A stretch of DNA of 64,000 nt from Gammaproteobacteria bacterium (lineage in GTDB: Bacteria > Pseudomonadota > Gammaproteobacteria > Steroidobacterales > Steroidobacteraceae): contig JAQGOF010000154.1 of NCBI GenBank assembly GCA_028293745.1, forward strand, positions 1 to 64,000, read 5' to 3'. A program made the position numbers and the translations under genes. Of this stretch, positions 1 to 64,000 are shown one piece after another. The notes beneath the pieces are model-generated. The model saw only the letters and a list, made by a program, of their open reading frames with translations, did no database searches and was not told the origin of the DNA. How positions within the stretch are numbered: the stretch's first letter is position 1; every line of letters begins with the position of its first letter.

Positions 1-143
1 TAAACGTGCGCGATCTTCGAGACTGCCATCGGGTTGGAAAACAGATCGCGTAGTGTTGGTGCGTGCACCAGGGCGCCCGCGGGGTTGGCAACCAGGGGAT
101 GCTGCATCCACGCGTTCACTGCCAGGAGGTCTGCTGTTCCATG
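1..143 (-). pseudogene. 5'-truncated cytochrome bd oxidase subunit I (cydA) fragment, runs off left edge
   Basis: Reading the minus strand from about 143 down to 3 gives an open frame containing NAWMQHP, then a LRDLFSNP segment, then KIAHV. This matches the order in CydA of E. coli (NGWMQHP, then SELVLNP, then KFVHTV), the part of quinol oxidase subunit I around residues 140-180. No CydA-like sequence is readable upstream: the residues before GTADLLAV do not resemble CydA, and the space where the first ~140 codons should lie is taken by the C-terminus of the next gene. The first in-frame start is GTG at 119. I read it as the downstream part of a cydA that lost its 5' end, continuing beyond position 1. 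The match is short (about 45 residues) and made by eye, so the family is likely rather than certain. Confidence 0.55.
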
Positions 144-304
144 GTGACATCCGTTTCGCCACGCTGCATAGCAACACGGCGCCGATTCAGCGCGTGCTGA
201 CACGTTTGTGCAAGTGAAAATTTTTTGTGCCGCCAACTACGCAGCAGCGTTGGGTTCCCCGATTGACGGGAACATTCAACAACCGCGACGTTAGCCTGTG
301 GACG

Positions 305-2254
305 TTAGGCTCGTGCGTGCTGCACCGGCTCGGCGGGGCCGGTAAGGGCGCTCAATGTTGGCACGCTGTGGCTCATGTCGAAATCGCCAGCCGCTTGCAG
401 CCCATGAGCTGACTCGAAGCCGGCTGCAAACAGGCCCGCATCCAGCGCGCGATGCGCTATCAGCGCCTCCGCCGCCGATCCGTGTCCGGCACACAGTGTT
501 TGCAACAAGGACTCGAGAGCCGACAGGTCGAGGAAGAAACCACAGGTGGAGGAGTCGCGCAGCGACTGCAACGCGTTGTGATAGTCGCCCGCGCGCAAGG
601 TGAACCAGGCAGTCTCGTCGGGAAAGTCAATGCCGCGCGTGCGGCGCAGGCGGACGCTCTGCGGTATGAGACCCCGGCCCAGCTCGCGTGCCAGGCCGCG
701 CGGCCGGTTGCCAACACGAAAGACATGCAGTGGAAAGGTGAGCAGTCGTTCCAACAACTTGCGGTCGCCGGTGGGATCGAGCCATTCAATCCCGAACCGC
801 GCCATGAAGTCGACTCTCGCTGCCGGCTGCGCAGCCGTCATGGCACGTGTAAATATGTCCCGCTCGGCCTCGGGTAGTTGTGCTTCGAGCAATTCTTCAT
901 GATGGTCTGTACGGAATTCAGGGAGCAGCACCTCGCAGCCCGGCCGCAACTGCCGCAACTGCAGCGCATCCTGGGTTTCGGGTTTGATGGCGGCCCCGCT
1001 CTTGTGCGGCAGTGTGCCGATGCAGCGAACCCGGTCCCAGGTCCGCTGTGCCACGCCTGCTATGCGGCGCAGGCGGATGAAGTGGGCATCACACAGGTCA
1101 CCCGCATAACTGATTGACTGGTTACCGTGATCGCCGCAGAGGATCACGCGCGCGCGGTTGTGTGCAGCCCGTGCGCTCATCTGCCACGCCCAGACCACGT
1201 TGGCCGGGTTGTGGACCGGCGTGTGCGAAAGGGCGTGGACAATCGGAAGTATGTCCAGTGGCGTCAGCCCTCCTGGCGACACCAGGCGCTGGCGGATGTT
1301 CGGTTGGAAGTCCGCAACGGCAGCAGCCCAGGCCGCTTCGTCGTTCTCCCAGCGCGGCTCGTTGTTCACGGGCAATCCGGGTTGCCGAATTGCAGTAAAG
1401 GCTTCGAGTACCTTGCCGCTCGCAGCCATCTGCCTCGCTGCAGTGACGGCCACCAGCGTTGAATCCAGTCCACCGCTCAGCGTAGCGATGACTCCGCCAC
1501 GGGCTCGAAGCCGGCTGGCGACAGCGGAATCGAACAGAGCTCGTGCTTCCTCCACGTAGTCTCGAACTTGCGCGTGGACTTCGCGGGGCGCCGTGTCGGG
1601 CTGCCACCACCTCTCGACTCTGACCATTTCATCGTGATGTACCAGGAGCTCGCCGCCGGCGAGAACCTTGACTCCTTCGAACATCGTCCAGCCCGGGCCG
1701 TGCTTGCCGACGGCCGCGAGCCCGAGTGACTCGACATCGAGTGAGGCGTGAACTGCGGGACAGGCCAACAGTGCGGCGAGCTGGGTCGCAAACAGAATTC
1801 GGCCCGCGGCCCGGCAATAGAACAGGCGAAAGTTGCCCAGGTGATCCGTTGCCGCCACTGTCCGCCTGGACCAGCGCTCCCAGGCTACGAATGCGAAATC
1901 ACCGTAGACGTGCTGCGGCGTCTCCTCCCGCCATTTCTTATAGGATTGCCGCAGTATGTGCGAGTCTGAAAGCGTCGCACCGTGGACCGAATCGATCTGC
2001 AGTTGCTGAAGCAGGCCCGCACGATCGTCGAGCCGCGCGCGGCAGACGAAAATCAGCTCCTGGTCGACGAATGGCTGACTGTCGAAGGCGTCTTCCGGCA
2101 ACAGGGTCAGCGGGCGAGACGCTGCCGCGAACGCGGCGGTCTCGTCCAGCCAGATATTCTCCTCCGCGGGGCTGTTTCTGCCCGGGAGGGCGGAGGCCAT
2201 CGCGGTGATCTCGTACGACCGGCACCCCGCTTCGCCTGCCATTGCAGCGAACAT
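305..2254 (-). CDS. Asparagine synthase-related protein, lasso peptide cyclase-like
   Basis: About 649 residues. An N-terminal class II glutamine-amidotransferase-like domain is followed by an ATP-pyrophosphatase domain with the PP-loop SGGLDS near residue 258 and a GDHGN motif further on. The start MFAAMAGE at 2254 is preferred over the GTG at 2290 because AGAAGG lies six bases upstream. There is no cysteine at position 2, so the glutaminase half should be inactive, as in lasso-peptide isopeptide-bond-forming cyclases (McjC-like) rather than true AsnB. The stretch from NPANVVW to GDHGNQS also resembles the proteobacterial lasso cyclases. The enzyme would adenylate an acidic side chain of a peptide and close it onto an amine. 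However, no precursor peptide, RRE protein or leader peptidase is visible on either side; both neighbours are gene remnants. Another amide-forming AsnB-like role cannot be excluded. Confidence 0.75.
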   Translation of the reverse strand: MFAAMAGEAGCRSYEITAMASALPGRNSPAEENIWLDETAAFAAASRPLTLLPEDAFDSQPFVDQELIFVCRARLDDRAGLLQQLQIDSVHGATLSDSHILRQSYKKWREETPQHVYGDFAFVAWERWSRRTVAATDHLGNFRLFYCRAAGRILFATQLAALLACPAVHASLDVESLGLAAVGKHGPGWTMFEGVKVLAGGELLVHHDEMVRVERWWQPDTAPREVHAQVRDYVEEARALFDSAVASRLRARGGVIATLSGGLDSTLVAVTAARQMAASGKVLEAFTAIRQPGLPVNNEPRWENDEAAWAAAVADFQPNIRQRLVSPGGLTPLDILPIVHALSHTPVHNPANVVWAWQMSARAAHNRARVILCGDHGNQSISYAGDLCDAHFIRLRRIAGVAQRTWDRVRCIGTLPHKSGAAIKPETQDALQLRQLRPGCEVLLPEFRTDHHEELLEAQLPEAERDIFTRAMTAAQPAARVDFMARFGIEWLDPTGDRKLLERLLTFPLHVFRVGNRPRGLARELGRGLIPQSVRLRRTRGIDFPDETAWFTLRAGDYHNALQSLRDSSTCGFFLDLSALESLLQTLCAGHGSAAEALIAHRALDAGLFAAGFESAHGLQAAGDFDMSHSVPTLSALTGPAEPVQHARA

Positions 2255-2338
2255 GGCATACCTTCTGAAGTGTCTTTCCGCGGCGGACACTAACAGAAGG
2301 AATTGCCGGTCTCATTCCGCAGTGCAAACCGGCGCCCG

Positions 2339-2604
2339 GCCCGCAAGCGGCGCTGGTTTGCCGAAAGCGAGGGCTTCGCCGTAGACAGCTTCGAGATGGA
2401 TTTCCGCGTCGGCGGTTTCGAGCGGTCGCGATTCCGTTTCAACGCCTCCACGCCGGTGCCCGAGGGCACGCCGTGTGCGAACGACAAGCGGCGTTTTTTG
2501 AAGGCGCCGATGGTCCGGAAATGCGCAAGGCCGGCTGGAGCCAATTGCTCGATCGCCTGGGCGAGCTGCTCGCTACGCAGGAGCTACCCGATGTCGATCC
2601 CTAA
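2339..2604 (+). pseudogene. SRPBCC/AHSA1-family remnant with internal deletion
   Basis: The first frame encodes RRWFAESEGFAVDSFEMDFR followed by VGG and SRFRF, the N-terminal half of the SRPBCC (activator of Hsp90 ATPase-like) domain. At about 2492 the frame changes, and a second frame reads FFEGADG, then GWSQLLDRLGELLA, and stops at 2602-2604. That is the typical C-terminal helix of the same family. Roughly 60 residues of the middle of the domain are absent and the two parts are out of frame, so this is a decayed gene with an internal deletion. Its 3' end overlaps the end of the GH94 gene on the other strand. No clean start codon with a ribosome site is visible at the left end. Confidence 0.7.
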
Positions 2605-5600
2605 CACGTTGCCGGTGGCTCGCAATTGCTCCAGGACCGTTGCCAATGGGACCCGCGCGGCGCCGCGGCGATGTGGGTTCGATTCGCGATCAAACTCCAG
2701 GGCCACGCCGTTCAAGGTGACCTGGTTGACGCCGCACCCGCCGCCCTTGATCCGATAACGCAATTCGACCGGCCGCTCCAACAGGATGGTTTCGACACTC
2801 AGACCATCGAGGGCGGCCGGTATGACGGGGTCGATCCGCAGCACGCTGGCTTCAGCACTGACGCCCAGGAAACGCCTGACGATCAGGCCGAGGGCAATAC
2901 CTGCGCCACTCGAATAGACTCGCCAGCCACCGTCGAGCGCTATCGCGTTGCGCCCGATGAGCTCGTACTCCTCGCTCGCCTGGTATCGATCCGCGAACGC
3001 TGCATCCGAGCTCGAGTAGTAGCAGTTGGCCTGGCGCAAAGTGGCGCTGGGCACGATCGAGCGAATTCCGATCGGGTTCGCCTGGCACAGGGCATGGAAG
3101 AAGCGCTCAGCCTCTCCAACATGCGCAAGAGCCTGTGCGTAACGCAGATGGGCATGCATGTACATCAGACCGATCTCACGGCCGAAGAATGTTGCAGTTT
3201 CCGCGCGTTGGAACAGGCGTTGCACGCCCCCGTGATAGGGCATCGGGCGATCGAAGAGGCGGACGCCGTCGGGCATGCTCAAGTGCTCGTCGATCAATCT
3301 CAGGTGCTCTCGAGCCTGCGCCGGGGTCAACATGTCTTCCAGGATCGCGTGGATCATCGCGAGCGAGCTGTAGTGTATGCCGGTTGTCTGATCGCTCGGG
3401 TGCAGCAGGTAGCGCGGTGGCTTGCCGTCCTCGAATAGTGCGTAGCCGGTGAGGACTCCATCGACGACGAGCAGCCTTTGGAAATCACGTTGCACGGCCT
3501 CGGCTGATTTCTCGAAGCCATCGGCTTCTTGTGCGCGTCCGACGCTGCGCAACGCGCTGGCGAGTGAGACAAGCGCTTGGAAATTCAAGGTCACGGTCCA
3601 GGCGCTGCACATGCGTTCGCGCATTGCAGGGTCGGCGGGCTGCAGGGAGTCATTCCAATCGCCGTGTCCGTACGCGGCCAGCGCAGTTCCGGGAATCACG
3701 CGCTTTTCGATCAGCGACAGCGCACGTTTGACGTGCTCCCATACCGTTGCTCGCTCAGCCACATCGGTACCGCGGCTGTCGAAAAAAGGGACTACCTCAT
3801 CCAACAGGGCGGCGTCCCCGGATGCCGCCAGGTATTGAGCCAGCACCACCAGTGGCCAGAAGACGACATCGCCATGTGAGTCGCCGGCCCGAATACCTCG
3901 CTCGCGCTCGAAGAACATGAACCACTGTGGCCAATCGCCGTCGGGGTTCTGAGCGCCCATCACGCGTACCAGCAGATCACGTATGGGCTCAATCCGGCCG
4001 AGGGCAAGCAGCAGTTCAACCGGTCCCTGGCATACGTCGCGCGTGCCCCAGCCCCCGCCGGAAAACTGCTCCAGCCCGCGCGGTGAGAGGTAATGTATCA
4101 GCGCGTTCTGTGCGAACCACGGCATGATGTCCGTGAGGCGCCCAAGTTGATCAGAATGTGCGTTGGCAACCGCGGTGCGCATTGTCAACCTGGGTGTGAG
4201 GCTCTCGCAAGTTGCGGCGAGCAGGGGTGGCGGAGTCGCTTCCGCAACCAGGTTGCCGCGAATGCTCAATGCGGCCTGGATCGCCGGTGCGGTGACGATG
4301 CAGACGAAGGGTTGCTGGCGCGAGCGTTCGTCGAGGAAGAGCAACTCGTCGCCACCAACGCGCTCAAACTGTGTGCCGGCAGCAGCGCTGATGCGGAAGT
4401 CGCCCTGCGGGAACCGGCGGCCCAGCTCGGTTGCAGCCACCGGCGAGACTACGATTTCATTGCCGCTGCGCGCCCATTGCGCAACTCCAGTTGTGCTGCC
4501 GTCGTCATCGTTCAGTGAAACGTGGTTGGAAATGAGAAACCGGGCCGGTCCACCGGAGGCCACGCTGATGGACAGCAGCAACTCGTGCGGATCGGTTTTC
4601 GCCTCGGAGACTACGTGGACTACTCCCTTGTCGTGCCGATAGATCCAACGGCAGCGATTCGGCGACATTTCGAACGCGGAGGGCACGTTGAGCAGGCGCC
4701 ATTTGTCCCCGTCCTGCATGAATATGCGCTGTCCGTGCGAGCGGAACAGGCCCAGATAACTGTGCACGGTGGACAGGAATCGGTTGATGCTGACGTGTCC
4801 CTGCGTCACCATCGAGTGAAATACTCCGCTCATCCAGGCAGTGGAGGTCAGGGCAGTCTCATCAGGTGTAGCATTCCGGCCCGTACGCAGCACGTGCCCG
4901 TGTGGCCGTAAGACACGCAACTCCTTGCCACGCAACACCACATGACTGTCTATGCCGTGAAAAAACGACAGCCGCTCCCCGCGTTCGTCGATCTCCTCAT
5001 GCCGCCATTGTGATCCGAACAGGCCTTGCAATGTCTCGAGGCTCAGATCCAGTGACTCGAGCAGCGGTGTGGAGCTGAACAGGGTCGCCGCATGCGGCAA
5101 GGTGTCGGAGGTCGAGTAGATGTTCGGAGGTATTGCTTCCGGCAGCTCCAATGTCCTGGTTGCATGCTGGACGTCGGCTGCCGAGGTCGCATCGGCATGA
5201 TCGGCAAGGTAGCAGCCAAAGAATCCTGCCGCGGCACTCGCGCGTGCTCCGAGTTTGATACGCGAGTCGCGAATGACGACCATCGAATGTTCGTGTTGTA
5301 AACGCCTGGCAGGAAGCTCGGCGGCAATGCCAAGGGGCGTTTCACCCGCACGAGCTGCAAGGCCGTGAAATTGCAATGCGTCGGTGGCGAACGCGGTGGC
5401 CTCACGCAGCGATCCGATCAAACACCAGGGGTGCCGGCGATCCACCGCCTGATTCTGACGCGAGGCAATCACGACCCCGTGCCCGGGCAATTGCAGTGGC
5501 GTGTGATCGATATACTGACTCACATAAAACTCGTTGAGCCGGATCGCGCCGTACGGGGCCAGTGCGACATCCTGGGCGTATGTCAGGTCCAGCTCCTCGG

Positions 5601-5964
5601 GCATGGAATTCGTGTTTTCCAGGCGCAGGTGCCAGAACCAGGCCGGCGAGCTCTGTGCGAGCACCAGGGCAATGGAGTAGTCGATACCGAGCCAGGTGCC
5701 GATGCCGACGAGCATTCCGCTGGCCGGGTCGGTGTGAAAGGTGGTCGGACTCAGGGGGCCCAGCAGTGTTGTCCACTCGGCTGGGTTCGAATGGCGCCGC
5801 AGATACAGATTCGCCGGGCCGCCCTCGAGCTCGTTGCCGACGAACAGGGGCAGGCAGATCGCCTCGCAGTCGAAGCGGCGCAGTGAGCCGTTCCCATTGA
5901 ATTGGGTACGCAGGCCGGAGCGGCTGCTCAGGCGCAAGGTCTGATCGGCGGGAGCTTCGGCCAT
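2584..5964 (-). CDS. GH94-family glycoside phosphorylase-like protein (oligoglucan phosphorylase type)
   Basis: 1126 residues. The start MAEAPADQ at 5964 is chosen because AAGGAT lies nine bases upstream; the frame stays open to 6198 but that extension is low-complexity and arginine/serine rich. The N-terminal half looks like the beta-sandwich of GH94 (glycosyltransferase 36) proteins. The C-terminal half carries the (alpha/alpha)6 catalytic domain with GHGDWND around residue 770 (the DWND aspartate is the general acid in cellobiose phosphorylase), then YHGGVQR and a RYQASEEY segment. There are no membrane segments and no GT84 domain, so it is not a full cyclic beta-1,2-glucan synthase. The length is close to 1,2-beta-oligoglucan phosphorylases (about 1100) and longer than cellobiose phosphorylases (about 800). 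A cytosolic, phosphate-dependent beta-glucan breakdown role is inferred; exact linkage is unknown. Confidence 0.85.
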   Translation of the reverse strand: MAEAPADQTLRLSSRSGLRTQFNGNGSLRRFDCEAICLPLFVGNELEGGPANLYLRRHSNPAEWTTLLGPLSPTTFHTDPASGMLVGIGTWLGIDYSIALVLAQSSPAWFWHLRLENTNSMPEELDLTYAQDVALAPYGAIRLNEFYVSQYIDHTPLQLPGHGVVIASRQNQAVDRRHPWCLIGSLREATAFATDALQFHGLAARAGETPLGIAAELPARRLQHEHSMVVIRDSRIKLGARASAAAGFFGCYLADHADATSAADVQHATRTLELPEAIPPNIYSTSDTLPHAATLFSSTPLLESLDLSLETLQGLFGSQWRHEEIDERGERLSFFHGIDSHVVLRGKELRVLRPHGHVLRTGRNATPDETALTSTAWMSGVFHSMVTQGHVSINRFLSTVHSYLGLFRSHGQRIFMQDGDKWRLLNVPSAFEMSPNRCRWIYRHDKGVVHVVSEAKTDPHELLLSISVASGGPARFLISNHVSLNDDDGSTTGVAQWARSGNEIVVSPVAATELGRRFPQGDFRISAAAGTQFERVGGDELLFLDERSRQQPFVCIVTAPAIQAALSIRGNLVAEATPPPLLAATCESLTPRLTMRTAVANAHSDQLGRLTDIMPWFAQNALIHYLSPRGLEQFSGGGWGTRDVCQGPVELLLALGRIEPIRDLLVRVMGAQNPDGDWPQWFMFFERERGIRAGDSHGDVVFWPLVVLAQYLAASGDAALLDEVVPFFDSRGTDVAERATVWEHVKRALSLIEKRVIPGTALAAYGHGDWNDSLQPADPAMRERMCSAWTVTLNFQALVSLASALRSVGRAQEADGFEKSAEAVQRDFQRLLVVDGVLTGYALFEDGKPPRYLLHPSDQTTGIHYSSLAMIHAILEDMLTPAQAREHLRLIDEHLSMPDGVRLFDRPMPYHGGVQRLFQRAETATFFGREIGLMYMHAHLRYAQALAHVGEAERFFHALCQANPIGIRSIVPSATLRQANCYYSSSDAAFADRYQASEEYELIGRNAIALDGGWRVYSSGAGIALGLIVRRFLGVSAEASVLRIDPVIPAALDGLSVETILLERPVELRYRIKGGGCGVNQVTLNGVALEFDRESNPHRRGAARVPLATVLEQLRATGNVLGIDIG

Positions 5965-6049
5965 GTGGCAGATATCCTTGAATCCGCGGTGCAGCGAGTT
6001 CGCACGAGTTGCTGAAGGAGGCGATCGTACCGGCCAACGCGGTCGAACG

Positions 6050-7117
6050 CTAAGGATAGCGTGAGCGCGGCGGCGCGGCGATGTGTCGCATGAAGACGGG
6101 AGCCAGGACCATGAGCGCGAGGAGGCGGGTGGTTTGCATGGCCATGACGAAGGGCACGTCGACTTTGCTCGATGCCGCAATGATGACGACCGATTCAACC
6201 CCGCCAGGACTCGTGGCGAGATATGCGGTCAGCGGATCTACGTTCGCAACCAGGACCAACACACCGGCCAGGACGCCGCATAATGCAATCAACGCCACCG
6301 TGCACGCCAGTACGCGTGGAAATGCCCTCGTGGCGTGTACCAGCAGCGGCCGGGTGAAGCGCAGGCCAATGCTCCAACCGAGGGTCGCAAAGCTGAGCAC
6401 CAGCAACCACGGGGGTAACTCGATGACCAACCATCCCAAATGGGTCAGCAGCAGACCGACGACCAGAGGTATGAGAAACGCGCCGGACCGGATGTGGAGC
6501 TTGTGCGCGAGCAGCGGCCCCAAGGTAGCGAGTGCCAGCGTTGCCAGGAACGGCAGCCAGGAGATGCCTGGAAACCAGACAACATTGGCTGCAGCGTGCG
6601 ATGGGTTCAAACCCCATAATCTCGCCACGATCGACGCGGTAGCGGCCACTACCGCCACGCGCAGATATTGCATGAAGGCGACGAGTCGCGCGTCGGCACC
6701 ATAGGCTTCTGCCAGCACGATCATGGCTGTGGCGGCTCCCGGGCTCGAGCCCCAAAGAACCGCCGTACCGGGCAGAACCTGCATCCGGGTCAGCAGCCAT
6801 CCCAGCGATGCGCTGACCGCAATCACGGCCAACACGCCGAACACGAAGACCGGCCACCGGCTGAGTATCTCGCCGACGATGGACAGCGGCACCACCTTGG
6901 CGATCATGCAGCCGATGATTCCCTGAGCGACGAGGAACGCTGCATTCGGCACGCGCGCGGTGCTGCCGGCGGCGGCGATCGCGATGCCTGCCAACATCGG
7001 CCCCAACAGGAGCGCCGCCGGCACGTGCAGCCAGCCGAAAAGGGCGCCGAGGACTGCGGAGCAGGCCAGGATGGCGAGCCACTGGCGCACCAGGGATGCG
7101 GGTACAATTGAAATCAT
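6050..7117 (-). CDS. AbrB-family (AmoA-like) membrane protein
   Basis: 355 residues from the ATG at 7117 (MISIVPASLVRQWL); the frame is open to 7249, but that extension lacks membrane character. The protein consists almost entirely of hydrophobic helices in two similar halves, including the segment WGSSPGAATAMIVLAEAYGA in the first half and a related SPGGVESVVIIAA in the second. This duplicated architecture is the family misleadingly called AbrB or putative ammonia monooxygenase (PF05145), inner-membrane proteins of unknown transport function. It lies between an independent GH94 gene and an SRPBCC gene on the same strand. No substrate can be inferred from context. Confidence 0.85.
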   Translation of the reverse strand: MISIVPASLVRQWLAILACSAVLGALFGWLHVPAALLLGPMLAGIAIAAAGSTARVPNAAFLVAQGIIGCMIAKVVPLSIVGEILSRWPVFVFGVLAVIAVSASLGWLLTRMQVLPGTAVLWGSSPGAATAMIVLAEAYGADARLVAFMQYLRVAVVAATASIVARLWGLNPSHAAANVVWFPGISWLPFLATLALATLGPLLAHKLHIRSGAFLIPLVVGLLLTHLGWLVIELPPWLLVLSFATLGWSIGLRFTRPLLVHATRAFPRVLACTVALIALCGVLAGVLVLVANVDPLTAYLATSPGGVESVVIIAASSKVDVPFVMAMQTTRLLALMVLAPVFMRHIAAPPRSRYP

Positions 7118-7261
7118 GGCCGCACCATCGTACCGGGAGTACCCACGGAGCAGGTGAAAGAAACTGGGTGTGCCGCCAACCACCGAGGTGCCCTCGAGCG
7201 CGGGCGATGGCCTGGTATTCGCGATTTTCTCGGCCGCCCGGGCCCGCACCTGAGCCTCGGA

Positions 7262-7822
7262 TCAGTGATTTTCGGGTGATCTGCTTTCGATCAACTTCTT
7301 CAGCCGGCCTACCTGGGCGGTGAGCACGGCGTCACTCGCCTGTGACAGCTCCGCGAAGCCGTCCTTGTTGTAACCGCCGAGCGCATAGGTAACAGACAGG
7401 TCGGTTCCACCGGCGGCAGGCTGGAGTTTCCACGTCAACGCGCCAGCTACTCCCAAAGCTTGGAACGGGCCCAGCGCGCCACGTAACCTGAGAGCCTTGC
7501 CCGGAGCGACGTACACGACCATCAGATGCACGACGGAGCCGCCGTCGGGGAGAGTCTCGCACCAACAGCCACCCGCTTTCGCCTCCAGGTGGAGGTTTTT
7601 TGCATCGCCCGAATAGGTGTGATCCGAGCTCCACCAGCGCGCCGGCTCGATCAGCGCTGCATACACTTTGTCCGGTGATGCTGCGATGTGAGTGTCGATC
7701 TTCGAGGTGAACCCGTTCGATGCGACGTCGCTCACGGTTCCTCGCGAAGGGCCTGCGATCAATAGAGACGCCAGGCCGACGGCTGAGGCGCGCAAACAGG
7801 ACACGATAATTCGGATTCCCAT
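7262..7822 (-). CDS. Exported SRPBCC-domain protein
   Basis: 186 residues. The first ~28 residues (MGIRIIVSCLRASAVGLASL and on to about AGPSRG) form a plausible signal peptide. The rest is an SRPBCC/START-like fold: the KIDTHIAASPDKVYAAL opening strand and helix, the WWSSDHTYSG loop, a WCETLPDGG hairpin and a long C-terminal helix (VGRLKKLIESR). Such domains bind hydrophobic ligands; export of one is uncommon but known. It sits 30 bases downstream of folK on the same strand and may be the last gene of the arsR-SRPBCC-folK transcript. The ligand is unknown. Confidence 0.8.
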   Translation of the reverse strand: MGIRIIVSCLRASAVGLASLLIAGPSRGTVSDVASNGFTSKIDTHIAASPDKVYAALIEPARWWSSDHTYSGDAKNLHLEAKAGGCWCETLPDGGSVVHLMVVYVAPGKALRLRGALGPFQALGVAGALTWKLQPAAGGTDLSVTYALGGYNKDGFAELSQASDAVLTAQVGRLKKLIESRSPENH

Positions 7823-7852
7823 GAATTTTTCTCGTGCATGGAGGTTGGTATT

Positions 7853-8311
7853 TTATCGGGCAAGGTCCGGGGCGATTTCCCGCAGCGGCGCCATGACAAA
7901 TTCCCGCTCCCGGTAGCGCGGATGCGGGATGCGTAGTCCGGGGACATCCACTACACGCTCGCCATACAAAATAATGTCAAAATCGATGGCGCGCGGACCC
8001 CACCGGTAAGTCGGTACCCGGCCCAACTCGCTCTCGAGTTGCTTCAGGGCCTGCAGCAGGGGAAGCGGTTCCAACTGTGTGCGGATCTCGGCGACGGCGT
8101 TGAGAAAGCGGGGCTGATCGGTGGCGCCCCACGGTTCCGTGCTCAGGAATGACGATACGCGCACGACTTCGGTCCCGGGGAGTGTCCCGATCGCCCCGAG
8201 CGCGTTGCGCAGATTGCGCTCCAGGTCGTCCCCGAGATTCGTGCCCAGTCCGATGAAGACCCGCTCCCCCGGAATGGCCCGCTCCCCCGGTATGGAATTC
8301 GGCTGGGTCAC
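7853..8311 (-). CDS. folK: 2-amino-4-hydroxy-6-hydroxymethyldihydropteridine diphosphokinase
   Basis: 152 residues, GTG start whose GTGA overlaps the stop of the preceding SRPBCC gene by four bases. It transfers pyrophosphate from ATP to 6-hydroxymethyl-7,8-dihydropterin in folate synthesis. Diagnostic features are the N-terminal FIGLGTNLGD, the STEPWG motif, QPRFLNAV, and the HPPK signature RWGPRAIDFDIILYG with the two Mg-binding aspartates, followed by IPHPR. The first ~16 residues (two IPGER repeats) are extra relative to typical folK, so translation might start later. Its placement behind an arsR-SRPBCC pair instead of pcnB or panB is unusual. Confidence 0.95.
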   Translation of the reverse strand: MTQPNSIPGERAIPGERVFIGLGTNLGDDLERNLRNALGAIGTLPGTEVVRVSSFLSTEPWGATDQPRFLNAVAEIRTQLEPLPLLQALKQLESELGRVPTYRWGPRAIDFDIILYGERVVDVPGLRIPHPRYREREFVMAPLREIAPDLAR

Positions 8312-8790
8312 TTATTTTCCGCGCCCGCCACCAGGTTGCCGTACAAGTCGAGTATGCCGCCCCAGCCCGAATTGAGCATGTCCCGCACGGCCGCGGCGTT
8401 CTCGCCCAGGCGCTCGAGATGCCGGTGTTCGAAGTCAACACGGGTCTGCATCGCAGCCACCGCGGTGAAGTTGATCTCGACCTCGGTGATGCAGGCGGGA
8501 TTGTATTTCCAGCTCCCGTCGATCTGCCATGCGAGGACCAGCCGTGCGGGTGGGTCCCAGTGCAGGACCTTGCCCCATTCGCTTTCGGATCCGTCCTCGC
8601 CGCGCTCGTACCAGCGGCCGCCCGCGCGCGGCTCGATGATGACGTCCACTGTCGGCGAGGCGGCGATCGAGTGCGATCGCGGCCACCAACCGCCCATGCG
8701 ATCCGTGAACGCCTTAAAGGACCGATGGACATCGGCTTTGACGACGAGAGTCTTGCGAATCGGCGCGGGGCTGATGGTTGGCGAATTCAT
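8308..8790 (-). CDS. SRPBCC (AHSA1-like) cytosolic protein
   Basis: 160 residues from the ATG at 8790, eight bases after the arsR stop. No signal peptide. It shows the AHSA1/SRPBCC pattern: KADVHRSFKAFTDRMGGWW, an EPRAGGRWYERGEDGSE hairpin, WGKVLHWDPPARLVLAW, then the final helix around GGILDLYGNLV. ArsR-type repressors followed by an SRPBCC gene are a very common pair in proteobacteria and actinobacteria; the SRPBCC product is usually of unknown ligand. The stop overlaps the folK start (GTGA), so the two are translationally coupled. Confidence 0.9.
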   Translation of the reverse strand: MNSPTISPAPIRKTLVVKADVHRSFKAFTDRMGGWWPRSHSIAASPTVDVIIEPRAGGRWYERGEDGSESEWGKVLHWDPPARLVLAWQIDGSWKYNPACITEVEINFTAVAAMQTRVDFEHRHLERLGENAAAVRDMLNSGWGGILDLYGNLVAGAENK

Positions 8791-8797
8791 GAGGACC

Positions 8798-9118
8798 TCA
8801 GTCTGTATCGTCCTTTTCCAGTTCCGCGCCGAAGCGTCCCAGCGCATCTCCCCACATATCATCGAGCCAGGCGCGGATCGCGCCGAGTCCCTTGGGATCG
8901 ATCTCGTACACGCGCCGCGTGCCGTCGGCAACGTCCCTGACGAGTCCGGCCGCCTTCAACACAGCCAGATGTTGTGAAACCGCAGGACGTGACACGGGAA
9001 CACCGCGAGCCAGATCGCCCACCGCCTTAGGTCCGGCCTTCAGGCGTTCGATCAACTGCCGGCGGGTCGGATCGGCAAGGGCAGCCAGGGCCGCCGCTGC
9101 CGCGCTCTTTCTGTTCAT
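8798..9118 (-). CDS. ArsR-family helix-turn-helix repressor
   Basis: 106 residues. A compact winged HTH: ALADPTRRQLIERLKAGPKA, the recognition helix region SRPAVSQHLAVLKAAGLV, and the wing DGTRRVYEID. There is no metal-binding CxC or paired cysteine motif, so it is not a canonical arsenic or zinc sensor; it belongs to the SRPBCC-linked ArsR group. It is the first gene of the run arsR-SRPBCC-folk. A perfect inverted repeat lies 31-50 bases upstream of its start and is probably its own operator. Confidence 0.92.
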   Translation of the reverse strand: MNRKSAAAAALAALADPTRRQLIERLKAGPKAVGDLARGVPVSRPAVSQHLAVLKAAGLVRDVADGTRRVYEIDPKGLGAIRAWLDDMWGDALGRFGAELEKDDTD

Positions 9119-9148
9119 GCCGCCTGCTGGTACGTTAGTATGTACTTA

Positions 9149-9168
9149 CGGTAAGCAATAACTTACCG
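9149..9168. promoter_or_regulatory. Inverted-repeat operator upstream of arsR
   Basis: Perfect 7-base arms CGGTAAG (9149-9155) and CTTACCG (9162-9168) separated by six bases. Position just upstream of the arsR start and its symmetry fit autorepression by the ArsR protein. The right arm includes the TAA stop of the next gene on the minus strand. Confidence 0.65.
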
Positions 9169-10083
9169 AATGTCAAGCGGTGCCACATTCGCCGCAACCG
9201 CCTGCAGCACCAGCGGCGCGAGTGCGTCAGTGAAGCGCCCCGAATCGCCCGCCGCCATGTGCGACCATTCGGGCAGGCGATAGCCTTGCAGTTGCGCATA
9301 GTCCTCAAAGTGCACCCCCGCTGTCCGGGTTTTCGCGAGAAACGGCTGCCACGCCATGGAACGCGGAAAGCTGCGAACCTCGTTCAGGTAGACCGGGCCG
9401 GAGGAGGGGAAGCGAATGAACGCAACATCGCCGCCCCGCGCGCGAATTCTCTGCACGTCAGCTGCGACCTGCGCTGCCACCTTGTCCACGATACCAACAA
9501 TGCCGGGATACGCAGTCGCAGGGCTTGGCGGCTTCTCCTCGAGAGAAGGCTGCGGCCCACCTGCATAGAACAACCATAGTCGCCGGAACAACGCCCGATA
9601 GCCGGGGTCCGCCTCGAGGCGGACCCACATCCGCGTGTCGCGGTCGGCGCGCATCACGTGACCTTTAGGTACCTCGCGCACTGGAAAGGCGCCGGCCCTC
9701 AGCGGCAGCGGTGCCCGCTTCCAGAGTGTACTGAGGCGTGTTTCGTTGTCGATGAAAGCGAGCCATCGCTCGAGCATCATCCCCAACTGGTTGGAGACAC
9801 GCTGTGAGAGTGTTTGAGCGCTGCCGCGGCGCGTGAAATCCGCAGTTGCGGTTTCCGGCTGGACAAAGAAAAGATAAGGCGTCACTTCACATACTACCAG
9901 CCCGTGAAACAACGGATCGGCGGCGAGCTCCGTCAGCACCGGCCGCGGATTTTTGCCTGCGATCGCCAGTTGGATCGGGCGCGTTCCGGCAACTCGTTCC
10001 CACGCAGTCAGATCAACATCCTGCCACATGCGGGAAGATCCGATCAGGACGGTGGCGCCGCCTGTTGCACGCTCTCGCACCAA
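9163..10083 (-). CDS. SGNH-hydrolase-like hypothetical protein, apparently 5'-truncated
   Basis: 306 residues from a TTG at 10083; a stop codon lies shortly upstream and there is no ATG start. The open frame begins almost at once with VLIGSSRMWQDVD, the GSS(R) block of SGNH-like proteins, followed by IQLAIAGKNP. Relatives normally have an N-terminal membrane anchor of some 60-80 residues before this block; here it is missing. The later part is unremarkable, with a FIRFPSSGPVY motif and a final HFEDYAQL and DSGRFTDALAPLV segment reminiscent of the SGNH catalytic DxxH region. The start coincides with the point where a foreign gene fragment on the plus strand begins, so the gene was probably cut by a rearrangement and may not be expressed. 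Confidence 0.55.
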   Translation of the reverse strand: MVRERATGGATVLIGSSRMWQDVDLTAWERVAGTRPIQLAIAGKNPRPVLTELAADPLFHGLVVCEVTPYLFFVQPETATADFTRRGSAQTLSQRVSNQLGMMLERWLAFIDNETRLSTLWKRAPLPLRAGAFPVREVPKGHVMRADRDTRMWVRLEADPGYRALFRRLWLFYAGGPQPSLEEKPPSPATAYPGIVGIVDKVAAQVAADVQRIRARGGDVAFIRFPSSGPVYLNEVRSFPRSMAWQPFLAKTRTAGVHFEDYAQLQGYRLPEWSHMAAGDSGRFTDALAPLVLQAVAANVAPLDIR

Positions 10084-10570
10084 CCTGTCGTTGCCGGTCT
10101 GGTCCGAGGACTGTCGATGGATCTATGCGAGTGACGGTCGCGCCACACTCTATCGTGTACCTGCCTCCGGCGGGGCCGCCGAGGTGTTCACAGACAAACG
10201 CGCCTATCGGGCTGCCGTGAGCGGCGCGCGTGTCATATTCAATGCCGCAACCCCAAACGGGGTCGAACTATGGTCAAAACCGGCCGACGGTGGTGTCGAG
10301 TCTGCTCTGCAAGACATGCCCCACCTCAAATATTCTGACAGTTGGACTGCGACCCGCCGCGGCATCTACTACACACAGTCGGGAACGCACACGGCAACGG
10401 TCGGCTTCTATGATTTCGCCTCACACCGTGCGCATGTGCTAAGAGATCTGCCGGAAGTCCCTGCACCGCTCGGCGGTCTTGGAATATCCGTATCGAAGGA
10501 TGAGCACTGGCTCCTCTATACTCGCAGTGCGCAATGGCAGGGCGACATCATCATGATTTCAGGTTTCTGA
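10082..10570 (+). pseudogene. C-terminal fragment of a TolB-like beta-propeller protein
   Basis: From about 10082 the frame reads LPVWSEDCRWIYASDG, then LYRVPASGGAAEVFT, then LWSKPADGG, RRGIYYTQ, and finally SVSKDEHWLLYTRS before ending in DIIMISGF. These are the last propeller blades of the large TolB/WD40-type proteins that often follow a CadC-like winged HTH. The N-terminal two thirds and the start codon are missing; the frame upstream of 10082 belongs to the antisense of the neighbouring truncated gene. The stop codon overlaps the A of the next ATG, so the fragment keeps its original coupling to the metallophosphoesterase. Confidence 0.7.
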
Positions 10571-11430
10571 TGCGGAAAATTGCATCGGTATTGATGTGTA
10601 TCGTGATGAGCACTGCTCCAATGGCCTGGGGCGGTGTGCTCGCGTATGCCGCCGGTGATGTCGCCGAATGCAAGAACGCCGCCCCACAGAAGAGCTTTGC
10701 GGCGCAGACCGCAAAAATGATCCCGTCCGATGCGATGGTCTTCGTGGTTGGAGATACTACCTATCCAACGGCTGACCGGGCCACTCTCGCATCCTGTTAC
10801 ACCCCCACCTGGGGTCAATTTCTCCCACGAACCTACGCCGTCCCGGGTAATCACGACTATGTCGAAGGCTCGCCGAGTGATTTCCTGGACTACTTCGGCG
10901 CGCGCACGCCGCACCGGACGTGGTTTCGCGCCCAGGTAGGCGACTGGTGGGTCATCGGTCTGGACAGCAATATCAGCGGTGCGGTGCTCGATGAGCAGCA
11001 GGCGTGGCTGGAAGAGCAACTCGAGGCAATCGAGGGTGATGGCCGGTGCGTGCTTGCGATGTGGCACCATCCGCTGTTCTCAACGGGACTGCACCGCAAG
11101 GACGGCGCACGCATGCGTCCCGCTTGGGTCGCCTTGGAGCGGGCAGGCGCCGACCTGGTCCTGAATGGGCACGAGCACTTTTACGAATCATTCGAGCCGA
11201 AGGACGCCTCGGGGTTGAACGTGTCCACAGGACTGCGCGAGATCATCGCGGGCACGGGCGGTGCCCACCTGCATGACCTGTCAGTCGTGCGCGGCGCCAA
11301 AACCTACGCGCGGGTGCATGGACTATTGGAATTGCATCTGGAGAAGGATCACTACGAGTATGCGTTCCGGACCTTGAGCGGCCGCGTTCGGGACTCTGGC
11401 GGCGCGCAGTGCCGCCGGGCACAGCCGTGA
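10570..11430 (+). CDS. Exported metallophosphoesterase
   Basis: 286 residues from the ATG at 10570. An N-terminal signal peptide (MRKIASVLMCIVMS, cleavage near AYA). Calcineurin-like metal-binding motifs appear in order: AGDVAEC, VGDTTYP, PGNHDY, WHHPLFS and GHEHFYE. The usual GDN block reads GDTTYP here, with the aspartate kept. A periplasmic purple-acid-phosphatase-like phosphoesterase is expected. It is coupled to the preceding propeller fragment, so it may have lost its original promoter through the upstream rearrangement; nothing in the sequence shows a new one. Confidence 0.85.
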   Translation: MRKIASVLMCIVMSTAPMAWGGVLAYAAGDVAECKNAAPQKSFAAQTAKMIPSDAMVFVVGDTTYPTADRATLASCYTPTWGQFLPRTYAVPGNHDYVEGSPSDFLDYFGARTPHRTWFRAQVGDWWVIGLDSNISGAVLDEQQAWLEEQLEAIEGDGRCVLAMWHHPLFSTGLHRKDGARMRPAWVALERAGADLVLNGHEHFYESFEPKDASGLNVSTGLREIIAGTGGAHLHDLSVVRGAKTYARVHGLLELHLEKDHYEYAFRTLSGRVRDSGGAQCRRAQP

Positions 11431-11467
11431 CACGCACGCCTGAAGATGATTGGCGCGAAATAAGCCC

Positions 11468-12835
11468 CTACCTGGACGAAACACAGAAGGCAGCCGAGAT
11501 GGCGGAGGCGCCGTAAGGGCCGTGCAGCCGTCCGCTCAGGGCGAAGTCGCGCATCATCGCGAAATAGCCCGCGGAATACCGCGTCGATACTCTCTCACTG
11601 TCGGGCGCGGTCTCGTATTCGGTTATCCCGTGCTCGGCACCGGGAAATACGGCCAGGCAGACCGGGCGGCCTTCGGCGCCGAGTGCCTTGATGCGCCGAC
11701 CAGTCTCAGCGCTCGGTGCCTGCAGATCATCCGCGCCGAGAATCCAGAGCTGCGGAGTGTCGACCGCGCGCAATGTTGGCATCGGGTCGTAGCGGAACGG
11801 CGTGCCGAAGTTATAGACCCGGCCCTTGTCGCGCAGCTCGGCCTCGCTGTAAGGCAAGAGCAGGTAGGTGTAGTTGCCGTGAACGTCCTTGTACCAGGAT
11901 TCGCTCCGGTACTTTGCCCGCACTGCATCGAAGCGCTCAAAGCCTTTCGTGAATTCGCTCTCAATCACCGCTTCGGCGGCGTCGGCTACCTCCAGCGCCT
12001 TTGCAATGTCGTCGGGTCCGTGCCCCTTCAATGTCATTTCAAGTGCGACCTCCTCCTGGTCTTCATCGATGACGGAGACGGCGAGGCCAAAACTGACAAT
12101 GACAAAATCGACATGCGCGCGAGTTGCCGCCAAAGGGGCGACCCAACCGCCCTGGCTGCCACCCTGGTAGCCGACCCTCCCGGCGCGACCCCCGGCAATT
12201 CGGCGTGCCTCGCGCATGGCCGCCACGGCATCATCCGCCAGAATGCTGAAATCCTGAGTGTAGTTGCCACCTGATTCACCAGTGCCGCGCTTGTCGTAGA
12301 CGAACACACCTACACCTTCGGCGGGCAGGAGTCGTTGCAGGGCGTAGGACTCGCGCGCCGAGTCTCTCTCGGAGCCGTGCACGAGAATCACGATCGGGAC
12401 GCGCGCCCGGCCTTTGGGTAGTACCAGGCGGCCGGCGAGGTCGACGTCGCGGCCTTTGAATGTTGTGTCAGTTACGTCGAAGGCGATACGTTGGCCTGTC
12501 GTGGCGTCGAAGCGAATTTTGCCGGACGCGCAGTCGGGGAAAGATACAGTCTTGCCGTCGGGACGGTCCGTCCAGCCGAACGTGCTGGTCCAGTTGTTAG
12601 CTTCCTGCTTGTGCAGAGCACCGGTCGTTCCGTCGAATTTGCGCCAGCGAAGTGTGTCATGTTCCGAAGGTGCAATGTCGAGCACGTCCGCGGAGTCGAG
12701 GCGGTACGCGCCCACGTGACAGTCACCGGCCTGCACGGCATGCGCAGGGAGTGGGACCCAAACAAGCGGGAGCCAAAGGCAGGTGAAAGCCGCTCTGGCG
12801 AAGGCCGTTGCAGCGAAGCCAGGCAAATGAGGCAT
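11468..12835 (-). CDS. Exported alpha/beta hydrolase
   Basis: 455 residues from the ATG at 12835 (MPHLPGF); the frame is open further but that extension is not protein-like. A signal peptide ends near AHA. A domain of about 130 residues rich in beta strands precedes the alpha/beta hydrolase fold. The hydrolase shows ILVHGSERDS (oxyanion HG), VFVYDKRGTGES, the nucleophile elbow GYQGGSQGGW (Ser in GGSQGG), an acidic residue near WILGADD and a C-terminal EHGITEY histidine. Similar exported esterase/peptidase-like enzymes are common in Xanthomonadales; the substrate is unknown. It converges on the metallophosphoesterase. Confidence 0.87.
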   Translation of the reverse strand: MPHLPGFAATAFARAAFTCLWLPLVWVPLPAHAVQAGDCHVGAYRLDSADVLDIAPSEHDTLRWRKFDGTTGALHKQEANNWTSTFGWTDRPDGKTVSFPDCASGKIRFDATTGQRIAFDVTDTTFKGRDVDLAGRLVLPKGRARVPIVILVHGSERDSARESYALQRLLPAEGVGVFVYDKRGTGESGGNYTQDFSILADDAVAAMREARRIAGGRAGRVGYQGGSQGGWVAPLAATRAHVDFVIVSFGLAVSVIDEDQEEVALEMTLKGHGPDDIAKALEVADAAEAVIESEFTKGFERFDAVRAKYRSESWYKDVHGNYTYLLLPYSEAELRDKGRVYNFGTPFRYDPMPTLRAVDTPQLWILGADDLQAPSAETGRRIKALGAEGRPVCLAVFPGAEHGITEYETAPDSERVSTRYSAGYFAMMRDFALSGRLHGPYGASAISAAFCVSSR

Positions 12836-13063
12836 GAGGTAGGTTGTGCCGTGCAGGTTGATTGCTGCGATACGGTGATCTTCCGGAAGGACAGCTCCCG
12901 GCGTCAATGCGGCCCGCCGTGACTTTCGGCCGCTTGGCCCTCTCTTTGCGGTCTCTCTTTTGGGTGAGGTCTTTCCCGTCGACCGGTGAGCTACTTTTTC
13001 GGGACTTAGCGCGTATATAGAGAGTGATGCAGGACCCGCTCCGGGTGCTGCGGGGAGGCTTCC

Positions 13064-13447
13064 ATGTGGATCGTCAAACAGGTGCAGATTCTGGTTGGGC
13101 TTGCCCTCCTGGGCGCCGCCAGCTTTGCCCTGGCCGACGTTCCCAAGGCAGATTCGCCCGCCAGTGCTGCTACGCCTGAGACAGTTGTGGTGGTGGGAAC
13201 CACCTGGAATTGCAGCGAAGTGAGTACGGAACGCGCCCGATCGCTCGCAGACAAGGCTTCGCAGGATGGCGCGTATCAGCGCGCGGGCGAGTGCTATCTC
13301 GCGGCGGGCGAGCACGCGCTGGCGAACCAGGCGTTCGCGAAGGCATCAGCCCAGACGAGCGGAGACACGTCCCGCAGGCTGGCCGCAAATCTGAGTGACC
13401 TCAAGGCCCAGGCACGCCAGATGAAGCAGGCTTTTCAGCGCCGATAG
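13064..13447 (+). CDS. Small exported hypothetical protein
   Basis: 127 residues. GGGGAGG sits just before the ATG. A signal peptide (hydrophobic LVGLALLGAASFALA, cleavage after ALA) is followed by a low-complexity Ala/Pro/Val linker and a helical region with alternating A, E, K and R (GAYQRAGECYLAAGEHALAN, then KASAQ), resembling a single tetratricopeptide-like helical hairpin. Two cysteines (WNCSE and ECYLA) could form a disulfide in the periplasm. I do not recognise the family. It is divergent from the alpha/beta hydrolase gene. Confidence 0.7.
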   Translation: MWIVKQVQILVGLALLGAASFALADVPKADSPASAATPETVVVVGTTWNCSEVSTERARSLADKASQDGAYQRAGECYLAAGEHALANQAFAKASAQTSGDTSRRLAANLSDLKAQARQMKQAFQRR

Positions 13448-13463
13448 TAGTGCACCTCGGGTC

Positions 13464-13499
13464 GCCGCGCTGACAGACGGGTGCGACACCCGTGCGGCG
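13464..13499. terminator. Hairpin downstream of the small exported protein gene
   Basis: ACGGGTG (13477-13483) and CACCCGT (13487-13493) form a perfect stem with a CGA loop, with outer GCCGC and GCGGC able to extend it. It lies 17 bases past the stop at 13447. There is no T run, so intrinsic termination is uncertain. Confidence 0.35.
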
Positions 13500-13642
13500 G
13501 CTCGACCGGTGCCGCTTCGTTCGCATCGCCCTCACGGGGAGTTGCCGCCCAGGCTCGATTCGGCCCGACGCGTGCCGCACGCGCGCGTGGGCCCTAGTAA
13601 AATAAGAACCAACCGATCCGGTGACATCGCTGCAGGTCCATA

Positions 13643-15961
13643 ATGTCATTGTTCTCGCGCTTTTTTCGCAGAGCGCCACCGACTTCTCCCCCAGTCCCGC
13701 CTTCTGTGTCCCAGGACCGGCTATCCGAGAATGCCGATACGGCCCCTTCCAGGCACGCGCGCGCGCCTGATCGCACGCAGGTAGCCACAAACGAAGAAGA
13801 GACGCTCAAGGCGGCGATTGGCGGCCATGATGGGCCCACGATCGCGCGCCTGGTGATCGAGGGAGCATCTACCAAAGTTCGCCAGATGGCCGCCCGCGCG
13901 ATCGAAGATCCAGCAACGCTGCGACAGCTCATCCGGGATGCTCGCGGCGGCAAGGACAAGAGCGTCTATAAAATTCTGACGTCCAAGCGCGATGTCCTGC
14001 TCGACCACGAACGCAAGCTCGAGCACCTTCAAGCTGAGATCGGTGCGGTCACGGCGGCTCTCGAGCGGCACAGCCAGCGGCCCTATGACCCCTTGTTCAC
14101 CCCGACTCTGGAACAGCTCGAGAGTCGGTGGAAAGGGGTGGCCGCAGGGGCCGATACAGGCGTGCGGCAGACAGCCCAACAATCGATAGACCGCGCCCGC
14201 GAGGTGATCGCACAGCATCTGCGCCAGATTGCGGCTGAGGCATCGCGTGAGCTGGCGGCCGCCAACGCAGCAGCCGAGGCGCAGCGGCTGCGTGAGCTGC
14301 AGGAAAGGGCAACGGCCACTACCGCGGCTGAACAGGCCCGCATTGTGGAAGAGCAACAGCGGGCGCAGGCCGGGAAACAGGCGGCCGAAGAGCTTGCACT
14401 TCGCCAGATCGGCGGCTTGATTCGCAAGGCTCTGGGGGCACTGAATGAGGGTGGCACGGGACGGGCGGCGGGATTGCGCCGCGCGATAGAGGAGAAGCTG
14501 CCCTCCGCGCCGCCGCTGCCGGCCTATCTGGCCAACCAGTTGCAACGCCTCGATACCAAGCTCAACGAGCTCAAGGATTGGAAGAGCTTCTCCGTCACCC
14601 CGAAACGACTCGAGCTGATGGAGGAAATGGAGGCGCTCGTGGGCTCGACGCTGGACCCTCCCACGCTCGCCGAGCGGATCAAAGGACTGCAGGAGGAGTG
14701 GCGCACTCTCAGCAAAGGCGCTGGCGAGAGTCTGGAAGCTGACTGGCAACGCTTTCACGAAGCGGCCCAAAAGGCGTATCAGCCCTGCCGCGAATACTTC
14801 GAAGCACAGGCGCTCGTGAGGCAGGAAAATCTGCAGCGGCGCGAAGCGCTGCTCGCCAGGCTGGCTGCCTTCGAGGCTGCGCACAATTGGGAGCAGCCCG
14901 ACTGGCGGATGGTGATCAGGGCACTGCGGGAGTCGAAGCAGCAGTGGCGCCAATATTCTCCCGTGGACCGCACTCCCGGCAAAGCGCTGCAGGAAAGGTT
15001 TGTTGCCCTCACAGCGAGTCTGCAAGGCCGCCTGGATGCCGAATACGCCCGCAACGTAGAACAGAAACACGGGCTGATCGAGCACGCCCGGCAGCTGGTT
15101 GCCAGTGAGGACAGCCGCACCGCGATCGACGCGGTGAAGGACCTGCAACAGAAGTGGAAGGCGGTGGGCCCCGTACCGCGCGAGGCGGACCACTCGTTGT
15201 GGGAAGAGTTTCGACAGCACTGCGATGCGATATTCCAGAAGCGGCAGCAGGAGTTCGCCGAGTACACGGCTGGACTGCAGACAAACAAGTCGAACGCCAT
15301 CAACATGTGTGAAGAGCTGGAGAAGATCGCAGCCCTGTCCGGGCCGGAGTTGTTGCAGAGCGCGCGGAATCTTCCTGATCTGCGTGCCGCCTTCGAGGCA
15401 GCTGGTGAGTTTCCCAGGGGAGATGCGCGCGGGCTGCGTGGCAGGTTCGAGCGGGCGTTGGAGCGCTGCGAAGAGTCAGTCGCGCAACAGCAAGCGCGCG
15501 CTGCGGAGCGCAGCTGGGACGATCTGTTCGAGGCCGCAAATCGGGTACGCGTCTATCGGCTGGCGGTCGCTCGACAGGCAGATGTGTCGGAGCGGGACGC
15601 GTTGCGACAGGCAGCAGAGGGCTATGTAGCCTCAGTGGGTCAATGGCCAAAGGGTGGGCTCGAGGCAATCAAACAGGAGCTCGCGCGGGAGGGCTCCGGT
15701 GATGTCGCCGCAAACGAGGCGGCGTTGAGAATGCTGTGCATCCGCGCTGAGATACTCACAGACAGGCCCACCCCACCCGAAGATCAGCCGTTACGCCGTG
15801 AGTACCAGGTAAAACGGCTGATTCAAACCATGGGCCAGGGTATCGCTGCCGATGAAGCGCAGTTGGACACAATGGCGATCGAATGGGTTGGCGTTGGACC
15901 TACTGATGAGGGCGCGTATGAGCAGCTGCTGACGAGATTCCAGGGGTGCCGGCGGCGTTGA
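13643..15961 (+). CDS. DUF349-domain protein
   Basis: 772 residues, no signal peptide. An N-terminal ~130-residue region with HEAT-like features (IARLVIEGASTKVRQMAARA) is followed by a long alpha-helical, coiled-coil rich body containing several DUF349 repeats, seen as WKGVA near residue 170, WRTLSKGA near 355, WRQYSPVDR near 435 and WKAVGPVPREADHSLWEEFR near 508. DUF349 proteins are cytosolic and poorly characterised. The gene is alone in its transcription unit before the thiamine riboswitch. Confidence 0.85.
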   Translation: MSLFSRFFRRAPPTSPPVPPSVSQDRLSENADTAPSRHARAPDRTQVATNEEETLKAAIGGHDGPTIARLVIEGASTKVRQMAARAIEDPATLRQLIRDARGGKDKSVYKILTSKRDVLLDHERKLEHLQAEIGAVTAALERHSQRPYDPLFTPTLEQLESRWKGVAAGADTGVRQTAQQSIDRAREVIAQHLRQIAAEASRELAAANAAAEAQRLRELQERATATTAAEQARIVEEQQRAQAGKQAAEELALRQIGGLIRKALGALNEGGTGRAAGLRRAIEEKLPSAPPLPAYLANQLQRLDTKLNELKDWKSFSVTPKRLELMEEMEALVGSTLDPPTLAERIKGLQEEWRTLSKGAGESLEADWQRFHEAAQKAYQPCREYFEAQALVRQENLQRREALLARLAAFEAAHNWEQPDWRMVIRALRESKQQWRQYSPVDRTPGKALQERFVALTASLQGRLDAEYARNVEQKHGLIEHARQLVASEDSRTAIDAVKDLQQKWKAVGPVPREADHSLWEEFRQHCDAIFQKRQQEFAEYTAGLQTNKSNAINMCEELEKIAALSGPELLQSARNLPDLRAAFEAAGEFPRGDARGLRGRFERALERCEESVAQQQARAAERSWDDLFEAANRVRVYRLAVARQADVSERDALRQAAEGYVASVGQWPKGGLEAIKQELAREGSGDVAANEAALRMLCIRAEILTDRPTPPEDQPLRREYQVKRLIQTMGQGIAADEAQLDTMAIEWVGVGPTDEGAYEQLLTRFQGCRRR

Positions 15962-16051
15962 ATCTTCCGGCCGAGGTGCGGAACGCCGGGCTAATGTGAC
16001 GCACTGAAGTCTCATTGACCTTCGGTCACAGACGTACTACTTTCGCAGCGT

Positions 16052-16155
16052 ACTAGGGGAGCCCCGCCAGGGGGCTGAGAGGCCATCGAGCGCAGCGAAG
16101 CTGCGGCATGGCGACCCTTCGAACCTGATCCAGTTAATGCTGGCGTAGGAAAGTG
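16052..16155 (+). promoter_or_regulatory. TPP (THI-box) riboswitch
   Basis: The conserved GGGGAGCCCC...GGGGGCTGAGA half (16056-16080) and the AACCTGATCCAGTTAATGCTGGCGTAGGA-type half (beginning 16122) are both present, separated by a variable P3 hairpin (GGCCATCGAGCGCAGCGAAG and onward). It precedes thiC by about 100 bases and should control the whole thiamine operon in response to thiamine pyrophosphate. Confidence 0.95.
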
Positions 16156-16227
16156 TCGTCGCAGTCGCGCTCATCTCGTCAAGCTCCGAGCGCCTACCCC
16201 GATTGGCTTCCCTCGCGTGCGTCGCTG

Positions 16228-18094
<1,867 letters not shown>

Positions 18095-18097
18095 ACC

Positions 18098-19129
18098 ATG
18101 CAGGTCAAGGTCATCGGCGCTGGCGTCACGGGGCTTGCGTGCGCCCTTGAGCTTGCCGAGCGTGGCGCCGCGGTCGAGGTGCTCGACCGCGGCGCGGCCC
18201 TTGGCACATCGAGCTGCTCCTGGTACGCCGGCGGCATGTTGGCGCCGTGGTGTGAGCTGGAGACTGCCGAGCCGCTCGTTGCAAAGCTCGGAGGCGAGAG
18301 TCTCGCGTGGTGGCAGCGTAGATTTTCAGCCACGGCCCTCAACGGTAGCCTGGTGGTGGCTCATGCTCGCGATGCCGCGGATCTGGTGCAGTTCGGCCGG
18401 CGCACCGAGCGGTTCGAATGGCTCGATGGTGAGGCGATCGCTGCGTTGGAACCGGATCTTGGGGGGCGTTTCAACAAGGCGTTGTACTTCCGGGAGGAGG
18501 GCCACCTGGACCCGCGAGCCGCGCTTGCCGCGCTGGCACACCGACTTGATGACTTGGGAGTCCCGATCCGTTTTGGGGTTAGTGCGGCAGCGGAGCGGTT
18601 GGTGGCGCCGGCGCATGGGGCCCGCGCCCGTTGCGTGATCGACTGCACCGGGCTTGCGGCCCGCAGCGTCCTAAAGGATCTGCGCGGGGTCAAAGGGGAG
18701 ATGCTGCTTCTTCGTCTGCGCGATGTTTCACTGTCGCGACCCATCCGCGTGTTGCATCCACGTTTGCCGCTCTACATCGTCCCGCGCGCTGACGGACTTT
18801 TCATGGTCGGCGCAACAATGATTGAGAGCGATGAGCCGACGCGGATTACGGCTCGCTCGATGCTCGAGCTGCTGAGCGCCGCATACGCCCTGCATCCAGC
18901 TTTCGGTGAAGCCGAGATCATTGAAATCGGCACCGGCGTGCGTCCGGCGTTTCCTGACAATTTGCCGCGAATTGGCTGGCACGGCGGTGCTCTTTACGTC
19001 AACGGCCTGTACCGGCATGGATTTCTCCTGGCGCCCGCGCTGGCGCGCAGGGCTGCGCAAGTTGTGCTGGAGGACCGGCATTTCCCAGAGGTGATGCGTG
19101 AAGATACTCGTGAACGGCACCTGGTGTGA
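18098..19129 (+). CDS. thiO: Glycine oxidase, FAD-dependent
   Basis: 343 residues. It oxidises glycine to iminoglycine for thiazole formation. The N-terminus carries the FAD dinucleotide-binding fold VIGAGVTGLACALELAERG with a following acidic residue (VLDRG), then SSCSWYAGGMLAPW, and the C-terminal FAD-binding GVRPAFPDNLP and HGFLLAPALA. Three bases separate it from thiC. Its 3' end overlaps the start of thiS by 32 bases in another frame, tight coupling typical of thiO-thiS pairs in gammaproteobacteria. A ThiO rather than ThiH implies an aerobic thiazole route. Confidence 0.95.
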   Translation: MQVKVIGAGVTGLACALELAERGAAVEVLDRGAALGTSSCSWYAGGMLAPWCELETAEPLVAKLGGESLAWWQRRFSATALNGSLVVAHARDAADLVQFGRRTERFEWLDGEAIAALEPDLGGRFNKALYFREEGHLDPRAALAALAHRLDDLGVPIRFGVSAAAERLVAPAHGARARCVIDCTGLAARSVLKDLRGVKGEMLLLRLRDVSLSRPIRVLHPRLPLYIVPRADGLFMVGATMIESDEPTRITARSMLELLSAAYALHPAFGEAEIIEIGTGVRPAFPDNLPRIGWHGGALYVNGLYRHGFLLAPALARRAAQVVLEDRHFPEVMREDTRERHLV

Positions 19130-19295
19130 GACAACTGCCACATATCTGGCGTCGGCATTGGAGGAGCTCGGATATGGCGGATCCACAGTCGCCACGGCCT
19201 TGAACGGTGAGTTTGTCCCGGCGATCTCGCGCTGCGCCGCCCCTCTGGCCGAGGGTGATCGCCTCGAAATTCTGGCGCCGATGCAGGGAGGCTGA
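19098..19295 (+). CDS. thiS: Sulfur carrier protein ThiS
   Basis: 65 residues with a ubiquitin-like beta-grasp pattern (MKILVNG, then the GSTVATALNGEFVP segment and LEILAPMQGG). The C-terminal Gly-Gly is exactly at the end, as needed for adenylation and thiocarboxylate formation. It starts inside the 3' end of thiO and its stop is directly followed by the thiG ATG. In the thiazole synthase reaction it hands sulfur to ThiG. Its adenylating partner is probably the ThiF/MoeB-like protein encoded further along. Confidence 0.95.
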   Translation: MKILVNGTWCETTATYLASALEELGYGGSTVATALNGEFVPAISRCAAPLAEGDRLEILAPMQGG

Positions 19296-20069
19296 ATGTT
19301 GAGGGTATACGACACCGAACTACGCTCTCGGCTGATGTTGGGAACGTCCCGGTATCCGTCGCCTGCGGTGTTGGCGGAAGCGGTAAAAGCGTCGCGCGCA
19401 CGAGTCGTGACCGTTTCCTTGCGGCGGGAATCGAGTGGTGAGCGAGCCGGACAAGGGTTCTGGTCGCTCGTCCGTGATCTGGGTGTGCGCGTGCTGCCGA
19501 ACACCGCGGGTTGCCATTCGGTGAAGGAAGCGGTGACAACGGCGCAAATGGCGCGGGAGGTCTTCGGCACTTCGTGGATCAAGCTCGAGGTCATCGGCGA
19601 GGACGACACGCTGCACCCCGATGTGTTTGGCCTGGTGGAAGCGGCACGAATCCTGTCGGGCGAGGGATTCGAAGTATTTCCCTACACGACCGAGGATCTC
19701 GTCGTGGCGGACAAACTGTTGGTCGCGGGCTGCCGGGTGTTGATGCCCTGGGGGGCGCCGATTGGCTCGGGACGGGGACTCAACAATGTATTCGGCCTGA
19801 AGGCCTTGCGGGCGCACTTCCCGGATGTCCCGCTGGTGATCGATGCAGGGATCGGCGTTCCCTCGCACGCGGCGCAGGCAATGGAGCTCGGCTTCGATGC
19901 CGTGCTGATCAATACTGCTGTCGCCCAAGCGGCCAATCCCGTCCGCATGGCAGAGGCTTTCGCTCAGGCCGTCGAAGCCGGACGTGCCGCCCGTAAGGCG
20001 GGCCCCATGGAGCCGCGAGATCTCGCGGTACCGTCCACGCCGGTGATCGGCACGGCGATTCTCCGATGA
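19296..20069 (+). CDS. thiG: Thiazole synthase
   Basis: 257 residues, a TIM-barrel enzyme that joins deoxyxylulose phosphate, iminoglycine and the ThiS thiocarboxylate. Conserved features: [10 protein letters not shown], the substrate-binding lysine in [34 protein letters not shown], and the C-terminal [21 protein letters not shown] with VNTA-like INTAVAQA. Length is normal. It overlaps thiE by four bases (ATGA). Nothing is missing by eye. Confidence 0.97.
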
Positions 20070-20695
20070 CACTCGCACGTGTCTATCCGATCGTCGACAG
20101 TGCCGAGTGGGTGGGCCGATTGTTGCCGCTGGGTGTACGGCTTGTTCAGCTGCGCATAAAATTTGGGTCTGCCGCTGACGTGCGTAGCGAGATACGAAAG
20201 GCCAAGGCCCTGTGCACCCGGGCCGGCGCACAGTTGGTAGTCAACGACCACTGGTCGCTGGCCATCGCCGAGGATTGCGATTTCGTGCATCTGGGCCAGG
20301 TTGATCTCGACAGTGCCGATGTGCCAGCGCTCCGCGAGGCCGGCGTCAGGATCGGAATCAGTACCCACGATGACACCGAGCTCGCGCGGGCCCTGACACT
20401 CCAACCGGACTACGTGGCGCTCGGTCCAATCTATCCCACATCGCTCAAGGTCATGCCCTGGTCGCCGCAGGGGCTCGAACGCGTGACCGAATGGAAACGC
20501 CGGGTCGGAAAGACTCCCCTGGTGGCCATCGGCGGACTGACTGCGGAGCGGTTGCCTGGCGTGTTTGATGCCGGTGCGGACATCGCGGCTGTCGTCACCG
20601 ACATTGTTCGAAATCCCAACCCGGAAGGGAGGGCCAGGGAATGGCTCGTCACCGCGGCGCGTTGCACGAGTCAACCGGCGAGCGGTCACTCATGA
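20066..20695 (+). CDS. thiE: Thiamine-phosphate synthase
   Basis: 209 residues. It condenses HMP pyrophosphate with thiazole phosphate. Conserved blocks: [50 protein letters not shown] and [21 protein letters not shown]. It belongs to the shorter gammaproteobacterial ThiE type found beside thiO-thiS-thiG. It overlaps thiG and the next gene by ATGA on both sides. Confidence 0.95.
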
Positions 20696-21669
20696 GTGAT
20701 CGGTATTCCCGCCAGATGATTCTCCCTGAAGTAGGCGAAGCCGGACAGGCGCAGCTGGGTGACGCCTGCGTTGTGGTGGTCGGGGCCGGTGGGCTGGGCT
20801 CCGCTGTGTTGCAGTATCTATGCGCAGCCGGCGTCGGAGCTCTGGTGATCGTCGATCCTGATCGGGTCGAGGAATCGAACCTGCACCGTCAGCCGATATA
20901 TCGCATGCGGGATGTCGGGCTCCTCAAGGCGCAGGCTGCCCGCGAAGCCCTGTTGAGCCTGAATCCCGAGGTTCGGGTCGAAGCCGTCTGCGAGCGCCTG
21001 ACGCCCTCCAATGTGAGTCATCTGGTCGCGGCGGCCGATATCGTGGTCGATGCGGCGGACAGTTTTGCGGTCACCTATGTTGTGAGCGACGAGTGTCAGC
21101 GCGCCGGGAAAATCCTGGTCAGCGCCTCGGTGCTCGGATTGTCAGGTTATATCGGGGCTTTTTGCGGCGCAGCACCAAGCTATCGCGCTGTCTTTCCGGA
21201 GATGCCGCGACAGGCGGGGTCTTGTGCGCAGTCGGGCGTGCTGGGCACGGCCGTTGGGGTCATGGGGACGTTGCAGGCTCACATGGTGCTCGCGCTTCTG
21301 CTGCGTTTGCAGCCGTCCGCTCTCGGACAACTCGTTACAGTGGATTTCCGCACTCTGCGCTTTGGAGGGTTTTCGTTTGCCGCGGCCCACGAGCCGGGTG
21401 AAGCGGTGCTGCCTTTCATTTCGGTCGATCAAGTCACCGATGCGGATGTCGTAATCGACTTGCGAAACCCGGCCGAGGCGCCGGAATCACCGTTCCCCAT
21501 TCGAATGGACGTCGCCGCTGTGGAGCGGGCGGAATCGGGAACACGCTTTCCTCCAGAGTCGCGCGTCGTGCTCTGTTGCCGCACAGGGGTTCGCGCATGG
21601 CGCGCGGCACGGGCACTGCAGAGCCGGGGGCACATGAATGTGGCGCTCATAGCGTTCGGCGGCGGGTGA
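20692..21669 (+). CDS. HesA/MoeB/ThiF-family adenylyltransferase with C-terminal rhodanese domain
   Basis: 325 residues from the ATG at 20692, coupled to thiE by a 4-base overlap. Residues 1-225 form the E1-like domain: RYSRQMILPEVGEAGQ, the nucleotide loop VVGAGGLGSAVLQYL, the acidic DPDRVEESNLHRQ and DAADSFAVTY, and SCAQSGVLGTAVG. Residues ~245-325 are a rhodanese-like domain with VIDLRNPAE and the active-site loop CCRTGVRA. The usual Zn-binding cysteines are absent: the normal PCYRCLF block reads PSYRAVF, and the second CxxC pair is missing where FRTLRFGGFSF stands. Position in the operon suggests that it adenylates ThiS and loads it with sulfur; the rhodanese Cys could carry the persulfide. 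Confidence 0.88.
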   Translation: MSDRYSRQMILPEVGEAGQAQLGDACVVVVGAGGLGSAVLQYLCAAGVGALVIVDPDRVEESNLHRQPIYRMRDVGLLKAQAAREALLSLNPEVRVEAVCERLTPSNVSHLVAAADIVVDAADSFAVTYVVSDECQRAGKILVSASVLGLSGYIGAFCGAAPSYRAVFPEMPRQAGSCAQSGVLGTAVGVMGTLQAHMVLALLLRLQPSALGQLVTVDFRTLRFGGFSFAAAHEPGEAVLPFISVDQVTDADVVIDLRNPAEAPESPFPIRMDVAAVERAESGTRFPPESRVVLCCRTGVRAWRAARALQSRGHMNVALIAFGGG

Positions 21670-22445
21670 GCCCACGAGTGTCTTCGGTGAATGAACCGGG
21701 TAGGGCGCGACCTGCAGTCCTTGCAATCGCCGCGACCGATTCGAGTGGTGGCGCTGGCATCACACGCGATGTGCAGGTGCTTGCCGACTTTTCGGTGGAT
21801 GCCCTGTGCGTAGTCACGGCCGTTACGGCGCAGTCGGATTCCCGGATCACGGTGGTCCACCACATTCCGCCCGAGGTCATACGCGCCCAAGTTGCCGCGG
21901 CCTTTGCAACCCGGCAGGTGGGTGCCATCAAGATAGGCATGCTCGGGACTCGTGCGAGCGTCGACGCAGTCGCGGACAGCCTGCCACGGAGCGTGTCAAT
22001 TCCGATGGTGTTGGACCCAGTGTTGGTGTCATCTTCGGGTGGTGTACTGCTCGATGCGGGTGGCCGTGATGCGCTGCGGAAGTATCTATTTCCGCGTGCA
22101 GCGCTGATAACACCAAACGTTCCGGAAGTGGCCGCCTTGCTTGATGCGGACATCGCAACCAGCGAACACCTGCTGATTGAGCAGGCGCAAACTCTGCTGA
22201 CGCTCGGACCGCAGGCTGTCCTGGTCAAGGGCGGCCACATGAACGGCGATGAAGCCGTCGATCTGTTGGTCTGCCGAAATCACGGCCTGCACAGACTGTC
22301 TGCGCCGCGGCTCCGCGGGACCCAGCGCGGCACGGGGTGTGCATTGGCATCTGGGATCGCGGCGGGGGTAGCTTCCGGCATGTCCCTCTTCGACGCCTGC
22401 GGACGCGCGAAACGCTATGTGCTGGAGATGCTGAGCCGTCAATAA
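21666..22445 (+). CDS. thiD: Hydroxymethylpyrimidine (phosphate) kinase
   Basis: 259 residues from a GTG at 21666 that overlaps the previous stop by four bases (GTGA). It phosphorylates HMP and HMP phosphate. Visible: AIAATDSSGGAGITRDVQVL, TAVTAQSD, KIGMLGT, VLDPVLVSSSGGVLL, LITPNVPEVAALL, VLVKGGHM, and the C-terminal GTGCALASGIAAGVASG anion hole. The ribokinase fold ends at the normal point. It closes the operon; glgP follows with its own ribosome site after about 125 bases. Confidence 0.95.
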   Translation: MSPRVSSVNEPGRARPAVLAIAATDSSGGAGITRDVQVLADFSVDALCVVTAVTAQSDSRITVVHHIPPEVIRAQVAAAFATRQVGAIKIGMLGTRASVDAVADSLPRSVSIPMVLDPVLVSSSGGVLLDAGGRDALRKYLFPRAALITPNVPEVAALLDADIATSEHLLIEQAQTLLTLGPQAVLVKGGHMNGDEAVDLLVCRNHGLHRLSAPRLRGTQRGTGCALASGIAAGVASGMSLFDACGRAKRYVLEMLSRQ

Positions 22446-22569
22446 CCGCGCAGGCGTAAAATACCTTACGATTACGGCAGTAATGGCGGCCGTAGTCGAG
22501 CTGAAACATTGGCGGCGGACGATTCGGCGGGGACAGCGCACCCGCGCAGCGGGTGCCGGAGGTTTATTG

Positions 22570-25071
22570 ATGAGCGTTGCAAAACCTGTGCTGCCACCGG
22601 CGTCCGAGGCGCTTGATCCGGACATGATGCGGCGCCTGGAGCGGCTCGGATTGACGGGTCATGCGGACCAGTGGACCGAGCGCTATGTACTCTGCGAGAA
22701 GCTGGTTGACCCGGCGGTGGCGGAGCCGCGGCAGGAGTTCGAGGCGACCAGCCGATTCATCCGTGACCTGGTTGCCCATCGTTGGGCCAAGACGCGTCGC
22801 GAGCGCGAGCACGCGGAACCCAAGCGCATTCACTACCTGTCCATGGAGTTTCTGCTGGGCCGGACCCTCCGCAATAACATCATGAACCTTGCAGCGGAGC
22901 CGCTCGTGCGCCACGCCATGCAGCAGCAGGGCTGGAACCTCCAGAGAGTGATCGAGGAAGAGCCGGATGCCGGGCTCGGCAACGGCGGGCTCGGCCGGCT
23001 CGCGGCCTGCTTCATCGACTCGCTGGCGACTCTTCAGTATCCGGCAATCGGCTATGGCCTGCGATACGAGTACGGCATCTTCCGCCAGGTCATTCGCGAC
23101 GGCTCCCAGGTCGAGCAACCGGATAACTGGCTTCGCAATCCCGATCCCTGGGAGATCGTCCGGCCCCAGAGAGCCTACGTGGTGCCGCTGAATTCGACCT
23201 TCGAGCTGCGCGGGTCCACGTTGAAGTTCACGCGCAACAAGCCCTCCAGTCTTCTCGGGGTGGCTTACGACCGGCCGGTGGTGGGATACGCCGCCAAATG
23301 TATCAACACGCTGCGGCTGTGGGCCGCGGTCGCGCCGCAATCGTTCGATTTTGCGGAATTCTCGCACGGCGATTTCGCCGGCGCGGTCATTCAGAGTGTA
23401 GCCGCCGAGTCGGTGACGCGGGTTCTGTATCCCGATGACTCGACCGAGGCGGGCCGGGGATTGCGCTTTTTGCAGCAATACTTCCTGGTCAGCTGCTCAC
23501 TTCAGGACATCGTCGCCCGCTTTTGCCGGCAGGGGAATGTGAACTGGTCACGGCTGCCGGAACGCGTGGCGGTGCAAATGAATGACACGCATCCCTCGCT
23601 CTGCGTCGCCGAGCTGATGCGCATTCTTCTCGATCAGGCCCATCTGCCGTGGGACCAGGCGTGGGACATTACACAGCGTGCGCTCGCGTACACCAATCAC
23701 ACATTGCTTCCAGAGGCCCTGGAGAGATGGCCGGTGGATTTGTTCGAGACCCTCATCCCCAGGCAATTGGAGATCATCTACGAGATCAACCGCCGGTTCC
23801 TGGACGATGTTCGCCGCCGCTATCCTGGTGATGAGTCCCGAATTCAACGCGTCAGCGTGATCGAGGAGGGACCGACACGCCGTGTGCGGATGGCCCACCT
23901 GGCGGTCGTCGGCTCGCACAGCACGAATGGCGTGGCGGCCATCCACTCCGACCTGCTCCGAACGCGCGTACTGCGCGATTTTGCCGAGCTCTTCCCCGAG
24001 CGCTTCAACAACAAGACCAACGGTGTTACTCCCCGGCGGTGGTTGCAGCAAGCCAATCCGTCGCTGTCGCGACTCATTACCGAAGCAATCGGCGATGAAT
24101 GGGTCGCCGACTTGTCGCAGCTGCGCAAGATGACCCCACTGGCACAGGACGCAAGCTTCCGTGCCAGTTTTCGCGCGGCAAAGCGGGAGGCGAAGACTGC
24201 GTTCGCCGACTGGCTCAAGGCGACCTCTGGAGTAATAGTGGATCCGGACTCGATCTTTGACAGTCAGATCAAACGCATTCACGAGTACAAGCGCCAGCTG
24301 CTCAACATCCTGCACGTCGTGATTCTGTACAACCGCCTGCGGCAGAATCCGAATTATCAAATGGCGCCGCACACGTTCTTCTTCGCGGGCAAGGCGGCGC
24401 CGGCTTACCACTTCGCCAAGCTCATCATCAAGCTCATAACCCGTATCGCCGACACAGTGGACGGCGACCCGGTTACCCGCGACAAGCTCAAAGTGTTGTT
24501 TCTTCCCGAATACAACGTCAGCCTTGCAGAGCGGCTCATTCCGGCGAGTGACGTGTCCGAACAGATTTCCACCGCGGGCTACGAAGCCAGCGGAACGGGC
24601 AACATGAAGTTCATGATGAACGGCGCGCTCACCATCGGAACGCGCGACGGGGCGACCATCGAGATGGCCAGTGAAGCCGGCGAGGAGAACTTCTTCCTGT
24701 TCGGACTGACGGCGCAACAGGTGGAGGACAGCACCGGTTGGTACAATCCTCGCTGGCACTATGACAATGAGGCCGAGACGCGTGCGGCACTCGACCTGAT
24801 TTTCTCCAACCACTTCAGCCGCAACGAGCCCGGGTTGTTCGACCCGGTCCGCCAGGCATTGCTGGACGGCGGTGATCACTATCGGCACCTCGCAGACCTG
24901 ACGGACTACGGCCGCGCGCACCGCGAACTGGACGCGTCCTATGTGGATACTGAAACCTGGTCCCGGAAGGCCATCCTCAATGTGGCGTGCTCGGGCTGGT
25001 TCTCGAGCGACCGCACCATCCAGGAATACGCCGACCAGATCTGGAACATGAAGGCCTCCCCCGTTACCTGA
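22570..25071 (+). CDS. glgP: Glycogen/starch/alpha-glucan phosphorylase
   Basis: 833 residues from the ATG at 22570, chosen because GGAGG lies seven bases upstream (an in-frame start at 22483 is possible). It releases glucose 1-phosphate from alpha-1,4-glucans with PLP. Features: HYLSMEFLLGRTLRNN, EEEPDAGLGNGGLGRLAACF, RFNNKTNGVTPRRWL, and the PLP-lysine block GTGNMKFMMNGALTIGT (lysine near residue 680). Full length for the family. It is not part of an obvious glycogen operon here; it follows the thiamine genes with a separate leader. Confidence 0.97.
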   Translation: MSVAKPVLPPASEALDPDMMRRLERLGLTGHADQWTERYVLCEKLVDPAVAEPRQEFEATSRFIRDLVAHRWAKTRREREHAEPKRIHYLSMEFLLGRTLRNNIMNLAAEPLVRHAMQQQGWNLQRVIEEEPDAGLGNGGLGRLAACFIDSLATLQYPAIGYGLRYEYGIFRQVIRDGSQVEQPDNWLRNPDPWEIVRPQRAYVVPLNSTFELRGSTLKFTRNKPSSLLGVAYDRPVVGYAAKCINTLRLWAAVAPQSFDFAEFSHGDFAGAVIQSVAAESVTRVLYPDDSTEAGRGLRFLQQYFLVSCSLQDIVARFCRQGNVNWSRLPERVAVQMNDTHPSLCVAELMRILLDQAHLPWDQAWDITQRALAYTNHTLLPEALERWPVDLFETLIPRQLEIIYEINRRFLDDVRRRYPGDESRIQRVSVIEEGPTRRVRMAHLAVVGSHSTNGVAAIHSDLLRTRVLRDFAELFPERFNNKTNGVTPRRWLQQANPSLSRLITEAIGDEWVADLSQLRKMTPLAQDASFRASFRAAKREAKTAFADWLKATSGVIVDPDSIFDSQIKRIHEYKRQLLNILHVVILYNRLRQNPNYQMAPHTFFFAGKAAPAYHFAKLIIKLITRIADTVDGDPVTRDKLKVLFLPEYNVSLAERLIPASDVSEQISTAGYEASGTGNMKFMMNGALTIGTRDGATIEMASEAGEENFFLFGLTAQQVEDSTGWYNPRWHYDNEAETRAALDLIFSNHFSRNEPGLFDPVRQALLDGGDHYRHLADLTDYGRAHRELDASYVDTETWSRKAILNVACSGWFSSDRTIQEYADQIWNMKASPVT

Positions 25072-25198
25072 ATCGTGGCAGCAGTTTCTGAATTTAATAT
25101 CGCAGTTGTGTGATCCGTCGCACGCACCCGTCAGCAAATTGTGCCTTGAGCAGGCGCGCGGCGCGCTAGGATGCTGCTAAGGGGTCCTGTTCGCCGAT

Positions 25199-26500
25199 TT
25201 GGCGGCGAATGCGAAGGTAAATATTTTGAATGATCACAACGGCCGTGGAGCAAACCTCCCGACACGGGAGGCATCCGCCTGCACAACTCCCGAACGGGAT
25301 GTGACAGCATGCCAACGTTTGCCGTCAATCACTGACTCTTCGAGCGAAGCGTTGGTTGCGCGCAGGCAACGGCTACGGGCGGCCGGGTATCAGATCGAGC
25401 AGATCAGTGGCGTGGGTCCTGAGATTGATCCGCTGCTGCTCCAGGGCAGCATCGAAGGATTTCTGGGGTTCGCGCGGGTGCCGCTGGGAGTGGCCGGTCC
25501 CGTCCGCGTCAACGGCGTTGCGGCGCAAGGCGAGTTCTTTGTTCCCTTTGCAACCAGCGAAGGAACGCTCGTTGCCTCCTTTCAGCATGCTTTCAACGCG
25601 ATGAACCGCTGCGGCGGTGTGTCGGCCGTCTGCAGTGATGAGCAGGTCAGCCGCGCACCGTGTTTCGAATTTGCAAGCTTGGCGGAAGCGCATGCGTTCG
25701 CCCGTTGGCTGCCGTCGCGCTTGACGCATCTTCAGGAAATTACGGAAACCACCTCGCGCTATTGCCGCCTGCGCACGCTTCAGGCGTCGGTGGTTGCGAA
25801 CACTGTGTACGTGCTGTTCGAATTTTGTACCGGCGATGCGGCGGGCCAGAACATGGTCACCCTCGCTACGCAGGTGATCTGCGAAAAATTACTGCGTGAC
25901 ATGCCGCAAACGCCGCAGTCGTGGCTGATGGAGTCGATGCTTTCGGGCGACAAGCGCGCGACTCCGCTGGCGTTTCGCGCCACCCGCGGCCGCAATGTGA
26001 GCGCCGAACTGGTCCTGCAGCCGAAGCAGCTCAGCCGCTACTGGAGGACCGATGCCGAGAAGATGGAGCGTGCCTGGCGTCAGGCTGTGAATGGGGCCGC
26101 ACAGACCGGAGCCGTCGGTTTGCAGGGCAACGTGGCCAATGCACTCGCGGCAATGTTCATCGCCTGCGGTCAGGATGTTGCCTGCGTGGCGGAAGCGACC
26201 ACGGCCCTGACACGCGTCGAGCGGACGCGGACGGGAGAGTTGTACGCATCGATCACATTGCCCAACCTGATTGTCGGCACGGTTGGTGGTGGTACCTACC
26301 TGCCGACCGCGCGTGAATGTCTGGCCATGCTCGGCTGCAACGGCGCGGGATTTGCGAAAAAGCTCGCTGAGATCTGCGCCGTCGTCGTTCTGGCCGGTGA
26401 GATCGCCCTGGTTGGAGCCATGGCCAGCGGCCAGTTCGCAAGCGCTCACGCGTCCGGCGGCCGCAAAGGCGCATCGTCGAATGGTGCTGCCGAGTCATGA
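25199..26500 (+). CDS. Hydroxymethylglutaryl-CoA reductase
   Basis: 433 residues from a TTG at 25199; TTG 25226 (preceded by AAGG) or GTG 25301 are also possible, as the first ~35 residues are not conserved. It reduces HMG-CoA to mevalonate. Motifs: FLGFARVPLGVAGPVRVNG, the substrate-binding ATSEGTLVAS (Glu), SGDKRAT (Lys), DAAGQNMVT, GNVANALAAMFIACGQDVA (Asp), GTVGGGTYLPTA, and near the C-terminus the ASAHASGGR histidine. The pattern is closer to class I. A mevalonate-type enzyme is unusual among proteobacteria that normally use the MEP route. It overlaps the acyltransferase-like gene downstream by four bases. Confidence 0.9.
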   Translation: MAANAKVNILNDHNGRGANLPTREASACTTPERDVTACQRLPSITDSSSEALVARRQRLRAAGYQIEQISGVGPEIDPLLLQGSIEGFLGFARVPLGVAGPVRVNGVAAQGEFFVPFATSEGTLVASFQHAFNAMNRCGGVSAVCSDEQVSRAPCFEFASLAEAHAFARWLPSRLTHLQEITETTSRYCRLRTLQASVVANTVYVLFEFCTGDAAGQNMVTLATQVICEKLLRDMPQTPQSWLMESMLSGDKRATPLAFRATRGRNVSAELVLQPKQLSRYWRTDAEKMERAWRQAVNGAAQTGAVGLQGNVANALAAMFIACGQDVACVAEATTALTRVERTRTGELYASITLPNLIVGTVGGGTYLPTARECLAMLGCNGAGFAKKLAEICAVVVLAGEIALVGAMASGQFASAHASGGRKGASSNGAAES

Positions 26501-27288
26501 CCGCGAGCGGCGCCGCCCCAAAGCGCAACCGGCCGGTGCGGAAATTCATCGTGCGCTGGATGGCCCCCCCGCTCGCACGGTTGGTATATCGCACGCTGGG
26601 TGGCTCGTGGCACTACGAGACAGAGAACGAGCATAGGCTCACGGACTTGCTGAAGGGTGACCGGCCCGTTGTCGGTGCGTTCCTTCACGCTCGAACATTC
26701 CAGCTTCTACATTACTTCAGCCGGCCGGCTCGCGGGCGATGGATGCTCATGTGCTCGCGGAGCAGCGATGGTGATGTGATGACCAGCCTCGAGGAAAGCC
26801 TCGGCTATCGGGTCGCCCGCGGCTCATCCGGCTCCGGCGGGGCGCGCGCGCTCGCGGAGATGATCAGGGCACAGCGGGAAGATCCCCAACTCCACTCCTG
26901 TCTGGCCGTTGATGGTTCACGCGGCCCGCGCGGGATCGCACAGCTCGGCATACTCACACTGGCCCGCAAGACCAACGGCGTCCTGCTGCCGGTTGCCGCT
27001 TCCACGTCCTCGTGCTGGGTGAATCAAAAGTCCTGGGATCGCACGGTGATCCCGAAATTCGGCGCCGGGATTCGTATCCTCATCGGTGAGCCGATGGACA
27101 TCCCGCGCCAGTTGACTGAGATTCAAGCCGAGGATTTGCGTCTCGAACTGCAGCAGCGACTCCTCGCGATGCACGTCGACCTCGACGGCCGCATCGGGTT
27201 CAAAGACTCTCAGCCGCTGCAGGCGCCACAGGCCATGGGCGCGACATCCCCTCAGAACGCCACTGTAACAGTGACAATGTCGGCGTAG
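26497..27288 (+). CDS. DUF374 lysophospholipid acyltransferase-like protein
   Basis: 263 residues coupled to the HMG-CoA reductase (ATGA overlap). The core resembles DUF374: GAFLHARTFQLLHYF, SRSSDGDVMTSLEESLGYRVARGSSGSGGARALAEMI, then LAVDGSRGPRGIAQLGILTLARKT. The DGPRGP block of the family is DGSRGP here. Members are related to the acyltransferases that finish lipid A or glycerolipids. The last ~40 residues (QPLQAPQAMG onward) look extra and overlap the convergent pilin gene by 37 bases. Its coupling to a mevalonate-forming enzyme suggests a shared lipid or polyketide-like product. Confidence 0.8.
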   Translation: MTASGAAPKRNRPVRKFIVRWMAPPLARLVYRTLGGSWHYETENEHRLTDLLKGDRPVVGAFLHARTFQLLHYFSRPARGRWMLMCSRSSDGDVMTSLEESLGYRVARGSSGSGGARALAEMIRAQREDPQLHSCLAVDGSRGPRGIAQLGILTLARKTNGVLLPVAASTSSCWVNQKSWDRTVIPKFGAGIRILIGEPMDIPRQLTEIQAEDLRLELQQRLLAMHVDLDGRIGFKDSQPLQAPQAMGATSPQNATVTVTMSA

Positions 27289-27704
27289 ATGCCGACCACT
27301 GCGTTCTGCCGCGCCGGAATGCGTCCGTACACGGTGTAGCTCCCCGTTATTCCTGTGCCGCTCACAGTTCCGGTAGTCGCGGAACCGTCACCCCAGATGG
27401 TGAGCCGGGTCGGATCGAGGTACAGGTTATAACTCAGAAGATTGCCGGCGCTCAGCAGCGTGCGTACAGAGTAAGTGCCGCTACCGCTGCTAAACGAAAT
27501 GGAATAGGACGTCGAGTCCTGACAGTTCACGTTGATCGTACCGGTGATGTCGTCATCGAGCGTACTGAAGACATCGTAGTTGCCGAAATTGAGGCCAACG
27601 GTGCTGACACTGCAGCCAGCCGGATGTGCGCAGGGTGCCGCTGCGAGGAGACATGCGAAGAGCCAGCGCCTGGGGTCCCAGTGCCCGATGTGAATGGCAC
27701 TCAC
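27252..27704 (-). CDS. Spore coat U-domain (Csu-type) pilus protein
   Basis: 150 residues, GTG start overlapping the usher stop (GTGA). A signal peptide (LFACLLAAAPCAHPA) is followed by an SCPU domain: CSVSTVGLNFGNYDVFS, a CQDSTSYSISFSSG strand, the LTIWGDGSATTGTV block, the YTVYGRIPARQNAVVGIYADIVTVTV donor-strand-like end. Domain order in the locus (pilin, chaperone, usher, SCPU) suggests this is the tip or terminal subunit, corresponding to CsuE, though it is a single domain rather than the larger two-domain CsuE. Confidence 0.85.
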   Translation of the reverse strand: MSAIHIGHWDPRRWLFACLLAAAPCAHPAGCSVSTVGLNFGNYDVFSTLDDDITGTINVNCQDSTSYSISFSSGSGTYSVRTLLSAGNLLSYNLYLDPTRLTIWGDGSATTGTVSGTGITGSYTVYGRIPARQNAVVGIYADIVTVTVAF

Positions 27705-30007
27705 GGTGAGACACTCTGGCAGACATAGGGCCCGAGGCGCGGCAGCGGGTCATCGGTCTGCGAGTAGGACATCACGAATTCACAACTCTTGCCGGTCCAA
27801 TTGGCGCGCACACGGTTGCTGTCGGCGAGTCCGGTTACGTAGACCTCACCACGCAAGCCGGAGGGAAACTCTTCCCCCTGCCCATTCACTTGAACCAGCG
27901 CGCCTGCGGGCAACGGCTCGCCGTTCTTCTGCTGTACCAGAAGCAGCGCACCGCGGGGACGTGTCACTGGGAACCGGAGGATGACTCCGCTACGGAAATA
28001 AGGGACCGCCTGTACCTGCATGGCATCAACTACGACATCGAGCGGCAGATCTGCCTGCTCAACGCGGATGACATTGCTCTGATATGCGCGCAGGCCCGGC
28101 AGGAGCAAGTACCCTCGAGCATCAGTCCGGCCAATAAGCTGATTCTCGCGGTAGAGGCGCACATCGGGCTGCGTACCGACCTCGGCTACTGCAAAGCTGT
28201 TGTCGATGCGCCTACTGGGAAAAACGTGATCTGCAAGTATCGCAAAGCCGCCGCTGGCGGACGCTTGGGTGAATGTCACGCCAGACTGTCTGCGTGCTTC
28301 GACCTCGTAGGTGCCTAAATCTCCTTGCAGGTCCAATGTTGCGTCTGCAGCACGCGTCTCGCCCGTGTCGGCGATGAGGCGATAGCCCATCCCACGGCCG
28401 GCAGGCAAGCTCTGCTGCAAGTCCAGTTCCGTGCCGGTTCCACCCGCATCCGACGTCGTAGTTGCACTGGCGATAGTGCGCGCATTGACCGAATGTGTGA
28501 GGCTAAGTGCAATCATCGTGTCGCGTGTATTGGTCAACGTCCGGGCTACCGAAAGAGTGAGGTAGCCCAGGCCGCCGATGTTGATGCTGTCGCGGGCGCT
28601 CAGAATCTCAATCGCATGGCCATCGCGGTAATCCTGCCGAGTGCGGCTGATACTCACTGAACCCAGCCGGCGCAATCCTGCGATCGCGAAGAGCTGGCTC
28701 TTCAGGCGCGGGGTGGCTTCGTGAGGTAACAGGCCGAGACGCGTAAACTCCGGGCTCGCATACTCGACGTTGGCCCCGAAACTCAGCCAATGCGCAGCGC
28801 GCTCGAAGCCGAGGTTGAACAGCTGCCCCTGAGCCTGCCCATTGCGGCTGCCCGCCGCAGATGCGCTCAGTACGCCGAAATTCGACAACAGCAGCGCGCC
28901 CGCGATGCCGAACGTCTGTTGGTCGCGCAGGATTTCGCCGTGAACTTCCGCGGTGAGCCAATTTGTGACGCCCCACCGATCGGTACCGACGATCAACGGG
29001 CGTCCGTAGTGGTCGCTGACAACGCCGTAGTCCTCGCGTGCCGCGCCTGCCTCGAGTGAATAGTCCTGCAGTCCAGCTCGCAGCAGGCTCGGGCTCGCAT
29101 AGTAGGACTCGGTGATTACTCGTTCACGGCCCAGCAGATCACGCACGACGAGGCGTATGTCACCTTCGCCCGTGATAACCGGTACATCATCAATTCGGAA
29201 GACGCCACCCGGTACATCGTTGCGAAGGCGCAGGGAATCGTTAACGTACACATCGAGAGTGGACGGCACGGCCGCTTCGCCTCCAACACTCGGAAGAGGC
29301 ATCGTGATCAGTCCGGGACGCGTTGAAAAGTTGGAGGACCACTGGATGCCACCGAAGCGCACGGCGCTGCCCCACCATGCGCTTGCCCCGGTAATCGAGT
29401 CGCCAAACCTGAAACTGAGTGCGTCTTGCGGGTGATCCGTGGTCCACGTCGTGTCGAGCCTGATGCTCTGGGTTTGCCGATGACGGTGCCGTTCCAGGAA
29501 GCTCATGACGCCGGCACCCGCGGGGCCGAACAGGCTCGCTTCAAACAGGCCGCTCAAGCTCGTATCCCCGGGCGCGTTCGCGGCAACGAAGTCGTAATTC
29601 AGGAAGCCGCCCCAGGGGGGTAGGGGAGCGGGCACATACTGCGACTTCGTTCCATCGAGGGTCACCTGGTCGAAGAGGGAAGCCTGGGCGTCGATCGTGA
29701 CGATCTGACGCTCGTCGTCCAGTTGATACGACAATCCCGCCAGTCCGTCGAGCGGGACATATTGTTCGCCTTGGTAGTCCACCGCCGCTCGAGTGGGTGC
29801 TCGCAGGCGCCAGTTGGACAACTGCGCGGCCGGCGCCAGCAGGCGGCCGTGCGGCTCCCGCAGGAACAATGCAACCTGTTCGGCCTTCTGACCGTTCACG
29901 GAGACCTCGAGCCAAGTTTCCTCGGCAGAGTCAGGAGCCGCGGTGGCCTGGGCGCGCGCGCTCATCGTCGCACACGCGACGGCGACAATGGCCAAGCGAG
30001 TCCACAT
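27701..30007 (-). CDS. Fimbrial outer membrane usher
   Basis: 768 residues with a signal peptide cleaved near ATA. Organisation: N-terminal domain (WLEVSVNGQKAEQVALFL, SYQLDDERQIVTIDA), a beta-barrel with repeating alternate patterns such as GSAVRFGGIQWSSNFSTRPG, a plug domain (LDVYVNDSLRLRNDVPGGVF), and C-terminal carboxypeptidase-like domains (ARGYLLLPGLRAYQSNVI, GALLLVQQKNGEPLPAGA). It is an archaic (Csu/alpha-type) usher that would secrete the SCPU pilins. It lies 38 bases after the chaperone gene. Confidence 0.92.
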   Translation of the reverse strand: MWTRLAIVAVACATMSARAQATAAPDSAEETWLEVSVNGQKAEQVALFLREPHGRLLAPAAQLSNWRLRAPTRAAVDYQGEQYVPLDGLAGLSYQLDDERQIVTIDAQASLFDQVTLDGTKSQYVPAPLPPWGGFLNYDFVAANAPGDTSLSGLFEASLFGPAGAGVMSFLERHRHRQTQSIRLDTTWTTDHPQDALSFRFGDSITGASAWWGSAVRFGGIQWSSNFSTRPGLITMPLPSVGGEAAVPSTLDVYVNDSLRLRNDVPGGVFRIDDVPVITGEGDIRLVVRDLLGRERVITESYYASPSLLRAGLQDYSLEAGAAREDYGVVSDHYGRPLIVGTDRWGVTNWLTAEVHGEILRDQQTFGIAGALLLSNFGVLSASAAGSRNGQAQGQLFNLGFERAAHWLSFGANVEYASPEFTRLGLLPHEATPRLKSQLFAIAGLRRLGSVSISRTRQDYRDGHAIEILSARDSINIGGLGYLTLSVARTLTNTRDTMIALSLTHSVNARTIASATTTSDAGGTGTELDLQQSLPAGRGMGYRLIADTGETRAADATLDLQGDLGTYEVEARRQSGVTFTQASASGGFAILADHVFPSRRIDNSFAVAEVGTQPDVRLYRENQLIGRTDARGYLLLPGLRAYQSNVIRVEQADLPLDVVVDAMQVQAVPYFRSGVILRFPVTRPRGALLLVQQKNGEPLPAGALVQVNGQGEEFPSGLRGEVYVTGLADSNRVRANWTGKSCEFVMSYSQTDDPLPRLGPYVCQSVSP

Positions 30008-30045
30008 GGTTGCCGCCGCCCTTCCACACGGCCCTGGGCGCGCGG

Positions 30046-30822
30046 CTAGCGTGCGGCTGGGGATGTCGTCGTGGGCTTCGATTCCCGCGCGTCATCCTCG
30101 AGTTTTACCTCAGACCGCACTTTGCCTGTGTCGGCTTGATCAGAGATGCTCAGTAGCGTGCCGGCCGGGGGCACGGACTTCACATCCACCGTCCACTCGC
30201 GGCTGTTGTCAGGCAGTACGTACTCTGACATGTTGCGGCTCGACAGTTTCGCTCCATCGGCTGCAAGCGCGACATCGAGCTGTCCGAGTTGGATATGAGA
30301 TGCACCGGCGTTGGTCGCTCGCACGCGAATCTTGCCGTCCTGTGTTCGCAGTGCGCGCCAGTGGACTTCCGGTGCGGGTGGACGAGGCGGCACCACGAAA
30401 ATCGGCATGCTGACCAGCAGAGCGACTCGCAGTCCTTGCGAAATCGGCTCGGGCGGCGGCACTTCCCTCAGGAATAATCGATAAGTCAGCTCCTGCCGTG
30501 AATCGGGCGGGCGCCGCAAACCCACGCGGACGATCCGGGACGCTCCGGGCTGAATGGTGAGAATCGGCGGAGTCGCCAATACCTCGGTTGTGGGTGCGAG
30601 CACATCCACACCATCGTGTTGGCTCCAGCTGGAAGTCTCCAACTGCACCACGGTCGGCTCCGATCCTACGTTCTGCACCGTCACGGCGGCGACCGCCTGT
30701 GTTGCCGAGAGGGTGACTCGCACCGGATTGACGGCAAAGGAGCCTGCGTGAGCCAGTGACACGGGAGCGATGACTACGGCCAGGCCCCGGAGGACCTGGC
30801 CGATTTGCTTCGTTGATATCAT
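30046..30822 (-). CDS. Periplasmic pilus chaperone
   Basis: 258 residues with a signal peptide (VLRGLAVVIAPVSLAHA). Two immunoglobulin-like domains are evident: FAVNPVRVTLSATQAVAAVTVQNVG, the LTIQPGASRIVRVGLRRP donor-strand block, TYRLFLREVPP, and MPIFVVPPRP, then a C-terminal half starting VHWRALRTQD. It follows the first pilin with 14 bases and precedes the usher. It would fold the SCPU subunits and deliver them to the usher, equivalent to CsuC. Confidence 0.92.
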   Translation of the reverse strand: MISTKQIGQVLRGLAVVIAPVSLAHAGSFAVNPVRVTLSATQAVAAVTVQNVGSEPTVVQLETSSWSQHDGVDVLAPTTEVLATPPILTIQPGASRIVRVGLRRPPDSRQELTYRLFLREVPPPEPISQGLRVALLVSMPIFVVPPRPPAPEVHWRALRTQDGKIRVRATNAGASHIQLGQLDVALAADGAKLSSRNMSEYVLPDNSREWTVDVKSVPPAGTLLSISDQADTGKVRSEVKLEDDARESKPTTTSPAAR

Positions 30823-30836
30823 GGACAGGCGGAAGA

Positions 30837-31244
30837 TCAGAACGTGATGGTCGCGACGACCGTGTCGCTATAGTTGCCTGCCGGGACGTTCTGCCCCGCA
30901 GTTACCGCGCCGTACACTGTGAGGCCTGTAAGAATGCCCGCCCCAGTGTGCGCAACGCCGGTGCCTGCTGTGTCACCCCACACAACCGTACGTCCCGTGT
31001 CCGAGTACAGCGAGTAGGTGAGGAAGTCAGTGCCGCCGTCCTTGAGCCGTCGTGCCGGAGCGGCTGCCGTTGATCCACCAGCTGGGTTAGCTCCTTGTCC
31101 CAGAGTCACCGTGGTGCTCGCACCACTCGTGCAAGTGACGCTGACAGTTCCGGTGCCGTCGAGCGCCGTCGCGGCGTTCGCACTGACCGGATCGTACGCA
31201 CCGAATGCTACCGGTGCGGTGGATATCGTGCAGTTGGCACTCAC
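30837..31244 (-). CDS. Csu-type pilin without a recognisable signal peptide
   Basis: The open frame begins at a GTG (31244) and gives 135 residues: SANCTISTAPVAFGAYDP, VSVTCTSGASTTVTLGQGAN, the RLKDGGTDFLTYSLY block, VWGDTAG and a final NYSDTVVATITF. This is a near-complete SCPU pilin. In relatives a signal peptide and the strand F-VTATVS precede the SANC. Reading upstream in frame gives FWLAVTATV and then sequence that is not a signal peptide, and a TGA comes before any ATG, GTG or TTG. So either the 5' end is truncated by a deletion, or the start is non-standard. The chaperone, usher and tip gene downstream are intact. Confidence 0.7.
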   Translation of the reverse strand: MSANCTISTAPVAFGAYDPVSANAATALDGTGTVSVTCTSGASTTVTLGQGANPAGGSTAAAPARRLKDGGTDFLTYSLYSDTGRTVVWGDTAGTGVAHTGAGILTGLTVYGAVTAGQNVPAGNYSDTVVATITF

Positions 31245-31297
31245 AGTAGCCGTGACCGCCAGCCAAAATCGCCCCAGTACCGAGTGGCGATCCCGTT

Positions 31298-31546
31298 TTG
31301 AGCTGCGGACGTGCCTTTCTACGTCAGAAGTGGCTCACCCCGGTCGTTGGTGGTCTGCGGTGGGTCATTCAGGCAGTGAGGCAGTTGGGTCCGTATGCGG
31401 CCATTGAGCTGTTACTTCCCGGCGGCTCACTGCTGGCCATCGCGCTGTGGCTGTATCGACGCAATCGCCTTGCGCGCCAGGCGAGTCCACACACGCTACG
31501 GCTTCGGGTCAGTCGGAATTTGCTCGCGCCCTGCGCCCTGGAATAG
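31298..31546 (+). CDS. Small one-transmembrane protein
   Basis: 82 residues. A polar N-terminus is followed by QLGPYAAIELLLPGGSLLAI and ALWLYRRNR, a single membrane-spanning segment ending in a positively charged tail. I recall short proteobacterial proteins with a LPGG-containing membrane helix and YRR tail, function unknown. It begins in the gap left between the truncated pilin and the alpha-galactosidase remnant. The start is not fixed by a clear ribosome site. Confidence 0.5.
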   Translation: MSCGRAFLRQKWLTPVVGGLRWVIQAVRQLGPYAAIELLLPGGSLLAIALWLYRRNRLARQASPHTLRLRVSRNLLAPCALE

Positions 31547-31580
31547 GCTAAGTTACTGTTTTTACGCTGAGAATGTATCC

Positions 31581-33474
31581 ATGCGGGCGGGTTTCGTATG
31601 GCCCTGGCTGATGGGCACGCTGACATTTTTTGCCGAAAGGGCGGTCGCGGCCGAAACGCCGCCCGCGGCATCCGGGAGCGCCATTCGCTATGTCGAGGCG
31701 GCTCGCCTGTTCCAGTTGAGCTCGCCGAAGGCTTCTTACGTCTTCGGCATCAACGAGCGCGGCGAGCTGCAAGCGCTGCATTGGGGCGGGCGCGTTGCCG
31801 ATGACGATGCAGTGCCGGCAGCGCGGGTCGGCCGCGACAGCTCGTCTTTCGAACCGACCACCAGCACGGTGCAACAGGAATATCCCGGCTGGGGCGCTGC
31901 CTTTTACGGCGAGCCGGCCCTGAAGCTGAGCTTCCCCGACGGCAATCGCGATGTGGTTCTGCGCTATGTCTCGCATCGCATCCAGGGGCCACGCCTGTGG
32001 GTGCAGCTCAAGGACATCTCGCGTGATGTGCGGGTCGAGCTGCGTTACGAGATCGATCCGGAAACCGGAGTCCTGGCGCGTTCCGCAAGCATCGAGAATC
32101 ACACCGGCAAGCCGCTGGTCGTGCAACAGGCAGCCGCTGCGGCCTGGAGCCTGCCGCGCGCCGATGACTATCGGTTGTATTCGCTCTCGGGCCGCTGGGC
32201 CGGCGAGTGGAGCGTCGATGAGAGGCGGCTGGCCCCAGGGACGACGGTGTTGGAAAGTCGGCGGGGCTCGACGGGCCATCAGAACAATCCATGGTTCGCC
32301 GTCGCGCGCGCTGACAGCAACGAAGAATCCGGCCCGGTCTGGTTTGGCGCGCTTGCCTGGAGCGGCTCCTGGCGCATCACTGTTGAGCAAGACCCCACAT
32401 ACCGGCTTCGTATCACCGGTGGCTACAATCCGTTTGACTTCGGGTACCGTCTCGCAGCGGGCGCTGCGCTGGAAACACCGGTGTTCTATGCCGGCTACAC
32501 CGAAGGCGGGCTGGGCGAGGCTTCGCGTCTGATGCATCATTTACAGCTCGCGCGGATCCTGCCGGGGGCTCCGCGTTCGCGCCTGCGTCCCGTGCTCTAC
32601 AACTCCTGGGAAGCGACGCAGTTCGACAGTAGATGAAGCGGGTCAGATCAAGCTTGCGCAGAAGGCCGCAGCGATCGGAGTCGAGCGCTTCGTGATGGAC
32701 GACGGTTGGTTCGGCGCGCGCAACAACGACAAGGCGGGTCTGGGTGACTGGACGGTCAACCGTAGCAAATTTCCACGTGGCCTGAAACCACTCATCGACG
32801 AGGTGAAGTCACGGGGCATGGACTTCGGTCTGTGGGTCGAGCCCGAAATGGTCAATCCGGACAGTGACCTGTATCGCCGCCATCCGGACTGGGTCCTGAA
32901 TTTCCCGGGCCGCCCGCGGACCCAGGCGCGCAATCAACTCGTGCTCAACCTGGCCCGGCCCGATGTGCGCGACTACGTGTTGCGCGTGTTGGACGAATTG
33001 CTGACGCAGAACGACATTGCCTTTCTCAAGTGGGACTACAACCGCAACTGGTCGGAACCTGGTTGGTCCGGCCAGGCGCCTGAAGACCAGCAGAAGGTGT
33101 ATGTCGCCTATGTCGAGAATCTGTACTGGATCCTGCAGCAGGTACGCGCGCGGCACCACAATGTGGAAATCGAGTCCTGCTCCGGCGGAGGCGGACGCGT
33201 CGACCTGGGCATTCTAGGCCTGACGGATGAGGTCTGGCCTTCTGACAACACCGACCCCTATGACCGCCTGAGCATCCAGGACGGTTTCACGCATGCCTAC
33301 ACACCCGCAGTGATGATGGCGTGGGTGACCGATTCGCCGAATTGGCTCAACCAGCGCAGCACCTCGCTGGAATACCGATTCCTGTCGTCGATGCAGGGGT
33401 CATTGGGCATCGGCGCCAATTTATCGAGTTGGAGTGACAACGACTCCGCAGTCGCCGGCCGGGATCGTGTTTGA
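31581..33474 (+). pseudogene. GH36 alpha-galactosidase, frameshifted and C-terminally truncated
   Basis: The first frame (31581-32636) has a signal peptide ending near AVAA and a GH36 N-terminal beta-sandwich up to VLYNSWEATQFDS, then stops. One extra base, most simply A at 32628, shifts the frame; the plus-one frame continues VDEAGQIKLAQ, VMDDGWFGAR, DFGLWVEPEMVNPDSDLYRR, KWDYNRNW (the nucleophile aspartate), ESCSGGGGR and PSDNTDPYDR (the acid-base region) to a stop at 33472-33474. About 150 residues of the usual C-terminus are missing; the sequence ends after ANLSSWSDNDSAV. Both defects make it a likely pseudogene even if the single-base change were a sequencing error. Confidence 0.85.
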
Positions 33475-33487
33475 ACGGGCGAGCTCA

Positions 33488-36370
33488 CTATGAAGGCCGG
33501 GCATCCAGGCATTGCGCCAGTGCTTCACGCAAGGCCCGCATCTTGGGCGGCTTACTCAAGACATGATCCACGTGGGGCGGAATGTCTCCCTCGGCAACCA
33601 GTCGCTGTCCCCAGCCAGTCAACATCAAGACGATTGTCTCCGGGGCAGCCGTCTTGATAGCGCTGGATACCCTTCGCCCATCCACGTAGGGCATACCTAG
33701 ATCCGTAATCACGACAGGGAATGGATTGCCCTGCGCTCGTGCTGCAAGGAAGGTATCGATGCCAGCCTGGCCCCCATCCGCCGTCGTTACCCCGTGACCG
33801 TCGGCGGTCAAGGTCTCGCGCAGCGATTCAAGTACTAACGGATCATCATCCACGACCAGGACACGCAGCGGCGGCACCACGCCGGCGCCCGCTGAAACTT
33901 CTGCGCCCGCCGTGGGCGCGGTCGGTATCGGAAAACTGAGGCGGATGGTGGTGCCTTGGCCGACCGCGCTCTCGATTTCAATATTCGCGCTGTGACGTTG
34001 TATCGCGCCATATACCATCGCAAGTCCCAGCCCCGTGCCGCGCTCGCCTTTAGTGGTAAAGAACGGCTCCAGACAGCGGCGTCGCGTCTCCTCATCCATC
34101 CCGATGCCTGCATCGACAACCTCGAGCTGCACGGATTCGCGTGTTGAAGACTCCTGCGAACGAGCTTCCTCGTCCTGCACGACTCGGGTTCGCAATGTCA
34201 GCGGGCCGCCATTCGGCATGGCATCGACGGCGTTGAAGATCAGGTTAGTGAGCGCCTCCCGAATCTCATTGTCGGCGCCCAGGATCGTCGGCAGGCCCGG
34301 AGCCAGATCAGTCCGCATCTCGATTGCAATGCCACGCCTTTGTGCCATGTCGCTCCAGCGGGCGCGCGTCAGGTCCACGATCTGCCGCACCAAGGCATTC
34401 ATGTCTACTGGAACCAGCGTCGATTGAGGTTCACGTTGCCGATAGAATTCGCGCATGCGCGCCACCGTTTGCGCGACGTCGTCAATCGCCCGCTGGATGG
34501 TTTCAAGGTGGCTGCGGGCGCGTGGACTCAAGCCGGGCTCCCGCTCCAATAGCGATTCAGTGTAGAGAGCTACGGGAGAAATTGCGTTGTTGATATCGTG
34601 CGCGATGCCGCTTGCCATTTGCCCCAGGGCGAGCAGCCGCTCCTGTTGCATTACCGCCTTCTGTGTCTGACGCAGGTCGTCGTACGCCTGTTGCAGAGCC
34701 CCGTAGAGTTGGACCTGGTGGGCGGCCAGTGCGACATGCTCGCTCACTTGCCGCACAAATTCGCATTCGCCGCTGCTGAAGCTGTGGGACTGCTGGCGGG
34801 CAGCGATGAGGACTCCGAACACCTTGCTTTCGACGAGCAGCGGAGCCGCGACCATTGCGCGCAAAGTGCCTCTTGCCAACCGCTGCGCAAAAGGGAAGGG
34901 GACGGAGGTGATATCCGGCTCGTACACCAGCCGGCCGCGCACGCAGTGCGAGAGTCCGTTCTGATCGATCTCGATGCGGGCCTGCTTGGTCATCGCAAGC
35001 TCCATTGCCAGCGCTTCGCTGCGCGAGCCGACGCTCGTGACGATGACGCAATTCTCGGCCGGGTCATACAGGCAGATGCAGCAGAAATCGACGGGCAGCT
35101 GCTCCTCCAGAGTTCGGATGACCACCTGAAAGATGCTCTGGATATCCTGACGCTCGCCGATCGCCCGGGTAATGTGTTGCAGCAGGCTCAGCCGCGCCAG
35201 TTGCGCATGCACCTTGGCTTGTGCAAGCCTGCGCTCGGTAATGTCCCTCGCAATCTTGGATACCCCGACGATCAGGCCGCGGTCGTCGCGGATCGGGGAG
35301 ATGGTGACCGAAACATCGATTTTCGTTCCATCTTTCCGCACCCGTACCGTCTCGAAAGGATCAGTCGTCTCACCGCGCGCAATTCGCCCCAGGATGGTGG
35401 GTTCCTCGCTCGAACGCTCCGGCGGGATGAGCATGGCCATCGGCTTGCCCACTGACTCCTGTGAGGAATAGCCGAACAGGCGTTCTGCGCCAGGATTCCA
35501 ACTGGTGATGACCCCATCGAGATCTTTGCTGACGATGGCATCATCGGAGAATTCGATAATGGATGCCAGCTGCGCATTCTCTTCTGCCGCCTTCGCGAGT
35601 TGGGCGGTGCGTTGTTGGACGCGAACTTCAAGTTGATCCTTCGCGTCGCGCAATGCTCCCTCGGCCAGGGCGCGGCCCGCGAAGTCCCGACGAATCGCAA
35701 ACAGCGCCAGACCGACGAGTCCGCAGCCAAGAAACCCACCTCCGACGATGACCCCCTTGGCAACCGTGGAGCTGCGGTTGGCCCGCTGTTCGCGCTCACT
35801 GAGCAAGGCCGTCTCCGCTTTCTTCATCTCATCGATGAGACGGCGGATCCGGTCGTGAAATCGCTTGCCCTTGCCCGAGAGAATTTCGCCCTGGGCTGCC
35901 GCGAAGCCTTGGCTCTTCCGCAGCTCGATGACTGCGCGCAGACTCGCAAGGCGCTCGGTCACGAGCGGTACTATGGAGTCGAGCCGCTGTGTCTGAGCGG
36001 GATTGTCTGCTGTCAGCTCGCGCAGGCGCTGCGCCTGGTCCTCAACGAGCGCGGCAGACTTTTGGTAGGGTTCCAGGTAAGTCTCATCCCCCGTGATGAC
36101 GTACCCGCGTTCAGCAGTCTCGGAGTCGGTTGCGCCTGCAATGAGCGATTCGAGGCGGCTGAGAACCTCGTGTGTATGCGCAACCCACGCCGCATTCTCG
36201 TTCAGCCGAACGACACTCAAATAGGAGACCAGTCCGACGACGCCCAGGCACGCGAGCGCAAACGCAAACCCCACCGCGACTTTCCGCGCCGTCGCGTCGA
36301 GTTCTCCGGCCGTGGCCTTGCCTTCGCGCGAGTTTGCAGTGTGGTGTAATGTTTTCGGTGTAGAGGGCAC
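33488..36370 (-). CDS. Hybrid sensor histidine kinase with CHASE3, PAS, GAF, HisKA, HATPase and receiver domains
   Basis: About 960 residues if the GTG at 36370 is used; the frame is open to 36502. Order: a membrane segment (VAVGFAFALACLGVVGLVSY), a CHASE3-like periplasmic domain with ERGYVITGDETYL, a second membrane helix, a coiled coil, a PAS domain (IEFSDDAIVSKDLDG, WNPGAERLFGYSS), a GAF domain (VDFCCICLYDPAEN), the phosphoacceptor ASGIAHDINNAISP, an ATPase (NLIFNAVDAMPNGG, DAGIGMD, RGTGLGLAMVYG) and a receiver (VLVVDDDPLV, VITDLGMPYVDG, LSKPP). It probably autophosphorylates and passes phosphate to its own receiver or a partner; none is adjacent. Input signal is unknown. Confidence 0.9.
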   Translation of the reverse strand: MPSTPKTLHHTANSREGKATAGELDATARKVAVGFAFALACLGVVGLVSYLSVVRLNENAAWVAHTHEVLSRLESLIAGATDSETAERGYVITGDETYLEPYQKSAALVEDQAQRLRELTADNPAQTQRLDSIVPLVTERLASLRAVIELRKSQGFAAAQGEILSGKGKRFHDRIRRLIDEMKKAETALLSEREQRANRSSTVAKGVIVGGGFLGCGLVGLALFAIRRDFAGRALAEGALRDAKDQLEVRVQQRTAQLAKAAEENAQLASIIEFSDDAIVSKDLDGVITSWNPGAERLFGYSSQESVGKPMAMLIPPERSSEEPTILGRIARGETTDPFETVRVRKDGTKIDVSVTISPIRDDRGLIVGVSKIARDITERRLAQAKVHAQLARLSLLQHITRAIGERQDIQSIFQVVIRTLEEQLPVDFCCICLYDPAENCVIVTSVGSRSEALAMELAMTKQARIEIDQNGLSHCVRGRLVYEPDITSVPFPFAQRLARGTLRAMVAAPLLVESKVFGVLIAARQQSHSFSSGECEFVRQVSEHVALAAHQVQLYGALQQAYDDLRQTQKAVMQQERLLALGQMASGIAHDINNAISPVALYTESLLEREPGLSPRARSHLETIQRAIDDVAQTVARMREFYRQREPQSTLVPVDMNALVRQIVDLTRARWSDMAQRRGIAIEMRTDLAPGLPTILGADNEIREALTNLIFNAVDAMPNGGPLTLRTRVVQDEEARSQESSTRESVQLEVVDAGIGMDEETRRRCLEPFFTTKGERGTGLGLAMVYGAIQRHSANIEIESAVGQGTTIRLSFPIPTAPTAGAEVSAGAGVVPPLRVLVVDDDPLVLESLRETLTADGHGVTTADGGQAGIDTFLAARAQGNPFPVVITDLGMPYVDGRRVSSAIKTAAPETIVLMLTGWGQRLVAEGDIPPHVDHVLSKPPKMRALREALAQCLDARPS

Positions 36371-36432
36371 TATGTGCGTGATCTTAGCAGTCGCCCGTGG
36401 CCTTGCATCAAACTCGTGCGCGCGCGGGATAG

Positions 36433-36840
36433 TCAGCGAGCGGATGTGTTCCGTAGCTCGACCGGCAAGCCGTGTGGTGTGGTGCGATACGCCTCGGCCC
36501 ACGCTTGTTTTTGTGCCAGCAGCGATGCCGGATCAGCCAGGCCCTTTGCTACTACCAGGCGCTCCAGCGCTGTCAGCCAACATTGGTAGTAGATTGAGCC
36601 TGCGTCCGCCTCACTGTGCTGCGTCGCGCTCGTCGGCTGCTGCGTCGCGGCGGCCAACTCCTCAGCAAGTGCGGCGGCCCATTCCTTCCAGGAGAAACAG
36701 CCTTGCGCGGATAGCCGGACGGCGAGTGCGAAAGCTTCGGCCTGCCAAGGCTCGGCAAAAACCGGCCCCCCCGCGTCGCGGGGCAGACGTGGCAGCACGG
36801 CCAGGCTCTCCGGCTCCGCAGTCGAGTCAGGCCGGTTCAA
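36433..36840 (-). CDS. Nitrile hydratase accessory protein
   Basis: About 135 residues from a TTG at 36840 that lies within the end of the beta subunit gene (an ATG at 36873 is also possible). Recognised by RDAGGPVFAEPWQAEAFALA, QGCFSWKEWAAALAEEL, then YYQCWLTALERLVVAKGLAD and the RTTPHGLPVEL end. This small protein accompanies nitrile hydratase subunits and is thought to help maturation or metal insertion. It is the third gene of the alpha-beta-accessory run. Confidence 0.85.
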   Translation of the reverse strand: MNRPDSTAEPESLAVLPRLPRDAGGPVFAEPWQAEAFALAVRLSAQGCFSWKEWAAALAEELAAATQQPTSATQHSEADAGSIYYQCWLTALERLVVAKGLADPASLLAQKQAWAEAYRTTPHGLPVELRNTSAR

Positions 36841-37486
36841 GGTAGTCGTCCCACAAATCAACGTAAACACCATCCTGCGGTGCAGCGTCTGCTCCCCACA
36901 ACTCGCGCGCGGCGAAGCGTACCGAGTACACGTGCTGCGGTTTCTCGCCGAGAAAATGAGCATTCGTATCCGGAAAGACAAACACACCGTGATCGCGGTG
37001 GATGATGCCCAGTTTGCCGCGCACGTAGCGCGGCTCACGTGTATGACCGGTCGGGTTGATATTGCGCGCACGCACGTGCTGCCCGATTTGGAAGCGCGGG
37101 GCCACGGGCACGTCACGGCTCGTCGGCACACCTTTCGCGATCAGCTCCGCGGCCTTGTCAACGCTGAGTGCCGGAACCGCAACGGGCACTCCTGGATCCG
37201 GTGTGCCGCTCTCGAGTTCCGCGGGCCTGATGAAACCCCGTTTCTCGAGCAACACGAGAAACGCCGCGAATTGCCTCTCGTAGTAGCTCATCCGCAGGTA
37301 CTCAGCCGCGGGGACCAGCTCCACCTCATGTCGGCTAACATCAATATTCCACCGACGCCAGGCTCCCATCGCACGCCGCAGCGCGAACACTCGGCGCTCC
37401 CACAGGTGATGAAACACAGGCTCGTTCCGTTCTTGTTGGATCGGACCCATTCCGTGCATGCCGCCCATGTCGTGCATGCCGTTCAT
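36827..37486 (-). CDS. nthB: Nitrile hydratase subunit beta
   Basis: 219 residues from the ATG at 37486, overlapping the alpha stop (ATGA). N-terminus [14 protein letters not shown] is typical, followed by [17 protein letters not shown], the [19 protein letters not shown] segment, [26 protein letters not shown] and the C-terminal [12 protein letters not shown]. It forms the active-site partner of the alpha subunit, converting nitriles to amides. Length normal. Confidence 0.95.
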
Positions 37487-38103
37487 GCTCGATCGCCGTG
37501 TTGCACAGTTATCCTGGCCACGCCCACCATTGCATCGCGCGTGACGAGCGCCGCCAATTCGGTATCGTCCATGCTCTGCGTGCCGGCAGGCCGTTCCGGA
37601 AGCACGAGGTAGCGCAATTCCGCAGTGCTGTCCCACACTCGCAGCTCAACTGCGTCCGCCAGATGCAGCCCGAACTCCCGCAGTACACCGCGCGGATCGA
37701 TCACGGCCCGAGACCGATAGGGTGCCGATTTGTACCAGACGGGCGGCAAGCCCAGGACCGGCCAGGGATAGCACGAGCACAACGTGCACACGACGAGGTT
37801 GTGTATCGTGGCAGTGTTCTCAACCACGACCATATGCTCGCCCTGCATACCCCCATAACCCAACTCAGCAATGGCTGCATCCGCATTGCTCAGCAAACGT
37901 TGCTTGTAAGCGGGGTCGGACCAGGCACGCGCCACTACCCGGGCGCCGTTGCGTGGTCCGATCTTGTGCTCGTAAGTATCAATCAGCACCTCGAGCGCCG
38001 CGCGATCGACCAGGCCCTTTGCCACCAGCAGTGATTCCAGCGCCTTGACCCGCAGGGCCGGATCGGAGGGGGCGTCCTGGTGATCATGATCGGTCGTGGT
38101 CAT
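37483..38103 (-). CDS. nthA: Nitrile hydratase subunit alpha, cobalt type
   Basis: 206 residues. The metal-binding motif [11 protein letters not shown] is present; the Thr in CTLCSC (rather than Ser) is the usual mark of cobalt rather than iron enzymes. The N-terminal helix [27 protein letters not shown], the [13 protein letters not shown] strand and the [12 protein letters not shown] end are all family-typical. It heads the operon, ATG at 38103 with AAGAAG upstream, and is divergent from a GntR regulator. No amidase is seen nearby. Confidence 0.96.
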
Positions 38104-38187
38104 CGGATCTTCTTGCCATCACTGCTGTCGGTTGTCAATTCGATCTGTGCAGTGCAAGTGGCCCTTGCGAAATTGGAACATCGCTCG

Positions 38188-38225
38188 AATTGGCCGGGCC
38201 GCTGGAACGAGTGGTCCAGCCAATT
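38188..38225. promoter_or_regulatory. Nested palindrome between nthA and the GntR regulator gene
   Basis: AATTGGC (38188-38194) pairs with GCCAATT (38219-38225), and within it GCTGGA (38201-38206) pairs with TCCAGC (38215-38220). The region is the 157-base gap between two divergent genes, so it is a good candidate operator for the GntR/FadR-type protein. FadR-family sites are often short TGG-N-CCA palindromes. Confidence 0.5.
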
Positions 38226-38260
38226 GCCATCCGCGCGTTAAAGGCTCAAGATTCGTACAG

Positions 38261-39019
38261 ATGGTCACCCAGATCGACACCCGCAAGCTCTACGTGCAGG
38301 TCGCTGACTCGATCACGGCTTCGATCAAGTCAGGCGAGTACCCGTCGGGGGCGCGGCTGTCTTCCGAGCGCGAGCTCGCGGTTGCATTCAAGGTGAGCCG
38401 GACCACGATCCGCGAGGCAATGATCGCGTTGGAGATCCGTGGCCTCGTCGAGGCGCGGCCCGGCTCGGGAATTTATGTGAGCGATCATCCGCCGCCGCAC
38501 GCGGGTGCGGAGGATCTCGATATCGGAGCCTTCGAGCTGATCGAGGCGCGGCGCCTGTTCGAAGGCGAGGCGGCCGCACTGGCGGCGGCCATGATCACCG
38601 ATGAGCAGTTGCAGGAGATCGAGGCCATTCTCGGGGATATGGTCAGCGAGAACGCACGCAAGCAGTACGAAGAGATGGCGGATCGCAGCTTTCATGTTGC
38701 CATTGCGCGTGCCACTCGCAACACGGCGATTACGACAGTCGTCGAGCTTCTGTGGGATATGCGGTACAAGTCACCTCTCTGCGCAGACATGCTCGAGCGG
38801 GCCCGCCGTGCGGGTCTGAAGCCGCGTGTCAGTGAGCATCGACGGATTTTTTCCGCTTTGCGCCAGCGCAACCCGAAGGCCGCGCGCCGCGCAATGCGCG
38901 ATCACTTGCGTCGCGTCATTGACGCCATCCTGGCGGCGACTGAGACCGATGCGGTCAATCGTGCCCGCAAGAAAGCCGTGAGCAAGCGCAACGAGTACAC
39001 GCGGCGGCTGTCGGTCTGA
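38261..39019 (+). CDS. GntR-family (FadR subfamily) transcriptional regulator
   Basis: 252 residues from the ATG at 38261. N-terminal winged HTH: YVQVADSITASIKSGEYPSG, LSSERELAVAFKVSRTTIRE, GLVEARPGSGIYVSD. The C-terminal FCD domain (about residues 90-225) has the ELIEARRLFEGEAAALAA helix, DRSFHVAIARATRN (a likely metal-binding His region) and the SEHRRIFSALRQRN helix. It is divergent from the nitrile hydratase operon, which suggests control of that operon by a carboxylate or amide-related effector. Target is inferred from position only. Confidence 0.9.
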   Translation: MVTQIDTRKLYVQVADSITASIKSGEYPSGARLSSERELAVAFKVSRTTIREAMIALEIRGLVEARPGSGIYVSDHPPPHAGAEDLDIGAFELIEARRLFEGEAAALAAAMITDEQLQEIEAILGDMVSENARKQYEEMADRSFHVAIARATRNTAITTVVELLWDMRYKSPLCADMLERARRAGLKPRVSEHRRIFSALRQRNPKAARRAMRDHLRRVIDAILAATETDAVNRARKKAVSKRNEYTRRLSV

Positions 39020-39042
39020 GGTCGAACGCCACGGCGCGACGT

Positions 39043-41376
39043 CTACGGTCCAGAGAATCCAATGCGGATACCGTAGAACCGGTCGAAATCCCGCGGCAAC
39101 TGCTGGGTATAAGCAGTCCCGCCTGGCGGGAAGGTATAGTTGCCCCGTACGTTGTTCCTGTTCACCGCATAGTGCCTGTCGAGCAGGTTATTGCAGAACA
39201 ACGTCACGGTGTACCGCCTGTCGCGCCGCGGCGTGAGCGTGAGACTCAGATTCGTGATGTTATAAGTGGGCTGCAGCGTGCCCGGATCCTTGGTGACGGC
39301 GAAGTTCTCGGCGCTCTGCCAGACCGAGGTGATATTCAGATCCGCATCCAGCGGCACGACCGGCAGGCCGTGCGTGTAATCCAGGCCGGCATTGACCTTG
39401 TTTCTGGGCGCGTTGGGCAACGTGGCACCCGCCAGGTCCTGAAAGGCGGGCGAGCCCGTACAGGTGGTAGGCACGGTTTGACCTGAGTAGCATTGCCCGA
39501 TCGGGTAAGTAACGGCGTGGGCATCCGTGTAGGCATAACCGACGTTGGCATGCAGGTACTCGGTAATGCGGGCGACGCTCTCGAGTTCCACGCCGCGGCT
39601 GCGCACCTTTGGAATGTTGGTCAAAATGAACTGATTCAGCAGATTCGGCACCATCGTCTGCACCTGGAAGTTCGAATATTCCGTGTCGTAAACCGTCGTG
39701 TTCAGCACCAGCCGCCGGTCAAACCATTCGCTGCGCAGTCCGGCCTCGTAGTCGTCTGACTTCTCGGACTTGACGGGGAACGTTGCCGCTTCCTGCGGCG
39801 TGGTCGCCGTGACCAGGTCGTACGCGACACCTTTGTAGCCCTTCGCGTAAAACGCGAAAGCCATCAGAGCGTCCGTGAACTGGTACTGCAAGCCGACCTT
39901 GCCCGTCGTCACGCTATCTACGTGTGTGGTCTCCGCACCATAGGCCGGGAGATGGAACGCCTTGTAGTAGTTATCGTAGCCGTAACTGCTCTCCTCCCGA
40001 TTCAGGCGCAGACCCGTGATGAGGGTGGTGCGGGGCAGAATCTGCCAGTCCGTCTGGCCGAACAGCGCATAGTTGTAGTAACGCGTTTCGCCGCGGTAGT
40101 TGGAGATAGCCGCCTTGTTTGCGTCGAAACCGCGGCGGAAACTGCGCGAGAGATCGGCGTTGGAGTAATAGGCTCCGAACAGATAGTTGAAATTGCGATG
40201 GCCGTTGGATGAAATACGAAACTCCTGACTGAAGGACCGCACGTCGAATCTGCCACCCTGAAGCAGTCCGCCATGCTCCTGCGTGGTGGTGGGTGCCGGG
40301 ATGGAACCGGCCGGCTGGTTGGGGTTAAACGGCGTCAGGTACTGCAGGGTATCGACATCGGTGGTGTCGTAATCGGTGAAATCACGCAGCTTGTATTGGT
40401 CAACGGAGCTGATGGAGAGAAACGTGGCGGGCCCGAAATCATAGGCCAGGTGGGACGACAGGCCGACGTCGGAAGTATTCGCTATTGGTACCTGGTCCAC
40501 CCGGACTGCCGTATTGTCCAGGCTGGGAGTGATTCCGGGCGCGGTCACGGACTGCGTCAGCGCGGCTACCCCAAAAAGCCGCGAGCCGGGGTCCAAACGT
40601 GTGAGCGGGACTCCGCAGCAATGCGCGTGGTCCTCGGTGTAATGCGCCGTCAGGGTCAGGTCCAACTTGTCATCGGGCTGCCAGCGCAGCTTGCCGCGTA
40701 CGCTGGTCGCGTGATCGTCGTTGATTTTGTGGCCGGTCGTGAGATTGTCCACGTTGCCGCCGTAGCTGCGGACAGCGCCACTCACCCGATAGGTCAGGGT
40801 GTCGGAGATGGGCCCGGAGAGACTCAGCGTGTAACGCTGCTCGTGGTCATTGGTGGCTTTGGCATCGCCAAAAAAGGTGAACGTGTTGGTCGGCGCCCTG
40901 GTCGTGACGTTGACGACGCCGGCGGAGGCGGATTTACCGAACAACGTACTCTGCGGGCCATTCAGCACTTCCACGCGGTCGAGATCGACGAGGTCCGTGA
41001 ATGCCTGCGCCTGGTAGCCCACGGCGACGTCATCGACGACCACGAGCACGCTGGGTTCCGCCGCTATACTGAAAGCAAAGGTACCGATACCGCGGATGAC
41101 AATCGAGCTGTTGGCGGGTTGGTCGCCCGTGGTCACCGTCAGCGATGGGGCAAACTTCGCCACATCCGCAAATCCGGAGACATTCGCCTTGCCCAAGGTG
41201 TCGCCGCTGACGACCGTCACAGCGATCGGGACGTTCTGAACGTTCTCCACCCGCTTCTGCGCGGAGACCACGATCTCTTCGAGTTGGGTATCCTGGGCGA
41301 CGGCTGGAGGCGCGCCATACAGGCAACACAGGAGCGCACCCGCTCCGCATAGACCCGCGCGAGGCATGGACGACAT
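39043..41376 (-). CDS. TonB-dependent outer membrane receptor
   Basis: 777 residues. A signal peptide ends near VAQ, followed by the TonB-box/plug start EEIVVSAQKRVENVQNVPIAV, plug features NSSIVIRGIGTFAF and VDRVEVLNGPQSTLFGKSASAGVVNV-like sequence, then a 22-strand barrel ending FYGIRIGFSGP. The type is the large family common in Steroidobacter, sphingomonads and xanthomonads, often for organic substrates rather than siderophores. It converges on the GntR gene (24 bases). No dedicated periplasmic partner is adjacent, so the ligand is unknown. Confidence 0.92.
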   Translation of the reverse strand: MSSMPRAGLCGAGALLCCLYGAPPAVAQDTQLEEIVVSAQKRVENVQNVPIAVTVVSGDTLGKANVSGFADVAKFAPSLTVTTGDQPANSSIVIRGIGTFAFSIAAEPSVLVVVDDVAVGYQAQAFTDLVDLDRVEVLNGPQSTLFGKSASAGVVNVTTRAPTNTFTFFGDAKATNDHEQRYTLSLSGPISDTLTYRVSGAVRSYGGNVDNLTTGHKINDDHATSVRGKLRWQPDDKLDLTLTAHYTEDHAHCCGVPLTRLDPGSRLFGVAALTQSVTAPGITPSLDNTAVRVDQVPIANTSDVGLSSHLAYDFGPATFLSISSVDQYKLRDFTDYDTTDVDTLQYLTPFNPNQPAGSIPAPTTTQEHGGLLQGGRFDVRSFSQEFRISSNGHRNFNYLFGAYYSNADLSRSFRRGFDANKAAISNYRGETRYYNYALFGQTDWQILPRTTLITGLRLNREESSYGYDNYYKAFHLPAYGAETTHVDSVTTGKVGLQYQFTDALMAFAFYAKGYKGVAYDLVTATTPQEAATFPVKSEKSDDYEAGLRSEWFDRRLVLNTTVYDTEYSNFQVQTMVPNLLNQFILTNIPKVRSRGVELESVARITEYLHANVGYAYTDAHAVTYPIGQCYSGQTVPTTCTGSPAFQDLAGATLPNAPRNKVNAGLDYTHGLPVVPLDADLNITSVWQSAENFAVTKDPGTLQPTYNITNLSLTLTPRRDRRYTVTLFCNNLLDRHYAVNRNNVRGNYTFPPGGTAYTQQLPRDFDRFYGIRIGFSGP

Positions 41377-41422
41377 AGGAACTCCTTCCCCTCAATCTGG
41401 AATTCTTCGCGTCTCGACGGTG

Positions 41423-41653
41423 CTAACTTATATTGGCCAGGCCGCTTTGGCAACATGTGGCCCGACCGGAGGTCTCGTATCGGCCGGGCCACACGATGAA
41501 AGGTGGCTGGACCAAAATGAGGCAGCCCGGTCGCCGAGGGTCTGGAGCTGGGTTCTTGTCAAAGAGGTTCCTGGCACCGAGCGTGAACTTGAACGACTTC
41601 AGCCCCAAGTGCTCCACTGCCGTGAACGTATCGATTAATATGAAACGCAACAT
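41423..41653 (-). pseudogene. C-terminal fragment of a TonB-dependent receptor
   Basis: The frame contains LKSFKFTLGARNLFDKNPAP (around 41540-41605), a characteristic late-barrel stretch of TonB-dependent receptors, with nothing receptor-like before or after it. It is not part of the intact receptor gene, which starts 47 bases further along in the same direction. I read it as the leftover of a second receptor gene. The recognisable portion is only about 25 residues. Confidence 0.5.
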
Positions 41654-41670
41654 TCATCACGGGATTTCTC

Positions 41671-43095
41671 ATGCCGATGCGAATTGTGGCCGCGCTCACC
41701 GTGGCGATGGCGATGCAGGCCATCGTTGCCGCTCAAGAACCTCCCATGGCGCCGCTGCGTCCCGATCAAACGGCATTCCGAGAGCTCTACAAAGAACTCG
41801 TGGAAACAAATACGACCCTGTCGGCAGGCAGTTGCACCCTGGCAGCCGAACACATTGCGGCACACCTGAAGGCGGCCGGATTCGAGGAAAAGGACATCAC
41901 ACTGTTTTCGGATCCCGAGCATCCCAAAGAAGGCGGCGTGGTTGCCGTGCTCGCGGGAAAATCGAAATCCGCAAAACCCATGCTACTGCTGGGGCATCTG
42001 GATGTGGTGGAGGCCAAGCGGGAAGACTGGGTCCGCGACCCATTTACGTTGATCGAAGAAAACGGCTACTTCTACGGCCGCGGAACCGCGGACATGAAGG
42101 CGATGGATGCCACCTGGGTGGATGCGATGATGCGCTTCAAACAAAGTGGTTACCATCCGAGACGCACCATCAAGATGGCGCTGACCTGCGGTGAGGAGAC
42201 CACGTACGCGTTCAATGGCGCCCGGTGGCTGGCGAAGAACAGACCCGAGCTCATCTCGGCCGCTTTTGCCCTGAATGAGGGCGGCGGTGGGCGCACGGAC
42301 GGGCATGGCAAGTTGCTGGTGCAATCCATGCAGGTCGGCGAAAAGGCCGCGCAGAACTATCGGCTCGAGACCACCAATCCCGGCGGTCACAGTTCCATCC
42401 CGATTCGCGACAATGCGATTTACGAGCTCGCCGACGCTCTGGCCAAGGTGCGCGACTACGAATTTCCAGTCAAATTGACCGACACCACGCGCGCGTTTTT
42501 CGCCAAAGCCGGTGCGGCGCGCGGCGATGACCTGGGACGTGGGATGGTGGCGCTCGCGCAGAATCCGAACGACGCGGCGGCTGAAGCCAGCGTCTCCAAG
42601 GATCGCAGTTATCACAGCATGCTGCGCACCACTTGCGTCGCCACGTTGTTGGATGCCGGACATGCAAACAATGCACTACCACAGCGTGCCACAGCCAACG
42701 TCAACTGCCGCATTTTCCCCGGAGAAACCGTCGAAGGCACACAAGCCGCGCTTGTGGCTGCCATAGGCGATCCAGGCGTCAAAGTGACGCCAGTGCCGCC
42801 GGTTCGGCCGGTCGCCGTACCGCCACCGCTGGACCCCAAGATCCTGGGTCCAGCCGAGAAACTTGTCGCCAAATACTATCCGGGTGTACCGCTCGTCCCT
42901 TCCATGTCCACGGGCGCAACTGACGGCATTTTTCTCGAAGCCATCGGTATTCCCGTTTACGGCGCGCCGGGCGGTTGGGGAGATCCCGATGGCAATGGTG
43001 TCCACGGCCTCAACGAGCGCCGCAGCGTCCGTTCAGTGTTTGTGGGACGAGACTTCCTCACCGACCTGATCAAGGTCTACGCGGACGCGAACTAA
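41671..43095 (+). CDS. M20-family metallopeptidase, exported
   Basis: 474 residues with a signal peptide (IVAALTVAMAMQAIVAA). Metal and catalytic residues of the M20 dipeptidase family are present: LLLGHLDVV (His), GRGTADMKA (Asp with catalytic context), TCGEETT (Glu pair), ALNEGGGG, STGATDG and the final NGVHGLNER histidine. A dimerisation lid lies between about residues 215 and 340 (NPGGHSSIPIRDN). It probably cleaves dipeptides or N-acyl amino acids in the periplasm. Exported members often accompany TonB-dependent receptors, and a receptor gene and remnant lie just upstream. Confidence 0.92.
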   Translation: MPMRIVAALTVAMAMQAIVAAQEPPMAPLRPDQTAFRELYKELVETNTTLSAGSCTLAAEHIAAHLKAAGFEEKDITLFSDPEHPKEGGVVAVLAGKSKSAKPMLLLGHLDVVEAKREDWVRDPFTLIEENGYFYGRGTADMKAMDATWVDAMMRFKQSGYHPRRTIKMALTCGEETTYAFNGARWLAKNRPELISAAFALNEGGGGRTDGHGKLLVQSMQVGEKAAQNYRLETTNPGGHSSIPIRDNAIYELADALAKVRDYEFPVKLTDTTRAFFAKAGAARGDDLGRGMVALAQNPNDAAAEASVSKDRSYHSMLRTTCVATLLDAGHANNALPQRATANVNCRIFPGETVEGTQAALVAAIGDPGVKVTPVPPVRPVAVPPPLDPKILGPAEKLVAKYYPGVPLVPSMSTGATDGIFLEAIGIPVYGAPGGWGDPDGNGVHGLNERRSVRSVFVGRDFLTDLIKVYADAN

Positions 43096-43128
43096 ACATC
43101 GCGTGACGACCCCTGCAGCGTTCAGGCC

Positions 43129-43584
43129 TCAAGCCTCGCCGATGTCTTCGTCCCAGACGTCGGGATGTGCCCGGATGAAAGTCGTCAGCAGGTCGACGCA
43201 TTCCGATGAGTCGAGATCGACAACCTCCACTCCTCGCTCGCGCAACCAGTCGATTCCGCCTTGGAAGGTGCGCGACTCGCCGACCACTACTTTGCCGATC
43301 CGAAACTGCACGATCAACCCGCAGCAGTACCAGCACGGAGCCAACGTTGTGACCATGATGGTGTCCTGGTATCTACGCTGACGGCCTGCCTTTCGGAAGG
43401 CATCTGTCTCGCCGTGAACCGACGGGTCACCTTCTTGGACACGACGATTGTGACCTCGCCCCAGCAGCGCACCATTCTGGTGAAAGAGGGCCGCGCCGAT
43501 CGGAATTCCTCCTTCGGCCAGTCCAGCCTTTGCTTCCTCCAGGGCGACATCGAGCATGGCCCGGTAATCAAAACCCGCTGTCAT
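43129..43584 (-). CDS. Cytosine deaminase, yeast FCY1-like
   Basis: 151 residues. Zinc-site motifs SVHGETDAF and LAPCWYCCG match the CDA-fold nucleobase deaminases, with LPIG-like GIPIGAALFHQNG before. The C-terminal stretch (VVVGESRTFQGGIDWLRERG, FIRAHPDVWDEDIGE) closely follows the Saccharomyces cytosine deaminase tail, not guanine deaminase or TadA. It would convert cytosine to uracil. It is divergent from the Urc1-like gene and so sits beside a uracil-handling operon. Confidence 0.87.
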   Translation of the reverse strand: MTAGFDYRAMLDVALEEAKAGLAEGGIPIGAALFHQNGALLGRGHNRRVQEGDPSVHGETDAFRKAGRQRRYQDTIMVTTLAPCWYCCGLIVQFRIGKVVVGESRTFQGGIDWLRERGVEVVDLDSSECVDLLTTFIRAHPDVWDEDIGEA

Positions 43585-43712
43585 TCACCACCTCGTGATA
43601 TCGCAACTTGCTGATTAGTGAGGGTTTATCTCGCGGTCAGGGGTAATTCTACACCGGGTGTGCGGTGGCTCACTTCCGAACTCGGCTCGGGTAGATTAAG
43701 TTCATATCCAGG

Positions 43713-44975
43713 ATGACAAAGAACCCTCCCGGTCACATACGCTTAACCTCGCACTCATCGGGAGGCAAGCCCCACAAGTTTCCCCTCGAATGGGGTGCGT
43801 CAACAGCGCAGGCCCGCGGTCCTGTCATTGGCTCGACGACAGCACGCGGTCATCGCAACGTGATTGGTGCGCATGGGGGCGCCTATTCAATCTACCGCGC
43901 ACTCGCAGTTTCATCCGGCACACTGGATCCGAACGCCCGGCCCGATCTGAAAGACACCGGCCCGGTCGTCGAGATGGGTCCTCACCGCCAGTGGGTGGGG
44001 CAGCAGACGATCGTGTCGCTCGATCCCTGGGGGCATCGAGTGGCCGAAGACTTCGGTGCCGAAATCGAGGACGGCCTGGATCTTCGTCCGACGATTGCGA
44101 TCACCAAGGCACGCCTGATGCTGCCAGAGGTTCGCGAAGCGATCGAGCTGGGCAGGCTCTCGGAGGATGGTGTAGTCATTCACGCAGGGGGTGAGGTAGG
44201 CGTGACCAAGGCCGCCATCGACCCGGTTTGGTACCTGCCTGGTGTTGCGGAGCGTTTTGGCGTTACGGAGACGTTACTGCGTCGAACCTTGTTCGAGCAG
44301 ACTGCCGGTATGTATCCGGAACTGGTCACCCGCAAGGACCTCCATGTTTTCCTGCCTCCAATCGGCGGCACCACGCTGTATATCTTTGGTGACCCCGCAG
44401 CCATCTGCGACCCGGCGCGTCCATTGACCTGTCGAATCCACGATGAGTGTAATGGCTCTGATGTTTTCGGCTCGGACATCTGTACGTGCCGGCCGTATCT
44501 GACACATGGCGTCGAGGAGTGTATTCGCACGGCCCAGGCGGGCGGCGCCGGACTGATCGTCTACAACCGCAAGGAGGGGCGGGCGCTCGGGGAAGTTACG
44601 AAATTCCTGGTATATAACGCGCGTAAGCGTCAGCCGGGTGGAGATCAGGCCGCAACGTACTTCGCGCGTACTGAATGCGTTGCGGGTGTCCAGGACGCAC
44701 GATTTCAACAGCTCATGCCCGACGTCATTCACTGGCTCGGAATTAAACGAATCGATCGCCTCGTGTCGATGTCGAATCTCAAGTACGACGCCCTGATTGC
44801 GGCGGGAATCGAGATTGGTGAACGGGTCCCGCTTCCGCCTGATCTGGTTCCGCAGGACGCAATGGTCGAGATTGAAGCAAAGAAGGCGGCCGGCTACTTT
44901 GTACCGGAGTCGGAAATGCCGGCACTGGGCGCGAGCCCGCCACGTGTAGTTGGACGTGACATCAAGGACTACTAA
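43713..44975 (+). CDS. Urc1-type GTP cyclohydrolase II-like protein of uracil catabolism
   Basis: 420 residues, longer than RibA (about 200). The GTP cyclohydrolase II core appears in the second half: TCRIHDECNGSDVFGSDICTC with the three zinc cysteines, LIVYNRKEGRALGEVTKFLVY and a HWLGIKRIDRLVSMSN-type end. The N-terminal ~190 residues (IGAHGGAYSIYRALAV, GPVVEMGPHRQWVG) are the Urc1-specific extension known from the fungal uracil-degradation URC pathway. It is immediately followed by, and overlaps, the Urc4 homologue, which makes the assignment firm. The ATG at 43713 has no strong ribosome site. Confidence 0.9.
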   Translation: MTKNPPGHIRLTSHSSGGKPHKFPLEWGASTAQARGPVIGSTTARGHRNVIGAHGGAYSIYRALAVSSGTLDPNARPDLKDTGPVVEMGPHRQWVGQQTIVSLDPWGHRVAEDFGAEIEDGLDLRPTIAITKARLMLPEVREAIELGRLSEDGVVIHAGGEVGVTKAAIDPVWYLPGVAERFGVTETLLRRTLFEQTAGMYPELVTRKDLHVFLPPIGGTTLYIFGDPAAICDPARPLTCRIHDECNGSDVFGSDICTCRPYLTHGVEECIRTAQAGGAGLIVYNRKEGRALGEVTKFLVYNARKRQPGGDQAATYFARTECVAGVQDARFQQLMPDVIHWLGIKRIDRLVSMSNLKYDALIAAGIEIGERVPLPPDLVPQDAMVEIEAKKAAGYFVPESEMPALGASPPRVVGRDIKDY

Positions 44976-46221
44976 CCCTCGGCCCGAACGCGCGTTGGCG
45001 GAAAGCGCAAGGTCGCTCCTGCGCGCTGATGCAGTACGAAAAAGCGCACAACGCATGTTGATGTTGGCGCTGGAGGGGCGGTTGGAAGACTGGACGGTCG
45101 ATCTCGATCGGTTGGCTGCAACAGCGGATTTTGTAGCGGGCGTGGTTCGGGAGCGCTATCCACGACTCGATGTGCCGGTGCATTCGCGGTGGCGGCATTT
45201 CGTGTTTGGAGGCCGCGATCTATGGAATGAGATCGTCCTCCAGGCAAAGTGGGAGAGTACTGAGGCCGCTGCACGCTCCGCTTTCGATCTTGTAATCACG
45301 TCTGTCTTGCTCGATGCGGGCGCGGGCGGGGGCTGGCGCTATCACGATCGCGCCACCGGGCTGGTCGCCGCGCGCTCAGAGGGGCTCGCGCTCGCGAGTC
45401 TGCGCTGGTTTGAAAGTGGTGGGCTTGCAAACAATCCGACCGACCTTTTTAGAGTGGACGCGGCGGCGCTGCGGCGTGTCGACAGCCAAGCGATCCAGAA
45501 CGCGTTCCAAGCCCACGAAGCCAACCCGCTTCTCGGCTTGGAAGGGCGTGCGGCGCTGTTGAACCGGCTCGGTGCAGTCATGGAGTCGCGGCCCGATCTG
45601 TTTGCAGTCTCAGACTCGCCGCGGCCTGGGGGTCTGTTCGATGCGCTGCGCGCGCGCGCCGCAAACGGGCGCTTGCCGGCCGCCACGATTCTCGAGACCT
45701 TGCTCGAGGCTCTGGGTCCAATATGGCAGGGGCGACCGAGCCTGGGCGGCGTGCCACTTGGCGACTGCTGGCCGCATCCGGCACTGGTCGCGCAAAGTCC
45801 CGAAGACGGCTACGCCCCCCTTCACAAGCTGTCACAGTGGTTGACCTACTCGCTGCTCGAGCCCCTCGAGAACGCGGGAATCTCCGTGTCCAACGTGCAC
45901 GAGTTGACCGGACTCGCCGAGTACCGAAACGGCGGGCTGTTCGTTGACATGGGGGTCCTCAATCCCCGCGAGCGCGCCGCCCTGTCGACGACTTACGCGG
46001 TTAAAGATCCCTTCGTAGTCGGATGGCGCGCGCTGACCGTGGCGCTGCTCGACCGGCTTGCACCTCTGGTGGGCACGCGACTTGGCCTCACGCCCGAGTT
46101 GTTTCCACTGCCGTGCGTACTCGAGGGTGGGACCTGGGCAGCTGGCCGTCTCATTGCGCACAAGACACGTGCTGATGGCGGTCCTCCATTTCATGTCTTG
46201 AGCGATGGGACGGTGTTCTGA
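44950..46221 (+). CDS. Urc4/Urg3-family (DUF1688) protein
   Basis: 423 residues; TTG at 44950 or GTG at 44956, both inside the end of the Urc1 gene. Recognised as DUF1688 by [58 protein letters not shown], then the [19 protein letters not shown] block and a final [14 protein letters not shown]. The family is the URC4 component of the uracil catabolic route and its exact reaction is not settled to my knowledge. It overlaps upp by a single base (TGATG). Confidence 0.92.
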
Positions 46222-46850
46222 TGGAGAACGTAACAACAGTGGCTCACCCGCTCGTGCAGCACAAGCTCACGCTCATGCGCGACAAAACGACTTCGACGAA
46301 GGGTTTTCGTCAGTTGCTGCGCGAGATCGCATTGTTGCTGTGCTACGAGGTGACTCGTGACCTGTCGCTGGACCCGGTACAGATCGAGACTCCCCTGATG
46401 CCGATGCAGGCTCAGATGTTGGCGGGCAAGAAGCTCGTGTTCGCGCCCATCCTGCGCGCCGGGATGGGATTCATCGAGGGCATGCTCGATCTGGTGCCTT
46501 CGGCGCGCGTGGCGCACATTGGCCTGTATCGCGATCCGGATTCCCTGACCGCCGTGGAATACTACTTCAAAGCGCCTTCCGATCTATCGGAGCGACTCGT
46601 GATCGTGGTCGATCCCATGCTGGCCACCGGCAACACCGCCGTCGCCGCGGTGGATCGCCTGAAGGAGCATGGGGCCAGCGAGTTGCGTTTCGTGTGTCTC
46701 CTGGCAACGCCCGTGGGCCTCGCGAACTTGCATCGCCACCACCCCGAAGTACGCGTGTGGACAGCGGCTGTCGATGAGACGCTGAACGATCACGGTTATA
46801 TTCTCCCAGGGTTGGGCGACGCCGGTGACCGGCTATACGGGACCCGTTAG
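46221..46850 (+). CDS. upp: Uracil phosphoribosyltransferase
   Basis: 209 residues, the normal length. It makes UMP from uracil and PRPP. Features: [50 protein letters not shown], the PRPP loop [21 protein letters not shown], and the C-terminal [17 protein letters not shown]. It is the third gene of the urc1-urc4-upp operon, coupled to urc4, and likely supplies the nucleotide substrate for URC degradation (the fungal URC6 role) as well as salvage. Confidence 0.97.
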
Positions 46851-46857
46851 CCTGTGG

Positions 46858-47490
46858 TCAGTCGCCCGTATGTGCCTGCTCGGCTTTGACTGTCGCTGCC
46901 CTCCGGTGCAGCAACTCGGCGTGTTGGGCGAGCTTGGGCAGGCGGGCATGCAGGGCCGCAAGGTCACCGGGGTACCATGCGGTTAGCATGTAGAGGTAAG
47001 GGTCCGCAGCCGACAGCGTTTCACCCAGCACGTACGGCGAGAGCGCGCCATGAATCAGTTCGAGGTGACGCGCGTAGTCTGCCACGGCTTGTTGTTTGAT
47101 CTCGTTGGCGGCAGCCTGTCCAATGGTTGAGTATCGCTCGGGGTAGGAACTTCTGAGAACGGTCTCGTAAACGTTCGAAGACAGGAACAACATCCACTGC
47201 AGGAAGCGGGCGTGTGCCGTCGTGCCCGCGGGAGGCGCGAGATTCGCCGCCGGGTGCGCGTGAGTCAGGTGGATGAGAATTGCGGCTGACTCGAACACCG
47301 GTGTGCCATCGGGTAGCACAAGGGCTGGGACTTTCCCGGTGGGATTGATCTGCCGGAGGGCAGCAACTTCCTCGGGAGCCCTGCTGACCCAGACCATCTC
47401 GTAAGGCGCTCCGATCTCCTCGAGCACGATTTGCACGGCCAATGACCCGGAGTTCGCCCGGCCGTAGAGGTTGTAGGTATTGCTCGCCAT
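46858..47490 (-). CDS. Glutathione S-transferase
   Basis: 210 residues from the ATG at 47490 (GGAGG four bases upstream). N-terminal thioredoxin-like domain: YNLYGRANSGSLAVQIVLEEIG, INPTGKVPALVLPDGT, FESAAILIHLTHAHP, then an all-helical C-terminal domain with LGETLSAADPYLYMLTAWYPG (the usual D in the N-capping box). It is 36 bases downstream of the outer membrane efflux gene and on the same strand, so it may be the last gene of that operon. Converges on upp. Confidence 0.9.
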   Translation of the reverse strand: MASNTYNLYGRANSGSLAVQIVLEEIGAPYEMVWVSRAPEEVAALRQINPTGKVPALVLPDGTPVFESAAILIHLTHAHPAANLAPPAGTTAHARFLQWMLFLSSNVYETVLRSSYPERYSTIGQAAANEIKQQAVADYARHLELIHGALSPYVLGETLSAADPYLYMLTAWYPGDLAALHARLPKLAQHAELLHRRAATVKAEQAHTGD

Positions 47491-47525
47491 GAGACCTCCG
47501 GATGTATTCTTTCCAGTATACGGTA

Positions 47526-48998
47526 TCAGGAGCTGTGTGGTGCCGATGTCGGCGCCGGTGAGTCGGCCCAAGGTCCGCCCAGTGCCTTGACCAGTAGTAC
47601 GCTAGCGTCCATTTGGCGGCGGGAAATGTCTGCGGCTACACGCTCGTTGGAAAGCGCGATGCTTTGAGCCGTGACGACATCAAGATAACCTACGGCTCCG
47701 GCTTGATAGCGATTGAGCGCAACCTGCAGTGCGCGCTCCGCAGACGCGACCGCCTTCTGTTGCGTCCCGGCCTCATCAGCCAATTGTCGAGTTGCGTTGA
47801 GATTGTCTTCGACTTCCTGAAACGCAGTCAGGACAGTCTGCCGATAGACTGCGACCGTTTGATCATATTGAGCTCGGGCGCCTTCCAACTGGTGCTTACG
47901 TTTGCCCCCGTCGAATATCGTCCCGAGTATGGCCGGCCCTATGGCCCAGAATCGACTCGGCATCGACAACCAGGATCCGACGCTGGACGCCTCGAACCCT
48001 CCAGAGACCGAAAGCATCAGATCGGGATAGAACGCCGATACCGCTTCACCAATGTCCGCGTTTGATCCTGCAACGCGTCGCTCGGCAGCGGCGATGTCTG
48101 GTCGGCGCTCCAGCAGCTGCGACGGAATGCCTTGAGGGATGGCGGGTGGCGTCAATTCGATGCCGTTGGTCCGCACGGTAAACGTGGATGCTGGCTCGCC
48201 CACCATCGTGGCTATCGCGTGCTCGAGCTGCCCACGCCTGACGCCGAGATCCACGAGCTGCGCACGCGTAGTCTCGAGTTGGGTTTCGGCTTGGGCGAGC
48301 TCCAGGTCAGAAGCTACGCCGGCATCGAAGCGATGCTGCACCAGGGCCAGTGCGCTGGTGTATGAGGCTACCGTTTTCTGCAGCAGTGCCGTTTGTGCAT
48401 CGGTGTCGAGTAGATCGAAGTAGTCCACGGCCAGCTCTGCGTGAATGCTCAACTGCACAGAGGCCAAGTCGGCCGAACTTGCCTGGGCCCGCGCATCTGC
48501 GGCATCGACTGTATGCCGCACACGGGAAAACAGGTCTGGCTCCCAGGATGCGCCGATACCCACTGAGTAGTCAGGCACCGTGCGTCCCGCGAGCCCCGCC
48601 CGTCCAACGATGTTTTGGGATGTGTGAAAGCGTGATGCGCTCGAGCTGGCCGAGATCGTGGGAGAGTAGCCGGACCGCGCTACACCGACAGCAGATCTCG
48701 CGACCATCAATGCGGCGAGTGCCTGCTTGACCGACTGATTGGACTTCGACGCGCGCGCTTCGAGCTCTTTCAACTGCGGGTCGCCGAAGACCTCCCACCA
48801 GGCCCCGCGATCCTCAATGTCTCCTGGCGATGCCGCTACCCAACCGGGAGGGGGCGTGTTTGTAGCCGGTGCGCCAACGCCTTCTCTATATGACGCCGGG
48901 ACGGAGATGTCCGGTTTGTGGTACGCCGGCCCGGTAGCGCAGGCGCTCAGCACGGCGGCAACGATCGGCGCTAGAAGCAATGAGCTACGCATGACCAT
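47526..48998 (-). CDS. NodT/OprM-family outer membrane efflux lipoprotein
   Basis: 490 residues. The start is MVMRSS at 48998, or ATG at 48992. A lipobox VLSACATG gives a lipidated cysteine near residue 19. Duplicated outer-membrane-efflux repeats follow: WWEVFGDPQLKELEARASKSN, RSGYSPTISASSSASRF, LLDTDAQTALLQKTV, LLERRPDIAAAERRVAGSNADIGEAVSAFYP, and TAFQEVEDNLNATRQL. It is the exit channel for the tripartite system. It overlaps the adaptor gene by 14 (or 8) bases. Confidence 0.93.
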   Translation of the reverse strand: MVMRSSLLLAPIVAAVLSACATGPAYHKPDISVPASYREGVGAPATNTPPPGWVAASPGDIEDRGAWWEVFGDPQLKELEARASKSNQSVKQALAALMVARSAVGVARSGYSPTISASSSASRFHTSQNIVGRAGLAGRTVPDYSVGIGASWEPDLFSRVRHTVDAADARAQASSADLASVQLSIHAELAVDYFDLLDTDAQTALLQKTVASYTSALALVQHRFDAGVASDLELAQAETQLETTRAQLVDLGVRRGQLEHAIATMVGEPASTFTVRTNGIELTPPAIPQGIPSQLLERRPDIAAAERRVAGSNADIGEAVSAFYPDLMLSVSGGFEASSVGSWLSMPSRFWAIGPAILGTIFDGGKRKHQLEGARAQYDQTVAVYRQTVLTAFQEVEDNLNATRQLADEAGTQQKAVASAERALQVALNRYQAGAVGYLDVVTAQSIALSNERVAADISRRQMDASVLLVKALGGPWADSPAPTSAPHSS

Positions 48999-50154
48999 TC
49001 CCCTTCGCTATATGGACGGCGTCACCCGAGGCAATCGCGTCATTCGGATTGGCGATCACGCGCTCGTGTCCGTTCAATCCGGAGACCACCTCAATGCGTG
49101 TTCCAAAGTCACGTCCGAGCGTTACGGTTTGCATGGAAACCCGGTCTGCGGCATTGACGGTCGCGACTTGAACTCCATCGGGACGAAATAGGAGGGCGCT
49201 CACGGGCACTGATACGCGCGGCTGCGCGTTCACCGCATTCAAGTGAACGTATGCGTAAGCGCCCGGCAAGAGGGCGCCGTCCTTGTTGTCCATGTCAATT
49301 TCCGTTCTCTGCGTGCGAGTCACGGGGTCCATCGCTCCTGCCGTGCGCGTTACGGCGCCGCCGAACGTCCGTCCGGGCCATTGAGACAGGGTGATCGTTG
49401 CGGCCGTTCCCACGCCGGCGTCACGGACGTAGTCCTGAGGGACGTCCGCGAAAACGCGCAGTTTGTCGGTTTCGACCAGATGGAACATTTCAGTCTTCGG
49501 GCCACCCGAGCTGCCGGAATCTATCAAGGAGCCCACGTCGATGTTTCGGGCGCTTACGATGCCCGCAAAGGGCGCGTACACTCTTTCGAAGGACTGCATT
49601 TTGCCGAGTCGCTCGACGTCGGCGCGGGCAGCCGCCAGGGTCGCATGGCGCGCATTCATGATCGCGACGTCCTGTTCTGCTTCCTGCTTTGACACAGAGT
49701 TCGTCTTTAGAAGCTCTTGCCACCGATTCGCGGTGATCTTGGCGATCTGGTAATCGGAAAGCGCGCTCGCGGCGGCACCCCTGGCCTGTTCGAGTTGGGC
49801 ATCCACCTCAGGCGCGTCGATCACCGCCAGCAGCTGGCCTGCGGTGACTGGCGTGCCGATGTCGACATACCAATGCCCAACATAACCGTTGGTGCGTGCG
49901 AAGATCGGAACGTCCTGATACGCCTGAACCGCGGCCGGCAGATCGATGTGCTGGACACCGGGCGAGGGTTGCGGATACGCGACCGACACCGTAGGGATGG
50001 CCAGCGACTGCGTCTGCTGTCGCAATGCAGAACGCGCCTGGAGGTGCGGGTAAATGCCGATCGCCAAGCCTGCCGCGACGATTGCAATGGCCGGAAGGCG
50101 CCGCTTCCAGGTCTTGGCAGCGCCGGAACGTTTTGGCTCATCATGCGTGTTCAT
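48985..50154 (-). CDS. RND efflux periplasmic adaptor (membrane fusion protein)
   Basis: 389 residues from the ATG at 50154. An N-terminal anchor (LPAIAIVAAGLAIGIYPHL) is followed by the lipoyl half-motif VPIFARTNGYVGHWYVDIGTPVTAGQLLAVIDAPEVDAQ, a short coiled-coil hairpin, the second half YAPFAGIVSARNIDVGSLI, a beta-barrel and a membrane-proximal domain (VPVSALLFRPDGVQVATV). It sits 13 bases downstream of the permease and links it to the outer channel. Confidence 0.92.
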   Translation of the reverse strand: MNTHDEPKRSGAAKTWKRRLPAIAIVAAGLAIGIYPHLQARSALRQQTQSLAIPTVSVAYPQPSPGVQHIDLPAAVQAYQDVPIFARTNGYVGHWYVDIGTPVTAGQLLAVIDAPEVDAQLEQARGAAASALSDYQIAKITANRWQELLKTNSVSKQEAEQDVAIMNARHATLAAARADVERLGKMQSFERVYAPFAGIVSARNIDVGSLIDSGSSGGPKTEMFHLVETDKLRVFADVPQDYVRDAGVGTAATITLSQWPGRTFGGAVTRTAGAMDPVTRTQRTEIDMDNKDGALLPGAYAYVHLNAVNAQPRVSVPVSALLFRPDGVQVATVNAADRVSMQTVTLGRDFGTRIEVVSGLNGHERVIANPNDAIASGDAVHIAKGNGHA

Positions 50155-50167
50155 CTGGGTTCTCCGA

Positions 50168-53100
50168 TCAGCTCGCTTGGTTGGTGGGGTTGGCGGGAAT
50201 GAATGTGGCGGCGGCTGCACTGCGCTTCTTGAGCCACGCGTGCACTGTGCCGAAGACAACGGGTACAAACAGCAGCGTCGCCGCGGTTCCGAACAGCAGG
50301 CCGCCGATCACGGCGCGACCCAATGGAGCGTTCTGCTCGCCTCCATCGCCCAGGCCGAGCGCCATCGGCAGCATGCCGATCAACATCGCGAGTGCGGTCA
50401 TCAGCACCGGTCGGAACCGCCCGCCACCCGCCTCGAAGGCGGCCCGCATCGGCTCGACACCGTCCGCCAGTCTTTGGCGGCCAAAGCTGACCACCAGAAT
50501 GCTATTGGCCGTCGCGATGCCGATGCACATGATGGCTCCCGTCAGTGCCGGCACGCTTACCGTAGTACCAGTGACAAACAGCATCCAGGCGATACCTGCC
50601 ATCGCTCCCGGCAGGCCGCTCAGAATGATCATCGGATCGATCCATGACTGGAAGTTGACGACCATCAGGAGGTACGCGAGGACCACGGCCAGTACCATCC
50701 CGCCCAGGAGGCCCGAGAACGAGGACTGCATCGTTGCAACCTGGCCCCGAATCACGATGCTCGATCCCGCTGGCAGGCTACTCTTCATGCCATCGACGAT
50801 GCGCGTGACGTCACGTGCTACACCGCCGAGGTCACGACCTTGCGTGGTGCCGAAGATATCGATGACCGGCTGCACGTTGTAGTGCGACACCACCGCGTTC
50901 TGTGACGCACGCGACAACGTACCAAGCGAGCCAAGAATCTGTCCGCGCGTCGCTGTGCTCGACGCGCCGCTGTTGGTCAGCGGTATGTTGTTGATCGCCT
51001 GCAGCGAGTCGACCTGGTACTGCGGCGTCTGGGTCTCCAGCGGATAGCTGACTCCATTCTTCGGGTTCAGCCAGAAGTTGGGCGTCGTTTGCGTGCTGCC
51101 CGACAGTGCGATCAGCACGTCTTGCGCGATGGCGCGCTGTTCGAAGCCCGCCTGCATCGCCTTTGCGCGATCCACGTCGATATTGATGGCGGGGGCATTG
51201 TCGGGTTGCTGGATTCGCAGATCGACCAGCCCCTGCACACTGTGCAGTTGGTGCAGAAGCGAGCTCGCCGCGGCACGATTGCCGGCTGCATCGTTACCCA
51301 CGATCTGAATGTCGATGGGCGACGGCAGGCCGAAGTTCAGGATCTGGCCGATGATGTCGGCCGGTAGAAATGAGAAGGTAACCCCGGGGAACTCGGTATT
51401 GAGCTTGCCGCGGAGCTCCTTGACGTACTGCGCCGTTGGCGCGTGCTTAGGCGTGAGGGCAACCAGGATATCAGCATCCGCTGAGCCGATCGGCGATGAC
51501 GAGTCATACGTGAGGTTGATGCCGCTGACCGGCAACCCGATGTTGTCGAGGATCGAAGCCAGCTGATTTTTCGGGACGATCGAACGGATTCGCTGCTCGA
51601 TCTGGTCGGTCAGGCGCGCCGTCTCCTCGATGCGTGTGCCGGTCTGAACCCGGATGTGCAGGCGAATCTCGCCCGTGTCCACGGACGGGAAGAAGTCCTG
51701 TCCGACAATGACCAGCAATCCGAGGGACGCAAGGCAGAAGAGGACGAACCCTATGGCAAATTGCCGCGACCGTTCGATGCAACGTTCGAGCAATCGCTCG
51801 TAGCGCTTGCGCAATGCGTCCAAGTGTCGCTGGACCCAGGCAAATCCCCTCTCCAACCGCGTGGAGCTTGCCGTTGCTGCCGGTCCGGGTTCGCGCAGCA
51901 GGTACATCGCCAGTGTCGGAATGAGCGTGCGCGAGAAGAAATAGGAGGCGAGCATCGCGAAGACGACCGCTTCGGCGAGCGGTACGAACAGGAAGCGGGC
52001 GACGCCCGACAGCATGAACATTGGGAGGAATACGATGCAGATGGCGAGCGTTGAGACCAAGGTCGGCACGGCAATCTCTCCGGACCCGATCAGAATGGCC
52101 TCGTGCTTTGGCTGGCCCATCTCCAGGTGATGGCTGATGTTCTCGATGCTCACGGTCGCATCGTCGACCAGGATTCCCACCGCCAGCGCCAGTCCGCCCA
52201 GGGTCATGATGTTGATGGTCTGTCCGAGCGCCGACAGGGCGATCAGCGAAGCGATCACGGACAGCGGTATGGAGATCGCAATGATCAAAGTGGCGCGCCA
52301 GCTCGAAAGAAAAACGAGGATCATGACGGCCGTGAGCGCGGCCGCGATCAACGCCTCGCGCACCACGCCGGATATGGCTGAGCTGACGAAGATCGACTGG
52401 TCGGAGACCGGTTTTATGGTCAGGGCCTTGGGCATCCCCGCGGCAATTTGCGGCAGCATTGCCTTGACCTGGCTGATGATGGTCAGCGTCGAGGCGGCCC
52501 CCGACTTTTCAATCTCCAGGAGGGCGGAGCGGTTGCCGTCGGTTCGCACGATGTTGGTCTGCGGTGCAAATCCGTCGCGCACGTGGGCCACGTCCCTGAT
52601 ATAGATCACGCCGCCCGGCGTGGCCTTTATCGGCAGATCGTTCAGTGCCTCAACTGTTGAGGTGCTGCCGTTCAGATTTACGTTGTACTCGAAGGTGCCG
52701 ATTTTGGCCGTGCCGCCCGGGAGGATGAGGCTCTGGGCGTTGACCGCGTTCACAACGTCGAGCGGCGAGAGGCCCTTGGATTGCAGCGCCTGCGAATTGA
52801 TGTCCACCATGACCTGGCGAACCTTTCCGCCGAACGGCAGCGGCACGGCCGCACCCTGGACCGTCGCCAGCCGCGTGCGGATGAAGTTGTTGCCGAGGTC
52901 GTAGAGCTGCTGTTCAGGCAGGGTCTTGCTCGAGAGGGCGAGCTGCAGAATCGGCACTGTCGAGGCGCTGTACGCGAGGATAGTGGGCGGCAGAGTTCCC
53001 TGGGGCAGCACGCGCAGGATGGACTGCGCGCTCGCTGAGGCTTCCGCCATTGCGCGATTGATGTCGGCGCCCGGATGAAAGAACACCTTCACGACCGCGA

Positions 53101-53365
53101 CCGAGTTCATGGATTGCGACTCGACGTGCTCGATGTTGTCCACATCCGAGGTCACCGCCCGCTCATAGGGGGATATGATGCGGCGGGTCATGTCATCGGC
53201 CGTGAAGCCGTTGAACGACCACACGACGCTCAACACCGGGATGTCGATGTTGGGAAAGATATCGGTGGGCGTCCGCAAGACAGCCAGCGGCCCGATGATC
53301 AGGACCAGAAGCGCGACGACGACAAAGGTGTACGGGCGGCGCAGGGCAAGTTCAACAATCCACAT
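50168..53365 (-). CDS. RND-family efflux permease
   Basis: 1065 residues, full length for AcrB-type pumps with twelve predicted membrane helices in two halves. N-terminus MWIVELALRRPYTFVVVALLV; helix 4 proton-relay pair in LVDDATVSIENI; periplasmic porter domains; the second half begins at about residue 530. The pattern is of the hydrophobe/amphiphile type rather than the CzcA heavy-metal type (no clear metal-pump motif), although its adjacent regulators are of the heavy-metal kind. It leads the operon with the adaptor and outer channel. Substrate is not inferred. Confidence 0.93.
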   Translation of the reverse strand: MWIVELALRRPYTFVVVALLVLIIGPLAVLRTPTDIFPNIDIPVLSVVWSFNGFTADDMTRRIISPYERAVTSDVDNIEHVESQSMNSVAVVKVFFHPGADINRAMAEASASAQSILRVLPQGTLPPTILAYSASTVPILQLALSSKTLPEQQLYDLGNNFIRTRLATVQGAAVPLPFGGKVRQVMVDINSQALQSKGLSPLDVVNAVNAQSLILPGGTAKIGTFEYNVNLNGSTSTVEALNDLPIKATPGGVIYIRDVAHVRDGFAPQTNIVRTDGNRSALLEIEKSGAASTLTIISQVKAMLPQIAAGMPKALTIKPVSDQSIFVSSAISGVVREALIAAALTAVMILVFLSSWRATLIIAISIPLSVIASLIALSALGQTINIMTLGGLALAVGILVDDATVSIENISHHLEMGQPKHEAILIGSGEIAVPTLVSTLAICIVFLPMFMLSGVARFLFVPLAEAVVFAMLASYFFSRTLIPTLAMYLLREPGPAATASSTRLERGFAWVQRHLDALRKRYERLLERCIERSRQFAIGFVLFCLASLGLLVIVGQDFFPSVDTGEIRLHIRVQTGTRIEETARLTDQIEQRIRSIVPKNQLASILDNIGLPVSGINLTYDSSSPIGSADADILVALTPKHAPTAQYVKELRGKLNTEFPGVTFSFLPADIIGQILNFGLPSPIDIQIVGNDAAGNRAAASSLLHQLHSVQGLVDLRIQQPDNAPAINIDVDRAKAMQAGFEQRAIAQDVLIALSGSTQTTPNFWLNPKNGVSYPLETQTPQYQVDSLQAINNIPLTNSGASSTATRGQILGSLGTLSRASQNAVVSHYNVQPVIDIFGTTQGRDLGGVARDVTRIVDGMKSSLPAGSSIVIRGQVATMQSSFSGLLGGMVLAVVLAYLLMVVNFQSWIDPMIILSGLPGAMAGIAWMLFVTGTTVSVPALTGAIMCIGIATANSILVVSFGRQRLADGVEPMRAAFEAGGGRFRPVLMTALAMLIGMLPMALGLGDGGEQNAPLGRAVIGGLLFGTAATLLFVPVVFGTVHAWLKKRSAAAATFIPANPTNQAS

Positions 53366-53459
53366 GGGGCGACCTCTGGTGAGCTGCGACGGGAGCGGCG
53401 ATGCGCAATGTGTGGACAGACTAGGCGCTCACCCCTTTCTACGAGCTGTCGGTAACCTT

Positions 53460-53475
53460 ACGATCTTGTAATCGT
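53460..53475. promoter_or_regulatory. Inverted repeat between RND operon and response regulator
   Basis: ACGAT (53460-53464) and ATCGT (53471-53475) separated by six bases, in the gap between two divergent units. Candidate binding site for the OmpR-type regulator encoded to its right. Short arms make chance possible. Confidence 0.35.
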
Positions 53476-53527
53476 GCTTCCCGTGGCACGGGCGTATGCT
53501 CTGTGGCACTCACAGATGGGGAACGGT

Positions 53528-54205
53528 ATGCGGTTGCTGGTTGTCGAGGACGAGGCGAAAACGCGCGAATACCTGCGTAAAGGACTCGAGGAGTCGGGGT
53601 TCACCGTCGACATTGCCAACAATGGACTGGACGGCCTGCATCTGGCGCTCGAGGAGAATTACGACCTGGTCGTCCTGGATGTCATGCTGCCTGCCCTCGA
53701 GGGTTGGGATGTGATCAAGCGGCTGCGTGACAAGAAGAACATCCCTGTCCTGTTCCTGACTGCCCGTGATCAGATCGAGGATCGTGTGCGGGGTCTCGAG
53801 CTGGGCGGGGATGACTACCTCATCAAGCCGTTCGCTTTCGTCGAGCTGCTGGCGCGTATCCGGACACTGTTGCGTCGCGGGCCCGCGCGCGAGGTGGAGC
53901 AGATCAGTGTTGGTGATCTCGAGATCGACGTCATTCGCCGCCGGGTCAGGCGCGCGGGCGTGCGTGTCGATTTGACGCCGCGTGAATTCTCACTGTTGCA
54001 GCTGCTCGCCAATCGCCAGGGCGAAGTACTCAGCCGGACTCAGATCGCTTCCTACGTCTGGGACATGAATTTCGACAGCGATACCAATGTCGTCGAGGTG
54101 GCGATACGCCGGCTACGTGCAAAGATAGACGACGACCACGCCGTCAAACTGATCCATACGATTCGTGGAATGGGGTACGTACTCGAGGTTGGAGAGCGTG
54201 GTTGA
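53528..54205 (+). CDS. OmpR-family response regulator (CusR/CopR-like)
   Basis: 225 residues from [11 protein letters not shown] at 53528 (an ATG at 53516 would add four). The receiver has the acidic cluster VVEDE, phosphoacceptor VLDVMLP, a LFLTARD threonine region and the YLIKPF lysine. The C-terminal winged helix includes [25 protein letters not shown] and the [15 protein letters not shown] end. This is the group most often annotated as heavy-metal response regulators. The stop overlaps the histidine kinase start (TTGA). Divergent from the efflux operon. Confidence 0.93.
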
Positions 54206-55596
54206 GCCGCCTGTCACTGAATGCACGGCTGGCATTGCTGTTTGCATCTATCGTTACGTTCTGTCTTGCCGTCGTCGGGACTATCCTGTTCAACGCCCTC
54301 TCACGGCAGATATACGCACAAGATGACTTGAATATCGTTCTATCGGCGCGTCACTTGCGCCGCCTTGCGGCTGAGATGGACGACCTTGCCGCGGTGCGCG
54401 AACATCAGGCGCGGCTGGTCAGCCTGGTGTTGGGCGATGCGGCGTTGGCGTTGAAGATAGATTCGTCCGATGGCACGTCACTCATCGATTACGATCCGCC
54501 GCATCTGCCCCTGATGAACCTCGCCGCCACGCCGCAGAACCAGCGAATCGTCACCGAACACCTGCAGCGGTGGATTTCCGCCGAAGACGTGCCCATGCGC
54601 GGCATCGCAACGCTTGCGACGCTTCGCGACGGGAGCGCCGTCAAGATCAGCGTCGCGCGCTCGATGCAGGACCGGGCCCTCATGCTCGAGCAGTATCGCT
54701 CTCTCATTTGGATGACAGAAGGATCGGCCGTGCTCATCGCGATCGTGCTGAGTCTCCTTCTGATACGGCGCGCACTCAGGCCCTTGCAAAACATTGCCGA
54801 CAGTGCGCGCGGGATAACGCCGGAACGACTGGATGCACGCATCGATGTTCAACGGGCGCCTACCGAGCTCCACGCTCTCGCAGTGTCGCTCAATGCCATG
54901 CTGTTGCGCCTGCAGCAGGGCTTCGACCGGTTGTGGCAGTCCACTACGGATCTGGCGCATGACCTTCGAACCCCGATAGGCAACATGCGTGGTGCCTCCG
55001 AAGTCGCCTTGACGCGAGTGCGCTCTGCGCCGGAATACCAAGCCTTGCTGGTCTCCAACATTGAGGAATGCGATCGGGTCACGCGCATGATTGAGAGTGT
55101 GCTGTTCCTTGCGCGGGCGGAAAGCCCGCATTTCGCGCTGAAGCGAACTACTTTCGATGCGTCGGAGGAGTTGCATCGAATTGGGGAATACTTCGAAGGT
55201 CTGGCTGCCGAAGGGGGTGTTGATATTTCCATCCGCGGCGAAGCCCGCATAAACGCGGAGCGGGAGCTGTTCCGCCGCGCGATCAGCAATCTGCTCGCGA
55301 ACGCCCTTCGTTTCACTCCCGCAGGCGCTACCATAGTGATCACGGTGACAGCTTCTTCTGCAGGGACATCAATTGCCGTCCAGAATGCGGGGACGGGCAT
55401 CGCGCCGGCTGACGTTGGTAAGATTTTCGAGCGCTTCTACCGGGCGGACGCGTCGCGGACTGATTCCGGTATGGCGAGCGGCCTTGGCCTCGCGATCGTC
55501 AAGACGATCATGGACCTCCATGGGGGGCGTGCGTCAGTGCAGAGCGAGGTTGGTGGGCTGACGACGTTTGAACTGTACTTTCCAGCTCCCGGCTGA
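54202..55596 (+). CDS. Sensor histidine kinase, partner of the response regulator
   Basis: 464 residues from a TTG that overlaps the previous stop by four bases. Two membrane helices ([19 protein letters not shown] and near residue 170 [17 protein letters not shown]) bound a periplasmic domain; a HAMP linker follows ([18 protein letters not shown]). The phosphoacceptor block is [16 protein letters not shown], then the ATPase with [23 protein letters not shown] and [17 protein letters not shown]. It is a CusS-like heavy-metal sensor kinase by layout, but the true stimulus is unproved. Its last 160 bases overlap an opposite-strand reading frame. Confidence 0.92.
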
Positions 55597-55958
55597 GCCG
55601 AACGAAGACCGGATGGGTGGTCGTACACCGTTTCCCGTTGGAGGACCTTCAGATCCAGAATGTGCGCATCTCTGCTCAGGCGTTTGATCTCTTCCGTGCA
55701 ATGGTAGTCGGTAGCGGGTCCCGTGAGGTCCACCACGGCGGTCGAATCGCTTCCCTCTACCCACGTGATTGTGTACAGGGGGTTGGCACTGAGAGCGCTC
55801 AAGAAGCTCGGGTCGCGGGGGTTTGGTACATCCGGCGTCAGCGTGAGCGACAGCCGCGCGTGACATCTATCCGGGATCGCGCTCTCGCTGTGGCCGGTGT
55901 TAGGTACTGCCGCGAGCACTGCACCCACAACGAAGCTGGCAGACTTGTGAAGATCCAT
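55437..55958 (-). CDS. Small exported protein of unknown function
   Basis: Up to 173 residues from the ATG at 55958 (MDLHKSASFVVGAVLAAVPN, a signal peptide). The next segment contains CHARLSLTLTPDVPNPRDP, SALSANPLYTITWVEGSD, then DLTGPATDYHCTEEIKRLSRDAHILDLKVL. This is reminiscent of a small family in xanthomonads with a TPDVP start and two cysteines, function unknown. The recognisable part ends near 55600; beyond it the frame runs on through the antisense of the kinase 3' end, so the true C-terminus is probably shorter and the natural stop may have been lost. Confidence 0.5.
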   Translation of the reverse strand: MDLHKSASFVVGAVLAAVPNTGHSESAIPDRCHARLSLTLTPDVPNPRDPSFLSALSANPLYTITWVEGSDSTAVVDLTGPATDYHCTEEIKRLSRDAHILDLKVLQRETVYDHPSGLRSAQPGAGKYSSNVVSPPTSLCTDARPPWRSMIVLTIARPRPLAIPESVRDASAR

Positions 55959-55969
55959 GCCTGCTTCAC

Positions 55970-56818
55970 CTAGAGCATTTCGAGCGGCCGCTTCGCAGTG
56001 GGCGGCGGAAACGCGCGGTTGAGCTGGGCAAGGTCCTGGTCGGTGAGGCGAATGTCCAGTGCCGCGCGATTGTCCCGAACGTGGGTGGGTGATCCAGTCC
56101 GCGGGATGGCGATGATGCCCGTCTTCTGGAGTACCCAGGCGAGCGCGATCTGTGCCGGTAGCGCATTGTGTCGGTCCGCTATCCGCTGTAGCTCCGGATG
56201 GGAGAGCAGCCGACCCTGCTCGATCGGCGAATAGGCCATCACGGGGATCCTGCGCTGCCGGCACCAGGGCAGCAGATCCCACTCGATACCACGCCGTGTG
56301 AGGTTGTACAGGACCTGATCGGTCGCGACGGCATCACCACCCGCTAGGGAAAAGAGCTCCTCCATGTCATCCACGTCGAAGTTGCTGACACCCCAGTACC
56401 GCGTTTTGCCTGTCTTCACCAGAGTTGAAAACGCGTCCAGAGTCTCCTCCAACGAAACGCTGCCGCGCCAGTGCAGCAGATAGAGGTCGATCCGGTCGGT
56501 CTTCAGGCGACGCAAGCTTCCCTCGCAAGCCGCAATTGTCCCTTGGGCGGTTGCGTGCTGAGGTAGCACCTTGGTCACCAGGAAGACCTCATCGCGGCGC
56601 CCGTTGATTGCCTCGCCGACGAGTTCCTCTGCCGCGCCCTCGCCATACATTTCGGCGGTATCGATCAGCGTCATGCCGAGGTCGAGACCTAACCGCAGCG
56701 TGGCGATTTCGTCCGGGCGGCGTTGCGGGTCTTCGCCCAGGTACCACGTCCCCAGTCCTAGCGTGGGCACCGCCTCTCCGGACGGAAGCTTGGTGGTGCG
56801 GAGGGGCCGAGCAGCCAT
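55970..56818 (-). CDS. Aldo/keto reductase
   Basis: 282 residues from the ATG at 56818. TIM-barrel oxidoreductase with NADPH. The catalytic tetrad is readable: DTAEMYGEG (Asp and Tyr), LVTKVLP (Lys) and LYLLHWRG (His). C-terminal cofactor motifs: PVMAYSPIEQGRLL, AQIALAWVLQKTGIIAIPRTGSPTHVRDN. It lies 11 bases after the small exported protein gene (reading the minus strand, before it) and diverges from cytochrome b561. Substrate unknown. Confidence 0.92.
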   Translation of the reverse strand: MAARPLRTTKLPSGEAVPTLGLGTWYLGEDPQRRPDEIATLRLGLDLGMTLIDTAEMYGEGAAEELVGEAINGRRDEVFLVTKVLPQHATAQGTIAACEGSLRRLKTDRIDLYLLHWRGSVSLEETLDAFSTLVKTGKTRYWGVSNFDVDDMEELFSLAGGDAVATDQVLYNLTRRGIEWDLLPWCRQRRIPVMAYSPIEQGRLLSHPELQRIADRHNALPAQIALAWVLQKTGIIAIPRTGSPTHVRDNRAALDIRLTDQDLAQLNRAFPPPTAKRPLEML

Positions 56819-56875
56819 CCAGCACTTATACTGCGGGGAGGACGGGCACGCATTAACTGCCGTCAATTTGAGCGA

Positions 56876-57457
56876 GTGACCCTATTGCAAGTCGATTCCG
56901 GCTCTCCTGCACCCAATGTACCCGAGCGCTACGGCAGAGTTGCTATCGCCTTGCACTGGCTGATCGCAGCCTTGATCTCAGCGCAAATTGCGTTCGGCTG
57001 GTTTCTGGGAGAGGTTCCCCGCGGCACGCCGATGCGCGGGATCTACGTAAATCTGCACAAGTCGACGGGTCTGACGATAGCCCTGCTCATCATATTCCGG
57101 CTGGGCTGGCGCCTGACACATCCGCCGCCGCCGCTGCCGTCGTTCATGCCCGCCTGGGAGCGCGTGGCATCGAGAGTGAATCATCTGGCGCTTTATGTCT
57201 GTATGCTCGTCATGCCCGCGTCCGGGTATATAGCCTCGAACTTCAGCAAGTTTGGAATCAAGCTGTTCAATGTCGTGCTGCTACCCCCGTGGGGTGTCGA
57301 TGACAAGCGAATTTATGCTGTGTTCAATACGACGCACATCGTAACTTCATATTTGTTGGTGGGGTTGATTGCGCTGCACGTGTTCGCCGCTGTCCGCCAT
57401 GCGTTTCGTCGCGATGGCGTGTTTGCACGCATGTGGCCTTCACGTTTGTCGCGATGA
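56876..57457 (+). CDS. Cytochrome b561-type membrane protein
   Basis: 193 residues from a GTG at 56876. Four membrane helices with heme-ligand histidines: AIALHWLIAALISAQIAFG, NLHKSTGLTIALLIIFRLGW, VNHLALYVCMLVMPASGYI and ALHVFAAVRHAF. This is the prokaryotic b561 (CybB-like) electron-transfer family. It stands alone after the divergent aldo/keto reductase, 57 bases between starts. Confidence 0.93.
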   Translation: MTLLQVDSGSPAPNVPERYGRVAIALHWLIAALISAQIAFGWFLGEVPRGTPMRGIYVNLHKSTGLTIALLIIFRLGWRLTHPPPPLPSFMPAWERVASRVNHLALYVCMLVMPASGYIASNFSKFGIKLFNVVLLPPWGVDDKRIYAVFNTTHIVTSYLLVGLIALHVFAAVRHAFRRDGVFARMWPSRLSR

Positions 57458-57516
57458 TGCGTGAAGTGGCCTCGAGGCGGTCGTGTCATCGCTCGTGATC
57501 CAGAACTGTCAGAACG

Positions 57517-57798
57517 TCAGGACTGGCTTCCCGGCTTGCCGGGCAATCGAGGACCCTCGGTGGGGGTACGGTCGGGGCCGGAAGTCTTGGCCGCGAATGC
57601 CTGCAGGCATTCGCGAGAACAGATGACTATGGCAGGCTCTTGATCGTTCATGCCGCCGGGGTTCGGAAGCCGGGTCACGCAAAAGTGCTCGTGTGGCCGC
57701 CGCCCATCCTCATAACCGATGTCGCGTTCGCACATATCACACGTCATGACGAAGATTTCTTCGGCTGGCCGAAAAACTCCCGTCTTGCGCCATGCCAT
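57517..57798 (-). CDS. Small zinc-ribbon-like protein
   Basis: 93 residues from the ATG at 57798 (an in-frame start at 57849 adds 17). It contains MTCDMCERDIGYEDG, then HFCVTRL, then IVICSRECLQAF: cysteines in a C-x2-C ... C ... C-x3-C pattern that suggests a bound zinc. The C-terminus is proline/glycine rich. It is cytosolic by composition. I do not know the family; the start was chosen by the conserved-looking AEEIFVMTCDMC lead. Confidence 0.55.
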   Translation of the reverse strand: MAWRKTGVFRPAEEIFVMTCDMCERDIGYEDGRRPHEHFCVTRLPNPGGMNDQEPAIVICSRECLQAFAAKTSGPDRTPTEGPRLPGKPGSQS

Positions 57799-57987
57799 AG
57801 GAGTTCTCTCGAGGATGACGAGCCGAAAGATGACGTGGCCCACCTGCACCCTACACCAGATGCGCTGCGGCTGCCGGGCTTTCGTGTTTGCTCAGCACCG
57901 GTGCCGCCGCCCAGATGTTGCGTTTCCCGAGCAGAAGGCGCACGTTCGATGAAGCGGTCGACAACCCCTCACGTCACCAGGTGAACC

Positions 57988-58170
57988 ATGAGTACAGACA
58001 CCAGCGCGATCGACATGACTGCAGCCAGAGACGTCTATCAGCTCCTGGAAGCCCTGGAGGGCCACGTCAGCGCCAAGGACCCGAGTGGCCGGGCAAAGCT
58101 GTTTCAGGCGAAGGAGCGCATCCGTAAGCTGATCATCGACATGGATCGTTCCAGCGCGAAAATTGAGTAA
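57988..58170 (+). CDS. Short hypothetical protein
   Basis: 60 residues. AGGTGA precedes the ATG with good spacing. The sequence is acidic-helical (ARDVYQLLEALEGHVSAKD, then KLFQAKERIRKLIIDMDRS) and has no signal peptide. Nothing recognisable; a genuine small protein seems likely because of the ribosome site and composition. Confidence 0.5.
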   Translation: MSTDTSAIDMTAARDVYQLLEALEGHVSAKDPSGRAKLFQAKERIRKLIIDMDRSSAKIE

Positions 58171-58851
58171 CGCGCGCAGACACACTCGATCTTCTCCATA
58201 GCTTCCGCAGATACGCCAACGGCGCCGCCAGTTCCCACTGGTCCCGGTTGCCGATCAAAGCTCACTCCATCGGCGTGTGACACGCTGCTGGCCAACATCA
58301 ACACGCAGATCGCACACGCGACGAGACCGAACACGTCGGGTCGCGCCCGGATAGCAGGGCCCGGAATGTGCCGGCATGATCGGCGCTGTCGCCGGTCACA
58401 GTCACACGGCCGTGCGCTGGGGAAGAAGACTGCTCGGCGCGTGCCGATGGCCGAAATTGGCTCGCCAGCCGCTGACCTCGGGTCGGGTGAGCGCGGGTAC
58501 TGGTCGGGGGGCGCGTTCACGTTTTTCCGGCGGTTTGGGCACTAGCGCCATGCCGGCTATCGGCTCGAGCCGCACGTTGCGCGATCTGCTGCGTGCCGTA
58601 TTGCCGTACGCAACAACCAGTTGTGGTTATTTGAGCGGTCCGAACGCGAGTTGTGTCGCCTGCACAACCGCGAGAGCCGACCGTCATCCAGCTCTGCATT
58701 ACTAAAGACTGGAGAGCTCGCGCCGCCCGGTTGCGAGCGTCAGGGAACTATCACAAGCGCCGATACGGCGGTTCATTCACATTGTCCGGGCGACGGCTCT
58801 GCTAGAGTCGCCGCTTTTCTATAACTGCAGTTCCGACCCCAAGGGGTTTTC
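58171..58851. other. Intergenic stretch with no recognised gene
   Basis: Six hundred and eighty bases. A minus-strand frame through about 58340-58180 encodes FGLVACAICVLMLASSVSHA, which looks like a signal peptide, followed by about 50 unremarkable residues; it lacks a good start and overlaps the small gene to its left. Nothing else coding is evident. The right end contains the hairpin listed separately. Confidence 0.4.
58789..58820 (+). terminator. Hairpin with T-rich tail upstream of the desaturase
   Basis: GGCGA (58789-58793) pairs with TCGCC (58808-58812), and inside it CTCT with AGAG around a GCT loop; GCTTTTCT follows. It could be a terminator of upstream transcription or an attenuator in the desaturase leader (start 58852). 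Confidence 0.4.
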
Positions 58852-59976
58852 ATGCCGTTGTCCGTCGACTTCATCAAGCAGCACAAGAGGGTCATGATCA
58901 GCCGGTTCGGCCAGTCCGACAACATCAAGGGGTTGACGCAAGTCCTGACGACGCTGGTGCCACTGGCGCTCCTCTGGTCGGTGGCCGTCCTGTGTGCCTC
59001 TCGTCTCTGGTGGGTCTCTGCAATTGCGGTGCTGTTGATTACGCTGTTTCTGCTGCGTGTTTTTGCGCTGATGCACGAATGCGGCCACGGGAGCCTGTTT
59101 AGCAGCCGCTGGCTCAATCGCACCGTCGGGTTTTTCCTCGGCGTGATCACGGGCATGCCGCAGTATGTGTGGTCACAGCATCATAACTACCACCATGCGC
59201 ACAACGGTAACTGGGACAAATACCGTGGACCCTATTCAACACTATCCGTGGACGAGTACGGGGCGTTGACTGCCGCGCGGCAGCGCATGTACAGGCAAAA
59301 GTGCAGCATCGCGGCCGCACCTCTCGCGGGCTTCATTTATCTGATCTTCACCCCCCGTTTGACCTGGATCAAAGGTACCGTCGGTCTCGTGCTCCACGTC
59401 ATCGGAGGGAAACTGGCGCGGCCGGCCGTATCGCTACATGGACGTGCGGCCAGCTACCAATGCAGGTATTGGAAGAACGCCAGAGAGTACTGGCATATGT
59501 CCTGGAACAATATCGTGCTGCTCAGCACGTGGGCGTTGATGTGCTGGGCATGCGGGAGCGCACTCTTTTTCACTGTCTATTTGCTCAGCTTATCGATTGC
59601 CGGTGGCATGGGTATCGTGTTGTTCACCGTGCAGCATAATTTCGAGCACGCTTACGCGAGCGACGCCGAGCGATGGGACTACGACGCCGGCGCGATCGAG
59701 GGAACGAGCTTTCTGGCCCTGCCGGGCTGGCTGAACTGGTTTACCGCCAATATCGGCTATCACCATATTCACCACCTTTCGGCCAACATTCCAAACTACC
59801 GTCTCGTCGAATGTCACGCCGAATACGAGCATTTGTTTCCGCAGGTGCCCCGGTTGAAATTGTCGGAAGTTCACCAGGCATTGAAGTGCATTCTCTGGGA
59901 CAGACGTGCGCGCCGGATCATCTCGGTCGCAGAGTATCAACAGCGGTCGGATTGCCTAAGCAAATCCTTTGGGTAA
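58852..59976 (+). CDS. Membrane fatty acid desaturase
   Basis: 374 residues, AAGGGG before the ATG. Three histidine boxes of the di-iron integral-membrane desaturases are visible: LMHECGHGSLF, SQHHNYHHAHNGNWD and IGYHHIHHLS, plus QHNFEH between the second and third. Four to six hydrophobic helices surround them. It would introduce a double bond in an acyl chain, with electrons from ferredoxin or a cytochrome. A Crp-like regulator gene converges on its end, overlapping by 21 bases. Confidence 0.92.
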   Translation: MPLSVDFIKQHKRVMISRFGQSDNIKGLTQVLTTLVPLALLWSVAVLCASRLWWVSAIAVLLITLFLLRVFALMHECGHGSLFSSRWLNRTVGFFLGVITGMPQYVWSQHHNYHHAHNGNWDKYRGPYSTLSVDEYGALTAARQRMYRQKCSIAAAPLAGFIYLIFTPRLTWIKGTVGLVLHVIGGKLARPAVSLHGRAASYQCRYWKNAREYWHMSWNNIVLLSTWALMCWACGSALFFTVYLLSLSIAGGMGIVLFTVQHNFEHAYASDAERWDYDAGAIEGTSFLALPGWLNWFTANIGYHHIHHLSANIPNYRLVECHAEYEHLFPQVPRLKLSEVHQALKCILWDRRARRIISVAEYQQRSDCLSKSFG

Positions 59977-60684
59977 CAGGCGGTCGGTTTCCCGTTTCAC
60001 GACGTCGTAGCATTCGCAGCACAGCGCTTCCAGGCGGGATCGATTGAGTACTGTGATCCTGCCTCTGCGGTATTCAATGACCCCGAGTTTCTGGAGTTTG
60101 CCGGCCGCATCGGTGACCCCCTCCCGGCGGACACCCAGCATGTTGGCGATCAGCTCCTGGGTCATGGTCAATGTGTTGGAAGCGAGCCGGTCGAGGGACA
60201 GCAGCAGCCAGCGGCACAGTTGCTGATCTACGGAGTGATGGCGATTGCAGACGGCCGTCTGCGCCATCTGCGTAATCAATGCCTGTGTGTAGCGTAACAA
60301 CACGTGAAGCATTTCGCCGTGCCGCTCGAATTCCTGCTTGAGCCGCCGTCTCGTCAACCGGTATGCGCAACCCGCGCTCTGTACGATTGCGCGGTTCGTA
60401 GTGGTTTCGCCGCCCATGAACAGCGCAACTCCGATCGCCCCCTCATTCCCCACGACAGCGATTTCTGCGGAGGCGCCATCTTTGAGCACGTACAGCAGAG
60501 AGACGATGGAGTCGACGGGAAAATAGATGTATCGCTGCGAATCACCAGCCTCATAAAGAACGGACCCTAGCGGCAGCGTTACGAGCGTCAGATGCGGAAA
60601 CAGCCGCTCGCGCTCCGCCACCGGTAAGGCTTCGAGAATATGGTTCTGCTGGGGGGAGGGCACGGGGAGGGCTCCGGGGGGCAT
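59956..60684 (-). CDS. Crp/Fnr-family transcriptional regulator
   Basis: 242 residues. N-terminal cyclic-nucleotide-binding-like beta-barrel (LPLGSVLYEAGDSQRYIYFPVDSIVSLL, GNEGAIGVALFMGGETTT). A C-terminal helix-turn-helix has MTQELIANMLGVRREGVTDAAGKLQKLGVIEYRRGRITV. It lacks the cysteine cluster of FNR near the N-terminus. The YFPVDSIVSL form is the subfamily often associated with stress or membrane responses in proteobacteria, not cAMP-binding Crp. It is divergent from the glycosyltransferase gene, 185 bases away. Confidence 0.88.
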   Translation of the reverse strand: MPPGALPVPSPQQNHILEALPVAERERLFPHLTLVTLPLGSVLYEAGDSQRYIYFPVDSIVSLLYVLKDGASAEIAVVGNEGAIGVALFMGGETTTNRAIVQSAGCAYRLTRRRLKQEFERHGEMLHVLLRYTQALITQMAQTAVCNRHHSVDQQLCRWLLLSLDRLASNTLTMTQELIANMLGVRREGVTDAAGKLQKLGVIEYRRGRITVLNRSRLEALCCECYDVVKRETDRLLPKGFA

Positions 60685-60868
60685 GCGACGAGGCAGCCCC
60701 CAGGCAGTATATGGGTATCGGGTTCATATGTATCGCAGCGCACATAGCCGAACCGCCGCCTGTACCACACACCGATGCACCGAGCGTACGCTGGCGCACA
60801 GACTGCGCCGCAGGACCCGTTACTCTTAACCCATGAAAAACAAGCCAAAACAGAGTGCAGGGTAGCCA

Positions 60869-63157
60869 TTGACAGCGCCGCGTCGTTTCGCATTCATTGG
60901 CAATTCGCTCCCACGCCGCTGCGGAATTGCGACGTTCACCACCGATCTGCAGCAGGCGATAGCCGCCTCGCGCCCCCATTCGGAGAGTGTCATCGTGGCG
61001 ATGACCGACACGGGCCGTCACTATGACTATCCGCCGGTAGTCTCGAGGCAGATCGACGATCAGAACCTGGACGAATACGCGCGGGCAGCCACTTTTCTGA
61101 ACGCCGGCGGGTTCGAAGTCGTTTCCCTGCAGCACGAATTTGGGATCTTCGGCGGCGAATCCGGCAGTCACATCCTGACGCTGCTCTCCTCTGTGGCGAT
61201 GCCGATCGTCACGACGCTTCACACCGTCCTTGCTGAGCCCAGCCCGGCGCAACACCGCGTCCTGAGCAGAATCGTCGCTGTCTCGACAGCGGTCATCGTC
61301 ATGGCCGAGAAGGGCCGGGAGCTGCTCCAGAGCAAATACGCAGTGCCGGCCGACAAGATCAAGGTCATTCCTCACGGGATTCCTGACTCCCCGTTCGTTG
61401 AACCCGATTCCGTGAAAACGCGGCGGGGCTTCAAGGGCAGGTCCGTCATCCTGACATTCGGTCTGCTCTCACCGGACAAGGGCATCGAAGTCATGATCGA
61501 CGCCATGCCAGCGATCGTGCAACGTCGTGCCGATGCCGTGTATGTCGTACTAGGTGCGACTCATCCCAATCTCGTTCGAAGCGAAGGGGAAGCCTACCGC
61601 GAGCGTCTGCAGGCCCGCGTGCGGCAGCTCGGCATCGAAGACCATGTTGTATTTCTCGATCAGTTCGTCGATCAGGAGACGCTGATTGACTTCATATCGA
61701 TGTGCGATGTGTACGTTTCCCCTTATCTCAAAGTAGCGCAGATGACCTCCGGCACCCTGGCCTACAGTTTTGGCCTTGGGAAAGCAGTGGTGTCGACTCC
61801 GTATTGGCACGCGCAAGAGCTGCTGGCAGGAGGTCGAGGGCTGCTCGTGCCTTTCGGCGACGCCGACTCCATCGGCCGCGAAATCGCAGACTTGCTCACA
61901 GACGATACCCGGCGTCAGCTCATGCGGCAGCGCGCGTATTCGCATAGCCGCGGGATGACATGGCCGCGAATCGCCGAGCGCTACGTCGCAGTATTCGACG
62001 AGGCCACGGGCAGGCGTCCGCTCAAGCCGATTGCCCGCCAAAACGAAAGCGCCGCTATATTCGACAGTCCCAGTCCGCCGCCACAGATGCAGCTCGGCCA
62101 TTTCCTGTCAATGTGTGATGACACTGGACTCTTTCAGCATGCGGTCTATTCGGTGCCCGATCGTTCTCACGGTTATTGCGTCGACGACAACGCACGTGCA
62201 CTGCTCGTCGCATGTGTTCTCAACATGCCCGGCGAGCAGCGCCTGCCCGAGGTGCTGACGGGCCGATTTGCCGCGTTCGTGCAGCACGCATGGAACGCCG
62301 ATGCCGGTCGGTTTCGCAACTTCATGAGCTTCGATCGCCGGTGGCTCGAAGACATCGGGTCGGAGGACAGTCACGGCCGCACGCTCTGGGCATTGGGGGA
62401 GTGCGCGCGCAGCGATGCCAGCCCCGCCCGGCGCCGCTGGGCAGCTGCGTTATTCGCCAAAGCGGTGCCGATTGTCCAGACCTTTCGATCGCCACGCGCG
62501 TGGGCGTTTACACTACTTGGACTGGAAGCCTGTTCCGCCACCGTTGCGCAGGACTCGCACACCGTTGACCTCCTTCACCGGCTTGCCGGGCGACTGATGT
62601 CCATTCTTTCCACAGTCGAAGCAGCCGATTGGGTGTGGTTCGAGGATGCCCTTGCCTACGACAACGCACGCTTGCCGCAAGCCCTGATCGTCGCGGGAAC
62701 CTGTACGGGTACCCCCACCTATGTGGCTGCCGGCTTGAGAGCTCTACGCTGGCTCATGACGCTGCAGACGACGCCGACCGGCTTTTTCCGGCCGATCGGC
62801 TCCGAGAGTTTCGGTGACAAGCGCCAGCAGCCGCGGCCCTTCGATCAACAACCGCTGGAGGCCGCGGCGGCGATCTCGGCCTGTCTTGCCGCATGGCGTG
62901 CGGACGGAGATCCAAAGTGGAAATCCGACGCACGGCGCGCATTCGCATGGTTCCTCGGCAGCAACGACCTGTCGTCTGCGCTGGTCGACCTGGAGACCGG
63001 CAGCTGTTGTGATGGATTGCATCCCGGCCGCACGAACGAGAACCGCGGCGGTGAGTCGGTCGTATCCTATCTCCTCGGCCTCGCCGAGATTCGTCAGCTT
63101 GCACGCGCCGACAGCCAGCACATCGAGCCGGCGCGAAGACGCGCCGTGCGCGGTTAA
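60869..63157 (+). CDS. GT4-family glycosyltransferase with a C-terminal alpha/alpha-barrel domain
   Basis: 762 residues from a TTG at 60869 preceded by AGGG. The first ~390 residues are a GT-B glycosyltransferase: FIGNSLPRRCGIATFTTDLQQA, VVSLQHEFGIFGGESG, VIPHGIP, the LTFGLLSPDKGIEVMIDAM donor half and GTLAYSFGLGKAVVSTPYWHAQELL. The second half (from YCVDDNARALL to NRGGESVVSYLLGLAEIRQ) is an (alpha/alpha) toroid resembling glycoside-hydrolase-like or terpenoid-cyclase-like folds. A GH130 gene follows within 40 bases. Proteins of this length next to GH130 are known as a conserved pair; a mannosyl-containing glycan or glycoside is the usual suggestion, not shown here. Confidence 0.87.
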   Translation: MTAPRRFAFIGNSLPRRCGIATFTTDLQQAIAASRPHSESVIVAMTDTGRHYDYPPVVSRQIDDQNLDEYARAATFLNAGGFEVVSLQHEFGIFGGESGSHILTLLSSVAMPIVTTLHTVLAEPSPAQHRVLSRIVAVSTAVIVMAEKGRELLQSKYAVPADKIKVIPHGIPDSPFVEPDSVKTRRGFKGRSVILTFGLLSPDKGIEVMIDAMPAIVQRRADAVYVVLGATHPNLVRSEGEAYRERLQARVRQLGIEDHVVFLDQFVDQETLIDFISMCDVYVSPYLKVAQMTSGTLAYSFGLGKAVVSTPYWHAQELLAGGRGLLVPFGDADSIGREIADLLTDDTRRQLMRQRAYSHSRGMTWPRIAERYVAVFDEATGRRPLKPIARQNESAAIFDSPSPPPQMQLGHFLSMCDDTGLFQHAVYSVPDRSHGYCVDDNARALLVACVLNMPGEQRLPEVLTGRFAAFVQHAWNADAGRFRNFMSFDRRWLEDIGSEDSHGRTLWALGECARSDASPARRRWAAALFAKAVPIVQTFRSPRAWAFTLLGLEACSATVAQDSHTVDLLHRLAGRLMSILSTVEAADWVWFEDALAYDNARLPQALIVAGTCTGTPTYVAAGLRALRWLMTLQTTPTGFFRPIGSESFGDKRQQPRPFDQQPLEAAAAISACLAAWRADGDPKWKSDARRAFAWFLGSNDLSSALVDLETGSCCDGLHPGRTNENRGGESVVSYLLGLAEIRQLARADSQHIEPARRRAVRG

Positions 63158-63193
63158 TCCTGTTTGAACCCAACAATCCAGTCCGAGAGTGCC

Positions 63194-64000
63194 TTGCCAC
63201 CAGTCCCGTTTCTGAATCGACAGTCTCTTCATGTGCGTCCCGATCCGGCGCGAGTGGTTACGCGCCCCTTCAAGCCGGCGACTGAGCCGCGCGATCTCAA
63301 TCCCGCTGACAAGACACGGGCAAACCACATCGTTGATCGGGTGTTGGCACTCGATCCTGCAGCGGTGATCAGCGAGCTGGCGGACGTGCTCGAGAATTTC
63401 CAGGGGCGCCACCGAAATCTGCTCGAGAGATTCGACGCGCGCGCAAAGGACATGGAAGACGCTTTTGCGCCCCACGCAGCATTTACCCGTGAGCAGCGCC
63501 GGCTCGTGGGCGCCTATTTTCTTCTCGAATACTCTTTCGAGGCGGCTGCCCTGTTCAATCCCAGCATCGTCGCTCATCCGGATCAGTCCGGCGCGCCGGC
63601 TGGCGGTCGGCGTTTCGTCCTGAGTCTGCGTGCGGTCGGAGAAGGGCATATATCGTCCCTCACGTTTCGCTCGGGTACTGTCGCCGCCGATGGAGCCGTC
63701 AGCGTCGATCCTACGGCACGCCTCGCCTCCATACCGAGCGTGTTGCAACGGACGGCGGGTGCGGATGGCGACACCGTCGAGCTGATCTTCGAGCCGGAGC
63801 AGGACATCAGCGAGCGCGTAATTTTTCCAGTCACCGAATCCCAATCGAACGGCATCGAGGATGCTCGCTTCGTGGAATTCGATGCCGACGGCCTCAGAAC
63901 GTTCTATGCGACCTACACCGCCTTTAGTGGCAGGGCGATCCGGTCGGAGTTGATCGAGACGCGCGATTTCCTGTCTTTCCGGATGTCGCCGATGACAGGA
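63194..64000 (+). CDS. GH130-family glycosidase/phosphorylase, partial
   Basis: Starts at a TTG (63194), a plausible lead of PVPFLNRQSLHVRPDPARVV; the frame continues off the right edge. Recognisable: VLALDPAAVISELADVLENFQGRHRNL, LLEYSFEAAALFNPSIVAHPDQ and the SLRAVGEGHISSLTFRSG block of the GH130 five-bladed propeller proteins that act on beta-mannosides. The N-terminal helical region is the long form seen when the gene follows a GT4 of this type. About 269 codons are in the window. It forms an operon with the glycosyltransferase upstream. Confidence 0.82.
   Translation, partial: MPPVPFLNRQSLHVRPDPARVVTRPFKPATEPRDLNPADKTRANHIVDRVLALDPAAVISELADVLENFQGRHRNLLERFDARAKDMEDAFAPHAAFTREQRRLVGAYFLLEYSFEAAALFNPSIVAHPDQSGAPAGGRRFVLSLRAVGEGHISSLTFRSGTVAADGAVSVDPTARLASIPSVLQRTAGADGDTVELIFEPEQDISERVIFPVTESQSNGIEDARFVEFDADGLRTFYATYTAFSGRAIRSELIETRDFLSFRMSPMTG

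Follow-up and report, generated by a model that had tools for sequence, protein, structure and literature searches.

A four-gene locus from a member of the Steroidobacteraceae (Gammaproteobacteria) quite probably serves the scavenging of cytosine and uracil, leading from cytosine via uracil, UTP, and phosphoribosyl-urea to urea and ammonia. It combines a yeast-type cytosine deaminase gene with the triad urc1-urc4-upp. On balance, we also favor the view that fungal and bacterial URC4/DUF1688 proteins make up a second lineage within the Qng1 superfamily (nucleoside-5'-phosphate N-glycosidases), freeing urea from 5-phosphoribosyl-urea. Uracil would then be dressed as a nucleotide and opened as UTP, the remains of the base would be cut off by a DNA-glycosylase-like fold, and ribose 5-phosphate would be recovered. 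It belongs to the same reading that cytosine deaminases of two unrelated folds joined URC loci separately. With a specific reaction and two candidate catalytic residues assigned to URC4, the URC pathway would come closer to completion, and the two unrelated cytosine deaminases point to the likely feedstock of bacterial URC.

Organization of the locus

The analyzed stretch of 64,000 nucleotides (the window) lies on contig C255 of an assembly of 6.9 Mb in 259 contigs that is 91% complete. The reading frames of all four genes named in the original prediction were found at the following positions:

43129..43584, - strand: cytosine deaminase of the yeast type (CDA fold), 151 aa, from a bacterial set whose zinc motif is C-W-Y-C
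43585..43712, no strand: divergent intergenic stretch between the deaminase gene and urc1, 128 nt
43713..44975, + strand: urc1, 420 aa, UTP-cyclohydrolase-type protein of the GTP cyclohydrolase II superfamily (PF12471 + PF00925)
44950..46221, + strand: urc4 (URC4/urg3, DUF1688, PF07958), 423 aa, Qng1/DUF2419 relative and proposed phosphoribosyl-urea N-glycosidase
46221..46850, + strand: upp, uracil phosphoribosyltransferase (UPRT), 209 aa

Homologues of Urc1, Urc4, and UPRT, the gene set by which a URC module is recognized, are clustered here. As predicted, urc1, urc4, and upp overlap, by 26 nt (urc1/urc4) and 1 nt (urc4/upp, TGATG). The G+C content of the four genes is 60-64% (window 62%), and the locus is flanked by an M20 peptidase gene on one side and a glutathione S-transferase gene on the other. 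Since the deaminase gene is encoded on the strand opposite urc1, 128 nt away, the two are divergent and not part of the same transcript. Both promoters presumably reside in the 128-nt intergenic stretch, which shows no consensus sigma-70 site; sigma-70 and terminator scans gave results at chance level. A 23-nt stretch 5' of urc1 is 87% alike between the window and the related locus L002. This likeness, a candidate shared promoter, is not clear in L003, L004, L005, and L007.

The same three enzymes (Urc1, Urc4/DUF1688, UPRT) are present as URC1/URC4/URC6 in Lachancea kluyveri and as urg1-urg2-urg3 in Schizosaccharomyces pombe, where the genes are clustered and co-induced by uracil (PMC2174524). 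In L. kluyveri, URC1 and URC6 are described as yielding 3-hydroxypropionate and ribosylurea in uncharacterised steps (PMC7530994). In contrast to yeast URC, the window shows a bacterial operon with overlapping genes and a deaminase alongside; L. kluyveri employs a urea amidolyase, whereas the window's genome encodes a urease. Bacterial URC has been described before (PMC3869809). A bacterial URC locus with a deaminase was not found in the open-access literature (the founding URC papers may contain it). Triad and pathway are known; the yeast-type deaminase beside the triad is a rare variant.

Urc1 as a UTP-cyclohydrolase-type enzyme

Urc1 is assigned at the family level to the UTP-cyclohydrolase-type enzymes, with UTP activity predicted from its sequence. 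It scores 718.9 bits with NCBIfam model NF005536/PRK07198 (cut-off 403) and comprises the domains PF12471 (GTP_CH_N, 260 bits) and PF00925 (GTP_cyclohydro2, 53 bits). Compared with proteins of solved structure, it reaches 599 bits to 7ej3/7eev, matching over residues 5 to 401 of 420, vs 39.7 bits to the GTP cyclohydrolase II 2bz0. The PDB titles of 7eev/7ej3 read GTP cyclohydrolase II; we take both structures to stem from the UTP cyclohydrolase study of Zhang et al. 2021 in ACS Catal, cited as reference 14 in PMC12507026.

Databases annotate Urc1 as 'GTP cyclohydrolase II', and it is the sole match to the riboflavin RibA model TIGR00505 in its own genome. A role of Urc1 as GTP cyclohydrolase II of the riboflavin pathway, with flavin synthesis as the purpose of the locus, is nevertheless highly improbable; the original prediction had raised this possibility against itself. 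The match to TIGR00505 amounts to 48.9 bits, below the cut-off of 205.85, a test that says little about Urc1 because the cut-off is reached in 0/58 genus genomes searched. The argument is carried by the PDB and NCBIfam scores given above, on which the flavin role was rejected. Furthermore, a weak RibA-domain match, mostly to ORFs of ~400 aa, was obtained in 52/58 genus genomes, the window's Urc1 among them, while 20 listed congeners lack DUF1688. Lumazine synthase, present in 14/14 controls, is absent from the assembly as well; thus, the rib genes are probably located in its unassembled part, and the absence of RibA would reflect an assembly gap.

URC4, a relative of Qng1

URC4 is the single PF07958 match in the genome (447 bits). 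Pfam lists DUF1688 as a protein of unknown function, and a paper naming this domain uses the same description. The predicted fold of URC4 is that of Qng1/DUF2419, a queuosine-5'-monophosphate N-glycosidase, with 15-20% identity over the structural alignment. Lys199 of Qng1 corresponds to Lys293 of URC4, and its catalytic Asp231 to Glu324, an invariant Glu. The active-site Lys and carboxylate positions are kept in 42/42 URC4 sequences (alignment A1, consisting of the window protein and 41 of 54 listed sequences), and Lys293 and Glu324 of the window protein are proposed as its active-site residues. As the window URC4 lacks a Q_salvage match even at E<=10 (Pfam cut-off 25 bits), it is a relative and not a member of the Qng1/DUF2419 family; such a match is found in 11/42 URC4 relatives (best E 2.9e-4).

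Beyond the common fold and the Lys and carboxylate positions, URC4 differs from Qng1 in Glu for Asp, in its own motifs, and in the proposed leaving group, urea. Neither of the two aligned Qng1 sequences contains an equivalent of, for example, the URC4 consensus motifs EYRNGG and DCWPHP. With evidence consisting of fold and remote homology, an Asp to Glu exchange, and a shared fold being no proof of the reaction, URC4 might fulfill another job in the pathway, e.g. act on a different bond of the ring-opened nucleotide or as a partner of Urc1. We regard this as unlikely, since both active-site positions are retained throughout the alignment and Qng1 was solved with queuosine-5'-monophosphate bound, as indicated by the PDB titles. 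In addition, PMC7530994 describes yeast URC4 as converting ribosylurea to urea, which fits an N-glycosidase. A link between DUF1688 and DUF2419 was not found in print in the open-access literature (the founding URC/DUF2419 papers may contain it), and DUF2419 and queuosine are absent from three of the four open-access papers naming DUF1688.

The third member of the triad, UPRT, scores 264.8 bits with TIGR01091 (cut-off 208.35) and 276 bits to 1i5e.

The yeast-type deaminase

The deaminase matches PF00383 with 71 bits. Among solved structures, it is closest to yeast-type cytosine deaminases (~120 bits), followed by a putative cytosine/adenosine deaminase (61) and TadA (59). The yeast enzyme contains a His/Cys/Cys zinc site, a catalytic Glu, and the substrate residues Asn51, Phe114, Trp152, and Asp155. 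In an alignment of 46 sequences, which omits loci harboring the same gene twice, the window protein retains Asn51, His62, Glu64, Cys91, Cys94, Phe114, Trp152, and Asp155 (yeast numbering). Fold family, zinc residues, and substrate residues are common to the window deaminase and yeast FCY1 (1uaq, 1ox7), whereas the zinc motif is C-D-M-C in yeast and C-W-Y-C here. As Trp-Tyr replaces the Asp-Met of the yeast enzyme at positions 92-93, the substrate preference may differ.

The survey for the four-gene arrangement suggested in the original prediction has been run and showed the arrangement to be rare. Among 49 further loci, some of them with little flanking sequence, a yeast-type deaminase gene lies beside urc1 once (L002; 78% identical, same direction as urc1). 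Within the class, yeast-type deaminases were detected in 25/369 genomes, including the window's own; 20 of the 24 matches outside this genome were examined, and urc1/urc4 lay within ~5 kb in 0/20. In the L004 genome, the gene for an 82% identical deaminase terminates 160 nt short of a contig end, and urc1 begins 333 nt from the end of a different contig; no overlap between the two ends joins the genes.

Rarity of the adjacency, orientation opposite to urc1, and the Trp-Tyr pair would also suit a triad that is a URC operon next to a deaminase acting on another base (e.g. 5-methylcytosine, isocytosine, or guanine) or present by chance. This is distinctly unlikely, given that the enzyme retains the residues with which yeast cytosine deaminase binds zinc and the base, that unrelated CodA enzymes are repeatedly linked to URC loci (see below), and that cytosine-type permeases adjoin relatives of the deaminase. 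In Palleronia, a relative is located directly 5' of an annotated codB; in the eight mycobacterial URC genomes, it is flanked by a permease and a 2OG oxygenase, with neighbors called by eye from N-terminal letters and Pfam applied to L142 only.

Several relatives occur in other settings. In the mycobacteria with URC (L140-L147; L142:539-1938), deaminase and permease genes adjoin a gene for a 2OG-Fe(II) oxygenase. Thymine dioxygenase ranks fourth among the solved relatives of this oxygenase (101 bits); these species may channel thymine or 5-methylcytosine, too, into uracil and URC. L125:986-8248 harbors a BMP-ABC transporter operon whose last gene encodes a yeast-type deaminase; a RutR-like regulator and upp lie on the opposite strand. 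No urc1/urc4 was present in the 11.5 kb seen, so that L125 shows the same module of transport and deaminase genes, here lacking URC. In plasmid pADP-1 (L066:5977-7095), a 'nucleoside deaminase' of 43% identity is encoded amid transposases and next to a short ORF for a 'ring-opening amidohydrolase'; as Phe114 and Trp152 are missing, this deaminase may have another substrate.

CodA-type deaminases at other URC loci

The 49 loci derive from one genome-collection scan with URC4 as query. A CodA-type amidohydrolase is encoded downstream of urc4 within 10 kb in 11/49 (L019-L023, L026, L032, L034, L040, L041, L046); exceptions among these are L046, which lacks the triad, and L041, where CodA runs off the contig. 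CodA of L021 is in two pieces and may be broken. The same downstream position was found in 2/4 plasmid loci examined (Azospirillum L064, Cupriavidus L065). With PRK07572, the NCBIfam model for cytosine deaminase, the four CodA proteins scanned (L020, L026, L064, L065) reach 810-826 bits, and that of L020 matches a solved cytosine deaminase at 377 bits. A BMP substrate-binding protein is encoded in 6/49 loci and a RutR-like regulator in 5/49. The CodA-bearing urc1-urc4-upp loci of Cupriavidus, Azospirillum, and Hydrogenophaga resemble the window in joining the triad with a cytosine deaminase. They differ in that their CodA is unrelated and encoded downstream, in some cases together with a BMP-family ABC transporter and a RutR-like regulator, whereas the window locus has a yeast-type deaminase and no adjacent BMP-type transporter.

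Over 48 URC genomes (the window's and those of 47 of the 49 loci, L044 and L050 being left out), 15 encode a yeast-type deaminase (E<=1e-25), 13 a CodA-type enzyme (E<=1e-50; 11 of the 13 matches over cut-off), none both, and 20 neither. The Fisher p is 5e-6 and the overlap p 0.003, with phylogeny not accounted for. By record titles, mycobacteria account for eight of the 15 yeast-type carriers and betaproteobacteria for most CodA carriers. The mutual exclusion is confounded by phylogeny and represents a pattern, not proof.

Distribution of URC loci

The genes urc1, urc4, and upp are consecutive in this order in 44/49 loci (in L041, upp follows ~2.3 kb further on). In L016, upp was not found in 5.1 kb downstream, and in L027 the contig ends inside urc4. 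L044 and L050 show no upp in 2.3 and 3.1 kb downstream, respectively, and their urc4 is cut by the contig end on the urc1 side. L046 harbors urc4 with neither urc1 nor upp in 10 kb on each side. Plasmid records with URC4 number 13, of which four were examined; the protein is annotated as 'URC4/urg3 family protein' in 9/13 and unannotated in the other four. In the window's order, DUF1688 matches occur in 12/296 genomes, over cut-off in eight. With no DUF1688 match in the 20 listed congeners, the presence of URC4 is patchy.

Proposed pathway

The predicted route from cytosine via uracil into URC is backed by homology, conserved residues, and genome context. The deaminase would convert cytosine to uracil and ammonia. 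By family-level assignment, UPRT would then form UMP from uracil and PRPP, general kinases would produce UTP, and Urc1, belonging to an enzyme class studied by others, would open the uracil ring. If this step parallels that of GTP cyclohydrolase II, it should yield pyrophosphate, 5-phosphoribosyl-urea, and a three-carbon fragment; the latter would be malonate semialdehyde, from which the reported 3-hydroxypropionate likely derives. As a new proposal, URC4 would act as an N-glycosidase of the Qng1/DUF2419 fold and release urea and ribose 5-phosphate from phosphoribosyl-urea; its Lys293 and Glu324 would occupy the positions of Lys199 and Asp231 in Qng1. Finally, urease, encoded elsewhere in the genome, would release ammonia from urea. 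In total, each cytosine would supply at most three nitrogen atoms, and ribose 5-phosphate would be regained. Against this reading speak the rarity of a yeast-type deaminase next to URC, the 20/48 URC genomes that encode neither deaminase, and L046, whose urc4 stands apart from urc1 and upp.

The window itself was predicted to lack a urea-degrading enzyme, which agrees with the 39 window ORFs scanned (a subset of its ORFs). The urea-degrading enzyme expected of a URC module is found elsewhere in the genome, where a full urease alpha subunit (964 bits) is encoded next to apparent ureF and ureD genes, as judged by eye. Urease is present in 39/48 URC genomes.

Other genes in the window

Nitrile hydratase beta and alpha subunits are encoded at 36827-38103, ~5 kb upstream of the URC locus, and a Pseudoroseomonas plasmid (L062) carries a nitrile hydratase cluster ~4 kb from urc1; the association was taken as coincidence. 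Two consecutive ORFs at 31395-33474 match the N-terminal GH36 domain and a melibiase catalytic domain, apparently one alpha-galactosidase gene that is split in this assembly. A row of thiamine genes at 16256-21669 encodes ThiC, an FAD-dependent oxidoreductase, ThiG, thiamine-phosphate synthase, and ThiF.
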